Shown piece after piece: positions 1 to 64,000 of a stretch of 64,000 nucleotides of DNA; the first letter of the stretch is position 1, and each line of letters opens with the position of its first letter. Where the stretch lies: NCBI GenBank assembly GCA_003024785.1, contig PUQB01000687.1:61970-125969 (forward strand), given 5' to 3'. The notes below the pieces were generated by a model, which worked only from the letters and a program-made list of their open reading frames with translations, did not search any database and had not been told where the DNA came from. Origin of the DNA: Selaginella tamariscina. Lineage: Eukaryota; Streptophyta; Lycopodiopsida; Selaginellales; Selaginellaceae. The position numbers and the translations under genes are program-made.

Positions 1-1150
1 ATGAGTTGATCAAGAGAAGGTTCTATTGGAGGAATATGAAAATAATATCATAGAGTACTGCAGGACTTGTGACAAGTGTCAGCAAGTAAAGGTGCCCAGG
101 GAAAAACCAAGTGGGCTATTAGTACCATTGCCTATTCCAGACAGGATGGGGCAGTATCTCTATGGACTTTGTCACCCATTTGCCAAGGACACAGTGGCAT
201 TGGAATGAGTCCATATTATGCTATGTTTGGACGGCATTCCAAGACAGCTTTTGAGCTGGGTTTAGCAAGTAAGAAAGCTCAAGGCAACATGGATGAGGAA
301 GCTAAAGATTGAGTGTTGAGCTTAGAAACATTCAAAGTTTGTGCAAGAAGAACTTACAAGTAGCTCAGAGCCGAGCTATCAAGTTTGTTAATGAGCACAG
401 AAGCTTCCAAGAGTTCCAGGTGGGAGATTATGTATATCTCTGAGTGGTATTTGCCACACATGTAAGGAGAACACTATTGTGGCCTTACGGAAGGGACACA
501 ATGATAAGTTGTCTCTAGTACAGGTCCTTATGAGATTCTGGAGCGTATCGATAAGGTGACATATCGACTACGGCTGCCAGAAGGAGTGAGGGTGCACCCA
601 GTGTTTCATGTTAGCCAGTTAAAGAGAGTACTCACAAGGAACGAGTCCCGGGTAGATTCTTTGTGGATGTACAAGGCTAATGATACAGGACCAGTTGAGT
701 AAGTTATACTGCCCTTGAGGACAAGGACTTGCTAATGGGGGAGGATTGTTACGACCCGTATAACGAATCAAAGAATATTCCCAGAAAGGTATAAGCTAGA
801 ATATTCCTAAAGAGCTATACCTAGATCTAAGAGAATTAAGGGCACCTAATATGGAAGCCTTTTTGGAGAGCAGTGTGGAGACTAGAGACAGCTCGGGGGA
901 GGTCGGGTGGTTTTGTGAGGGTCTCTAGTTTGTACGTAGTGGTGCCTAACAACGAATTTATTTTTTGTAGAGTGACTCGTTCAGATTGCAAACCGGAACG
1001 AGGAGTAGAATTCTCATGTCCACTTTTCTTAAAAATGCACCACATGTCTTCCCTTACCAAATATTTAATTTGCGGCTCAAGATTGACAATACTTAAAAGA
1101 ATAGCTGGAGGTCTTAAGGTAGAGAACTTGCAACTAGAGTATAAGAATTA
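1..1150 (+). mobile_element. Ty3/gypsy retroelement remnant, 3' end of pol plus start of 3' LTR
   Basis: Fossil LTR retrotransposon cut by the window start. Translated pieces show the integrase zinc-finger end (CRTCDKCQQVK near 60-90), a later integrase piece (MSPYYAMFGRHS near 205) and the integrase C-terminal region (RVHPVFHVSQLKRVL near 590-630). A purine-rich tract (about 736-745) is followed at 747 by TGTTACGACCCG, taken as the start of the 3' LTR. The same TGTYACRACCCG start is seen in the chromovirus at 54.3-60.0 kb, so the two are probably related. The LTR 3' end could not be fixed and lies somewhere between about 1.0 and 1.15 kb. It is broken in several places and looks old. Confidence 0.75.
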
Positions 1151-1570
1151 GTTAACGTTATCATAAGAACTAAATTATGGCTGAATCTATAAACTTCATG
1201 AAAACTAAAGAGGATATTGTGGTGAAAAAGATGCGTATCTCCTTGAGCTTAATAATCTAATAAACTAATCTAAGTTTTAATCAAATGATTTTATTATTTA
1301 TAAATATTTTAAATTCATCGTTTAAATTTTGATATTCAATCTTAATAGATTTTATAGAATATTTGAATATTGAAATAATACAAAGTTAATTGTAGCCTTA
1401 ATTCCGTACCTTAAAAGCTTTGGTACATTTTCTCCCGGTACAAAAGACAAAGCTAACATATAAAACCAGTTATCTTTAGAGATAAAACATGATTACGTGT
1501 AAACCAAGTTAAAATAATATGTGAACGATGACCTTTATTAATTAATTTCACAAGTTAAACACGAAACACG

Positions 1571-4568
1571 TTACTTCATGTCAAAGTAGATATTGTAATG
1601 TTCATCTCTGTATGCATACTGTGGGAACAGTAAATAGTTCCTGGTAAATCCCTTTGCAATGAAACTCATAGGATGGTAGGTAGTAAGCCCTTGCTGCACG
1701 GTGAAGCTCGAAAACATACTAAATGTAGAATTCTCACCATCCTTACATCTTAACTGCGCTGGAACCCTCTGGCCTTGTGCATATAAGTAGCAGCCAGGGT
1801 TGTCCTTTGATTCGAACGAAACCATATCCATCTCTCCACACAAACCAGGAACCACATTGAAAAAACATTCTGTTTAGATATAACATTCTCCCCATCCTCG
1901 AATGCACCCTTATCAACAATGATTAAATCCCTGTTAATCCCATTATGTGCCACTAATCTTTCAGGCTCATCCATTAACTCAAAGGAGACTGTAGCACCCA
2001 CAACTGGTGGAGTACTCACCTTGAAAGTAGCTTGGAAATCCCAATCAGTACCCTCACAGTGGAACTATCTAGTAATAAAGAAGTATTCCTGTGACCTAAT
2101 TGTTCACCACTGGCAACTGTGAAAGAGTATAACTGCTTGTTATCCTCTGAGTTTACAGGCACCACCCATTCAGCAACATTATCAGTGTCTACTGGTCCAA
2201 GAGAGTAATCTCCGTGGCTCATACCAGCTAGCACATAAGGTCCAAACAGAAGCGCATTCAGCTTTTCAAACTCAGGCCTGTCATCTGGAAATCACAAATG
2301 TAAACATATGTGTGGATGTGTGCACTCAATCACAACGCACACACATATAAACATACCTTGAACGTGTTCCAAAGTAACAGTAACAGGAAAGATGAACTGC
2401 AGTCTATCTCCTTCTTTCCATATCTTTTGAAGGCTAAAGAACTCTCCAGGGCTGATATCTTGAGGATCATCATTATAATATGCTTGTGACTGATTTGTAG
2501 TCCAAGATGGAACTCTCACATTTAAAGTTGCTACTTGTCCACTGTATGGACTTGCAGTGCTAAGATGACCATCTGGATCCTGTGTGGTAAATGTTAATCC
2601 AGTGCTTAAGCCTAAACTCTAAGTGTGACATACCTTTGAGAAATCAATGGTAACAATAAGTCTTGGGTCGGAAGCACTCATCTGTTGAACAGATTGCTTC
2701 AAAATAAGTCCGCTAATCTCCCATCTTAAGGTGCTTGGAATAAACTGAATAACGTATAACGTGGGAATGGGAAGTTGAGCACCTGGATCGTTGTCTCGGT
2801 GACCATTATCTTCAAAGTATATTGAGTCTCCAAGTTTAGAAAACGACTCAATACCTGCATATATTCATATGAATACAGCGCGCGCGCGCACACACACACA
2901 CACACATGTATGTATACCTGTTCCGTAACAACACCAAAATGAATCAAACGGTGAGCCCCAACCCAAAGTACTTGAAATTTTTGCCATGCCATGACCCATA
3001 GCCAACATATATATCATCACACCTGGTTCTCCTCTTTGGATTGTCATGACACCATTCAATAACAACCTCTCGTAGTGATCGGCATAGCTTGCGTTTCTTG
3101 TCCAACGGAAGACATTCCTAGTGATCTTTAACATATTGTAACTCGAACATGACTCTTCAACATCATTATTCAAAGTTGTTCCCATACGATTTGGATCAAC
3201 CCAAAACTCACCGTGACTAGTTCCACCAGTCACATATCTATGTGCAGAGTTCACAGTGTCCAATAAGAAAGTGGCTAGATCCTGTAATTAAACAAATTAT
3301 TGAAAATATATTAAAACATTGTTATATACCTTGTATGTTTGCTCTCCAGTAACCTCATATCTCCTTTGAACTCCAATTAAGATGGGAAGATGAGTATTAG
3401 CATGTAAGTTAGATAATGTGTCCGTCTAAAAGAAGAAGGAAATTAACTCATGATATCTAGCATTTTGAGGCTATAAAAACTTACTTGTATTGCAAGAGGA
3501 CCAAGAAAACATGGCTTGTCAAACAAGTGTGCCAATCTCAAGTGTTCAGGATTTCCCTAATTAGTAATCACATTTGTGTTAATAAACTTACTTAATATGG
3601 TTGCTTACTGTGATCGTATACAGCTGGTAAAGTACGTCATTCATCCCACCAGTTTCCTCATTTTGAGCTTGGTAAAAGGCCTCAATGCTATACTTTGAAA
3701 CATAATTCTCGATTCTCCTCGTAAAATACTGAACCATCCAAGCCACAATCTTTAGAGCCTTTTGGTTCCCAGCAATTTCATATTGATCGAGCAACCCCGC
3801 CATGATCTATGAAATACAACGTGTAAACACACACACACACACACACGAAAAGTTACCTTATGCATTGTGTAATATGGAGCCCACACCGAACGATAAGTCT
3901 CAACTCGTGTGAAAAAGTTATCTGGAAAAGCAGAGAGATAACCAGTTCCAATCTTGTTTTGGCATTCTCCTAGCAAATCAACAATGTAATCCATCCTTTG
4001 CTTCAGAGTCCCATTATGTGTACTAGCCCACATCTTTGCGGAAGCACTCAAATAGTGACCTTATCATAAAAAACAAACATGTAAATACACCATTTCTGAT
4101 ACCAACAACGAGATACTTACCAACGAAATGCCCTCTTAACTCCTGGTTTGGTGCTTCCCAGCCTCCATAAGGTACACCTGCAGTTGGCAATCCTGAGTTA
4201 TTGCGAAAGCTGTACACAAGGTTATCTGGATCCAGCATTAACAAGTACTCGAGGTTGATAAGCTGAGCTCTTCCGTACATAGACTTGGGGTCTATCCTCA
4301 CGTTGTGTAGGGAGGAGCCCTGGAGGATGGACATTTGCGAAGTGGCAATAGCAAACTCTGGAGGAACAGTAGCAACTTCTGGCGGGTCTGTCATGGGAGC
4401 CGTGTATTCCTGTGTCCAATCCATGGTGTCAAGCTCGGGATTGACGCTCTCGGACTGCCTTAGGAAGTTGGATGCATCCTTATTCATGTCATTAATGCAG
4501 AGCTTGACATGATCAACTGCCCCAACCAGCTGAGCAACGAAAAGAAATGCTAAACAGAAGAAAGCCAT
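1571..4568 (-). CDS. GH127 (DUF1680) family, putative secreted beta-L-arabinofuranosidase
   Basis: Nine exons by GT-AG junctions: 4568-4121, 4059-3857, 3806-3609, 3556-3485, 3425-3330, 3281-2918, 2854-2634, 2579-2357, 2284-1571; introns are 47-71 nt. The product is about 845 aa, the usual size of plant DUF1680 proteins. An N-terminal hydrophobic stretch (MAFFCLAFLFVAQLVGA) is a likely signal peptide, so it should act in the secretory route or wall. The (alpha/alpha)6 core carries DVEESCSSYNMLKI and FWCCYGTG; in bacterial GH127 the matching Glu-x-Cys and Cys-Cys residues bind zinc and include the cysteine nucleophile. Family role: removal of L-arabinofuranose from arabinosylated glycoproteins or polysaccharides. 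Two frame shifts lie in the last exon, one in the CCC run at 2051-2053 and one in the A6 run at 1860-1865. Each fits one missing base, so assembly error is likelier than decay. Confidence 0.85.
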
Positions 4569-4607
4569 GGTAGTAGTAGTAGTAGACTAGTAGTTGAGTG
4601 GGAAGAA

Positions 4608-4626
4608 ATGGATGCTTTTATATATA
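4608..4626 (-). promoter_or_regulatory. Likely TATA box of the GH127 gene
   Basis: On the minus strand CTCTATATATAAAAG lies about 45-55 bp upstream of the GH127 start codon. This gives a short leader. It is the only well-placed TATA-like element among otherwise generic AT-rich sequence. Confidence 0.45.
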
Positions 4627-7584
4627 GAGGGATATGGATAAAATAAAGTATTTGGATATGCCAAAATGAAATATTATTAGCAGAGGCCATTATCTTATCA
4701 GGATGTGGCAAAACATTAAATAGTAAATATGGTGGGTGCTTAGACTTTGTACCATTACATACACACATGTGGTGAACCACTACGAGTGCGTGTGTTGGTT
4801 TAATTGTTAGTGCTGCTGAAAACATAAATAACACACATAAACATCTTGCGTACTAAATCTAATATGAAATGCATGCAGAAAATTGCCACGAAATTGTGTT
4901 TATGGACACAGTTACTTATTCCCAAAAGATTAAGACCTATGCTTTTCTTGAATACATTGGTTACAAATGCCCATATAAAACATAGTATTATAAGCTCCCA
5001 CATGGAAACATACTATGACCATGTGGACAAAATCATTCCCTTGTGGTGTAACTTCCATATTCGTACATTATCAACATTAGCTTATTACTTAGGGAGACAC
5101 CACCTATACCAAATCTATGTTAAAATATAGATGTGTGTGTGTGCATATTTGTTTACATATGAACCTCACATGGATGTGTTCTTATTATATAATGGAGATA
5201 AAAAAAGCCCGTGTTCGACATCCATGCATTATTTTGCACATACATAAAAGCATTGGATTAAAAAAAAATATAATCAATTAATCACCCATTTGACCCACTT
5301 AAATATGTATTGGTTTGGAAGTTGGCCATCCATAATTAATATGGCTGTGATAATAATTATTCTTTATATTTCATTTGGAACTATAACTTGAACTTGATGA
5401 ACACTTTTTAGAAAGTATGTGACACCACACTTCTTTCAAAATACACAAATGTTAGTCTCATCCATGTTTTTAATTTTATCTATAATATAACCTTTTTCAT
5501 ATTCATAATTTAAATTAGTATAGAAATGAACAACTTAAATTAGGGTAATACTTAACATGAGGATATTTAAAATATTACCACCATTCCTAATAAAGTGATT
5601 TTATTTTTTTAAAAAAACTTTTTACCTCAACTAATTCTTTGGCCATAAATAATAATTGAGAAAGAGTAACTCCCCATCCTTGTCATTGAATTGACCAATA
5701 TAATTATTGCTTTTCCTCTTTTGAAAATCATTTATATATATATATATATAAATGTATATAAGAAGTATGAAAATGTTTATATATGTATATGTTTGGATAT
5801 ATATATATACCTTTTCTTCTTGATAACTTTACTTGATATACTAGTCATAAATAGGGTTCATATATAAAAATTTATAGGCTTGTGTAATAGCACGATTGCT
5901 AAGGTATTTTCCATTACATTAACAATAACGTGCATAAATTATATTGATTAGTCTCGTTATTTCTTTTTTCGTGGAACAATTAATTATTGTTATGGTAATA
6001 AAAAATGCAACATTATTAATTAAAATAGTAGGATAATTTTATTAATTATTGGACTTGCAATGGAAAAGCTTACATCAACCATTAAATTAAAGTATTAATT
6101 TTAAATTTAGGGCTACCATCTTCAAGAAAATAAATCTATTAATAAATAATGTATATTATAAAAAATAAATAACAAATTCACTGTTTAATGTGGTAATAAC
6201 AAAAATAAATATTTTAAGTAAAAAGTCAAGATTATTTTCTTAAAACCTTTAAATTTCAATCCTTTAACTTTATCTATTTTTCTTTGTGGAGCCTAAAAAT
6301 ATTTAATATTAAATTTAAGTATTTTAATGAATAAAAAAAAGTGAAGCTATTTATTAATAAATTTTATATTAATAATAATGTAATTAAAAAAAATATTACC
6401 ATAAATTAGAAATTATATTGAAACAAAACTTGTATAATTGAAAATATATTTATAACATGTTAAGAATTGTTTGGCCATTTGAAAAATTAAAATGCATGAT
6501 TTATTATTTATTATTCATTTGAAATTTAAAAGAAGTGATTTAAGGAATATTTATTATTAATTTGAAATGTTATACAATAATTGTAAGTAATATTAATAAC
6601 TTTTCAAATGAACCACTTTCTTTATTTTATTACAAAGAATTTGAATTCTTTTGGTAATTATTCTTTTAATATTATCTATGCTATAAAATGTGAGTATAAA
6701 TATTTTGGGTTATTAAATTAGTGTATATCATTTTGAGTATTAACATCCATGCCTTTGTATGTACAAGTGTGCCATGTATTTTTTAATATTATGGATATAA
6801 TAACTTTTATATTTAAAAATGAATACTATTGAGCATAAGACACGTTGGATTGTTTAAGAGCAAAATCAGTTGACTTAAATTTTTAATTGTCTTAAAAAAA
6901 AATGTAACTAATTAATTAAACGTTATATACATATGAATTTCTCTTTCATAACTGGTTTATTATAATATCAGTAGTTATTCTTTAAATTAAAATAATTTTT
7001 TACTCTTATTTGAAATATATTTAATTATAATTATTATGTTTTGATAAAACTTACTTATTAATAATAATTAATGGGGCACCTTATAATTTTTTAAAAGTAA
7101 AATAAGGTTTTAGTTTAAGCTTAGGGAGGAGGGCAAATATGCATTAAATGAGTGCATGAGCTCATTTTAATAATTTAATTTTTAAAATATGATATTAAAA
7201 TGTATATTTATAAATATAATTAGAATCATATGTACTTCACCAAGAATCTTGTTTATCAAATAAATTAAATAATTATTAGGAAATTTACTAAAATGTTTTT
7301 AAAATTGTCTTGATTGTATTTTATTGATTTTTTAAATTATAAATTAAAATTGCTTATGTGAGCTCATTTCCTGGGTGCTCACTTTGGAGAACTACGTAAA
7401 AAAGAAGGGAGATTGTTCGCTGTGACATCACAATACGTATTAATGTTGAAGAACGTGTAATAATTGATAAGAAAACGTGTCTAGTAGTTGGGATTGTCTC
7501 ATACACCAATACTTAGTCAATTGACACGGCAATTGTTACTCTTTAAGGATGTACCACAAGTTCATACTTGCAAGAGGGACTGAA
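4627..7584. other. AT-rich intergenic region
   Basis: About 3 kb of very AT-rich sequence with TA runs near 5735-5752 and 5799-5809. Reading frames here are short and unconserved. I see no gene, RNA gene or clear transposon ends. Confidence 0.6.
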
Positions 7585-7812
7585 ATGAGATCGTCTATTC
7601 TAATTCTCTTACTTACTTTGGAGTGTTCACATAGGTAAGTATAAACAACCATTTTGTTTCTGAAATTTATTATATATAGTTGAAATGTCTAATATAGTTC
7701 TTATGCAGTATCAGGACATGAATTTAATTCAAACAACATTGGAATGGCTGGAAGAAAAATCAAGAGTATTGAGTATGGTACAATCCAAAGGAAAACTGAT
7801 GGACGAGTCTAA
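7585..7812 (+). CDS. Doubtful small secreted peptide gene
   Basis: An ATG at 7585 opens MRSSILILLLTLECSH, a signal-peptide-like start, and is followed by a strong donor (GTAAGT at 7635). Splicing to the AG at 7696-7697 keeps the frame and gives a 54-residue product ending GTIQRKTDGRV at 7810-7812. A second frame over the same exon stays open to 7867 and ends HGRTTEPHGHNHQPQNR, which is faintly like CLE-type peptide tails, but no splice I can see joins it to the signal peptide. No family is recognised. The leader, donor and isolated position are the only support. Confidence 0.25.
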
Positions 7813-8088
7813 ACATGGCCGAACTACAGAACCTCACGGGCATAATCACCAACCTCAAAATCGCTAAATACTATGGCTTGCTAAGAGTAATGTACTATTT
7901 TCAATCAAAATAAATAAGCTCTCTTCTTGGATTTTTAAAAAATAATTAATGTTTACCCAGCTTGTGTGCGTGTGTGTGTGTGTGAGAGAGAGATTATACG
8001 AAGTAAACTTGTACAGCTTTATTTGTTAGAAGTTTGTGTATACGAACGTATTCACCGTTATTGAAAGAGTAAACCTGATGCAAAATCG
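7813..8088. other. Short intergenic region with GT/GA microsatellite
   Basis: Spacer downstream of the PARC6 stop codon. It holds a GT run followed by GA near 7965-7992 and nothing else recognisable. Confidence 0.5.
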
Positions 8089-9498
8089 TCATGAGAGTGT
8101 TTCTATTCTCCCACGGGATATCCTCCAATTATTGTCAGAAGCTCTACGAAGTTGGTTTTGCGATGTACGTGCTGCAGAAACAACACCATATATACACACA
8201 TGTATGTATGTATGTGTAAGTACCTGTGATAGTTAGAGTGCTGGCTTCGAGTTTAGCAGCTGAATAAGTTCTGCAGCTTCTTCAATGAGCTTCTACCTCG
8301 CTGTTTCTCGATTGAGTTCATCCGTGATTATATTAGCATTAATTACTGTTAGTCTTAACAAAAGAAACCTCCAGTAAGAAGAGCTTGCTTTGGCCTTGTC
8401 CACTAATGCTTGCCACTGTTAAAGTTTACTTATGTTAGTGTATATATAAAACCTGTTAATGCAAAAATGTGTGTGTATATATTTTAAGTATTCAATACAT
8501 ATAATTTACCTCAGCAAGCATGGAATCCGCAAGTATATCAGGTAAACAATGCCTTGCATGGTACCTGCCCAAAGCCACTGCTTTCACTGCCTGCCAGTGT
8601 CTTACCAAAATCTCGGCCTCGCGAGTATTCATTGGCTTACGTATACGTATATCCGACCGTACATTACTCCGTATGTCTCGTAGTTTTAACGCTGACTCTC
8701 TCATGGTTAAGATAACTTTTGAGCTTAACTTGTTACAGTAACATTCCTTGTCATGTGTATGGAGATGGAGAGCCAAAGCAGATGTAAATACGAAAACTCC
8801 AGCGACCAAAAGCTTTGTAAAGATTGTCTTCCAGTGTCCGTCAGGTTTTGGAATATCCTGTGTTGGTATATTCTGTAAATATCCACCGGGACTGCTGTCT
8901 AAATGTAATGTGAAAGGTTGATTTCCCGTTCTTGAAAGTTTAAGTCCTCCTCTCTCCTTTATGTAAGACTCTACCTTTGGATCACTATAGTAACCTGACT
9001 GAAATTTGAAACATCATATATGTGTTGTGCGTAGGTGCGTGTGTGTGTGTATATATGTGTGACTTTTCACATAATCATACCAGTGAAGCCTTAAATGTCC
9101 GAGTATCCTGAAAATGCCTCAAAACCCGGTCCCTTAACCATGTTTCCTGAATACAAGCTATTAAATATTAATGAAATATGATAATAATATTATGAAATAT
9201 GACATCAACAGAATAACAACATACCATCCCCAGCTTGTGAACCATTATATATTACTTTATTACTAAGCTCACATTGTATAAAACACACACACAAATTATG
9301 TATATATATATATATTATCATACTGTGAATGAGCATAAACCACGTAATTTGCCGCCATTGTCCGATATAATTTTCAAAGCTTCCCGTGCTGGATCATGGG
9401 GTGTAATTGAGTCAGATCTACTTTCCTTAAGGCACCTGAAAGCTTTATCAGCCTGCATATACAAATAAAACAATGAAATATACACAACTACATCATAC

Positions 9499-9537
<39 letters not shown>

Positions 9538-11610
9538 CGCGTGTGTGTGTGTGTGTGTGTGTGTGTGCATGGATTATGTCATATACATTTACTGGGTGAG
9601 TTACCTGTCCAAGGAGAGCAGCACAAACAGCTCTTTCAAGACGAAGATCCACACCGTCGGCTTCAGATAACAAATTAGCCAATGCTTCTGCCTCTTCAAT
9701 CTGTTCAAACACATACTAGTCTGTATATATATACAAAGAGGAAGTGCCTGTGTTATACAATGTCTCTCTCTCTATATATAGAGAGAGATCCTTGTGTACT
9801 AGCGCATGAAATACACACATGCAAACGGGCAACACAAAAATAACGCACACAGACACACACACACACACACACTTGTGCTTGTGTATCCTTGTCAATTAGT
9901 GTGTGAAATATACATAAATACATACAGACGGGCAACACGATGAAGAAGCGCACACACACACGCACACGCACACAAGCTTACAACTGATGGTTGCCTGTTA
10001 CAGAATCCGAGGGCAATATGAGCAGTAATGCAGTATACAAACAGTCTGAGTTGAAAACCACCTTTGATGCATGGATTCTTTAGCATTACGAATCCTGTTC
10101 AGGAAAAGACTGTTCCAAGAAAGAAGACGGCATATCTCCTCTGTTGTAAGCTTTGCCATCGCTCGTGTTAAAAAGTTGTCCCAGTCTTTGATGCTACAAG
10201 ATGGATCCGCTTGCAGTCCTTGTTGTATTAACTGCTCGAGTGCTGCAAGTGCATTTGATCTTATTTCCTTGTTGTTCTCTGTGCGTGGTAAGCTCAAGCG
10301 TTCTAACGTACATGCTGGTGCCATCTCCTCCAGCGATGCCTCGATCTGTTCTGGTTATCATGCATGTATATAAAATATATATATATATATACACGTGTGT
10401 GTGAAGAAAAGTAATAGATAGTTACCTGTGCGATCAACTTGGTATGACGAAGATAACCTTTACCTCCTTTTAGAAGCATGTGAGCCTCTACTAGTTCCTC
10501 AAAGCCATCACTAAATGAAGACCTCTCAAAGAATCTCTTGGCTTTTGAGCACTGTACACATTCATACATACTTATTGATGTGTGTGTGTGTGTTCATGTG
10601 TGTGTTAATAATGCTCACCTTTGAGAGTGCGACTGCTAACATTATGTCATTGTGGTAAAAAGAAGTCTTCTTTTCATTCAAAGCCTCTGTTCCCACTTTA
10701 ATTACCAAGTCATCTTCACCAACCTGAAACAGTTTAGTTAAACAACGCACACATTACAAGTATGGATATTATACTTGTTGAAGAAGGGCGAGTACTCCAG
10801 GGAGCAACCAAGTGGAACTGAAATGAGAGTTGCTGAAGACTGCTTCCACTTCACTGTTGGTTTTGCATCGTTGTTTGGACGTTTTCCATCCAGTACAGCC
10901 TTCGTCTTAGCCTCCTCCAGCAGTTCCTAACGTTTACATGTGCATATAACTAAGTATACATGTACACACACACATATACACACACCTGTCTTGAAAACAC
11001 GGCTGTAACAGTGTAAGATTCATCAATTGTCGACTTTCTCAATTTCTCGTAAGCTGCAAGTATCTGCTTTTCAGTTGCTCCCTGGTGAAGCCCAAGTATC
11101 TAACAAAACATCATAGCTCTTATCATCGTGTGTGTGTGAGAGAGAGTGAAAGAGATAGAGAAAGCTATCTGTGGGTGATGTAGTTTATTCCTTTGATCTC
11201 TCTCTATATATGTGTGTGTGTGTGTACATATGTATGTATGTATATACACACATATATATACACACACGTGTGTGTGTTACATAAATAGTGAAATTGTAAA
11301 ACTCTATCTGATTGTTCTACATTTTTCTTACCTGGAAGTAATTGAGTGGAATTGTGATGAGCCCACCAGAAAGAGTTGACATCTGCATTGAACCAGTGAC
11401 GGGTTTCTGAGAATCCGTGCTCAGAGGCTCAGATTTAGCCAGTGCAATCCTTAGAGATGGAGATTTCTTCTTATTAGCGCCTTCTTCTCCCGAGAAATCC
11501 CCATCTTTCGCGAAGATCCTTTCCAATTCTTGGGGACTGCTCGAATTTGGCACCATATACCCCGGATGCCCCAGGAATCCCGATACTTCGCAGCTTATAG
11601 TGAATGCCAT
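8089..11610 (-). CDS. PARC6: PARC6 (CDP1/ARC6-like) chloroplast division protein
   Basis: Clear exons: 11610-11332, 11099-10986, 10926-10775, 10723-10619, 10551-10426, 10345-9982, 9700-9605, 9452 to about 9329, 9146-9081, 8998-8510, 8415-8224, 8171-8089; one tiny exon near 9.23 kb is uncertain. After a probable transit peptide comes a J-like region (IPLNYFQILGLHQGATEKQI), then the helical block with QIEASLEEMAPACTLERLSL, close to PARC6 rather than ARC6. One membrane segment (LLVAGVFVFTSALALHL) and a C-terminal IMS/DUF4101 domain follow, ending NNWRISRGRIETLS. PARC6 sits in the inner envelope and links the FtsZ ring to outer-envelope PDV1. The frame breaks near 10,790, 10,061, 10,026 and 8,270-8,300; the last includes an in-frame TAG. 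Either residual indels or a decaying copy. Confidence 0.8.
9500..9568. repeat. (TA)n followed by (GT)n microsatellite in a PARC6 intron
   Basis: About 16 TA units (9500-9532) followed by about 14 GT units (9540-9568), inside the PARC6 intron between exons 9700-9605 and 9452-9329. Confidence 0.85.
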
Positions 11611-11926
11611 GGATCACATACTGCTCTTCAACATTATTTGTAACACTAATAAATTAAACATATATTCTCAGATGGAATCAGATGATAAAAGTTGACAGAG
11701 CCACGTGTTGCCCATTGAGCGTGCCATTCTGTCAAGGAAAAATTTGTTATTAGGCTTGTTCATGTCTTCTTTTCACTGTCCCGTAATTAAGGGTAAATTT
11801 GTGATCAGACAGATTAAGGGCAAATCAGGGCACTTTAAGGGTGAATAAGGGCAGGCTCAGTGATTAAGGTGACTGAGGGCGTTTGTTAAATCCCTAATCC
11901 AGAATGCGAGGGAGCAAGCGGGAAGG
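11611..11926. promoter_or_regulatory. Divergent promoter between PARC6 and XRCC2
   Basis: The two start codons are 316 bp apart and head to head, so they must share this spacer. It contains a G-box core CACGTG near 11,702-11,707 and several AAGGGY repeats (11,790-11,860). No convincing TATA box is present on the XRCC2 side. Confidence 0.5.
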
Positions 11927-12398
11927 ATGGATAAGGAGGCGTCGGGGAGGAATGCAGGAGCGGCGCCGCGGAGGAGAGCAGTACACGCTCAGAGGAATGC
12001 AAGTAAGAATGTAGATAGTTCATCAGAGATCGAGGAAGTGAGCCCGGAGCAAGTTCATTCATGGTGTGCAACGGATGAATGTGCTGTCGATGCTATTGAT
12101 TCGTGGAGGGATTGGAGGACGCAGCAGCAGCAGAAGAAAAGGACAGGGTCCGGCAGCCGCCGCTTGTTTCGTTTCCCCCTCTCGATCGTGCTTCTCTTCG
12201 CCCTGGCCATGTCCTTGAGATTGTTGGCCCCAGCGGTTCCGGCAAGACCGAGCTTCTCATAGAGGTATACTCTTCACTTACAGACACCAGACAGTTTAAA
12301 GATGTGATAATAATCCGCCTTATATACTCAATCACACACACACACGCAGAGCACGCACACGTTCACATTGATATATACATGAAAGTTTGAAGATGTAA

Positions 12399-12435
<37 letters not shown>

Positions 12436-13950
12436 CACACACACACACTTCACAATATATGTGTTGTGTTACAACAATATTATACAACTGCTATGTATTG
12501 TTACTTATACCCATCCACTGAGACCAATAGATTAACGACTCCTAGTATACAAACTAAATGATAGTCTCCACATACATGTGTATATGTTAGCAATATATGT
12601 GCCTGAAACAATATACAAGTATATATTATTTTACACTAAATTAATATTGCTAGTTTCAGCCTTTACTATAGAAATCCTGAATATATTAGTTCCAGTGCAT
12701 CGATATAAGTATCTTTTCAGATATTTCCACACGCACACGCACACGAGTGTGTGTGTAAATCTGTATGTTCGTGTGTGTAGTTTACTAACGATTATTATTT
12801 CTTCGTTCCTTCAGGCTGCTGTTTCATGCATTCTCCCGACAAAATTTAAGGAAGTTAACTATGGAGGACTACAAGGTCCAGTCTTGATGTTTGATTTGGA
12901 TGGAAGATTCGACATGTCTCGCTTCGTGGCAGTTCTAGGAGCTCGTATTGATGGTGAATATTATGATTGTCTATTAAATCTAACGATTAAATATTAATAT
13001 TACTAGCTAAACCATCTATTTCTAGTTTAACATTATTATCATTTCATTTAGTTATTCATTTCCAGAGGCACACTCAAAGGCTATGGATGTAGAGTGTCTT
13101 GAAGAGCAGAAGAATGCTGTTTTTGTAGCCAGTCTCAGACGGTTTTATCGAATGCAGTGTTTCAAGAGCTTCGAGTTCCTTGCTGCTCTCAAGGTATATA
13201 TACGTATAGGATATGTATAGTACGTCTATTATACCTTTCATTTCCAGACTCTACACGTTCAATCAAATAAGATTGCTCAGGAACATCATGGCAAAGCGGT
13301 GCAGCTGGTTCTGATTGACGGGTCATAACATAATAGTAATATACACCTGTCTGTGTGTGTAATATGTAGTATATAAATACTTTTGGACTATTACTGTATA
13401 TGAACATGTCGATATATGAATGACGTGAACAAGCTGCAGAATTGGCACGTTTTACTGGCTGGATTGGATAGCTAGCTGTGCTGCGGCCTACACTAATCGG
13501 ACGTAAGGATTAATTCACAAACTTCCTAGTTAGTCATTTGATTATTAAGGTAGTAAATACATATATCTATCTATGGATGTATGTGTGTATAATTCTGGTT
13601 TTCAGAATGTTAGGGGTTCAGAAGTACTCTGAATTGATTGTCCGGGAGCTTAGACGTCTTCGGAGCACCAAACTTTTCTTAGTTCTTGCAACTAAGTCTC
13701 TTCTGTATCCTTCATCAAGGTTGTTTAATTTTGAATATATTAGTAATATATTTTTTCTTGATATAACCTATTGAATTTAAAAGAATATCTGAGTTTTCAA
13801 TTTTTTTATGTATTTATTAACTATGTTGTTTCTAGTTATTTGACGATTAAAGTTAAGTTATACTTATCAAGTCACCTCGCTTGGATGCAGGTCAAGTAAG
13901 ACCGAGTCTGGGATCCGGTATCGCGAGTACATGCCAGCTGCTTGGCAGGT

Positions 13951-14019
<69 letters not shown>

Positions 14020-14263
14020 GTATGTATATATATACTTGCAGGTTTGAGATTTTCATTTTACGTTGTTATATAATAGCTACATAAGTATAGTGTGTGTGTG
14101 GTGCGTGTTACATAGACAGACTAATAATACTTGAAGTTTACCTTTGCAGAAGTTTTTAAAACACACAGGCTTTTGCTTCAGCTCCCCTCAAGCTGGAGTA
14201 TTCACAGCTCAATGGGACAAACCTTCAATTGCAGAACAAGACCGCTTCATAATACAAAGGTAA
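11927..14263 (+). CDS. XRCC2: XRCC2-like RAD51 paralogue (homologous recombination repair)
   Basis: Exons: 11927-12264, 12815-12953, 13066-13193, 13248-13321, 13440-13502, 13606-13704, 13891-13948, 14150-14263. The product has Walker A (GPSGSGKT), Walker B (LVLIDGIG) and the XRCC2-typical runs LRPGHVLEIVGPSGSGKTEL, AAVSCILPTKFKEVNYGGL, FYWLDWIASC and YREYMPAAWQ. XRCC2 works in the nucleus with RAD51D and other paralogues to load RAD51 on resected DNA, and in plants affects meiotic recombination. The first 170 nt from the ATG (MDKEASGRN...) are in a different frame from the Walker A part. The core frame has no ATG of its own downstream of a stop at 12,097, so one base is probably missing near 12,100. 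Intron 1 is long (550 nt) and full of CT, AC and GT repeats. Confidence 0.88.
12399..12433. repeat. (CT)n microsatellite in XRCC2 intron 1
   Basis: About 15 CT units followed by a short CA run, within intron 1 of XRCC2. Confidence 0.85.
13953..14030. repeat. (CT)n then (TA)n in XRCC2 intron 7
   Basis: About 24 CT units (13,953-14,000) run directly into TA repeats (14,001-14,030), just after the 5' splice site at 13,949. Confidence 0.85.
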
Positions 14264-16160
14264 CTTTTATGGCTTTACTTAGTTTATTTTATTTTAACAC
14301 TTCTTTTATAGCAAGGTCTTGTGATAATAGATAGAGTTAATGAATAATTTGTATGGTGCTACCTTAAATGTGGAAAAAAAAAAATACATAAGAATTTAAA
14401 ATAACAGAAGATTAAAAACTGATAAATGTTGTATTTTGGGCTTATTCAAATATTATTATTTTATAATATAATTACTTGAATATCTTTAAAATTTCTCATA
14501 TTTATATATAAATCATTTTAATTCTAATATTACAAAAAAAAAATTAACTAAATACATAAATTCGAAAAATAGATGAAACAAAATTATTTTAGAGACTTTA
14601 TATAATATTTCTAACAATGTTTAATAGAAATTTTCATTTAAGCAAATTCAAACATTAGTCACTAATTGAAATATTCTTGTTACTATTTATCTGTGTTGGA
14701 ATTTATAATGAAAAAGAATGAAATATATATATTAATTTATAATAAATTGGAATTAATAAATTAAACAAAAATGTTAGTAAATACCCTAATGATAAATAAC
14801 TATATTACATTGTAATATATATGTTTAATTGATTGGGTTTTGGAGTTATGAATTTTAATTTAATTATTAACTTTTAATATATTTTTAGAAAATATTCTAT
14901 TGAAGTACATAAAGTTTCAAATTAAAGGGTATATATGTAAATTTTTTTTAAAAGAAAAAAAAAATAAAATCGATATGATGATTTAGTTTTATAAGATTAT
15001 ATATATATGTAACGGTGATGAAAATAATTTAATTTTCTTTATATAAATTAATAATAAAATAAAATCTAAATAAGTTTATTATTGTATATACAACAAAATA
15101 ATTATTTTCTTAAAAAAGAAACTTACAAATAAAAATTTACTTTTTAAAAATTTATAAATGGATTAAAAAGTGATATTTATAAAAAATAATATTTTTTTTA
15201 AAAACCTAAATGAAAATTTATAATGTCTTAATTCAAAATCACGATTAAGTGGTGTATTATAAACTTTTAAAAAATGGATTAAAGTTTAAAAATGCATAAC
15301 TATAAATTATACTTAAATGCTGATTAAACAAACTTAATTTCTGTAAAGTTAAATGCAATATACTTTATCATTATTTATGTGTGAATATCTAACGTGATAA
15401 AATATAATTTACAAATTGTCAAATGTTAATACAAACAATAACATGACAATTAAATAAACATTAAAAGTTTCTGTTTGGGAAATAAAGACAATATATAACC
15501 CATAATATAACTATATATGATTTAATCTTTGGTAAAAGCGTCTTCTCGTGTGTTGTGGTGTGTGTGTGTGTGTGTGGTGTGTTTATATATATATATTTGT
15601 GTGTGTTGAGTGTGTGTACATGTATAACATTAGATGTTATTTAAAATACTTTAGTTACTATATATGTGTAAATTATGCACATAACGATTCATACGTACAT
15701 ATATAGTTTGTATATTGTATATAAAGTATTAAGTTTATACTTCTATATTGTCTTCTCTTGTGTCATTTACAGCAATGCAAAGACCATGCATAATGAGATT
15801 TATTTATTTATTTTGTATCCGTAGCAAGTGAATGAGTCTACACGCCATATGTGTGGTGTGTGTGTGTGTGTTTAAGTAGATAGCATATATACGAATATTT
15901 TGTACTCTACGTACAAATAATCATACTTAAAGACAACTCATTACACTTTATCATATCTTAGACTTAATCTAACACATTACATAATTATGTGCATATATTA
16001 AGCTAGATATAATACATAAACATGTCAAAACACATTATACACCTATGTAGTGAACGATCCAACCCTTACCTCTAGAATGAATAACTCTTATATATGAGTT
16101 TAAATAAGTAATACTGTAAAGGGGGAGAAAACTGAGTGTCTATTCTTACATAATACACAT
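14264..16160. other. AT-rich intergenic region
   Basis: About 1.9 kb of AT-rich DNA with GT runs near 15,560, 15,600 and 15,860. No gene, RNA gene or mobile element ends were seen. Confidence 0.6.
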
Positions 16161-16206
16161 GAAATGAATAATCCCTATTCAAGTTGGTGGGGGCATTCCA
16201 AATATC

Positions 16207-16702
16207 CTATATCTGTTCCATGATTCTCCTGAACAACAAGTATATACCAACAGAAAGGAGAAGAATCTGGCACACAACAAGAAATCCCCAGCACACAATC
16301 TTCCTTTGCCACAGTGAGATATCAAGCAAACAGCTGAAAATATCATCAATAATCTCCAAATGACTGCTATGGTGCTCAAGCAATCTGATATTCCCTCTGC
16401 AATAAGCCTTAACTGTGCTGCTATTCTCAATTGGGTCATCACAATATCTTTTTTCCTCACTCCAAATGCAGATCCATCCTCAATTCTGAATCTTTTGTAC
16501 ATTCCTGCTGTGGTTCTACATTACTCTGTTCTTCTAATGGATTATCTAAGATTGTACCTTCTTTGGGCTGCTGCCATGGAATGTCATGTAGTTCCTTGCT
16601 GTAATACTCTACTGCTTCAAAGCCCATCTTCAATTTGCCAGCAAGCGACATAAACAGGAATGCATTGAAGAAACCTAGGAAAAACAGGCTCATCTTCAAC
16701 AT
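16207..16702 (-). CDS. Unknown small protein with two predicted membrane segments
   Basis: Not recognised. From an ATG at 16,702 the frame reads MLKMSLFFLGFFNAFLFMSL (membrane segment 1), then a charged stretch (EAVEYYSKELHDIPWQQP) to about 16,457. A second frame further 3' reads LLEHHSSHLEIIDDIFSCLL and then a second membrane segment (WGFLVVCQILLLSVGIYLLF), ending at a TAG at 16,207-16,209. The two halves are in different frames, so a base is missing or an intron is hidden around 16,380-16,460. Length would be about 150-160 aa. An ATG further upstream at 16,816 also exists in the first frame. Confidence 0.35.
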
Positions 16703-16821
16703 ACAAGTGGATATATAACACGTAGCCACGTGTACCCACAAGCATATTCTAATGATTAGAATATGCTGAGTGAATATTCCTTGCGTAGATTTGAATTGAG
16801 AGTTGAAGAACATCATGATCC

Positions 16822-18233
16822 ATGCAAAGGTTGCCCATGAATCCCATATTTATAGATACTGGAAGCCTGAAGACTCAGGAAAACATGAAGGTTGGCCAAG
16901 GATGTGCTTGTCTCATCACAGGAGCTGGCTCTGGAATTGGTACACAAAAGAGAGAGAGAGGGAGAGGGAGAGGGAGAGAGGAGAGAGAGAGAGAGGGAGA
17001 GAGAGAGAGGAAGGAAGGGGGAGAGAGGGGGAGAAGGAGAGAGGGCGGGAAGGAGAGAGAGAGGAGAGGAGAGGGAGAGAGAGAGAGAAAAGGAGAGGAG
17101 AAGAGAGAGAGGGAGAAAAGAGAGAAAAGGAAGGGAGAGAGAGAGGGGGAGAAAGAGAGAGAAAAAAGAGGGAGAGAGAGAGAGAGGGAGAAAGAGAGAG
17201 GGACGGAGAGGGAGAGAGAGAAGGGGTAGGGAGGGAGGGAGAGGGAAGACACTATAAGGACGTTTTACAGGTAGAGTTGTGGCTGTTGAGTTGTCTAAGA
17301 AGGATGTCAGTTAACTCTTGTAGATTGAAACTGGATTAGAAACTCTTAAACTTGGAAGAGAGAGAGAGAGAGAGAGGGAGTGAGAGAGAGGGGAGGGAGA
17401 GAGAGAGGGAGGAGAAGAGAGAGACACTATATGGGATGTTTTACAGGTAGAGCTTTGGCTGTTGAGTTGGCTAAGAAGGGCGTAAGTTTAACTCTAGTAG
17501 ATTTCATTAAGGAAAATGGATTAGAAACTCTTAAACATGTAAAGGAGCAGTACGAAAGCCTCCAACAAAGAGCCCAAGCCTGTCTGCATATTCGCCATAT
17601 GCGATGTGACAAAGCCTGGTATATATATATATCGCTACGTAGTTACGCGTAGTAATATTGGATGTGTATGTATGTACAGAGGACGTATCACATACTTTCG
17701 AGAGACACTGTGATACCTTTGGCAAGCTGGATATTTGCATTAACAGTGCTGGGATTAATGAAACCCCTGACTTCGTTAATGATGATTATGGAGCATGGCG
17801 TCAAGTGATTAACGTAAACTTGAACGGTGTTATTGAGTGCACAAGTCTAGCAGTAAGTTAATTACTTTATATTTATAGTTAATACGTTTTTCTTTATAGG
17901 TAAGAACAATGAGATGCAAATGGGGAGGAGCAATTCTCAACATTGCATCTGCTGGAGCCATGTTCCCTGCTTCAAGCTTTCCTATTTACTCAGCTTCAAA
18001 GGGTCTCTCCTCTCTCTCTCTTCCCCTCTCCCTCTCCCTCTCCTCTCCCTCTCCCTCTCTCCCTCCCTCCTCTCTTTCTCTCTCTATCTATGTATATATA
18101 TATAAATTCTAATAATTATACGAGTGCTAATAAACTTACTTTAGGTGGTGTGGTTACCTTCACAAAGGCACTTGCATATCTGCAAAGGGAGGGAATCAGG
18201 GTAAATGCAATTTGTCCTGAGGTAAGTTGATAT

Positions 18234-18270
<37 letters not shown>

Positions 18271-18842
18271 ATATATGGCCTGATATTTTGCTTATTTATT
18301 TATTCTGTAGTTTATACAAACACCTATGACGGAGAGAGCTGTATCGAAGGAGTTTATCGAGGCCACTGGTGGATATATACCCATGCAGACGTTGATCACA
18401 GGTATATAATATATACAGTTAACACTCTGATATGTTATTTATAAATTTTAAAGCTTTAATACTTTCTTATGAGTATTAATATAGATTAATAATTTATACT
18501 CGGCAACTTATCGATATAAATTATAAAGAGACCTTGTAAATATATTAAAAAGTTTAAATAATAAAATAAATACTTCATTAAACTTACAAATGTTTTATTA
18601 AAGTTAATTCAATTAATATAAAATTTATAATATATTTACATGTTGTTGTATAAATATATTGTTATTGAGCAAATATGAAATATTAGAATGTTAACTATAA
18701 TACGTGTATGTTATTTATTTCAGCCGCGATCGAGCTTATTGAAGATGAAACTAAAGCTGGTTGCTGTCTGTGGGTATCTAAACGATCTGGTGTTAATTGT
18801 TGGCCTAGCTCCGAAGAAATTGCTGCAAAACTTCTGGAATAA
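16822..18842 (+). CDS. Short-chain dehydrogenase/reductase (15-hydroxyprostaglandin dehydrogenase-like)
   Basis: Exons: 16822-16939, 17447-17618, 17680-17852, 17900-18002, 18145-18221, 18311-18401, 18724-18842; about 280 aa. It is a classical SDR with a Rossmann fold. The cofactor loop GAGSGIG is split by intron 1, NSAG is the usual NNAG variant, the catalytic Ser lies in NIASAG, and YSASK gives the catalytic Tyr and Lys. VDF at the end of beta-2 has an acidic residue, favouring NAD(H) over NADP(H). Substrate cannot be told from sequence; plant relatives are annotated as 15-PGDH-like. The exon 2/3 junction is out of frame by one base (CC near 17,616), probably an assembly indel. Intron 1 holds a 290-bp polypurine tract and a damaged extra copy of exon 2; intron 4 holds the complementary polypyrimidine type. 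Confidence 0.85.
16949..17246. repeat. (GA)n-rich polypurine tract in SDR intron 1
   Basis: About 300 bp almost wholly of A and G on the plus strand, imperfect GA/GGA/GAAA repeats. A shorter tract of the same kind (17,359-17,422) follows the pseudo-exon. Confidence 0.9.
17248..17357 (+). pseudogene. Duplicated, decayed copy of SDR exon 2
   Basis: This stretch aligns with the true acceptor and exon 2 start at 17,423-17,540: both contain GACACTATA, TTTTACAGGTAGAG, GGCTGTTGAGTTG and TTAGAAACTCTTAAAC. The upstream copy keeps its AG acceptor at 17,269-17,270 but lacks about 9 bp, has several substitutions and a broken frame, and runs straight into more GA repeat. It lies in intron 1. Confidence 0.8.
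18003..18090. repeat. (CT)n polypyrimidine tract in SDR intron 4
   Basis: Nearly pure C/T run beginning right at the intron 4 donor (GTCTCTCC). It is complementary in type to the GA tract of intron 1. Confidence 0.85.
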
Positions 18843-18909
18843 ATGATAAATTTCTGTCTCACACACACACACACGCACACACATACACACACGTGTTAAG
18901 TTTTTAAAT

Positions 18910-21031
18910 ATGCAAGCTAACAACGTAGAAAGCAAGAAGAAGCTATGCAGCACACCCGGAGAAACGAGAGCTATTCACCCTCGTCCTCATTCAATCAACA
19001 CAAACATGGGCAACACGCTAATAGAGAAGTATGGGAAACTGGGAATGCCAAGGAAGCAAGGAAGGTATTCGACAGCCTGGTTTACAAGGAGTCCTTCACT
19101 TGGGTGCTCATGATCTCTGCATACTCCCAGAACGGACTTATCAATGAGGCGAGGCAGGTTTTCGATGAAATGCCTGAGAAAGACAGGCTATCACGAACTG
19201 CCATGCTATCTGCATATGCACGTTGTGGGCATCTGCATAAGGCCAAGCAGATATTTGATTCTATGCCAGAGTGGGATGTGCATTCATGGAACTCCATGCT
19301 ATGTGGGTACAAAAAGAAAAACTTTATAAATGAAGCTAGAGAGCTCTTCAACTCCATGAAAGAGAGGAACTTAATCTCTTGGAATGCTTTACTCTCCGCA
19401 TATGCCCTGCTGGGTCATATGCAATCCGCAGAGAGTGTATATCAACATATGCCAGAGCACGATATGGTTTCCTTCACCACGATGCTAACCGCGTATTCGG
19501 TTTCTGGGGATATGGAGCAGTCAAGAAAGTTCTTTAACAGAATGCCGGAGAGGAGCTACATTGCATGGAATGCCTCCTCTCAGCGTATGCGGAGAGAGGG
19601 GAAATCCACGAGACCAAGGAACTTTTTGATATCATGCCGATGCGGGATCTCATCTCATGGAACAAGGTGCTTTCTGTACATGCCAGACTCGGGAATGTCG
19701 TAGAAGCCAGGAGGATCCTCCAGAGAATGCCGGAATGGAACGAGTCGTGTATGAGTTTGTTGATATCGATGTACGCGCAAAACGGGCATATCGAGGCAGC
19801 CAAAGATGTGTTCGACAGACTGCAGGAGCCTGACTTATTCTCGGGTACCGCCATGGTAGCTGCAGCTGGCCAGACGGGTGACATCTCCGAAGCAGAGAAT
19901 ATGTTCGACAGGATGCCCAAGAGGAACGTGGTATCATGGAATGCCTTGCTCTCGGCGTACGCACAGAACGGGTGTATGCACCGAGCGCGGCACTTTTTCT
20001 ATAACCGGATGCCCGAACATAACGTGATCTCGTGGTGCAGTATGGTGACTGGATACGCAGAGAGTGGAGACGTTCTTGAGGCTGAGAGTTTATTTAGTCG
20101 GATGCCTGAGGCAAACATGGCTTCCTGGAATGCACTCTTGTCTGCATATGTTATAAGCGGGCATTTTGAGAGAGCTGAGAGTGTCTTTAAGAGAATGCAG
20201 GAGTTTAACCTGGTTTCATTTACTACCATGGTTACAGCCTACGGTCACGCAGGTAGGTTTGGAAAGGCCAGGGAGGTCTTTGACAACATGCCGGAACGGA
20301 ACCTGGTAACGTGGAACTCACTGTTATCGGTTTATGCACAGAACATGCAGTTAGCAGATGCCGAGTTAGTCTATGAGAGGATGGAGAGATGGGACCAAGT
20401 GACAATGAACACGATGTTGTCAGCATATGCCCAAACTGGCAATATCAACCTTGCGAAAGACTTCTTTGAGAAGAGGATGGCGAGCAGGAATGTGGTGTCA
20501 TGAATGTGATGCTTAGAGGATATGCAAGGAATGGTCTTCTACGCGAAATGAGGAGTGTTTTCAATGGCATGGATGCTCGCGATCTTGCATCGTGGAATCA
20601 GTTGTTAACAACTTACTGCCAAGCAGGGAGCGTGCCCGAGGCAGACCGGGTATTTCATCGGCTTCCGGAGAGAAACTTGCTCTCCTGGAACACGGTTTTG
20701 GCTGGATATGCGAACAGCAGTTTAAGGAACCCGAAGAGAGCCCTAGAGATGTTCCATGAGATCCTTATGACGGATCTGCCGGACGTTGTCACGTTTACGT
20801 CCGTTCTGGTTGCGTGTGCACACCGGTTGTCTCGACGTCGGGTTGTCGTATTTCCGGTGTATGATTACAGATTGCAATCTGACTGCAGAGAAGCAACATT
20901 ACTGTTGTATGGTGAGCTTGTTGGGGAGGGCAAGACGTTTAGAAGATGCTAAAGAGTTGATCGTAAGCATGCCGTACTTGCCGGATTCAATGGATTTGAA
21001 TTCGTACATGTCATTACCAACATACACGTAA
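18910..21031 (+). CDS. PPR-PLS protein A (organellar RNA-binding)
   Basis: Intronless gene for about 700 aa made of tandem pentatricopeptide repeats of roughly 31 residues with the motif VVSWNALLSAYAQNG...EARELFDRMPERN. The repeats are mostly S-type with P- and L-type units, ending in a partial E-like tail (HYCCMVSLLGRARRLEDAKE). No DYW domain is seen. PPR proteins bind organellar transcripts one base per repeat and act in C-to-U editing, splicing or stability. The start at 18,910 gives MQANNVESKKKLCSTPGETR; no strong transit peptide is evident, so the true start could be elsewhere. The frame shifts near 19,030, 19,572, 20,503 and 20,824; each fits loss of one base, or of an AC pair at the last. 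It is either an assembly-damaged gene or a recent pseudogene. Confidence 0.85.
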
Positions 21032-22813
21032 CATAACGTTCATATACTCTAACTTAGCTTAGTTTTAACTTAGTTTTTAAGTTATAACTTAATGTAACTT
21101 AAACATGTTTATAATTTACAATAAATAATGGCATTTAATAAAACTCAGTAAGATTATGACTCATTTCTTTTCTATAAGAGGTATAAAATGATGTATCTTT
21201 TAACTTATATTATATATACATATTATGTGTTACAATTGGAAAAGTACGCAGTTCTAACGATGTATACCATATTTATTGATGTATTTTGTAAAGCTGCGTA
21301 TAGCATACTTTGGTGATACTTCGGCAGCGTTTTCAAAGTACCTTTAAAATTACATTATTCGTCCAAACTAGTGTAAATAATGACACCAATACTCTTATGC
21401 ACAATAAACACACACATGCATAGTGTGTGTATATATGTTAAGTATAATAGTGTCATTTTGTGTGTTTGCGTGCGTGCGTGTTCAATAAACACGATGGGAT
21501 ATGTCTTAAACATCAAAGTGAAAGTGATTTGCATAATTGGCATATATTCCAAAGTAATATATAAATAAAAAACATTAAATACATACGGTGGAAGAAGATT
21601 CAACAATTGCAGCACTAACATAGTAAATATTATTTGTGTCTATAAAGAACATTAGAGTTGGAGACATGATGCAGTGCAGGCTGTGTAAGCATGACATATA
21701 GATAAAAACATAGTGCTAGTTACATATTAATAATTTATCAGCATTATTTTAATTTAATTTTAGTCTAGCAACATTTATATATATTTTATATTGACATTTC
21801 CTCCAAGGTCAAGTATGTTTTAATTGTTATGAAAACTCCCTTTGTATGTGAAACACTTCGCCAGGAGCCCAATGTCAACACTGTAATAATTACAATACAA
21901 AAGACAGATGGTTTTTTAAAGTATATTCTACATCAAATAGCTTTTACTGTGGTTCTGTAAAACAACACTAAATTACACACACACATATGCGTATGTGTGT
22001 ACATATATGAATTTATATACATATCGTGCATGGTGTTGACATATTCCATGGAAAAACTGTCCCTGTTCTGCTCTGGCTGGATTTATACCCAAGACGTGGA
22101 CGTGATTCCTACCTGACAAAATCGTCTCCAGTTGCAAAATGCAGTGCAGATAAAAGTCTTCCCCATGCATATAATACATACTATGTATATTTATAGCGTA
22201 TACACACGGACATATACGTATATGGACATGTATGTAATAAATTAAAACATGTTCCTGGACATTGACATTTCCTAAAAAGCATAGACAAGTAGAATCCGTA
22301 GATAGTGTTGCTCACCATTACTTAGCTAATGCATTTATGTACATAAAAGATGTAGAATCTCTTTTTCAATGTACAAGATTATATATGTTCGCCATTTGGT
22401 CATCGTCATCATGCAATCAAAGCAAATGGCATGAGCACTTTGTATAGTCAATGGACAAGAGATGACATTTCTAACAAACTCCTTGAGAAACACATACGCA
22501 TAGACATATACACACTGTCTATTTAAATAAACTATACAATCACATATTCTTTGACAAAACAAGGCTATAGTTAGATTGGTGGCAGGCCTGCATTTCCACC
22601 AGTGTTGTATAGAAAAACCGAAACAGTACAGTGTTATAACAGTTTGTTATCTGGACACTTGTGATTTTCCCATATAATGCTTTGACATTATCATTTCTCC
22701 TGGGTTCTTCCTCCAAGAAGGGAGCAAGCCTCTTACTAGTGTGCTTCTCTCTTAATCCCCTTTGTTTAACTATGCAAGCACTATAGATTGTTTCCTGCCA
22801 TAGCAATTGAAGA
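21032..22813. other. Intergenic region between PPR A and F-box/kelch genes
   Basis: About 1.8 kb of AT-rich DNA with scattered CA/GT tracts (21,405-21,480 and 21,976-22,010). No gene seen. Confidence 0.55.
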
Positions 22814-24494
22814 ATGGGGTGTGCAATGTCCTCACACAAGAGCTCGAGGACACATAGGAGACAGAAATTGATCTCCCTGAAGAAGAAGGCAAGGCAAGTA
22901 TGGAGATTTTCGAAGAAGAAGCTACAGATCTTGGGTCTCAAGAATCTCTCAGGTATAGAATGTAGATATCAAAACTGTCTGTATATATGCTTGTCCATAA
23001 ACACAGGTGGGAAGATATGGACTAAAAGAACGGTCCCGACAAGTAGAACGCAGGATTCTTGCTCAGATATGAATGCATATCCGTTAGAGGAAGAGATTGA
23101 ACCTCCCACAGGCCATTGGTCCCTTATACCAGGTCTGCCCACGACGTTGCCGTACAGTGCCTAGCAAGAGTTGCAAGAGTGGATCACCCGGTACTGAGAG
23201 CCGTATGCAAGACTTGGAGGTGGTTGGTGCAGACAAAGGAGTTTGCCGAGCAGAGAAAGTCCTTGGGGTGTGCAGAAGACTGGCTGTACTTGCATGTGGG
23301 AACCTCGCCGCATCTGGACGAGCGTAGAGAGGGGAAGAGATCCTCCAACCCGAAGTGGCAGCTTGTTTGGCGGATTCAGCCTGTGGCATGCTCTCGATCC
23401 GTACAACTACAAGTGGCACGCTCTACCGCCGGTACCGTACAACAAGTCGGTCACTGGCGGACAAGTTGTTCTCGGTGCGACTTCCGTTGTCATGAATGGG
23501 AATCTCTACGTGATTGGTGGGGCTCCTTTTGGTAAAGCTGCCATCAGGTATGTTCCTTTTCATGTTCTTTTCTGGATTGATTTATCTGCATTTGTCTCTT
23601 GCTTAACTGTAAAGTCTGTACGACTTGGCTTGTTAGTGAAGTTTACATTCGTCGTAATCGACATTACATACAGTACTGCTGCTACTACTCCAGATTGTCG
23701 TTTAAATAGCACATGCTATCCTCTTAACTAGTTTAAAAGTCTCCCTCAAACACACACCCTCTAATAAAAAGGCGTATGCAGGGATGTGTGGGTGTACAAT
23801 CCATTAAGAAACATGTGGAGGAGAGCGGCCTCAATGACGACACACAGGTTTGCATGCCTTGCTGCCACGATCAAGGGCAAGCTCTACGTAATAGGTGGGA
23901 CGGGGATCTGCCATCTCACGAGTTACTCTCTTCCATGCCTCGAAGTATACAACCCAAGACAAACACGTGGAGTTACAAGGCAAGTGCACGTGGTGTAATC
24001 ACCACGCACCCAGGAAGCTCTCTCAAGTATGTCGCTGTAATAGAGGACAAGCTGTGTGTGATTGGAGCACAGAATGTCAAAGGGAGAACAAATGCAGGTA
24101 TGTATGATCCAGAAAGTGATACATGGTGCGATATAAGACCTGGCCTAAAAGAGGGATGGGGAAAGGCAAGCACTGTTATGGATGGTTTGCTGTATACATT
24201 AGATTTCGGAAGCTACCAACAGTATGTTCCGAGTAGAGATAGGTGGTTAACTGTGCAAGGGAAAAATGCAGACTCTTTACTGGAGTGGGATCCCGGTTGG
24301 TTTCGGCGATGGCCGGGAGTAACGGTAAGCTGTACATGGTTGGCACCATGGGACCGGCATTAATTGTCGTGATTGCGCCGGTTAAAGGTGGAAGAGTTAA
24401 CCAGAATGTCTGCTGGCATACCATGAAACTCCCAAATGGAGTCGACTTTCTTGGTGACCTGGGACACTGTTCTTGTCAAGTTATCACCTTCTGA
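22814..24494 (+). CDS. F-box/kelch-repeat protein
   Basis: Exons 22814-22952, 23007-23547 and 23782-24494. A basic N-terminus (MGCAMSSHKSSRTHRRQK) precedes a C-terminal-shifted F-box (LIPGLP, then DVAVQCLARVARVDHPVLRA, VCKTWRWLV) and about four kelch blades (NLYVIGG near 23,500; KLYVIGG near 23,880; KLCVIGA near 24,045; KLYMVGT near 24,320). Family role: substrate receptor of SCF E3 ubiquitin ligases, with the kelch propeller binding the target; plant members turn over phenylpropanoid enzymes or clock proteins, but this target is unknown. Met-Gly-Cys at the N-terminus is a possible acylation site. The frame breaks near 23,150, 23,390, 23,960 and 24,310, again mostly one-base events. It ends 89 bp from the convergent kinase gene. 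Confidence 0.8.
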
Positions 24495-24583
24495 GTTGTT
24501 ATCTTGTTGGAAGATTTTGGAGCTGAAAATATGAATCCAACACGATATGTGTGCCAATTTACAAGTTTATATACACAACATTG

Positions 24584-25483
24584 TCATACATGTTTCAGTT
24601 GTTTTGCCTTTGTTTGCAGCCATGGATCCCTCAAAACTTGATCAATGGTGACTCTATACGTAGGATTTCCAGTTGTCATTTTCAATATCAACTCCTCTGC
24701 ACCATTACTGGACTGCTCAAACTGTAAGTATCTAGCTGCAATATCCACATTTTTCATCGCTTCTCCCCTGAGGAACTCGTTAGTTTCATGCATGTCAGTG
24801 GATATGTTTGTGTATGGATAGCTCCTCTCGACTAGAATGAACAGTATAAGTCCCAAGTTGTATACATCCACCTCCTTGCTGTAGCTTCCACGGTAAACTT
24901 CAGGAGCAACAAAACCCATTGTTCCTGCGATTTCGCTTAGTTTCTCTCCGGCTTGACAGTAAGTTGCCGTCCCAAAATCAGCCACCTGAAACACACGATA
25001 TATATGTGTGTGTAGATATGTATACATAAATACACTCACCTTGAACTCCCGGGTCTTTGTGACAAGTACATTCTCTGCCTTTAGATCACGATGAACAATG
25101 CCTTGAGAGTGAATTAGTTTGATGGTTCTGGCAAGCTTCAGGATTACTCGTGCTGCTTCATGCTCCCCAGCGGGAATGAGGCCCTTCTTAAGAGCACTTA
25201 ACAAGTCACATTCACACCTCTCCATAATTAAATAACTTCCTACGCTATCTTCATAATACTCTTGTAATGAAACTACACCTTTGACGCCTTTCAATTTCTT
25301 CATGATTTCCGCTTCTCTGCTGTCTTTAGGCCGGGCTTTCAGCACTTTGCAGACGGAAATCTGGCTCGAAGAGAACGGACTGTGTTTCTTTGGTACAATC
25401 TCGTAGACTCTTCCATAGTGTCCGCTTCCTAACTTTTCCAATACTCTGTATTTCTCACTCACCCAGCCAGGAACACACGCCAT
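24584..25483 (-). CDS. Minimal Ser/Thr protein kinase (CDPK/PPCK-like)
   Basis: Two exons (25483-25040 and 24985-24584) around a 54-nt intron; about 281 aa, essentially only a kinase domain. The frame is intact. Seen in order: glycine loop LGSGHYGRVYE, the lysine in VCKVLK, catalytic loop HRDLKAEN, DFG in VADFGTATY, APE in GFVAPEVYRGSY, and a C-lobe ending RDPWL. All catalytic residues are present, so it should be active. A domain-only plant kinase of this size with an HRDLK.EN loop resembles the calcium-dependent and PEP-carboxylase kinase group, but it has no EF hands and no diagnostic tail, so substrate is unknown. The intron lies just before the DFG motif. Confidence 0.85.
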   Translation of the reverse strand: MACVPGWVSEKYRVLEKLGSGHYGRVYEIVPKKHSPFSSSQISVCKVLKARPKDSREAEIMKKLKGVKGVVSLQEYYEDSVGSYLIMERCECDLLSALKKGLIPAGEHEAARVILKLARTIKLIHSQGIVHRDLKAENVLVTKTREFKVSVFMYTYLHTHIYRVFQVADFGTATYCQAGEKLSEIAGTMGFVAPEVYRGSYSKEVDVYNLGLILFILVERSYPYTNISTDMHETNEFLRGEAMKNVDIAARYLQFEQSSNGAEELILKMTTGNPTYRVTIDQVLRDPWLQTKAKQLKHV

Positions 25484-26046
25484 ACAGGAAGTTGTACTAA
25501 TGCATCAACGATGTGTACCATATATAACCATGTACTTTGAAAGGACATGAGAAGTACACAAAGGAATCACAGTGCATGTCCGTGCTGCTTGTGCTGCGTT
25601 TGTTTTGTCCACATGCATTCGAAGTGAAGGTTTACGGAGTGCAGTTTGGAATATGTGCCAGGTTGTAAAGTTTTTAGGTGTCATCAAAGAATAATGTTTT
25701 TAATGGTGGCATATTCCACATTTAATATACTCTTAGTCATGTGAAGAGAGGACAAAGTATATGTTAATTGGTAAGCTTATTCTGTTTTTGACTTATCAAC
25801 GTTTATTAAATATAAATTTTTAGTTAACTACTAATCATGTTTATTCAATAATAAGAGAGATTTTCACCTAAATTATATATTGCATATACTGTACATGTCT
25901 ATTACATTAAATTAATTGTGATTTTTAAGTAGATTAAAAGTTACACTGTGCATTAAGACATTTTAACAAGGCCTTCGTTAACAACCAACTTCGCTCAATT
26001 CATATTGTTCTACGGATTTTATAAATATATGTGAAGTTATACAATT

Positions 26047-26104
<58 letters not shown>

Positions 26105-27547
26105 ATTAAACTCCAAACTAAATAATGATAATAAACTTAATATTAATACTTAGTTGTTATTCCAGGTTCAAAGAATGAAGTAAATTTAGATTAATATATA
26201 ATATAATAACAATTATTATTATAGTTGTAACGAAAGAGGAATAGTAGTTCGTTTGCGGTTGTAAAATAATAAATATGAGATGCATTTGTCTTTTGTTTTT
26301 GTATTGACTAATAATATAAAGTAATAAATTTTAGGACACATACTAAAACGATGATGATGTTTTTATAATGACTACATGGTAATTATATAAAAGTATATTT
26401 GCTACATATGAAATCTCATTAAAATATTATAAAATATAATTTATTATTAACATCAGTATATTATAGTGGTTTATGGTGAGAAAATAGAATAATATAATTG
26501 ACATAAAAATTAAAATGATATTGTACTAAATAATAAAAGTGCTTATGATATATGATTTATGAATAGATTTGATAAAAGTGGAAAGTTAAAAAATAAAATA
26601 ATATTATTGATTTTAATAATGATAATAAATGATCTTAGGCCCATTTTTCATTAGTTAGTGGTTATTTAAACCTTCATAAATTAGAAAAATGCCACATCAT
26701 TAATAATTAGAAATTGTATATTAGTAGTTTATTTTTAATTCAATTAACCACTTCAATCTAATATTATAATGAGGTTTAATTGAGTGACTTATTCATTAAT
26801 AAATACAATAGTAAATAACCATAACCATTTTAATATATGTATATATATTTTTAAAAAATGTATTCTTACTAGGGGATTCTCTAAGCAACTAAGCTAATAG
26901 TATGTCAATTAATATATATTAAATTAAGAACAATTATGTTATAATTATTCTATTAATCATCATTAAAACATGGAATATATTGCTTCAAGATTTGAATTGT
27001 AATTTGTAAATGGTGACTTTGAGAGAAACTTATATTTAATATTGAGAGATGCTTCCATACATAACCTGATTGGGCCTAATGCAGCTAACGTGTGCTGTAG
27101 GATAACACGAGCATTTGTGTATATAGCTTGCAATAGTATATTATATACACAATTTAAACAATAGTAGCTTATACATGAAAAGGCTGTGGCAAAAACTTAA
27201 ACACAAACCATGGACCATATGGGAAGCATGACCAGCATGCAAGAAGCGTGCTAACACACACGAACACACACGCACACACCTGGCGGGTAAAGGGTTAGGT
27301 CTAAGAAAAACTTTTTTATATTTGACTTTTGATTCGAATATTCAAAGTTATTTTTAACTAATTAATTCCTTATTAAAAGGTCAAAAATAGCATGCCTTAC
27401 AAGACCGTGAGTCCGTTGTTTTTTTGAAGTGTTCGAGACACTGATTGCATCCCGGATTTTGTCCACAAATAAGGCATATTATGTGAAATATCACACGCTA
27501 GAATACAAAGTTACTACAGTTGCATATAAATTGACAAAAGAGGGCCA
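25484..27547. other. AT-rich intergenic region
   Basis: About 2 kb of AT-rich spacer with a long (TA)n run at 26,050-26,102. No gene seen. Confidence 0.6.
26050..26102. repeat. (TA)n microsatellite, about 26 units
   Basis: Uninterrupted TA dinucleotide run of about 52 bp in intergenic DNA. Confidence 0.9.
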
Positions 27548-29637
27548 ATGCCTTCTTCAGCAGAGATGGATTTACTCCCCTCAACACCGTCCAACAAGGT
27601 AGTTCATTACTATTTATATGAAATTCATATAGTAAATGTTTCATTTCTCATTAGATCTGTCAGTATGAAACTCACAGTGACGTTGTTCAGGGAAATATGC
27701 GGCTTATTTCATGTGCTGGTTGCTGGGTTTGGGGTCATTGTTTACATGGAACAGTATGCTCACTGTTATGGATTACTACAGCAAGTTTTCCCAGTAAGTG
27801 CATCTCAATTTTGGTTTGTTCATGTCAATGTGTGTGTTGTAATTGTTGTGTGCGCTCTCTTCCTCCACGTGGAGTGAGACAGCAAGAGACACGGACGTGC
27901 ATATATGTTATGCAAACGTGAACGCAAATCCAGTCTGTAATTATAACAACATGCGATGTACCACTTCTTACTCTCACCAGATTAGGAAATATATAAACAA
28001 TGTTTATTAAACATGGATTGGTGGCAGACACTAATTACATACAATGATGTTCAACTGTGCGTGTGTGTGTGTGTATAGAGAGAGAGAGAGAGAGAGAGAG
28101 TTTGATACGTTATAAAGTACTAAGCGAAGTGCGATTCCAACTTACGCGCTTGTAATCATGCGTTTTAACACGTTGGTCTGCAGGATTATCACCCGTCACG
28201 TGTACTTACACTGGTCTATCAACCCTTTGCTGTGATAACTACGGGAATCTTAGCGTACTATGAAGCTAAAGTCAATACACGCTTCCGCATTGTGTTTGGC
28301 TACGCACTTTTCTTTGTCTCTTCGACACTTGTACCCATTGTAAGTTACATGTGCGTGCGTGTGCGTGTGTGTTATACTTCATGTGAATGCAGCTGGACTT
28401 GGCTACTTCAGGACGTGGTGGCATTGGAACATATATTGGTGTATGCGTGTTAAGTGCCTGTTTCGGTCTAGCAGATGCATTTGTCCAAGGTGGAATTGTT
28501 GGAGACTTGTCTTACATGAATCCCAACTTCCTTCAGGTCAACTCACACGCGCACACACACATGCACACGCACGCATATGCATATAGAAGTTTTCTTGTGC
28601 CTGCAGTCATTCTCAGCAGGATTGGCTGCTTCTGGTGCTACTACTTCTGGCTTGAGATTGATCACGAAAGCAGCCTTCCCAGATACCAGGAGTGGGTTCC
28701 GCAAAGGAGCTCGTAAGTTCATATATTATATGTATATCACACACACAAACCAGTGTATATAACTATTTTTTAATGTTTCAGTTACTTTCTTCTTCATATC
28801 TGCCTTCTTTGAGCTCATCTGCGTTTAATGTACGCATATATCTTCCCAAATCTAGAAATGGTAAAGCACTACCGTAAAGCCGCTGCACTCGAGGGTGCAA
28901 CCACAGTTACTGCAGATCTTGCCGCCGGTGGCGTTTGAAATTACAAAAATGGACCAGGTATATGATATGCATATAATATATATTCTGGTAAACTTTTTAT
29001 ATATTATACTATAGGACACAGAGAAGCAAAACACAAGGCTGTCCAACTTGGAACTTCTCTCACAGAATGCGGACTATGCATTCGATCTGTTTGCCATCTA
29101 CGTGCTCACACTGTCTATATTTCCTGGATTCTTAGCTGAAGACACTGGCACACACAGTTTAGGATCATGGTAATGAGTGTGTGTAATAATACTTTGATAT
29201 TTATATTTATTAATTACAGGTATGTGGTGGTTGATTGCAATGTACAACGTTAGGAGACCTCATTGGACGATATTTACCATTGATTAAAGCAATTAACATT
29301 AAGTCTAGGCCATTGTTACTCATACTAATTATTGGAAGATTCGCGTTTATTCCTGCTTTCTATTTTACCGCCAAGTATGGTGACCAAGGCTGGATGCTCA
29401 TGCTCTGTATCTTGCTGGGCATTACAAATGGACATCTTACCGTCTGTGTTTCTTGTTCAGGCACCAACGGGTTACAAGGTTAGATAACACACACACACAC
29501 ACGCACACATACACTTTTGATTATTGTAGGGACCGGAGCAAAATGCATTGGGAAATATTCTGGTGTTTTTCCTGCTTGGGGGCATTTTTGCAGGTGTAAC
29601 TTTGGATTGGTTATGGCTCATTGGTAAGGGCTGGTAG
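27548..29637 (+). CDS. Equilibrative nucleoside transporter (ENT/SLC29 family)
   Basis: Nine exons: 27548-27598, 27691-27793, 28184-28339, 28393-28536, 28607-28712, 28782-28957, 29015-29169, 29220-29478, 29530-29637; about 415 aa. Plant ENT signatures: LGSLFTWNSMLTVMDYY, then DYHPSRVLTLVYQPFA, DLATSGRGGIGTYIG, QGGIVGDLSYM, FSAGLAASGATTSGLRLITK, GDLIGRYLP, and the end NALGNILVFFLLGGIFAGV. Family topology is 11 membrane spans; they move nucleosides and nucleobases across plasma membrane or tonoplast, in plants often with proton symport. The motifs are closest to the ENT3/6/7 group. The frame is disturbed at the exon 1/2 junction, near 28,827 and 28,937, and in exon 8 (29,231-29,256), each by about one base. 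The stop is 85 bp from the convergent HIPP stop. Confidence 0.88.
28075..28100. repeat. (GA)n microsatellite in ENT intron 2
   Basis: About 12 GA units just after a GT run (28,058-28,073), inside ENT intron 2. Confidence 0.85.
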
Positions 29638-29722
29638 TACTGTGTTTAGTTCACCATTGTATATTCTCTTTTTTATCATACACTATATACAAGAGAAAGT
29701 TGTTACATTACAAAGGCATATG

Positions 29723-30046
29723 TTACATGATAGAACAAGCTGCATTAGGATTCTCATCACTAAACATGGTGGTGACCTTGTCATCATGGAGGGGCTTGTA
29801 CTTGGTTTGCATTCCGTAGTCATGGTTGTACGCCATAGTCTCCTCGACCTCGTCAAAGCGGGCATATGTGGCGAGTGTCGGATCAAATTGATGCTGTGGC
29901 CAAAGCTCCACAGGCTTCCCTGTCTTGCTCAGCCTCTTCATCAACTTCTTTGGATCGACATTGCCCGTAACTGTTACCTTTTGTAACTTCCTATCAATGT
30001 CCAATGTACTTATGCCTGCACACATACAAAATTTACTATATGCATG

Positions 30047-30116
<70 letters not shown>

Positions 30117-30274
30117 AGTAAGTGAATGCATTATCTATGCCACAGATTTTACTATATACATGTTTCATACACACACAAGTATTTCACTTGGAAGGACACA
30201 CGGGACTACTCGAATGTGTCGTATATTAAGTATGTACGTCTATGAACACGTGCAGAGAGAGAGAGGTTATAAAG

Positions 30275-30340
<66 letters not shown>

Positions 30341-30976
30341 ATATATATATATATATATATATATTTATTTATATATGAGAGAGCGTATAGTATGTACGTC
30401 TATGAAGACACATGCAAAGAGAGAAAGTAGCTTTACGGCTAAGTGAATGCATATATACATGTGCATAGCTATTATATTATATGTGTGTGCGTGTGGGGCC
30501 TTTACACGCACACACACAGACATACATATGTATGTATGTCTGTATATGTATATGTATATCTACCAAGGCTAAGTGGGAGTGGAAATTAAATAATGTATTA
30601 AACCATAAACTAGATCCTGAATCTCAGGAACTAAAAGATATAACTGATAAGATCAGCAACAATTAAGAAATCCTGAATCGAAGGATCTCTAAGATAAAGA
30701 AACAGAATATTCTGGTTACATAATTTCTTAGATATATACTGAAAGAGAGCCTCTTCAAATTGTTACAAACCATGTCATATATGATTATATATTTAACAAG
30801 ATTGAACATGTAAAGTTAAATAATTACCTGGAAGCATAGCTAGAGCTCTTCTTATTTTACGTTCGCATTTTTCATGACGCATTGGAATCAGAAGCTCGAT
30901 AACCTGAAGAAGAACACAAGAAAATGGTTAAGATTTTGAAAATTTACTACACAACAAGCATAAAACTTACTCCCAT
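29723..30976 (-). CDS. Heavy-metal-associated isoprenylated plant protein (HIPP) with altered metal site
   Basis: Three exons: 30976-30971 (only ATGGGA), 30903-30828 and 30015-29723; about 124 aa in one intact frame. Reads MG, then VIELLIPMRHEKCERKIRRA, LAMLPGISTLDIDRKLQKVT, VTGNVDPKKLMKRL and KTGKPVELWPQH, a complete HMA fold, and ends FSDENPNAACSIM. The last four residues are a CaaX box for farnesylation, which defines HIPPs, and FSDENP is the usual HIPP lead-in. HIPPs bind metals or partner proteins at membranes and in the nucleus and respond to drought, cold and cadmium. Here the usual MxCxxC becomes MRHEKC: the first Cys is lost, so single-site metal binding should be weak. Intron 2 (812 nt) carries a large inverted microsatellite. 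Confidence 0.88.
30052..30364. repeat. Inverted microsatellite pair (TA)n(GA)n / (CT)n(TA)n in HIPP intron 2
   Basis: The left arm (30,052-30,112) is TA repeats running into GA repeats. The right arm (30,278-30,364) is CT repeats running into TA repeats. The arms are reverse complements in order and type and are separated by about 165 bp, so the transcript can fold into one long hairpin. Confidence 0.85.
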
Positions 30977-32003
30977 TTGGATAAAAGCTGACAATTATGA
31001 TTATCTATAGTCTTTTGGAGAATCTGTGTGGCCACACAAAGGTTATTTCACAGCATTTAAATCCAGACAGACTGGCAGTTGCCGGTTAAAGCCGCCTTGA
31101 TCCAGCCGTGAACTCTTGGACGCTTGCGATGTACACACGGGATCGTACAATTGCGCCGGAGTCTGCTGGACATATCTACGCGGTGATTGCTGATTGGCTC
31201 TAGCGTTGACCTTCATCCTCTGTACTTGGGCCACGTGTGTCATTCTCTTTCAGGATTCACTCTGTCCAACGGAACACTACAAGGCGGGACAGCCGTACAC
31301 GTGGCACGTATGATGATAAAACTAGGTTTATACCACTTTTTAGGGCTTTTGTCATACAGGTAAGATAGTGGAGGAATTCGCTAACAAAGGGAGTGCTTGA
31401 TCGGACTTCTGTGGTAAGCGCCTCTCTTTCTTCATGAAAAAGAATGAATTTCTTGATAAATACGCAGGTCTCGGTCTTGTGTTCAAAGAATCTGCATTGG
31501 AAGAACGAGAATCGCTACAAAATGTGTGATTGATCGTATTTGCCTGATGCAGCTAGGAAGATCGGTAAGCGCCTGTTGATAAAGCTTCAAAATGCGTGTT
31601 TGAGCACATCTTTATGATGCAGGTAGGAAAAGCTCGCGGCTTCGACAAAATTCATTCTTTGCTTGGATTTCTACCGCAAAGGCGATATTTGATTGGTCGC
31701 CTTAACTACAGGTAAGCTGTTTTCCGTTTTTCTCACGATGAGAATGACCATTTAGCGTTTTGTAGCGGTTTCTTTCCGCCTACTTGTTCTGGAAGATCTT
31801 TCCAACTTGTTCTGGAAGATCTTTCCAGGTAGGTATTGCTCACACGCCGCCGTTTTCGGAAATTCATGCTTGATCTTATTTTGTGGAACAGAAATGACAG
31901 ACACAACAGACGATATAGCGGAGGAGATTTCTTTTCAGGCAATTAACATCTCCTCGGCAATCTGCTCAACGATTATTTACAGAGAGAAGTAGGTGCTCAG
32001 AAG
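30977..32003. promoter_or_regulatory. HIPP upstream region with two G-box/ABRE motifs; unassigned spacer
   Basis: Two CACGTG cores lie at 31,232-31,237 and 31,298-31,303, the second inside ACACGTGGC, an ABRE-like match. They sit 256-322 bp upstream of the HIPP start and could drive it. The rest (31,380-31,990) has several GT- and AG-bounded stretches and two diverged copies of a roughly 120-bp unit (31,497-31,565 and 31,580-31,640), but no convincing coding frame beyond a short one starting at 31,890 (MTDTTDDIAEEISFQ). Confidence 0.4.
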
Positions 32004-32464
32004 GTTGAATAGTTACGAACGTGAACACAGAACATGAATACGAGTTTCAGATTGCAGGAACCCGTAGAACACGAATCACGGTTCACCTTGGCTCATGAAT
32101 ATTCTAATGAATATTTTAAGAATATGTTATTTTTAAATTATATTATTCTAAAATATGTTATTTTTTATTATATTATTTTTAATTTTGATTTGCACATAAA
32201 CTCTATAAATTACTCAAATATCTCAAAGAAGGATGTTGGATTCTGTGCCCTGAATGGCTGTGTGACGTCGTGCGCCCTAAAAGAATATTCTATGAGTATA
32301 TTTAGCAAGAATATTTTGAACAGTGTTTCATGTTCCGAACACGAGCCGTGTTCGTAACATGAAACATTGTTCACAAACACGCCCGTGGAAACACGACCCA
32401 TGGCCGTGTTCGTGAAACACGGTGAACACAGCCGGAATCCCAGCTGTGTTCGTAACTATTGAAC
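32004..32464. mobile_element. MITE-like element with terminal inverted repeats
   Basis: The left end GTTGAATAGTTACGAAC and the right end (reverse complement GTTCAATAGTTACGAAC) match at 16 of 17 positions. The 6-bp direct repeat GCTCAG flanks it (31,995-32,000 and 32,467-32,472). The body is non-coding and contains many short CGTGTTCG/CGAACACG motifs and GAATATTC-like motifs. Size about 460 bp. A superfamily cannot be fixed; the near-8-bp flanking repeat would fit hAT. Confidence 0.6.
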
Positions 32465-32472
32465 GAGCTCAG

Positions 32473-35048
32473 GTATGTTTTGCGTGCTCTTCAAATAGTC
32501 AAATATATTCAATTACATAACATCACACACACACACAAACATCTGATTAGTATATGCATTTTGATAAGCAGTTGTGGGTCTATATGGAACATACTGCATC
32601 CTTTTTCCATTGGAATGTGTACTTAAAACTCTCTCTCTCTCTCTCTCCACCTTATCTATCTATATGTATGTGTAACACGCACACGCACACATCTTACGTG
32701 AAGTTTGGTCACCAAGAGGTTTTTTACTTTTACGTACATATATAATATCCATGTTTGTGTATGTACCTCTGTGTGTGTGTGTGTGTGTGTGATAGAGAGA
32801 TAAGGGGAGGCAGGTTGGTCTTGGCCGTTAAACTGCAGTGTGGCGGAGAATGGCTTTGCAGCCATCAAAATCCTGTGACGACGACAACATACACAAACTA
32901 CATAAAAACACACTTCAAAGCTCCAAAACTAACAAGCGGTACAAGACCTAGATGTGTGTGCGTGTGTGCGTGCGTGTGTGTTTATGACCAATGTCATTGA
33001 GTATAAATATTTCTTATAATAATTTAATATACTTTAGTAATTATTATAAATATAACACCATACAATTTAATAGAACTATATATGTTTAAATAGTTAGAAG
33101 CTAAAAATTAATTATAAATATTATTAATTTTTATAAACTATACTGATTTTTTTACTTTAATTTTTATATGAAGTTTATATATGTAATTGAACCTCTGGGG
33201 TTAAATACGTAAATACATCAAAATTTTAAAGGTATATATGTAACATATAGTAATATGTAACATATAGTAACCATTTGATTTAATGAAAAAAGAAATTAAA
33301 AGTTAAAGGAAAAAGAATGTTTAAAGGTCTTCTTGATTTATTTCTCCAAAAATACATATAAAATTAATAAATAATTAATAATATTGGGACTTGACATGTG
33401 TTTTATACTACGATTTCTATTAGTTATATCTTGTGAAGATTGTTTTAGTTATATTCAATATATATGTTAAAAATCAGTAGTTAAATGTTTATTCAATATA
33501 GAAAAAGTTACCTCTAGCTTTTTTCAAATTACCCTCTAGTTTTGAAACAATTATCAATACTTTTGAATTAATACACATACATAGGCACATATAATATATT
33601 GTTAATGTTAAAATATATAACATTGCATGTGTGTGTATGTTTGTGTATTATTAAGTTCATTGAATATATACAACTTCAAATAAACTAGTCGTCTCTTTCA
33701 CTTTCATTTAAATTATTATGCTAACTCACTATACTAATTCACAATGTTAGAGACATAAATTTATTTTAATACTAATACACATGCTCACTATTGATGGACT
33801 TAATTATTTAATAATAATTAATTAATTAATTATAAATTTTATTTTTAACTTAGTGAATTTATTTTTAAATTAAACACTTAAGTTAACTTAATTATTATTT
33901 TGAATTTAGTAAGTTTATTTCTTAACCTAGATATTATTTTCATTTAATGAGTTTATCTTTAAGTTTATAGGTTTACCTATGGTTGGAATTAATTATTTAA
34001 TGACTATTAATTTATTTATTCTTAACTTGGTGAACTTATTCATAAGTTAGAATTTTAAATAAATTATTATTTTTAACCTAATGAATTTACTACATCATAC
34101 ATAATCTATACATACTCCAACTATTTGATAATGCCATGTGTGTTTATGATTTAATATGGATAGGATAATATTAAGACAGTGTTAATGAAAATTTAGTTAA
34201 CTTAATTATTATTAACTTAAATTAAATTCTTATCTAATGAGTTATTTTAGGTTTACTCATCCATATTTAATAGCTTTTTAACTTTTTGTGAGTTTTATTC
34301 ACATATGCCTTCACCTTTAATAATCTTTTTACTATTATAAAGTCATTTTTATCCTCACCTTTAGGAGGGTCTAGACTCTACAAGGCAAATTTCCTTACCC
34401 TTATCACATGTTAGGTTTAAATAAAAAATTTGAAAATATATTAAAATAAATAGTTAAAGTTTTTAAATTTATTTAACTTATATAAATAAATTTAAGAAAT
34501 ATATAATTTTAATATATTTATTTTATTTTTAAAAATAAAATTTATTAAATTTAAATTAATAACATAAGAATAAATAAGGGTGAATACATTGTTTCAAGTT
34601 GGACTCTTAATTCAAATTCTTAATTACTTTTAACTTAAATATTATTTTTAATATGACATTTGTATGTCATATACAATGCACGATCGTTCATGACACATAC
34701 TTAATTTAACGTCATGACACATACCCAATCTAACGGTGTGACAATGCCAGACGGATATTAATGGCATTTACTAACCCAGATACTGTCACAGACTTTAAGA
34801 TTTGATTTAAAATAAACATGAATGGCGCATGGATATAAGTGTGTACTATATGACACACACACGTTATCATAATAAAAAAATTACATTTGACACAATTATC
34901 TAAACTTAGACAGGAAACTCAAGAAATCATTAATATAATTATTATTATACCTTATTTTACACTTATTACTTTTTAAATTTTATATTTATCTTAATAACAT
35001 TTTTAAGTAAACCAAATGTGTGCACAGTATATTCATATATTATTATTA
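32473..35048. other. AT-rich intergenic region with one possible small exon
   Basis: Mostly featureless AT-rich DNA with GT/CT tracts near 32,630-32,650 and 32,770-32,790. On the minus strand near 32,865 an ATG opens MAAKPFSATLQFNGQDQPAS, which could be a first exon, but no continuation was found. From 33.0 to 35.0 kb I see nothing. Confidence 0.5.
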
Positions 35049-35057
35049 TTAAAATAA

Positions 35058-35632
35058 GAAAATGTTATAATGACACGATGATTTACTAAAATGACTTAAC
35101 ACATCGGTAACCATCATTGGTGAGTACACCTCTCTTTATATATATAAATAAAAAATCATTGTTACCATTAGCTACTTCACTGTATCTATGGGACATGCAA
35201 AGCAAGAAGGGAAAAAAGTGCATTACACACAATCAAAACGAGCTCTTGTAGTAACTGTCCCAGCCATTGTAGCAAGCATTACTGCCCCAACAAGTTTTGG
35301 CACCATAAGAGTATAAACAACAGTTGTGTAGAAAGTGCAATCAACCTGATCACAATCAGTGACTTGTCCCAGCTGGCTAACAATGAATAGACTTTTTGTT
35401 CAGTTGGACGTGATGTTGCAAGAGAGAGCTCATTCTAATTGTGTACAGTGGGCTTTTCTTCCTTCCTATCTTGTCTGCCCCATAGATGCAGTGTGAAATA
35501 ACTGATGTTACAAAGATTCTTTATTTATATATATATTAGGAGATGTATACTCATTACGTGGCAAAATTCACTATATAACTGACAATGTGTTAAGTCATTG
35601 TAGTAAATCACCATGTCGTTATAACATTTCCC
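35058..35632. mobile_element. Pack-MULE-like element (non-autonomous Mutator type)
   Basis: The two ends are inverted repeats of about 50 bp: left GAAAATGTTATAATGACA... and right (reverse complement) GGGAAATGTTATAACGACA..., both continuing through ATTTACTA and AATGACTTAACACAT. A perfect 9-bp direct repeat TTAAAATAA flanks it (35,049-35,057 and 35,633-35,641), as expected for the Mutator superfamily. The body has no transposase. On the minus strand (about 35,385-35,223) it holds an open stretch reading LFIVSQLGQVTDCDQVDCTF, then YTLMVPKLVGAVMLATMAGT, ending RARFDCV and a stop, which looks like the last exon of a membrane protein captured from the host. Source gene not recognised. Confidence 0.75.
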
Positions 35633-36052
35633 TTAAAATAATTCCAAAATCACATATGCACGTGGATATATTATATATACCAGTATATTAGTAAATATTC
35701 GTATTAAAGCTATACGGATACACAGTATACCTTGAGGGTGGAGAAGTAAATGCGCTTTGGAACAAGACCGTCTAAGTTCAGGCTGTTTTCAGAGCTGGTA
35801 AGTGGGAAAGCTTCAGTCAGGAGTGAACAAAAGCAAGTTTCTACCGTAGTCGCCGAATTAAAAAGCATGCAGTAACTCAAGAGACGTAGAGCATGGGAAA
35901 TCAATCCATGCCGTGGCCACTGCATTCTCAGACAAGTTCAACATGTACATAGCAAGCTCGCTAATCAACATGTATATGAAATGTGGTCGAGTGCATGAAG
36001 CTCAAAACATCTTCAACAGCCTACAACAACCGGATGTCGTGTGTTGGAACGG

Positions 36053-36061
36053 CCTCATCTC
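36053..36061 (+). repeat. MULE target-site duplication, left copy
   Basis: CCTCATCTC, identical to 44,829-44,837. Nine bases is the standard Mutator-superfamily duplication length. Confidence 0.92.
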
Positions 36062-36100
36062 GGGTTTGACATTTCCTCGCGCAGTTTGCCGAGCGTACGG
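36062..36100 (+). repeat. MULE left terminal inverted repeat
   Basis: Imperfect TIR of about 35-40 bp starting GGG. The shared blocks with the right end are ATTTC, GCGCAG and CGAGC. Confidence 0.65.
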
Positions 36101-36367
36101 ATTTCCGTCATACCGGAATATTCCATTCCGTACAGAATATTCATTTTCATATAAAGAAATATTCTGGGTGCGGCGGCGGGCAATCATGGCGGCACGGTAA
36201 TGTGTCAAAGTTTCACAAATTTGGGGGTTAATCTGACATATATATTTATATATTATATTTATATTTATGTTTTTATTTTTTTAATATTTATATTTATAAC
36301 TATAATTATATTTTTATATAAATACCGCATCAAACTAAATAAAAATTACAATAAAAACATAACTCAA

Positions 36368-39300
36368 TCATGAAGACTCGTTTCCACCAGCCAGTGCCTC
36401 GTCGTTAATGAATGCATTGTTACGGTGTCGTGAACGTTTCTCCAAAATCTGTCTGTCGTAAACTTCGAACTCTTCAACCATTTTCTTTGCCATCTGATTA
36501 GCGTAGTCTGGTAGAACAATACTGAAAACATATTAAAGTTTAAAACCAAAGAAATGATAAAACAAATCTCACTCATCATCTGATGACTCGTATGATCTCT
36601 CTTCTGCTGACTCATCTGATGACTCGTCGTTGTGCTCCACGGACTTCTCCGTAACAACATCCTTGTCGTTTCGAGAAGGCGGATCCTGGTCTCCATCGTT
36701 GTCGCTAGCCAAAGGCAAATCCTTCTGTTTCCATGGCCCTCTTCCACTCATCAAAAGGAGTAATCATGGAAACAACTTGATCATCCCCACCACCTTCAGC
36801 TGCTGTAACACTTGGAATGACCTTCCTGAAGACATCTCTGGCTGCTAAAACCAGATCCTTGTTGATGTCGATTCCATAACCATGTCTCCCTGTGTGAAAA
36901 GCTGCAAGAATACTAGCACCGGTTCCCACTGTTAGATCCACAACAGTTCCACCAGGCTTTGTGAGCTTCTCCACTAGCATCGCAAACAACTTGGGAGATT
37001 TCGGGCCAATTGAAATCCTGAAAGTTACAATATTAGAACATGAGAAATAACAAACAACATTATACCATGGGAGCTGGAAATCTTCTGGCTCATCAAAAAG
37101 AAGAGTGTAGCGAGTGTCCAAGATCTCCTTGTTCTTGGCAACCTTAGAGTAGGGGGAACCAAAAATACACATGGCAATGATGCTTTCCTGAAAAAATAAA
37201 CATTAAAAAATGACATTCTCAAAAAGAAGAATTACCTTTCTAGAGAAACGGTATCCCCATGACTTTGTCGTGTGCACATAACTCATCTGCAGAAACTTTA
37301 GCTTGCAAGTTTCTGCAGTGTTCTTCAAAGCTAGAACATCATCCGGTAGCACAAACACTACCACATGGCCAGCTCTGTCTAATATCCCGAAAGCAAGGTT
37401 CACCAAGTTCTTCAGCAAAGCATCCGAGAACTTCGTGTATTGATCCACCATCCCGCCTGCCTCAGCAACGCATCCGGTAGGCGGGTCGATGACAACGAGA
37501 TCAACAGCTCCCTGGATGCATTTTGGTGGAGGCTTCGCACCAAACACATGAATAGTCCAACTTGACTTGTGACTCACGATCCAATCCTCAAGCTCCTTCA
37601 ATCCTGACGGAAAAGGCCTTCCGGCTTTGAAGTACTGGACTGCAAGGTTCTCTGAATCTGCATGAATGATTTCCCAGCTTCCATTTCCCTTCTCAGGCAT
37701 ACCATCCTCAACATATCATCTTCTTCCAATCCAGCCGAGATGAAGGATGGGGCTGAAGAAGAAGCTTGTCCCTTGCTGACCTTGCTCGCCGATCTAGCAT
37801 ACCTGATATCCATCTTCACATGGAGCTTCCTTGCAGCATTGTCGTTCTTCCATAATAGCTCTCGCCGATCATCCTTGTGTATCTTATAGCTGGCCATCTC
37901 CCATTCGGGACAGTCACCAGGAAGGAAATCCAGCCAGAAAGGACAGTGTTCCACTTTCGTAATCACTGATATCACGTAACAACCGGCTCCACATGCTAGA
38001 ATCCTTGGTAACATCCATCCACTCTTTGAAATCTTCAGGGAGTGCATCGTTTTTCCATTTTAAAAACCTGTAAAAATAGATAAAAATCTGTAAAGAAACA
38101 AAAAAAAAAACTTGCCTGAATGCCATTCTTTTTGCAGATTTTTCCAGCTCAAATAGTCGAGGAGGTGGAATTGTCGCACCGAACTCCTTGTTCTCGAGCA
38201 TGTTCTGGTACATATCCAACTTAATTTCATTGTGCATCTTCATATACCATGTCATGAACTCCTCTACATGCTCGACCAAAAGCTCTTTAGCTGCCTCCGC
38301 GACCTGGCACGATAAAACGAATAAAAATGAAAAATATAAATATTAAATTACCTGGAACCAGTAAGTAAAGATGTGCAAAAACTTGATGAAGTCCTTGTCA
38401 GGCCAGCCGGTGACACCTTCCTTCTTGTCTTTCTCCGTCATGTTCACCAGCTTCTCAAGAACGCCACGTTCTTGAATGTGCACAAGCTTTCCAAGGATAT
38501 CAACCTTGACGTTGGAAGGAAGCTGGGACTTCGCGAGCATTTGAAGCTTCTCCAGAGTTATTTGCTTCGTTGATGGTTTGATAGTGATATCTGTGATCGC
38601 CTTGAACCAATCTTCACCGACCGCCGGATCAGCAATGGTGAGGAATTTGTTCATCCGAACTGTGAATGTCTTGTAAACGCTGGAGAGGATCTGAGATTCT
38701 GTCTGGTTTGGTTTTCTTTCGCAAGTTTTGTTAGCGATTGTCGCTTCAGTTGATTCTGCAAAAGAAACCGAAAATCAAAAAACAGTCAAAAGAAGAAGAA
38801 AAGATTACCTCCCAAAAAATCTTCTCGCGAAGAACATGATCGGTAGAAAGATCTGCAGACTTCACACAACAATTCCGTAAGAACTGCAAGGTGTGAATGA
38901 TTGTTGTAGGAACCACACGAGCAGTTGCTCTGCAAAACAAAACAACATTTATTTAGTATTTAAATAATGAAACAAACAAGTCACTTACTCATTCAACGAT
39001 TGCAAGCAGCGATTAGTCTCTTCTGCACGTGATGCTATGAGTGTTGCACGTACACGCAAAGTCCATTTCAAACCTGGCTCTTCAGCAAGCAAAAGTGTTC
39101 AAAGCAACCCGACGATGATTCCCATCCCACACCAGAAACTTTGCATCTTTCAGAAATCGATACCATGCAGAAAATGCTGGCTTATGCAAATCCGCTTCAA
39201 ACTCTCTATCGACCTGTGCTTCTGACTCATTCCAACTTCGGCGTTCGTCTGCACTCAGCTGTGGTCCGAAAGATAAGGTGAACACTGACGTCTCCTGGTA

Positions 39301-40186
39301 AAAGCCTATCCAACCAAGGTCTTTCACGCCGTCCTTAGTGACATTCCTCAAACGTTGGTGTGGAGCAACCTGTGAACCGGGATACGCGGAGGCTCACCAA
39401 GCTCAACTGGAACGTAGTGGTCTCGTCCTTGTAGCGGTGTGTCAATATCTGTGTCATACCGAATAACAAGATCCCGAAGAAGCTTGGATGGAGCCTCAAG
39501 TGTCAGCCGCTCCGGAATTGCATATGATTCGGCAACATCCTCAGGAGCATCCAGTTTCCTCTTAAATTAAATACCAAGATCAATATAATTACCGTGTTCT
39601 GCAGAGCTTCCTGCAATCTCTTATTTTTAGGCATCCATTCACTCACCACAGTATGTTCATCAATGACTTGCAAACTATCCACATTGTTTCGGCATCATCT
39701 CTTTGTGTTGCAGTTGTTGCTTGGCGCCTCGGCCCCTTTCTTGCCACGAGGTTTGAAGCCATATCTACAAGAGCTTCTTGGACGATATGTTTTTGAAGTG
39801 TCAAAGTCTTGTATTTATCTCGTAGTCTCTTACTCTGCCTTTGTCTCATTCTGCAATTACAACAACTGATAAGTGTGTGTGTGTGAGTTGTTTTAATTTA
39901 TGGACACACATTTACTATATATGTTACCTATCAATATATATAACACACACGCACACACACACATATTTATACGTGTAATGTTGTTTGTGTGTGTGCTCAC
40001 TATATAATGTTCCTTGTGTATGTGTGTAATGTTGATTATGTGTGTGTGTGTGCAATGTTGTTTGTGGTGATGTGTCTGTGTGAGAGAATATGGGTATATT
40101 CATATCTCTTCACATGTATATACAGACGAAAAAGCATCATCTCATATAAAGTCTTAAATTCATATACTTATACATACATACATACA

Positions 40187-40231
<45 letters not shown>

Positions 40232-40336
40232 ATAAGTCTTTAAGTATGTATTTAATATATATATATACACACACACATGTATACAAGTCTAATGTTGTAT
40301 AATCATACGTGTGTAAAATGTTATTTATGTGTGTGC

Positions 40337-40379
<43 letters not shown>

Positions 40380-40569
40380 TTTCCTGCCCGAATTGGCAGG
40401 AAATGTGTGTGTGTGTGTGTGTGTTTGCCGAAATCGGCAATAACTCATGCGTCGGAGGTGTGTGTGTGTGCACACGCGCGTGCGTTTGTGAATACAAAGA
40501 AATCCTACTGAATTTGCACATACATTCACAGAAATTACTATACACATATAAGATTTTACCTGTAGCCAT
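36368..40569 (-). CDS. MULE-borne ParB-like / N6-N4 DNA methyltransferase-like protein
   Basis: Ten exons by splice sites: 40569-40560, 39850-39593, 39560-38989, 38929-38809, 38755-38352, 38303-38116, 38067-37236, 37187-37066, 37017-36573, 36521-36368; about 1,035 aa. Intron 6 uses a GC donor. The N-terminal third has a ParB/sulfiredoxin-type core (LGEPPRIPVHRLL; then LVWDGNHRRVALNT near 39,100). The middle is helical and unrecognised. The C-terminal third reads DLVVIDPPTG (37,467-37,500), then HVVVFVLPDD, then KPGGTVVDLTVGTGASILAA with GRHGYGID (36,905-36,960). That order, motif IV before motif I, is the beta-class DNA amino-methyltransferase layout. An acidic tail follows (NDESSDESAEERSYESSDDE). 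ParB-methylase fusions are known from phages. The catalytic tetrad is DPPT rather than DPPY/F/W. The frame shifts about six to seven times. Function in DNA modification or anti-silencing is inference. Confidence 0.75.
39853..40559 (-). repeat. Microsatellite- and hairpin-rich intron 1 of the methyltransferase-like gene
   Basis: The 709-nt first intron, by far the longest of this gene, holds TA runs (40,190-40,240), about 19 AC units (40,340-40,376) and about 11 GT units (40,402-40,424). Between the AC and GT runs lies the perfect palindrome ATTTCCTGCC-CGAATT-GGCAGGAAAT, followed at 40,425-40,441 by TTGCCGAAATCGGCAA. Confidence 0.8.
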
Positions 40570-41242
40570 GTCGCCGTGACGCTCACACTAGCCTCTTGTC
40601 GCCGCAAAAAAAAGAACAAAAGTGCCCTCTCTCAACAATGGAGAATGGAGAAGAAGAATGGGTAGTCCTGAACCTTTACCCTAAAATCTAACACTTAACC
40701 CTTTGACCCTTAACTATAAAACTGTGTTTAATTAAACCATACAACAGTATATATAATACTTACGATAAATAACATACTATATAAAAGGATACAAATACAA
40801 ACACATATTTAAGTAAAAATTTGTATGTTAAAAAATATTATTATATAATTAAATAAATATTCGTGTAAAAATATGTATTTATAATTGACAATTGGTAGCG
40901 GAGCAAGTATTAATCAACATCTACATTTGATAAAATACTGGATCAAATAACTATATAATTATAATAAATAAATTAACAGAATATAAACAAGTCATAAATA
41001 AATATGTCAGATGAATGTAGATTAGACACACATTTATTTAAAAGACAATAAAGATTGCTCTATCTCTACGTGAAGTGCTATACTATATTAGCATCTAAGA
41101 TCTATACGTTTCCTTGAATTAAATATTCGCCCACGTTGAGTCATGATTGTGAATTTTTGAAATGGTAATATCCGATATTTACCAAAAGATGATTAAGTAA
41201 TGCTGTTGTTTTTCTGTCACGTTTGTGGTAACTGCTTGCAAA
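40570..41242. promoter_or_regulatory. Shared divergent promoter region inside the MULE
   Basis: 673 bp between the two divergent start codons, AT-rich. No gene is present. The element needs both promoters here; no individual box could be assigned with confidence. Confidence 0.5.
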
Positions 41243-44200
41243 ATGGCCAGGATTGTTTACGGCAATTTGGATCACGATGTTCCTGTGATAGATGGTGTTG
41301 GAATCATTCTTACTAATCAGATTAGAACGTTCTTTGGCATTTTTGATTGGCAAAGTGTTCGTCTTTTTAAACTTCTTCATGGGCAATCTGCTTTACAGAT
41401 CGAAATAAACGAGGACCAAGATGCTGGAGGGAAGGATAATCCAGGATATGTTTTGTTACCGGATGAAGGACCATTGTTTAAGCTTGTCGTTGCTTCTGAC
41501 TCTGAATACTCAACGTTGAAGAACCTTTTCACTTCTAATACCTGCAAAAAGGGAAGAATTCTTATCGAGGGTTCCACGATCATTCATACAAATGAATTGC
41601 CTATTGCGTATGATGGGGATGTCATTTTTGAGCTCCCTCCTTCCGAATACAAATACAAAGGAATGAATCGGAAAGAGGATGGACATACCTGGACAGCAGG
41701 AACGACCAGCAACTGGAATTTTCAAGCGAGGGTGTCCAGGAGCAAATGTGTTGGGAGCCTTTGCTGTATCAACCCGGACTGCCCTGCTTCTAAGGCAGGA
41801 TTTCCGAACTGCACTAAATGGAAAGGATGTATTGTTTCCCCACCTTCAATCGACAAACTGGCAAAAGGATTGACATGTTTTTTCTGTAAAGAAAATCCAT
41901 TGTGCCTTGAAGTTTGTCATGCTGTGGCGTTTTGCGTTTTCCCAGACGACATAACCAAGACTAGATTGTTTATCCACCAGGGAAAACATTCACATCCAGT
42001 GGGTGATGGTGTTTCTGCATCGAACAAAGAAGAAATGCATATGGCGGTCCAGAATGCAACAGAAAGAACTCCCAGAGCTAGTCCAAGAGTCATCGAAATG
42101 GCAGCATGTAAAGATGCTATCTTTGGTTTTCTATTAGATAATTCTGAGCCTGGAAGTTGGGATAAGCTCATGGATCATTTGCAACCATTATCAAACAATC
42201 GAAGGTACAATTAGAGTTTTACTTTGTGCTGAGCATTCTTTGATAATACCTTTGATGCAGAGTTCGTCAATGGGTAGCGTCCGCAAAGAGAACTGCTGCT
42301 GAAATGCCAGAGAATATTGATGGATTATTGGAGCTGAAACGAAGGTTGTCTATCCCATTCATCCACGTGATTCACTATCCTGGGATGAATTTCCGTGGTT
42401 CAGACGACCAGGCATTAGTTTTTAAGATGACGGTTTCAGGGCCAGGTTCTGGAATCGATTATGTAAGGATGTGCCAACCTCCTCTTGGCCCTTTGCAGAA
42501 GAGTTGGGTTCTACTTGATCACACACACCGTGTTGTTGATAAGTGGATCACTCTGGCATTGCATGTTTACGACCCAAAGTAAGATGTTATCTTTTTGTTG
42601 TTTGCTTAACTCTTTGATTATTTTATAGTGTGCGCCGATTATCCACCATTGCTTATGGTGACATGAAGAGACAAACGGCTGGAGCTGTGGAGAAGTTTTT
42701 TCGTGCTATGTTGGATGTCTGTTCCGAGAAGGGAATCTACAATGTGCAGTTCGCTGGGTTTATGTCCGATGAAGCAGGAGCGATCTGGCAAGCAATTAGG
42801 AATGTGTTCTTTAATGGCCAAGAAATTCCTGGACGTGAACGGAGCTGTATCTTTCACTATGAACAAGCCATACAACGTGTGACAAGGAAGTGGGTCCCTC
42901 TTGAACATCAACAACAACATCTTCAACTTTTGAGATCATGGCCAACAGCCACATCAACAACTGATCGTGAAGAAATTGAAAATAATCTTTTCCGCTTTTG
43001 GAATGAAAATGTGAAGGATGTTGGAGTTATGCAGACGTGGTTTTCATGGTGGGAAAGACAGAAGAATCATATTTCAAATGTTGTTCTTGAAAGCATGCCG
43101 GAGAATGCTGCAAGGGTTGTGCCCATGACAAACCAGTCGGAGTCTGTTCACGGAAGATGGAGGAGGGCTAGAGATTCAAAATACATTTCATTGTACCAAG
43201 CTACAATCCACGACCTGACTGAATCAGTGCGACAATGTGCTCTTGTGAAGGCTTTTAGAGATGGAAGGTATAGTGGTTCCGGGCCGACTTCAGAGGAGCT
43301 CTCAGCAAGGTTCGAGAGAAGAATGTCAAATGCTAACTCAACAACACCTACAGCAAAGGTTATCATCGACTTAGTTGAAGATGTTGCTCCATCAAGCATG
43401 CAGGATACTGCTTTTGTGGCTGCCACGAATGTTGAACATCGCACTGTGCAAAGAAATATGGGGTCAGAGGCTGAACGATCCCACCGACCGGACATCTTCT
43501 ATAGTGAACAGGTTATTCCAACACAGTGTAGACGGAAGCGACGATTGGATTTTCAACTTGCAGAAGAACATGAAGAATATGTTCTGGTTGAAGAACAAGA
43601 TGTTACACCTGGACAATGGGCGATTAGAAGATGTGGTGAAAGAAGTTCTGTGAAATGTCTGGCAGGCTTTCCCTCTTCAGGAGGTCAGTGGAGTGCTTGT
43701 GACAAAAAGATCAGTCCTAGTGGTAATCGAGTGGCTGCTCCTTGTTTTTTTGGAAGGATCAGATACAATGACAAAGAAACTGGTGAAGAATGCTTTCGCT
43801 CACAAATGATGTATTTTTGTCCAACAAACATGCTTTGCAACAGACATCCAAGACCAACTATTGTTTCTCCGCCAGCTTCTACCTCGGTTTGGAAAGTTCA
43901 AGTGGGCACGAAGCTGATAGCAATGGAGATCAATGATCTGGCAAGATCAGGTTTTATGCTAGCTGGGCTTCCTTCAGCTCATGCAGGAGTGCCAGGTTTT
44001 TCAACACCTCATGTTCCTTCAGTTCCTGTTGGAGTCACTGGATTTTCAACACCCCCTGCACAATTTCGTGGACCTCCTGTTCCTGCAAGTGGTCGTGCAA
44101 CAAGAACACCTTTAGGGATGTCTAAGAAACAACAGGTAAGTTTTGAAGCATGTTTGACGTTGGGAGCATATGTCGCAGAAGTTGACGTGGTTGATCCTCC

Positions 44201-44462
44201 AACATGCATTCGCTTCAGAGTATGTGACAACGACCATACATCTGCTTGGGTTGTCATTTGTAGCGCACCATCTTGTTCATGCTCGGAGTTCTGCAATGGT
44301 CGTCAGTGGGTGCCTTGCAAACATATGTATTTTGTTTACAAGCGTGTACTGGGAGCTGATCCTCGAGTTGTCAAGCATTTGCAACGTCGTACACTTGCAC
44401 CCCGTGAACTAAGTTCTTTATTGATGCTACCAAGGAACCTCCATCCTCCACCATCTATTTAG
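41243..44462 (+). CDS. MULE transposase (MURA type, DDE with SWIM zinc finger)
   Basis: Three exons (41243-42204, 42261-42578, 42629-44462), about 1,037 aa, no frame break. N-terminal region unknown; residues about 165-265 form a Cys/His-rich FLYWCH/WRKY-GCM1-like zinc finger (CVGSLCCINPDCPASK ... LFIHQGKHSHPV). The DDE core follows: first Asp in VLLDHTHRVVDKW (near 42,510), second Asp in GFMSDEAGAIWQAI (near 42,760), the CxFH motif in CIFHYEQAIQRV, and Glu in TNQSESVHGRWRR (near 43,140). A Pro-rich linker has near-repeats GVPGFSTP / GVTGFSTP. The C-terminal SWIM finger is CSCSEFCNGRQWVPCKHMYF. All expected catalytic and zinc residues are present, so it looks capable of activity. The start is the first ATG of the frame. 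Confidence 0.93.
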
Positions 44463-44635
44463 TGTGTTTGGTTTGTTTTCAAACAGCTTCGGTTTTATAT
44501 TTGTTATTTCAAACTTATAATTTTCAATATAAATTTTAATGGTAATTTTATGTTTAGCATATTTTTAAGTAATTTAACATATATTTTCTTTAAATACAAC
44601 AAAAATATACTACCATATTTTGTATGCGGCCGCCG

Positions 44636-44828
44636 CACTAGAATATTCTAGAATATTCTTGAAAATTTTGGAAGGTCCAATTGTGTGTACACTTGGCAGT
44701 ACGAAAAATTTCCGTACAGAATATTCGAGGATATCTAGACGGAAATCGTACGGAACAACGGAATATTCAAGAATATTCGGAAATCTAGGTCAAGCTCGTT
44801 GACCTGCGCTCGAATTTCGCCGTGCCCC
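44636..44828 (+). repeat. MULE right subterminal repeats and TIR
   Basis: Five or more GAATATTC copies between 44,640 and 44,780 and the 17-mer TTCCGTACAGAATATTC shared with the left side (near 36,125). The last 35-40 bp form the imperfect TIR ending GCCGTGCCCC. Confidence 0.75.
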
Positions 44829-44837
44829 CCTCATCTC
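44829..44837 (+). repeat. MULE target-site duplication, right copy
   Basis: CCTCATCTC, identical to 36,053-36,061; the interrupted PPR reading frame resumes here. Confidence 0.92.
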
Positions 44838-47505
44838 GGGGTACGCAGAGAACGGGTTGGGAGAGTTCGCTTTGGAACACTTCAAGCTAATGCAGCCTGC
44901 GGACTGTCCACCCACTGCCAGGACCTTCGTTGCTGCACTCAAGGCATGTACAAACAATTCACTTGCAGAGAGTTTACATGCAAAATCTATAGAGTGCGGC
45001 TTCGGATTTGACATGTACTTAGCAAACAGCCTGATATATACATTCTGCAAATGCAGAAGCCTAGTGAAAGCCCGTCTTTTGTTCGACACAATGCCATTGC
45101 GAGATCTGGTGACATGGAATGTGTTGTTACAGGGATACGTGGAGAATGAGGAAGGCAAAGAGGCTCTGTATCTCTTTACTCGAATGCAAGCCGAAGGATG
45201 TAAACCCGATTCCTTGACGTTTGTTGCAGTACTCAAGGCTTGCTGTGAACGTCCACTTGAGAGTGTTGTGTTAACTCCGTGGCTTTGGAGAGAGGCTTTT
45301 GTATACATTCTTAAGCAGTTGAGAGTGGCTGCGTGGGTAATATATACCTCGAGTGTGGGTTGATCAATATGTACGCGAGCAACGGGAGCTTGTTTCATGC
45401 TCGCACAGTGTTCGATCAGATGAGAAACCATGATATAGTTTCATGGAACTCAAAGCTTGCGGGGTGTGTGGAGAATCACGAAGAAGGTTTAGCTTTGGAT
45501 TTAATACCTTGCATGAAACCGCACGGCTTTGTCCCAGATAGTTCAACATTTGTAGCTGCCTTCAACGCTTGTGCAAAGCTAGCAGCTTTAGAGGATGCCA
45601 ATGAAATGCAGTCTCTCCAAACTGCGGTAGCTCTCCATAACGACGCAGCTAGAGACCAGTGTGATCTGGATCCTTATGTGAGAAGGGCCCTCATCAACAT
45701 GTATGGAAAGTGTGGGAGCCTTGTAGACGCTCGCAGGCAGGTAGACATACAGGACTTATCTTCGTGTACATCTCTAATGCTTGCATATATAGAGAATGGG
45801 GCACCTGGTTTGGCATTAGACTTGTTCAATATGCTCCGATACGATGAACATTACACGGTTGATGAGCCACGGACGTTTGTTGCTGCAGTGAAGGCCTGCA
45901 CTAGCCTAGCAGCGAAAGAGCTTGGGAGGAAATTTAACGGCAGCGTGGTAAAGCTAGAGTCGCTGGAGAAAGGGATGGATATTCACGCTCTTGCTGAGAA
46001 GAATCTACATTGCTGCCTGGGAACCTTTGTAGAGAACTCGCTCGTGGACATGTACGTGAAGGCTGGGAGCTTGTGGGATGCACGTAGAGCGTTGGACAGG
46101 ATGCAGTTTCATACAGTCGTGTCGTGGAATGCATTGCTTATGGGATATGGTGAAAACGGTGAAGGAGAGCTTGCTTCCACGTGTTTGAGTGTATCCCGTG
46201 TTCCCCAGACTCGATCACATATGTTGCTGCACTCAAGGCATGTGCTGAAAGTGCAAAGCTAGTGATTCCTTCCCCTTTAACTAAGGAGGATGACACAAGG
46301 AACAGGCGGTTAGAGTTTGTGGAGAATTGTATGAAGATACACTCACGAGCAGGCCGGGAGGTAGGGACTCTTGTTGGAAACACATTGGTGGATACATACT
46401 CTAAATGCGGTAGCATGCTGGATGCTCGAGCTGTTTTCGACACGATGCCATTTCGGACCCTTGTGTCATGGAATGCACTCAAGGGATACGTAGATAATGA
46501 GGAAGACGAGATGGCCTTGAGTCTTTTCTCCTTGTTACACATTCAAGGCCATGTACCAGACTCTCAAAGCTACGCGCAAGCACTCAAAGCCTGCGGAGCC
46601 ATTGCTGCATTGGAGAGCATAAAAGCAATTCACTCGGAGATATGTCAATGTGGACTGGAACAACACGAGGACACGCTTATTGCATCTCTTGTTGATGTAT
46701 ATGGGAAATGTGGGAACATGGAGTTTGCAAAGCATGTGTTTTGATTCGTGGTGCGTCCAATATGGGGACTGCACGGTTTGGACTTCACTCATAGCGGGTT
46801 ACAGTCGAGCAGGGGATGCAGCCAAGGTGTTTGAGACGTTACATGAAATGCACACTCAAGGTTTTCAAGCAGATAGTGTTACGTTTCTATGTGTTCTCTC
46901 TGCATGTAGTCACGCTGGCCTTGTTGAGAAGTGCAAGGAGTACATGAAGAAGATGCGCGAGAGAGACCATATGGATATGGGGATTGGGCATGTTACGTGC
47001 CTTGTCGATGCACTTGGAAGGTTGAACAGTTTAGAAGATGCAGTTGAGGTAGCAAAGAGCGTGGCCTGCGTGGCAAGCGTGTGGAGAGCTCTTCTTGGGG
47101 CTTGTTTAAAATGGAGGAATGCGGAGGTTGGTAGAATAGCTTATGATAATCTGATCAAGCTGGATGCCAAAGATGCTTCAGCGTACGTACTCATGGCAAA
47201 TATATGTGAAAGCCAATGAGATGTGTATAGAATATAGCATATAGGCAGCATAATATGATCACTAAATGTAACGGAAGATTGGGCTGTATCCAAATAGAGC
47301 ACCCCTCTGCAATGCGGCAGCACTCTTCGGGATTCGACGGAAAAAACTTGTACACGGGGACGACCATCGGATTCCTGCCGGAGAGTACATTTCTGTTCCT
47401 TGAAATTAGTTTCTCATAAACTTGCTCGCTGTTTTTTTTCACTGCAGGGAGTGAGCGAGGAGTCCTGAACGAGTATTTCAACTCATGAAGTCCTTCCCAG
47501 ACTGA

Positions 47506-47799
47506 AACTGGGCTGATTGGAGCGATTACAGCGCAGATGCTCTTCTTCCAGCCATCTTGGAGTACATGAGCACACCCGAGGAGCTTCTACACCTCCCGGG
47601 TGTGCTTATGTACTCAGCATGGCTGGAAGCTGTGCTCAAGAGCGGGTACCAGGATCAGTGGACTGGGTTGACAAGCTTCTCGAGTGTCAAAATAGAGGAT
47701 TGCGTTTATGAACCCCTTGGTAGACAGCTGACATATTGTTCTCAACTTTCCCCACCCGGAGCTCTGTATGATGGCGGTCTGCATAATATGCACCATTGA
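47506..47799 (+). CDS. Possible F-box-like gene, cut by a retroelement
   Basis: One frame reads NWADWSDYSADALLPAILEY, then MSTPEELLHLPGVLMYSAWL and EAVLKSGYQDQW, with the Leu-Pro, Leu-Leu and Trp spacing of an F-box (LPxxLLxxIL...L..vc..W). The stop is at 47,797. Coding-like bias continues to about 48,070, where the LTR of the old gypsy element begins, so the 3' part may have been lost or displaced. No LRR or kelch part was recognised. Confidence 0.35.
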   Translation, partial: NWADWSDYSADALLPAILEYMSTPEELLHLPGVLMYSAWLEAVLKSGYQDQWTGLTSFSSVKIEDCVYEPLGRQLTYCSQLSPPGALYDGGLHNMHH

Positions 47800-48465
47800 C
47801 GCGCAAGGTTGCAACATAGCCCTCTAGCACCTCGTAAACGTAGTCCTACTTTGAAACTCAAGCAAGTTCACGTGGTCTTACGCTTCCTTCCTCATTCTGG
47901 GGAGGTCAGGGCTTCACAAGCGAATCCCACGTATTGAAGGTCAATGACCCACGCTGTGTTGTGGCATGGATTTTCGCTATGCTTTTGGAGCTCTCAAATG
48001 GAGATTCAAAGTCCTGAGGTGTGGCTATGGAGGAGTGGGTGGGAATCCAGATGAACGACAAACAAGAAGTCGTGTCAGGTTTCTATTTGGTGTCGTAAAG
48101 GCGATTTGTTAAATGTTAAACCTGAAATCCTATTTGAAAAAACTTCATAAAATCTGATAAAGTAATCCATGTTAAGAACGTGTCTTGTAGGAATTAATTA
48201 ATCAAGTCCATAATGAATGCTTACATTATGAGTTAGAAAGAATGGGTTAGCCAAACTCCAAGTATCCTTCTTAATTTGGCATGGATAGGGTGGCTAAAGT
48301 AAGGTCTCATCCAATATTGTCGGGGATGTGAATTTGAGTAATCTTTTATAGATTTGTGAACATGTTAACAAATCTGTGATGTAAAACCTTACCAACATGT
48401 TAATTCAAAAGTGGAACGTATACGTATGATATGAAAATTAAGACGGTACAATAGAAAGTTGTGCT

Positions 48466-48796
48466 TTACCAACACAAGTTTAGATTCCATTAGTAAGAGA
48501 ATAGGAACTCTCACTACATATACTCTATTTTATTTATGTGACAAAACCCTCCTCTTGTTTTATATGTGTAAGTGGACTAGCACGGAATGCTAATCACTTA
48601 GTTAATGTGATGAGTTTTTAACACAAGTTTAACTTGCATTAGTAAGAGAATAACAAATTCTTTTTTAAATTCATGAACTCTCACTACATATATTTTACCT
48701 TATTTATGTGATGGAGCCCCCTCTTTTCTTATACGTGTAAGTGGGTTGGCACAAAATGCCAACAACTTAGTTAATGTGATGAGTTTTTAACCTAAC
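48466..48796. repeat. Tandem duplication inside the old gypsy left LTR
   Basis: Two adjacent copies of about 155-175 bp, both containing CATTAGTAAGAGAATA, CTCTCACTACATATA and AACTTAGTTAATGTGATGAG or close variants. Confidence 0.75.
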
Positions 48797-51700
48797 CTAA
48801 CTCATACCCTAGCCTTACCTAAGGGGAGGGCAACCCTAGGGTTAGGTCAACCCTAGGGCCAATATGCCGAACTCAGAGGGGAGAACTTTTAAAAGGTAAG
48901 TGCTATCTTTGCCTAGAGTTTCTCGAGGTATTTAGTGCTAAATACCTAAATATTTAGGGTTCATCATATAATTTAGTAAATAATAATAATCACCTCCAAA
49001 GTAAAGAGTGGAATCATAGTAAAATTTATGACACCTCTTTACCTTTAAAAATGTCAACGTCCTTGTTGATGTCCAATTCCAAGACTATACTAGATTAGAA
49101 AAAATTAATCAAAAACTAACGTTAATCACTCTATGTGGAGTCAATAAAAAATTCACAAGTTTTATTATCTCTCTTGCATTACCCAAACCAAGTTTTAAAA
49201 CCGTTGTTCACTGAGTTATAACTCAGCTGCCGAAGGCACCACAATGCAACATGAAGTCACTTAATAAAGATCTTTACACATATGCAAAGTTTATTATTCA
49301 AACAAATAACAAAATAATTAATTTCTTTATTTTAACTAGAATTTATATTGGAGGCCTTTAGTTAATATTATTTGTCAGTTCTAGGTTAATTAAGAAATAA
49401 AGTCCACTTTATTTCTCAACATCATAATAAACAACTTGAGACCTTATCGTGAATTCATTCATTAACTTCATCGCATTTTGTAGATTCTTCAATGGTTTCC
49501 ATGTCAACTTTGCATACCGGATAACCTTTTCATTTAAAAAGATATTCCTACTTATGTCTCCCCGACCTTCGACATTTAATATTCTTTACATCCAAAATTG
49601 ACTCAACTTCAAACTTTTTTATATCGCTGACCAACTTAGGAAGCGAATGTAAGTTTTTATATCTCTCAGGTGTTCCTCATCCTTGTGGAATGGTTCGGGC
49701 AAATTGACATGAAACACATTATGTATTTCTCTCAACTTTGGAGAAAGATCTAACCCATAAGCCACCTTTCTTACTCGCTTTACCACCTTGTATAGACTTA
49801 TATAGTGCAATAGAAACTTCCTTAAAAGAGTCGCAAGAGCCTTCAAGTTTCTGGTACTCAACAATATCATATTTTCACATGATATTCTACATCCTGTTGA
49901 TGCTTATCGTATTGTTGACGATACTTTTCTTGTGTTGCAGTCATCGTTTGACGAGTAACATCCCATGTACGATACAATTGTCCAGTGAACTCTATTACAA
50001 AGGCAACTCAATTGACATTGTCTTTCAACAACACCATGCTCTGAGAAATACCATTCTTATTCCTAGTTAATACCTTCATCGGGCTACATCCAATCACAGT
50101 GTGTGTTGAGTTATTGTAGCATATCTTAACCATATCCAAGTGTTCAACCCAATCAAGTTGATCACCTTGAACATAGTACCTAAGATAATCTTCAAATTGT
50201 CGGTTCACCCTCTCTATTTAACCATTTATTTGCGATTAGCAAAACATACTAAACTTCAACATCATACCAAATTATTTAAATAACGTTCCCAAAATTTGCT
50301 GTAAACTAAGGATCATGAACTGAATCATCGTTTTTGGTATTCTACATACTCTTACACCTTTGTAGAAGAATGACTTTTCATCGTCTTTACAGTTGGAATG
50401 AAATGAGTAACCTTTGAAAACCAATCGACCACCGCCATAAGGGCATTGAAACCATAAAATTTTGGCAATCCCATGATAAAGTTCAAAGTAATACTTTGAA
50501 ATGACCGCTCTAGAATTAGTATATATTATAACTTCCCAGCTCATTTTTGCAATCAACTCTTCACTTATTGACATGTGGGACATGTCTTAACTATTCAACA
50601 ATGTTGTATATCATTCCCAACAATAAAATTCATGTTTCAGTAGAACCAACGTTTATGCCTTTCACCATGTCTTAGCAAAAAACATTGTGATGTTCTCTTA
50701 ACAGCCTTTGCCTATATGTCCCTTTTGGGGCATAAAGTCTCTTTTATTTATAATAGAGAACCTTATCAAAATGCGCTCGCTTCAGTGCATCCATTTGACT
50801 TGTTATTTCTACTAGAAAATCAAATCTTTTCGTAATTGATGAACATATTTCCTCTTTGCTACTAGGTTCAAGGCTTCCTTAGCAAACTCATCTTGAAGAT
50901 ATGCTATCACAAACTCATCTACTAAAGTTGACACTAGTGCCAATATACGAAGATGACCTTTCCTATTGAGGTCATCAGCACCACATTTGTCTTTTCCAGC
51001 TTTGTGTCTGATTTCAGGCTAAATTTAAACTAACTTTTCTTGCCATTTAACATAGTTTGGTGATACCTTCGGCTGCATTTTAAAGTATCTATAGTTACAC
51101 TATTTGTCCAAACCACAATGCCATGACTTTGGAAAATAATGACACTAATACTCCAAGGAAACAACAATAGCATATATCTCTTTTTCGTGAGTAGGCCATC
51201 AAATTTTGTGTGGCGTCCAACTTCTTTGAGAAAAAGGGCATTAGATGTCCTCTCTACTGCAATACCACACCAATTGTAAGGTCAAAAGCATCACACTCTA
51301 TCTCAAATGGATTTTCTAAAATTAACAACTGCAAAACTAGCTTAGAAGAGATAGCTTCTTTGAATTTGACTTGGCACTCTAGAGTCCAATGCCAAGGAAT
51401 GTTCTTCATGAAATCTGTTAATGGTGTTGTTATCTTTGAGTAATCTTTTCGAATTTACGGTAATACCTATCAAACCAATAAATGATTTAACTTCAATACA
51501 CGTTTTGCAGTTATAAAACTTAAATTTTTCTGGATTCATGACAACCTTCCCACTTGAAATGGAGTAATCCTAAGAAACAACCTTTGACCAAATGCACATT
51601 TATTTTCCTTAGCATAAATTGATTCTCTCTCAATTTCTAAAACACTTTCCTCTAAAGTGTTTTACATATTCCTCAATTGTTGAATTAAAGATCAAAATGT

Positions 51701-52148
51701 CATTAATATACACCACTATGAATTCATCTAGATAGTCTCTAAACACATCATCCATCATTATACAAAAAGTTGCTAAAACATTGCACAATTCGAATGGCAA
51801 GATTAGAAATTTAAATGATCCATAATGCGTTCGAAAAGTAGTCTTCTCAATGTCATTTTCTACTACTTGAATTTGATGATACCCAAATCTCAAATTTATT
51901 CTAAAAAAATACCTTACTTTCAATAGTTTATTAAATAAGTCATCCACTCGCAAAAGAGAATACATAATTATTACATTTAGCACTTGATAATCCACACACA
52001 TCCGCATTGTACCATTTTTTTTATTACAAATTGGATCGATATACCATACAATGATCTACTAAGTTGAATATGTTCTTGACCAATCAATTCTATCAAATGT
52101 CTCTTCAATTTCATCAACTCTTGAGGATTTAACCAGTAAGGGGCTTTA

Positions 52149-53155
52149 TGTCATAATTCTAACCTGGTGGGATGACTATTTGGGTAAGATTATAGGATAT
52201 GTAGGCTAAAAGACTCAAGCATAACTAGGTCATCATGACTAGGGGTCCTCTCATAAATATTAATTGGCCCTTTACTTAGTTGGCTTAAGAGGAGAGGGAA
52301 AGGTTGTGACATTTGGTATCAAAATGGTCTCAGGTTCAATTTTCATTAGGGATGAATTTTGAGTAAAGCTCAAGCCACTAAAGTTGGCGCACTTGTCCTT
52401 GTCTAACTAAAAACGCCTCCATCACATGTGTACATCACAATGTGGAGAGTGTGACACTTTTTAGTTAGACGCCTTCATCACATGTGTACATCTACACACA
52501 CTTGTCCTTGTCTAACTAAAAACGCCTCTATCACATGTGTACATCACAATGTGAAGAGTGTGACACTTTTTTAGTTAGACGCCTTCATCACATGTGTACA
52601 TCACAATGTGGAGAGTGTGACACTTTGGCTGGAGGAGATGAACCTAACATAATCTTTATCATGTGAGGGTAGTTTGAGTGGTAAGTCTTCTAACAACATG
52701 TTCTTAAACATGTTTAAGACTTTCAAAATAGGATTGGCAACAAACGGTCACACAATGTTGGGGATTGCCAAGTTGGCTTAAGGGGAAAGGGAAAGGTTGT
52801 GACACTTTGGCCATAGGGGATGAACCTGACAGAATCTTTATCATGTGAGGGTAGTTTGAGTGGTAAGTCTTTTAACAACATGTTCTTAAACATGTTTAAG
52901 ATTCCAAAATAGGATTGGGAATAAGTAGTCACACAATGTGGGGATCACCTTTGAGCTAGGTGCAAGCCACGTGTAGCATCTTTGGGACCGCCTCTGAGCT
53001 CCACCTTTTGGAGGAATGCATAGTTTAGCAAACCCTTGAATTTGTGGATGAGGCATCCACTTTCTCAAATGGATGGAGAGTGTCATAGTTCTAACCTAGT
53101 GGGTTGACTACCTGGGTAAAGATTGTGGTTAAGAAGAGAGGAAAAGGTTGTGACA
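52149..53155 (+). mobile_element. TRIM-like miniature LTR element nested in the old gypsy
   Basis: Non-coding. The 5' LTR is 52,149-52,312 (164 bp, TGTCATAATTC...GGTTGTGACA), followed directly by TTTGGTATCAAAATGG, close to an initiator-tRNA-Met primer site. The 3' LTR is 53,081-53,155 (75 bp, shorter), preceded by a purine-rich tract (GGATGGAGAG). The short LTRs and absence of gag/pol fit a TRIM. The interior has two to three copies of a unit with CATGTGTACATCACAATGTG (52,420-52,620) and two copies of a unit with AACAACATGTTCTTAAACAT (52,690 and 52,875); a third copy of the latter lies beyond the 3' LTR (53,228), suggesting unequal exchange between copies. Confidence 0.6.
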
Positions 53156-54342
53156 CTTTGGCCAGAGGAGATGAACTTGACAGAATCTTTATCATGTGAG
53201 GGTAGCTTAAGTAATAAGTCTTCTAACAACATGTTCTTAAACATGTTTAAGACTTCCAAAATAGGATTGGGAATAGGTTTTTGACCATCCCCTATCTTAA
53301 CTTCATTAGTATTTAAAACCATTACAAGAAATACATGTTCCTAATGTTTAACCTTCTTACACAATTGAGTTAAGATAAAAAAAAATAAAGGATTTTAATT
53401 CTTATTTGTTAGTTTTTCCATCATGACCACGTTTTTTTAATATCCTTTTTATTTTTACAAGCCCAGATTCCCTCATTTTGACTACATGTTTATGAAACCA
53501 TTCTATACCAACATAAAGTCAAACATCATCATATTCAAAACAACTAAGTCTAACTTAGCTTTCCAACTTTTGATTTGAACATAAAATGCCCTTGATATAT
53601 TATTAGTCTTTTTGAAAACCTTTGCTAAAATTGATTTTTATTTCACTCATTTTAGTTACATCTAAATTCAATCGACGAGTTAGATTAATTGATATGAAGT
53701 TGTATGTTGCTCTAGTATTGATCATCATTTAGACTCGGTCCCTTGTATCCTTCCTGTTAAATATAGCAAAAAGTCAATTTTATCTTAAATAGCAAATAAG
53801 GCAGGTTGTGTTTGTCACAACATTACCTTTTTTGACTTATCTTATGGATTTTCAAGCATTTCAAGTTTAACAACTTCCTCTTCTATCATTGCCTTGAAAT
53901 ATTTTGATTGTTGTGATGGTGCTCGATATTTTTTAGCAAAATGACAAGACTTATTACAATTATAACATTTTAGAGCTCCGCTTGTAAATTGCAGAGGAAC
54001 AAACTTTGAAGTCAGACCCTTGGCCTATTGAGGTGGTGATAACAATAATAATTTCTGAGATCTAATGGTCTTAATGTGTCCAAAAACTTTAAACTACCGA
54101 CAAAGGGATTTGCACTTTGAATTGATGGTGACTGAGTTGATCGTTTGTCGAACCTTCTCCACTCAAATGTTGGAGGATAACTTTGCTGTTTAGGTTTTGA
54201 TTCATCGCTTTTATTGTACAAGTTTTTTAATGACATGTTGTAAGCAACCTTTTGAGCTACTTCTTAACATTCCTAATAACTTGTTGACTTGTAACTTAGA
54301 ATCTCTTTTCATTCAAGTTAGTCCAAGTTATTAAATCAACAC

Positions 54343-54347
54343 GCAAT
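54343..54347 (+). repeat. Target-site duplication of the chromovirus, left copy
   Basis: GCAAT, repeated at 60,026-60,030. Five bases is normal for Ty3/gypsy integration. Confidence 0.88.
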
Positions 54348-54725
54348 TGTTACAACCCGATACGAGATACAGGATACAGGATACGAGTTACAGAATATGC
54401 TTATAGGATATACCTACAGGATATGCCTGCAGGATATTCTTACAAGATATTCCTACAGGATATGCCTATAGGATATACTACAGGATATGCCTAAAGGATA
54501 AGGGTCACTATTTTTAGCTCATGACCATATTAGACTCATGACCAGATTAGCTTGGAGTTGTGAGTATAAAAGCTCTGACCTAATTGTTGTACAATCAGTT
54601 ATAATCATTCTTGTCTTGTTCCTTATTCTTCTCTTGTTCCTTGTTCTTGTCTTGTTCCTTGCTCTTGCCTTGTTTCTTAAGTCAAGCCTTCTTATTGTTA
54701 TCTTGCTCTTGGGTCGTGGCTTGAC
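54348..54725 (+). repeat. 5' LTR of the chromovirus
   Basis: Starts TGTTACAACCCG and ends GGCTTGACA; 378 bp. The first 150 bp is a run of 12-14-bp repeats of the type AGGATATGCCTAC. A TATA box (GAGTATAAAAGC near 54,561) follows. Confidence 0.88.
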
Positions 54726-57700
54726 AGTTTGATAATAATTGCTTTCATAGCTTTTCGATTTTCAATTACTTTTTTTCCTTGATTCTTCTCCTTTGTTTTT
54801 CTCCTTTTTTTTTTCTTTCATAGATCATGGCCGATTTTGAGCAATTTCAACACGAGCACCAAATATTGCTTCATGAGCTAGCCACTTTGCGCCAAGTGGT
54901 CACAGATCTGCAAGGTTCCACCAACGCAGCGCATGCAGCTGCTGATGCATCTTCCAAGGCTGCTACATAGGCTCTCTCTCAAGCATCCGTGATTTCCTCT
55001 ACATCGAACACTTCTTCGGAGCTGAAGATTAGCATGCCAGAAAAGTTCAATGACAATCATGCCGATTTTCAAGGGTTCCTGAATTAGATTAGGCTTTTGA
55101 TCCGCATGCAACCACGCCACTACTCAACTGATGCACAAAATGTTGGTCTTTTGGCATCCCTACTATTTGGATCTCCACGGGCTTGGGTTGCCCCTTTGCT
55201 GGAACGTGATGACCCATTGATGGAAGACTTTGAAGGTTTCGTGGCTGCCTTTGAAGCTTGCTTTGGAGATCCCGATAAGTACCGTTCTGCATGCACGAAG
55301 TTACGAAAGCTCACACAAGGATTTCGACCAGCTTCCGTTTATGCATCCGAATTTCAGCAACTTTGCACGAACATTCCATGGGACGAGACTGCATTGATTG
55401 AACACTTCCATTTTGGGTTGAGGGATGATGTGAAGGACCTTCTCCTTTTGTTACCGGATGCCCAAACATTAGCGGAAATCATGCAACAGGCCGTTTGCTG
55501 CGACAACTGCTTGTTCGAGCGTCGTCAGAAAAAATCCCGTCAACAGTTCCTGCAAACCAATCCTGCAGCTGTGGTACATACTTCTGCAACACCTTCTGGA
55601 GTAGTTCCTATGGAGGTTGAGAAATACAAGCGTGGCCCACTTTTCGCTGCTGAGAAGCAACGTCGCCGCAGTGAGAATCTATGTTTGTATTGTGGTGAAG
55701 CAGGACACAAGGCGGCGGAATGTCCTTTAAAACCAGGAAGTTCAAGACGCGTGAAGTTGAAGTTGAAGTTCAGTCGGAAAACTTCAATGTTCACTTTGTT
55801 TAGGAGCCACGAAGTTGGACGTAGGTGCAGGCTCCATTGGTGTTGCTCATACCATTCCATCACTCAAGTTTTCGGTACACATTCAATCTCAATAATCGAG
55901 AGCTCAAGGAGTTTTGCCCTGTTAGACACTGGTGCAAAATGCATGCTTCATGTGACACTTTTGCAACTCAACATGGCATTCCGATGGTGAAGTTGAAGCG
56001 TGCAGTTCCTATAGAGGTGGCCGATGGTCGTCTAATTGCTTCTGGCGCAGTTACCCATGCTACCAAACCTCTCTCTTGCAGTCATGGCACATTCAACTGT
56101 TCAATTTCCTTCAACTTGATCAAGACTCGGTCGACTCCCATCATTTTGGGCATGCCATGGTTCGTTGTTGCAAATCCTCAGATCAACTGGAGGTCTAGGA
56201 CGTTCACATTTTCCTCTCCGGCAACCAGGACCAATCCTGTACCTTCCTGTGTGCAGAATACATCCTTAGTGTCTGAGGCAGTACAAGCTACAGGATTGAC
56301 CGTGCCAGTGTTGAAGACTCCTCCTCGACAGGATCCACCTCCTATTGGTTCGTCAGCACACTCACAAGTTCTTCTCACTCCTGTGCATCCACGGACTTCT
56401 GTACAGGATTCTTCCAATCCTGTACACTTGTCAACATCCACACATGTTTATCTCAATCCTGCCTCTTTTCATTACTCTTCTTCTATTCCACCCCCAAGAT
56501 CCTTCCTCTTTTTCAATCACAGCTCCTTCCTTCTCCTCTTCGAGTTCTTACCACTACCATACATGAACTTGTCACTGATCCTACTCCTTTTCATCTTTTT
56601 GCCTTCCAAGTAACTCCTACGTCCTCTCTACCTTTCCTGTATCTAATTCCCCTGTTTTCAATTTCCTTCTCCTGTTCCTTCTTCTTTTCCTCCTTCTTCC
56701 TTACCATCCAAGTATCACTCCTTTCAGAACGTTTTTTACAAGCAACAAGGCTACAGTTCTTCCTGTTCACAGGTCCTACGACTGTCCTATCGATCTTGTG
56801 GAAGGAAAGACTCCACCGTTCGGACCGATTTATGCACTGTCACCTACAGAATTGGAGGTTTTTCGTCAGTACATCAAGGAAAACTTGGCCTCCGGCTTCA
56901 TTCGTCACTTAAAGTCCCTTGCAGGAGCACCTATCTTCTTTGTCAAGAAGAAAGATGGAAGTTTACGTTTGGTTGTGGACTACAGAGGTTTGAATCAAAG
57001 TCACCATTCGGAACTGGTACCCGTTGCCATTGATCCCGGAACTTCTCGATCGACTGCAAGAGCAAAAAGTGTTCACGAAGATTGACTTACGAGGGGCTTA
57101 CAATCTTGTACGGATTCGTCCAGGCGATGAGTGGAAGACTGCCTTTCGTACAAGGTATGGACACTTCGAGTATACGGTGATGCCTTTCGGACTTACCAAT
57201 GCCCCAGCCGTGTTCCAACACATGGTGAACGACATCTTTCGTGACTTCTTGGACCAGTTTGTGGTAATCTACCTCGATGACATTTTGATTTTCTCCAAGG
57301 ACCAGGCGGCTCATGACAAGCATGTACGACTAGTCTTACAGAGGCTTCGCGAGCATGGCCTGTATGCGAAGTTGGAGAAGTGTTTCTTCGACAGGGATAC
57401 TGTAGAGTTCTTGGGCTACATCGTCTCTCCTGCTGGCGTTTCCATGGACATGCACAAGGTGAAGACTATCGGAGTGGGAGAGGCCCAAGTCTGTACGAGA
57501 TGTACAATGTTTCCTTGGCTTTGCAAACTTCTACAGGCGTTTCATACAGGACTTCTCCAAGCGTGTACTTCCACTCACGGAACTCACCAAGCGCACAGGA
57601 GTGTTCTCTTGGTCCGACAAGGCAGAACATGCATTCACAACACTCAAGAACATCTTCACGACAGCTCCGATTTTAGCACATCCTGATCCTTCTCGTCCCT

Positions 57701-59678
57701 TCTTCGTTGAAGCAGATGCCTCGGATTTTGCAGTAGGATCTGTTCTATCACAAGTTGGAGAAGATAAGTTGCTTCATCCTGTAGCTTTTCACTCTCGTAA
57801 GTTCCTTTCGGCGGAGATCAATTACGAGATTCATGACAAGGAACTCAAGGCCATTGTGGATTCGTTCGAGGAGTGGCGGCATTTCCTGGAAGGTGCTGCG
57901 CATCCTGTACAAGTTCTTACGGATCACAAGAACCTGGAGTATTTTCAAACGGCTCGAGTTCTCAGTCGGCGACAGGCTAGGTGGGCGGAGTTCCTATCAC
58001 GTTTTGATTTCGTCATCATCTACAGGCCTGGTTTTCGAAATGGCAAGGCGGATGCATTGTCTAGGCGCTCTTACCTTGCACCGACCCCGGGCGATCCTGC
58101 ATATGACTGTCAAAAGCAAGTGTTGTTGGGTCCTGATCGACTTCGGCTTGCAGCACTACAAGTTCATCAGGCTCCAGCAGATTCCACACTCCTACAGGAC
58201 ATCCGTTTGCAGTTGGCTACAGACGACTTGGCAAGGAATGTGTTTTCACACATTAGTCCTGACATCGCAAGTTCCTCTTCCTCCAGTTCCCGTACAGACT
58301 ACAAGTTGTTTACCATACAGGACGGACTCCTGTATCGGGAAGGTCCTGTATGTTCCTGTTGGTGTTTGCAGGACTCGTGTGGTACAGGATTGTCATGATA
58401 CCCCGGCTACAGGACATTTTGGTGTGGCCAAGACAGTTGAGTTGGTGACTCGCAACTATTGGTGGCCTGGGTTGCGAGGTTTTGTGGACAAGTTTGTACG
58501 GAGTTGTGACACCTGCAATAGGTCGAAGATGCCTCGTCACGCGCCCTCTGGTCTTCTTCGTCCTCTTCCTGTTCCTTCTGCTCCTTGGAGATCCATTTCT
58601 ATGGATTTCCTCACAGATCTTCCTCCTTCTCGTGGATTTGATGCAGTTCTTGTCGTGGTTGACCGTTTCACCAAACAAGCTCATTTCCTACCATGTCACA
58701 AGACTGCTACAGGCCAGACAACTGCTGAGTTGGTGATCCGCGAAGTATTCCGACATCATGGTCTTCCTGAGAGCATTGTTTCTGATCGAGGCCCACAATT
58801 CATGTCCAAGTTTTGGCGAGAACTTCTCCGGAGTCTACAGGTTAAAGCGGACCTTTCTTCAGGATACCATCCACAAACTGATGGGCAGTCAGAACGCACG
58901 ATTCAGACCTTGGAGCAATATCTTCGCTGCTTCATCAGTTACCAACAGGACAACTGGTTGGACCTTCTTCCAATGGCGGAGTTTGCCTACAACAACTCCG
59001 TTCACGCATCTACAGGCCAGACACCTTTCTTTGCTCTTACAGGCTACCATCCACGTTTTGACTTTGCTCCTCTGCTTCTCCTTCTTCTGCTCCTGCAGTA
59101 CAGGATCGTCTCCAGCATCTTCGTCAGGTACATGAGGATCTCCGGGTTCATCTTCAGCAGGCACAGGAACGGTACAAGCATTATGCTGATGCTCATCGTC
59201 AACCGGCACCTACATACAAGATTGGTGATCTCGTGTGGCTTCTTCGTCGGCATATTCGCACCAACAGGCCTTCTTCTAAGTTGGATTTTCAACGATTGGG
59301 CCCTTACAGGATTGCGGCTGAGGTCAATCCTGTAGCTTTCCGACTCGAGTTACCATCTACGGTGAAACTTCATCCTGTGTTTCACACTTCTTTGTTGGAG
59401 CCGTATCATCCTTCTTCTCTTCTTGGTCGTGCTTCTTCTCCTCCCCCTCCTGTGGTCATTGGTGAACCTGAGTATGAAGTTGCAGCCATCCTTGATTCTC
59501 GTCTTCATGCCGCCAACTTCAATACTTGGTGGATTGGAAAGGTTATTTGCCTACCGATCGCACTTGGGAACCTGCATCCAACTTACTCCATGCTTTTCCA
59601 AAGTTGCTGCTTTCCATCGGCGTTATCCTGCTAAACCAGGTCCAAGACTCGTGGAACTCGTCCTTAGGGAGGAGGTGC

Positions 59679-60025
59679 TGTCACGACCCGATACAGGATA
59701 CAGATACAGGATACGAGTTACAGGATATGCCTATAGGATATACCTACAGGATATGCCTGAAGGATATCCTACAGGATATGCCTATAGGATATACTACAGG
59801 ATATGCCTAAAGGATAAGGGTCACTATTTTTAGCTCATGACCATATTAGACTCGTGACCAGATTAGCTTGGAGTTGTGAGTATAAAAGCTCTGACCTAAT
59901 TGTTGTACAATTAGTTACTATCAACACTAGTCATTCTATGATTATTCTTGTCTTGTTCCTTGTTCTTGCCTTGTTCTTGAGTCAAGCCTTTTGTTGTTAT
60001 CTTGCTCTTGGGTCGTGGCTTGACA
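59679..60025 (+). repeat. 3' LTR of the chromovirus
   Basis: Starts TGTCACGACCCG and ends GGCTTGACA; 347 bp, with the same repeat block and TATA box (near 59,879). Preceded by the purine tract AGGGAGGAGG. Confidence 0.88.
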
Positions 60026-60030
60026 GCAAT
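60026..60030 (+). repeat. Target-site duplication of the chromovirus, right copy
   Basis: GCAAT, matching 54,343-54,347. Confidence 0.88.
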
Positions 60031-61108
60031 TGCAATCCAAGGTCATTTGGCATATGTTGTTTTTTGATCTTCTTTTTCATGTGTTTCGAACTGTTTCGGT
60101 ATCTATGTTCACCTTCAACAATTTGCCACTAAGTTTTAGCTTCTCTTTTGAGAAACTAATTGGCATATGCAATATTTTCTGCCTTTCTTACAGAAGTGGC
60201 CTCAAAATAACTTTCCATATCATATAACCAATCATTCAGAACTTTGTAGTCTTTTGAACCTATAACATCCAAAGGCTTGACCTGGCTTGAACTTACTGAG
60301 ACCACTACCATCGTCATCTGTTAAAGAATATAATTTAAAGGAACCTGACTTTAAATCATGCTTCTTTTTCCTTTTTTTATGTATCCAGTTGCAGAACATC
60401 TAGTACTGTGGCAGTCACTAAAATTTGAACGGCAACATTATCGATTCGATTATTCAGCCCTAAAACATTCCCTTGAAGTTTGTTCAGGGCATCCATCATT
60501 ATTTCTACCAACCAAGTCGATGTTTAACCCTAGGGGGTCGACCTGGGTCAGCTTTATCCATTTCCTCATTTTGATCCTCTACAATAGCGCTCTCTATCTT
60601 AGGCTCCGGTTACTTTCTCTTGCTCATTGTATTGTACCTTAGTCTCAACACTTAAAAAATATGCTTAGAATATCCCCAATGAAATTGAAAACACCCTACA
60701 TAGGTTATACACCCACAAACATCAACTTAAACCAACACAAGACTTTTGGACATACTTAAATTCTCATGCGACTCACTGAGTAAGTGTTTCAGAAGATTGA
60801 TAACTCATAAATCAAACTCTTTGTGTAGAATACAGACATGTAAACTGAAATTGATAAAGTAGATTAAGAATTTAGAGTTATTTAAACACTAAAACACCCT
60901 ATGACTTTAGGTAGTCTAACCGTAGAGAACTTGCTCCAATACCAATTGTCAAAGTTTTTACCTGGTGCTATGAAGGTGGCTTGCCAATGCTAACCCTATA
61001 ATCTCTCTTTGAAAACCCTACAAAATTTGGTAAAGTAACCATGTTCCTAGGAATTCACACTCCTAGTTAGCCAAGTCCATAATCAATGCTCACCTCGTGA
61101 GTCAAGAT

Positions 61109-61605
61109 GCGTGAGCTAGTGAGCTGCAAGTATCGTTTCTAACGTGGCATGGATGAGGCAGCTGGAGGAAGTAATGTTGTTCTATCAGCTACTAGATTAC
61201 CTCATTCGAACCTGACAACTCTAATACCACAGTAAAAAAGAGGTGTTGTCCCCAATCTCAACTCATTAGGTTAACCAAGAGCAAAACCCTAGCGTTTTTG
61301 CCATGCTAGATACAAGCATGGTTAGGAGCACTTGGCTTACTTCTGACACCCTTGCCCACATGCATGAGCTAGTCGAGCTACAAGTATCGTTTCTAAGGTG
61401 GCATAGATGATGTGGCTGGAGGAAGTAATGTTGTTCTATCAGCTACTAGATTACCTCGTTCGAACCTGGCAACTCTGATACCACAATAAAAAAGAGGTAT
61501 CTCAACTCGTTAGGTTAACCAAGAGCAAAACCCTAGCGTTTTTGCCATGCTAGATACAAGCATGGTTAGGAGCACTTGGCTTACTCTTGACACCCTTGCC
61601 CACAT
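61109..61605. repeat. Tandem duplication of about 245 bp near the old gypsy right end
   Basis: Copy 1 is about 61,109-61,359 and copy 2 about 61,363-61,605. Both carry GCAAGTATCGTTTCTAA (or a one-base variant), GGAGGAAGTAATGTTGTTCT and AGCAAAACCCTAGCGTTTTT. They look over 90% identical, so the duplication is much younger than the LTR. Each copy includes a minus-strand TGGTATYAGAGTTG, like an initiator-tRNA-Met primer site. Confidence 0.8.
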
Positions 61606-61620
61606 AGGGCATTTACTGTG

Positions 61621-62201
61621 ATCATGCTAGCCCACGAGACTATGTTTTGCTGCACAACAAAGTATCATGTTTTAAATGTCCAAGGCATAAGTTACTATTA
61701 GCATGGAAAATAAGTCTGTTGTAACGGAAGATAAACTTCGCCTGACACGATCGCATTACATGAAACCAATTCTGGGAATACGGGCATGGATCGCTGCGTC
61801 TTATGCGAAGTCTAAGAGCATCGGTGGTCTGTTAGAACTGTACACTGCTTAGTTCAAGCAGGTAGCATAGGCTTCGTTTTGGATCCTAACCTACAAATAA
61901 CGTGATCTCATAAAACTGAACACTTATGGTATATCTAGTTTTGAGTTGGACCGTTCAACAAGGAAGCTTCCCACTAGCCAATTTTTCTAATAATTATATT
62001 CTATACGTCTCCGGCGCAAGTTGTCGTATTTTCCTAGTGAGGTGCTATGGCAGCGGGACCAACGTGAGACAAAATATGTACAATCTACAGTACAACTCTC
62101 TCGATGTAGTCCCTGTGAATTGTGGTGTAACCGTCGGTTTCGGCTGCTCAATATATATGTGTGTGTTTCTTGTAGGCTTTGTCATCAGTTCCTTGTTAGC
62201 A
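61621..62201. other. Upstream region of the UGT gene
   Basis: About 580 bp without a gene. It should contain the UGT promoter; no box stands out. Confidence 0.45.
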
Positions 62202-63756
62202 ATGGACTCGTTCCAAGGCAGTGGCAGGGTTCACATTGTGGCTGTTCCATTTCCAGCGCAAGGTCACATGTCTCCGATGATGCATCTCTGCAAGCATATA
62301 GCTGCAAGGAGAACTTCATGGTCTCATTCGTCAACGTGGACAGCCTCCACCAGGAGATGATGAAACACTGGAAGGCACCCAAGGGATTGAGCATGCATCT
62401 CGTCTCCATCCCATTCTCATGGGACATCCCAAGAGGTTGCGATGCAGAATGCATGAGCAATCTTGGTGCCTGTTCTCAAAAGCTGAGGAGGAACTACCTC
62501 CTGCTCTATCTGGCCTCATCAAGGAGCTCTCTAACAAGTTTGGGACTGTAAGCTGCATCGTCTCAGACTACTTCTTGCCTTGGACACAAGATGTAGCTGA
62601 CCAGTTTGGCATACCTAGGGTCATACTCTGGTCAGGAAATGCGACATGGGCTAGCTGTGAGTACCATATACCACAACTCATGGCAAAGGATCACATTTTC
62701 CCGTCCAAAGGTCTGTTCTTTCTTGTGATGTGATATGTATAAATCTCTTCTTCGTGTTTTTAATTTCAAGGGAGAGCTCCGGTTGAGGAGGCAACTCGTA
62801 CCGTTGTTGACTACATTAGGGGCATCCGCCCACTCGCTTTAGCTGCCATTCCGGACTATCTCTTGTCATCAGGGGATGAAGCATGGAAAGAGATAACTGT
62901 AAGAAGATATCCCTATGTTCATCGAGCAGCCTGGGTTGTTGTCAACTCCTTTTACGAACTTGAGAAGGAGACCTTCGACTTCCTCCGCAGCGAACTTGGC
63001 AACAAGTTTGTGCCAGTCGGCCCAATGTTTCTCTTGGATAAAGCTGAGACTGGACCCATGAACGTGCTACTCAGGTACCAAATCTATAGTACAGGTGTTC
63101 TAGAGATATTAATATGTTTATCGTACAGATCTCAAAGTAACGATTGCGTGGAATGGTTGGATCTCCAAGAAAAAGGTTCGGTTCTGTACATTTCATTCGG
63201 CAGCATTGCTGTTTTGAGTGTGGAGCAGTTTGACCAACTTGTAAGTGCTCTTGAGGCATCTCAGAAGCCGTTTCTGTGGGTCATCAGGCCGGAGCTTGTG
63301 GTTAGAGGCACCTCCGATGACAAGTACAACAGTTTCATAGAGCGCACCAAAGGGCAAGGATTCATCACGTCGTGGGCACCTCAGCTCCAGGTGTTAGCAC
63401 ATCCTTCAGTGGCTACATTCCTCACGCACTGTGGATGGAATTCCACTGTTGAGAGCATTTGCAATGGAGTTCCAATGATAGGATGGCCTTACGCAGCCGA
63501 GCAGAACACTAACTGCAAGCTCATTGAGCATGACTGGAAGATCGGTGTGGGTCTTACCAAGGATTCCAAGAGTGGCTTGATTGACAAAGCAGAGGTTCAG
63601 AGAGGAATTTATGAGGTGATGGACAGTGACCGAGGGAAGGAGATGAAGAAAAGAGTGCAAGGCTTGATGAGACTTGGTAGAAATGCTATGGACAACGGAG
63701 GCTCATCACTTGTCAACTTGATCGTTCTCCTAGATGAGCTCAAATCTAACATGTGA
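62202..63756 (+). CDS. UDP-glycosyltransferase (GT1 family, small-molecule)
   Basis: Three exons (62202-62710, 62771-63074, 63129-63756), about 480 aa, the normal UGT length. The N-terminus has HIVAVPFPAQGHMSPMMHL with the catalytic-His GHxxP-type motif, VSCIVSDYFLPW holds the usual partner Asp, and the C-terminal half has the PSPG box: WAPQLQVLAHPSVATFLTHC, then GWNSTVESICNGVPMIGWPY and AAEQNTN. The box ends in Gln after Glu, as in UDP-glucose users. Family role: soluble cytosolic transfer of glucose to hormones, flavonoids, terpenoids or xenobiotics; the acceptor cannot be told. Intron 2 is 54 nt and has no stop, so its retention would keep the frame. Two one-base shifts in exon 1 (near 62,310 and 62,475) are probably assembly indels. 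The start is the first ATG directly before the conserved block. Confidence 0.88.
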
Positions 63757-64000
63757 TCTCTCATTGTTTAGTAAAACATCAACCTTTGTTCATTGTCCAC
63801 TCATATCGTATCCTCAACATGTTTTTGGCATAGCCGAGACAAACATGGTTCAAAAGTTCACGTGCATGTCTTCATTATATGGGCACGCCACGCACATCTA
63901 GTAAGCTGGGAAGGATGCCCATTGAGACAGCCCAGATACTGATGGAGCATGCTCGCACAGCTCCGCCCAAATGGTACAACAAGAGATCAGAAGAAAGAAC
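63757..64000. other. Downstream of UGT
   Basis: No gene or repeat recognised in the last 244 bp. Confidence 0.5.

What the first reader, a model, noticed from the sequence alone, without database searches (positions are those of the whole stretch)
36062..44828. A plant Mutator-like element that carries a ParB/DNA-methyltransferase gene beside its transposase
Seen: one 8.77-kb element with 9-bp target duplication and two divergent genes, a MURA-type transposase and a ten-exon gene whose product has a ParB-like core (DGNHRRVAL) and a beta-class N6/N4 DNA-methyltransferase layout (DPP motif, then GxG motif). Known: ParB-methylase fusions occur in phages and bacteria; VANDAL MULEs of Arabidopsis carry VANC, which counters host DNA methylation. 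Inference: this element may mark, protect or unsilence its own DNA with a captured prokaryote-type modification protein. I know of no described plant MULE with this cargo, but could not search.
Basis: partly seen in the sequence, partly recalled or inferred. Interest (0 to 1): 0.93.

Follow-up and report, generated by a model that had tools for sequence, protein, structure and literature searches.

The report
Clubmoss jumping gene carrying a DNA-methyltransferase
A recently multiplied jumping gene in what is probably a clubmoss genome carries, next to its own transposase, a bacterial-looking DNA-methylating protein that it may use on its own DNA; similar cargo was known from algal jumping genes, and this extends it to a vascular plant.

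Summary
Window 36062-44828 is an 8,767-bp DNA transposon in a PPR gene, with an exact 9-bp target duplication and two divergent genes: a 1,037-aa MULE-like transposase (sub-threshold but near full-length MULE-domain match) and a gene with a beta-class N6A/N4C DNA methyltransferase (PF01555 above cut-off) plus a probable ParB/DGQHR-like domain (sub-threshold DndB matches only). In this copy the second gene is broken by indels, perhaps assembly error; two of five other copies encode an identical 1,092-aa protein. The genome (Selaginella tamariscina, inferred from assembly size) holds many copies; the 30 best-scoring differ from the window by a median of 1 mismatch in about 3.7 kb. A divergent methyltransferase lies near 61 of 72 transposase places. 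Conversely, 58 of 119 listed methyltransferase places had no listed transposase, from a capped list. Prior art: ParB-methyltransferase genes opposite the transposase are reported from Ectocarpus Sola1 (1,104 aa) and other algal transposons. New here: vascular-plant host, MULE-like vehicle, recent burst. The element's GAATATTC palindromes lie only at its ends; older copies show CG/CHG decay typical of host cytosine methylation. Self-marking or unsilencing is likely but not shown.

The parts
36062..44828 (.). whole transposon, 8,767 bp, inserted in a PPR gene
   Evidence: exact 9-bp TSD; matches of 27 of 29 other copies end at 44827-44831
36053..36061 (.). left target-site duplication CCTCATCTC
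44829..44837 (.). right target-site duplication CCTCATCTC
36062..36165 (.). left end: short imperfect inverted repeat and subterminal GAATATTC sites (36116, 36135)
   Evidence: local alignment of the two 300-bp ends scores 95 against at most 53 in 200 shuffles
44641..44828 (.). right end: GAATATTC sites at 44641, 44651, 44719, 44761, 44771 and inverted end ..GCCGTGCCCC
36368..39849 (-). ParB-like/DNA-methyltransferase gene, 8 exons (39849-38989, 38929-38809, 38755-38352, 38303-38116, 38067-37236, 37187-37066, 37017-36573, 36521-36368); broken in this copy, 1,092 aa in two intact copies
   Evidence: stop codon position counted by hand
39100..39126 (-). DGNHRRVAL motif of the ParB/DGQHR-like domain
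   Evidence: sequence; DndB matches lie here
37476..37487 (-). methyltransferase motif IV, DPPT
   Evidence: sequence; inside the phrog_67 match
36915..36938 (-). methyltransferase motif I region, DLTVGTGA
   Evidence: PF01555 match
41243..44462 (+). transposase gene, 3 exons (41243-42204, 42261-42578, 42629-44462), intact, 1,037 aa
   Evidence: PF10551 E 0.0079 over profile 2-96 of 99 and SWIM E 3.1 on fragments, both sub-threshold
39850..41242 (.). 1.4-kb region between the divergent genes, microsatellites in its left half; presumed shared promoter region
   Evidence: position; repeats; promoter role inferred

Best explanation
A recently active MULE-like transposon of a lycophyte carries a regular accessory gene for a 1,092-aa protein with an N-terminal ParB/DGQHR-like domain and a C-terminal beta-class DNA amino-methyltransferase. 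Shown: the element, its boundaries, the gene, its linkage at most transposase places examined, the near-identity of the best copies, two intact identical genes, the methyltransferase domain. Inferred: the ParB-like part recognises the element's own DNA (best candidate site: the palindromic GAATATTC arrays confined to the two ends), and the methyltransferase puts N6-methyladenine or N4-methylcytosine there, which either blocks or reverses host cytosine-methylation silencing or marks ends for the transposase. My odds: accessory gene of the element 0.95; acts on element DNA as a methyltransferase 0.5; net effect is anti-silencing 0.3.
For: Linkage: 61 of 72 transposase places, 40 of 40 matched left ends (same contig within 2.5 kb, strand not checked), 5 of 5 fetched left halves. 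Recency: median 1 mismatch to the window over about 3.7 kb in the 30 best-scoring copies, window's own included. Complete 1,092-aa frame, identical in 2 of 5 copies. PF01555 above cut-off, phrog_67 4.4e-9, PADLOC mad2 4.9e-10. All 7 GAATATTC of the window's element lie at its ends. Three older copies (L066, L038, L040) show C-to-T decay concentrated in CG and CHG, which suggests that the host methylates them. A missense deficit in old copies of the gene hints at past selection.
Against: Motif IV is DPPT, without the usual aromatic residue, so activity is uncertain. ParB assignment is sub-threshold. No binding or methylation data. The GAATATTC array could serve the transposase alone, or be a heat-shock-element-like sequence; in eight right ends fetched from other places it keeps 5, 5, 4, 4, 3, 3, 2 and 2 of 5 exact sites, so it erodes with age like the rest. 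The selection signal is modest (9 to 148 of 2000 simulations reach it for four copies) and absent for the methyltransferase part of L066 taken alone (19 missense against 20.1 expected, 798 of 2000). 58 of 119 listed methyltransferase places had no listed transposase, though only 72 of 2297 transposase candidates were scored. The window's own copy of the gene is broken, as are L031, L033 and L035 as assembled.
Confidence: 0.5

Rival explanations
1. The protein is a transposition factor: it binds the ends with the transposase, like a MURB-type helper protein (recalled), and the methyltransferase fold is a structural relic without catalysis.
For: DPPT instead of DPP plus aromatic residue (sequence); terminal palindrome arrays are where a transposition complex would bind; the gene is kept at most transposase places examined.
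Against: DPP and the GTG region both persist in the intact copies; PF01555 above cut-off.
Confidence: 0.25
2. The mark protects or labels transposition intermediates or newly inserted copies (for instance from nucleases or repair), rather than opposing silencing.
For: Modification domains resemble phage and restriction-system methyltransferases.
Against: No plant nuclease that would be blocked is known to me (recalled); older copies suggest the host acts through CG/CHG methylation.
Confidence: 0.15
3. Passenger cargo: a gene captured and carried along by a successful element, without a role (Pack-MULE-like).
For: Plant Pack-MULEs carry captured genes (recalled; mentioned in PMC12477816, passage); selection signal is weak; 58 of 119 listed methyltransferase places had no listed transposase.
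Against: An 8-exon gene intact and identical in 2 of 5 copies; the same architecture reported in algal transposons (PMC12477816). A host donor gene was not properly tested: PF02195 finds nothing in the genome, but it does not match this gene either, and the PF01555 search did not complete. Odds raised from 0.10 to 0.13 on rechecking, because I had counted that as evidence.
Confidence: 0.13

Closest known systems
ParB-like/DNA-methyltransferase gene of Sola1-1_Ec32 (Ectocarpus) and the green and red algal transposon relatives cited with it
   Same: Transposon cargo on the strand opposite the transposase; ParB-like plus N4C/N6A methyltransferase; 1,104 aa against 1,092 aa (PMC12477816, passages)
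   Different: Vehicle is Sola1 (21.5 kb) there and a MULE-like 8.8-kb element with 9-bp TSD here; algae there, a vascular plant here; sequence homology between the two proteins could not be tested
VANDAL MULEs with VANC (Arabidopsis)
   Same: MULE-type element with a second gene; a sequence-specific anti-silencing role is the proposed parallel (PMC10398659 abstract; PMC13317346 passages)
   Different: VANC is not known as a methyltransferase (recalled); no comparison with a VANC sequence was made here
DIRS retrotransposons with Dam-like methyltransferases; DNMT-carrying retrotransposons of Symbiodinium and Klebsormidium
   Same: Transposable elements carrying their own DNA methyltransferase (PMC5890265, abstract and passages)
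   Different: Retrotransposons; C5 or Dam-like enzymes; no ParB-like domain mentioned in the passages seen
Phage and bacterial beta-class methyltransferases (phrog_67, MADS mad2)
   Same: Domain and motif order IV then I
   Different: Very distant: the only hit among 1766 protein candidates has E 4.7, 24% identity

Membership tests
Mutator-like element (MULE) | 8-10 bp target-site duplication (range recalled) | tested here: met
   exact 9 bp at 7 of 14 other copies with both ends read, and at the window; two of the 14 are one site, so 8 of 14 sites; the rest match partly or not
Mutator-like element (MULE) | MULE transposase domain PF10551 | tested here: inconclusive
   E 0.0079, 17.1 bits against cut-off 27.6, profile 2-96 of 99, on a fragment only; not seen with the whole protein
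Mutator-like element (MULE) | SWIM zinc finger | tested here: inconclusive
   PF04434 E 3.1 over 12-34 of 38; CxC..CxH visible by eye
Mutator-like element (MULE) | terminal inverted repeats | tested here: met
   short and imperfect; score 95 against at most 53 in 200 shuffles
Beta-class DNA amino-methyltransferase (N6A/N4C) | N6_N4_Mtase profile above cut-off | tested here: met
   31.4 and 31.9 bits against 26.7
Beta-class DNA amino-methyltransferase (N6A/N4C) | motif IV before motif I | tested here: met
   DPPT then GTG region; the phrog_67 match covers both
Beta-class DNA amino-methyltransferase (N6A/N4C) | (D/N/S)PP followed by Y, F or W (consensus recalled) | tested here: not met
   DPPT in the window and in L032, L034
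Beta-class DNA amino-methyltransferase (N6A/N4C) | methylates DNA | not testable with these tools
   needs native reads or an assay
ParB/Srx-type domain | ParB profile PF02195 | tested here: not met
   no match with the intact domain at E up to 10
ParB/Srx-type domain | DGQHR-type relative (DndB) match | tested here: inconclusive
   PF14072 7.8e-4, TIGR03233 0.021, PADLOC DndB 7.9e-4; the first two below their curated cut-offs, the third has none given
Algal-type transposon ParB-methyltransferase accessory genes | gene in the transposon, opposite strand to transposase, about 1,100 aa, both domains | tested here: inconclusive
   position, strand, size and methyltransferase met, ParB-like part only sub-threshold; compared with the text of PMC12477816
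Algal-type transposon ParB-methyltransferase accessory genes | common descent by sequence | not testable with these tools
   algal sequences not held
VANC anti-silencing protein | VANC-type sequence and loss of 5mC on related copies | not tested
   no VANC sequence or methylation data at hand

The most novel reading that the evidence does not exclude
A vascular-plant transposon writes its own non-5mC DNA mark (6mA or 4mC) through a ParB-guided methyltransferase aimed at palindrome arrays at its ends, overriding host CG/CHG silencing, which explains its recent burst.
Probability: 0.28. Interest if true: 0.92.

Novelty: new variant of a known kind. Interest (0 to 1): 0.72.

Why it matters
It suggests that ParB-methyltransferase cargo is not confined to algal transposons: it sits in a compact MULE-like element of a vascular plant, in many nearly identical recent copies. 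That makes a disputed question (recalled), whether plants have functional DNA 6mA or 4mC, testable with native long reads over a defined target, and offers a counterpart to VANC anti-silencing based on adding a mark rather than removing one.

Tried and rejected
Window gene read through for searches: seven frame changes replaced by X gave no homolog (7998 candidates scored); replaced by actual intact copies (L032, L034). Transposase protein search: none of 5431 candidates. Methyltransferase domain search: one hit at E 4.7 among 1766 candidates, not significant and not examined. Scans of viral contigs and genome contigs gave pattern matches but no relative by tblastn; phages gave two records of one phage at E 0.05, 24% identity, annotated as a methyltransferase. 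Single-sequence structure prediction of the methyltransferase part (window letters with two introns read through, TAA in one read as Q): mean pLDDT 34.8, useless, so no fold search was run. Searching the genome with PF01555 and PF10551 did not complete. Simple dN/dS looked strong for the gene in the more diverged copies (0.34-0.40 in L066, L038, L040; transposase of L066 0.57), but a spectrum-matched simulation showed much of it is expected under neutral decay. 'The gene is dead in this family' was rejected: two intact copies were read. 'Ten exons' was rejected. Of 11 transposase places without a listed methyltransferase, 6 were checked: 4 have left-half sequence (one full match over 1.5 kb, three partial or rearranged), 2 have none at the expected place; the other 5 were not checked.
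Full report
What is there. The window is plant DNA: PPR genes, a protein kinase, a UDP-glycosyltransferase, reverse-transcriptase RNase H of a retroelement. Its genome is 300,702,823 bp in 1391 contigs, which fits the 300.73-Mb PacBio/Falcon assembly of Selaginella tamariscina (PMC8558194, passages only); the species is inferred from that size match. At 36062-44828 an 8,767-bp element interrupts a PPR gene. It is flanked by CCTCATCTC on both sides, and its ends are imperfect inverted repeats (local alignment score 95, at most 53 in 200 shuffles).

Genes. On the plus strand a three-exon gene encodes an intact 1,037-aa protein. The whole protein hits no Pfam transposase family, but the fragment with the presumed catalytic core matches the MULE domain over positions 2-96 of 99 with E 0.0079, below the curated cut-off, and the C-terminal fragment touches SWIM at E 3.1. 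With 9-bp duplications this makes a divergent MULE-like element the best filing, not a proven one. On the minus strand lies the second gene. In the window it changes frame seven times without an in-frame stop in 3.07 kb. Elsewhere in the window two PPR stretches and the Gypsy-like element show 11 frame changes and no stop in 8.8 kb, while the transposase shows none in 3.1 kb; this pattern suggests assembly indels, though a really damaged copy is not excluded.

Other copies. A search of the own genome with transposase exon 3 gave 77 matches from 72 scored of 2297 candidates; 21 places, the window's included, have the full score of 1443.6 bits. The 30 best-scoring copies (window included) differ from the window by a median of 1 mismatch over about 3.7 kb, range 0-34; the 29 others have 28 distinct right-hand neighbours (L018 and L019 share one). 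Being the best matches, they overstate how young the family as a whole is. Of 14 other copies with both ends read, 7 have an exact 9-bp duplication, as has the window; two of the 14 are the same site, so 8 of 14 sites. Five left halves were fetched: all carry the methyltransferase gene. In the part of their alignment that was printed (the output was cut) they agree with one another at nearly every place where the window differs, L035 being an exception at one. Two, L032 and L034, encode the same complete 1,092-aa protein in eight exons; L031 and L033 each lose the frame through a private indel, and for L035 my exon reading failed after 59 residues. Across the genome 61 of 72 merged transposase places have a divergent methyltransferase match within 20 kb, 55 of them at 4.0-6.5 kb as in the window; 11 do not. 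Conversely 58 of 119 listed methyltransferase places have no listed transposase, but both lists were capped. Six of the 11 were looked at: four contain left-half sequence (one full, three partial or rearranged), two do not at the expected place. A search with the left 160 bp gave 40 matches (40 scored of 137 candidates), and all 40 have a methyltransferase match within 2.5 kb on the same contig (compared with 54 of the listed methyltransferase places, strand not checked).

Domains. The C-terminal part is a beta-class DNA amino-methyltransferase: PF01555 31.4-31.9 bits against a cut-off of 26.7, matching the last quarter of the profile only, phrog_67 E 4.4e-9 spanning both motifs, PADLOC mad2 E 4.9e-10. 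Motif IV is DPPT; the usual Y, F or W (recalled consensus) is missing, so catalysis is not assured. The N-terminal part reads RIPVHRLLPHQRLRN...FLVWDGNHRRVALNTLL...WTLRVRATLI, which looks like the ParB/Srx layout (judgement by eye, recalled). No ParB profile matches, and the Protein Data Bank gives nothing useful (one unrelated-looking hit at E 0.28), but DndB models of Pfam, NCBIfam and PADLOC all match at the DGNHRRVAL motif with E 7.8e-4, 0.021 and 7.9e-4, the first two below their curated cut-offs. That DndB belongs with ParB-like folds is recalled.

Candidate target and host response. All seven GAATATTC palindromes of the window's element lie at its ends: two in the first 81 bp and five in the last 188 bp, none in the roughly 8.5 kb between; the other 55 kb of the window hold seven. 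The right ends of the 30 best copies hold three to five each, five in 24 of them. Eight right ends from other, mostly more diverged places hold 5, 5, 4, 4, 3, 3, 2 and 2, so the array is recognisable in older copies but erodes. The spaced repeat also fits a heat-shock-element consensus (recalled), so other binders are possible; both arrays lie downstream of the two genes. In three older copies C-to-T changes (both strands, direction assumed from the young copy) hit CG and CHG sites more than CHH: L066 methyltransferase 34 of 198, 38 of 230, 33 of 787; L066 transposase 39 of 160, 50 of 245, 39 of 853; L038 34 of 167, 35 of 211, 38 of 726; L040 17 of 142, 14 of 176, 20 of 629 (counts summed). 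This is the signature expected of host cytosine methylation on dead copies (inference).

Selection. Against simulations matched to the observed substitution types, old copies of the methyltransferase gene show fewer missense changes than expected: L066 109 against 122.6 (32 of 2000 simulations as low), L038 90 against 105.8 (9 of 2000), L040 41 against 48.2 (114 of 2000), L039 6 against 9.1 (148 of 2000). The transposase: L066 118 against 125.9 (237 of 2000), L026 12 against 17.5 (28 of 2000). By part, L066 shows the deficit in the ParB-like exon (34 against 43.0, 33 of 2000) but not in the middle (42 against 45.8, 432) or the methyltransferase part (19 against 20.1, 798); L038 middle 44 against 52.6 (61), methyltransferase part 26 against 31.5 (142). 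Stop codons are not clearly depleted in the whole-gene tests (all). This is weak support for past function of both genes.

How it may work. The likeliest reading is a self-directed modification protein: the ParB-like part finds the element's DNA, the methyltransferase marks it, and the mark helps the element escape or precede host 5mC silencing. Binding, methylation and effect are all inferred. Rivals are a non-catalytic transposition helper, protection of intermediates, and passenger cargo.

Comparison with what is known. PMC12477816 (Ectocarpus transposable elements, 2025; [quoted passage not shown] The idea and the kind of cargo are therefore not new. Its two cited sources are not held. PMC5890265 (abstract and passages) covers methyltransferases in retrotransposons. 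PMC10398659 (abstract and outline) and PMC13317346 (passages) cover VANC; the latter review holds no occurrence of 'methyltransferase' or 'methylase' in its main text. Of my ten literature searches eight bear on whether this is in print; their listings (titles, starts of abstracts) show no land-plant case, I opened only the papers named here and PMC7145664 (passages), and most subscription papers are not in that library.

Verdict. Real, correctly delimited, a regular part of a family with a recent burst; a new variant of a known kind, with a vascular-plant host and a MULE-like vehicle as the new points. Function untested.

Noticed in passing
window 36116-36142, 44641-44778: Palindromic GAATATTC arrays confined to the element's ends; GAATATTCTAGAATATTC also resembles a heat-shock element (recalled).
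   Followed up: partly
window 18990-20940, 44835-47200, 55120-59600: Coding stretches (two PPR genes, a Gypsy-like retroelement) show 11 frame changes and no in-frame stop, suggesting uncorrected indels in this assembly.
   Followed up: partly
L066, L038, L040: Older copies decay by C-to-T at CG and CHG but little at CHH.
   Followed up: yes
L018 and L019 (C484, C521): Two contigs share the same insertion flanks on both sides: a segmental duplication or unmerged haplotigs.
   Followed up: no
L071/L030 (C554): One copy seems to have an 18-bp rather than 9-bp duplication at its flanks (by eye).
   Followed up: no
window 39870-40560: Dense TG/CA and TA microsatellites between the two divergent genes.
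   Followed up: no
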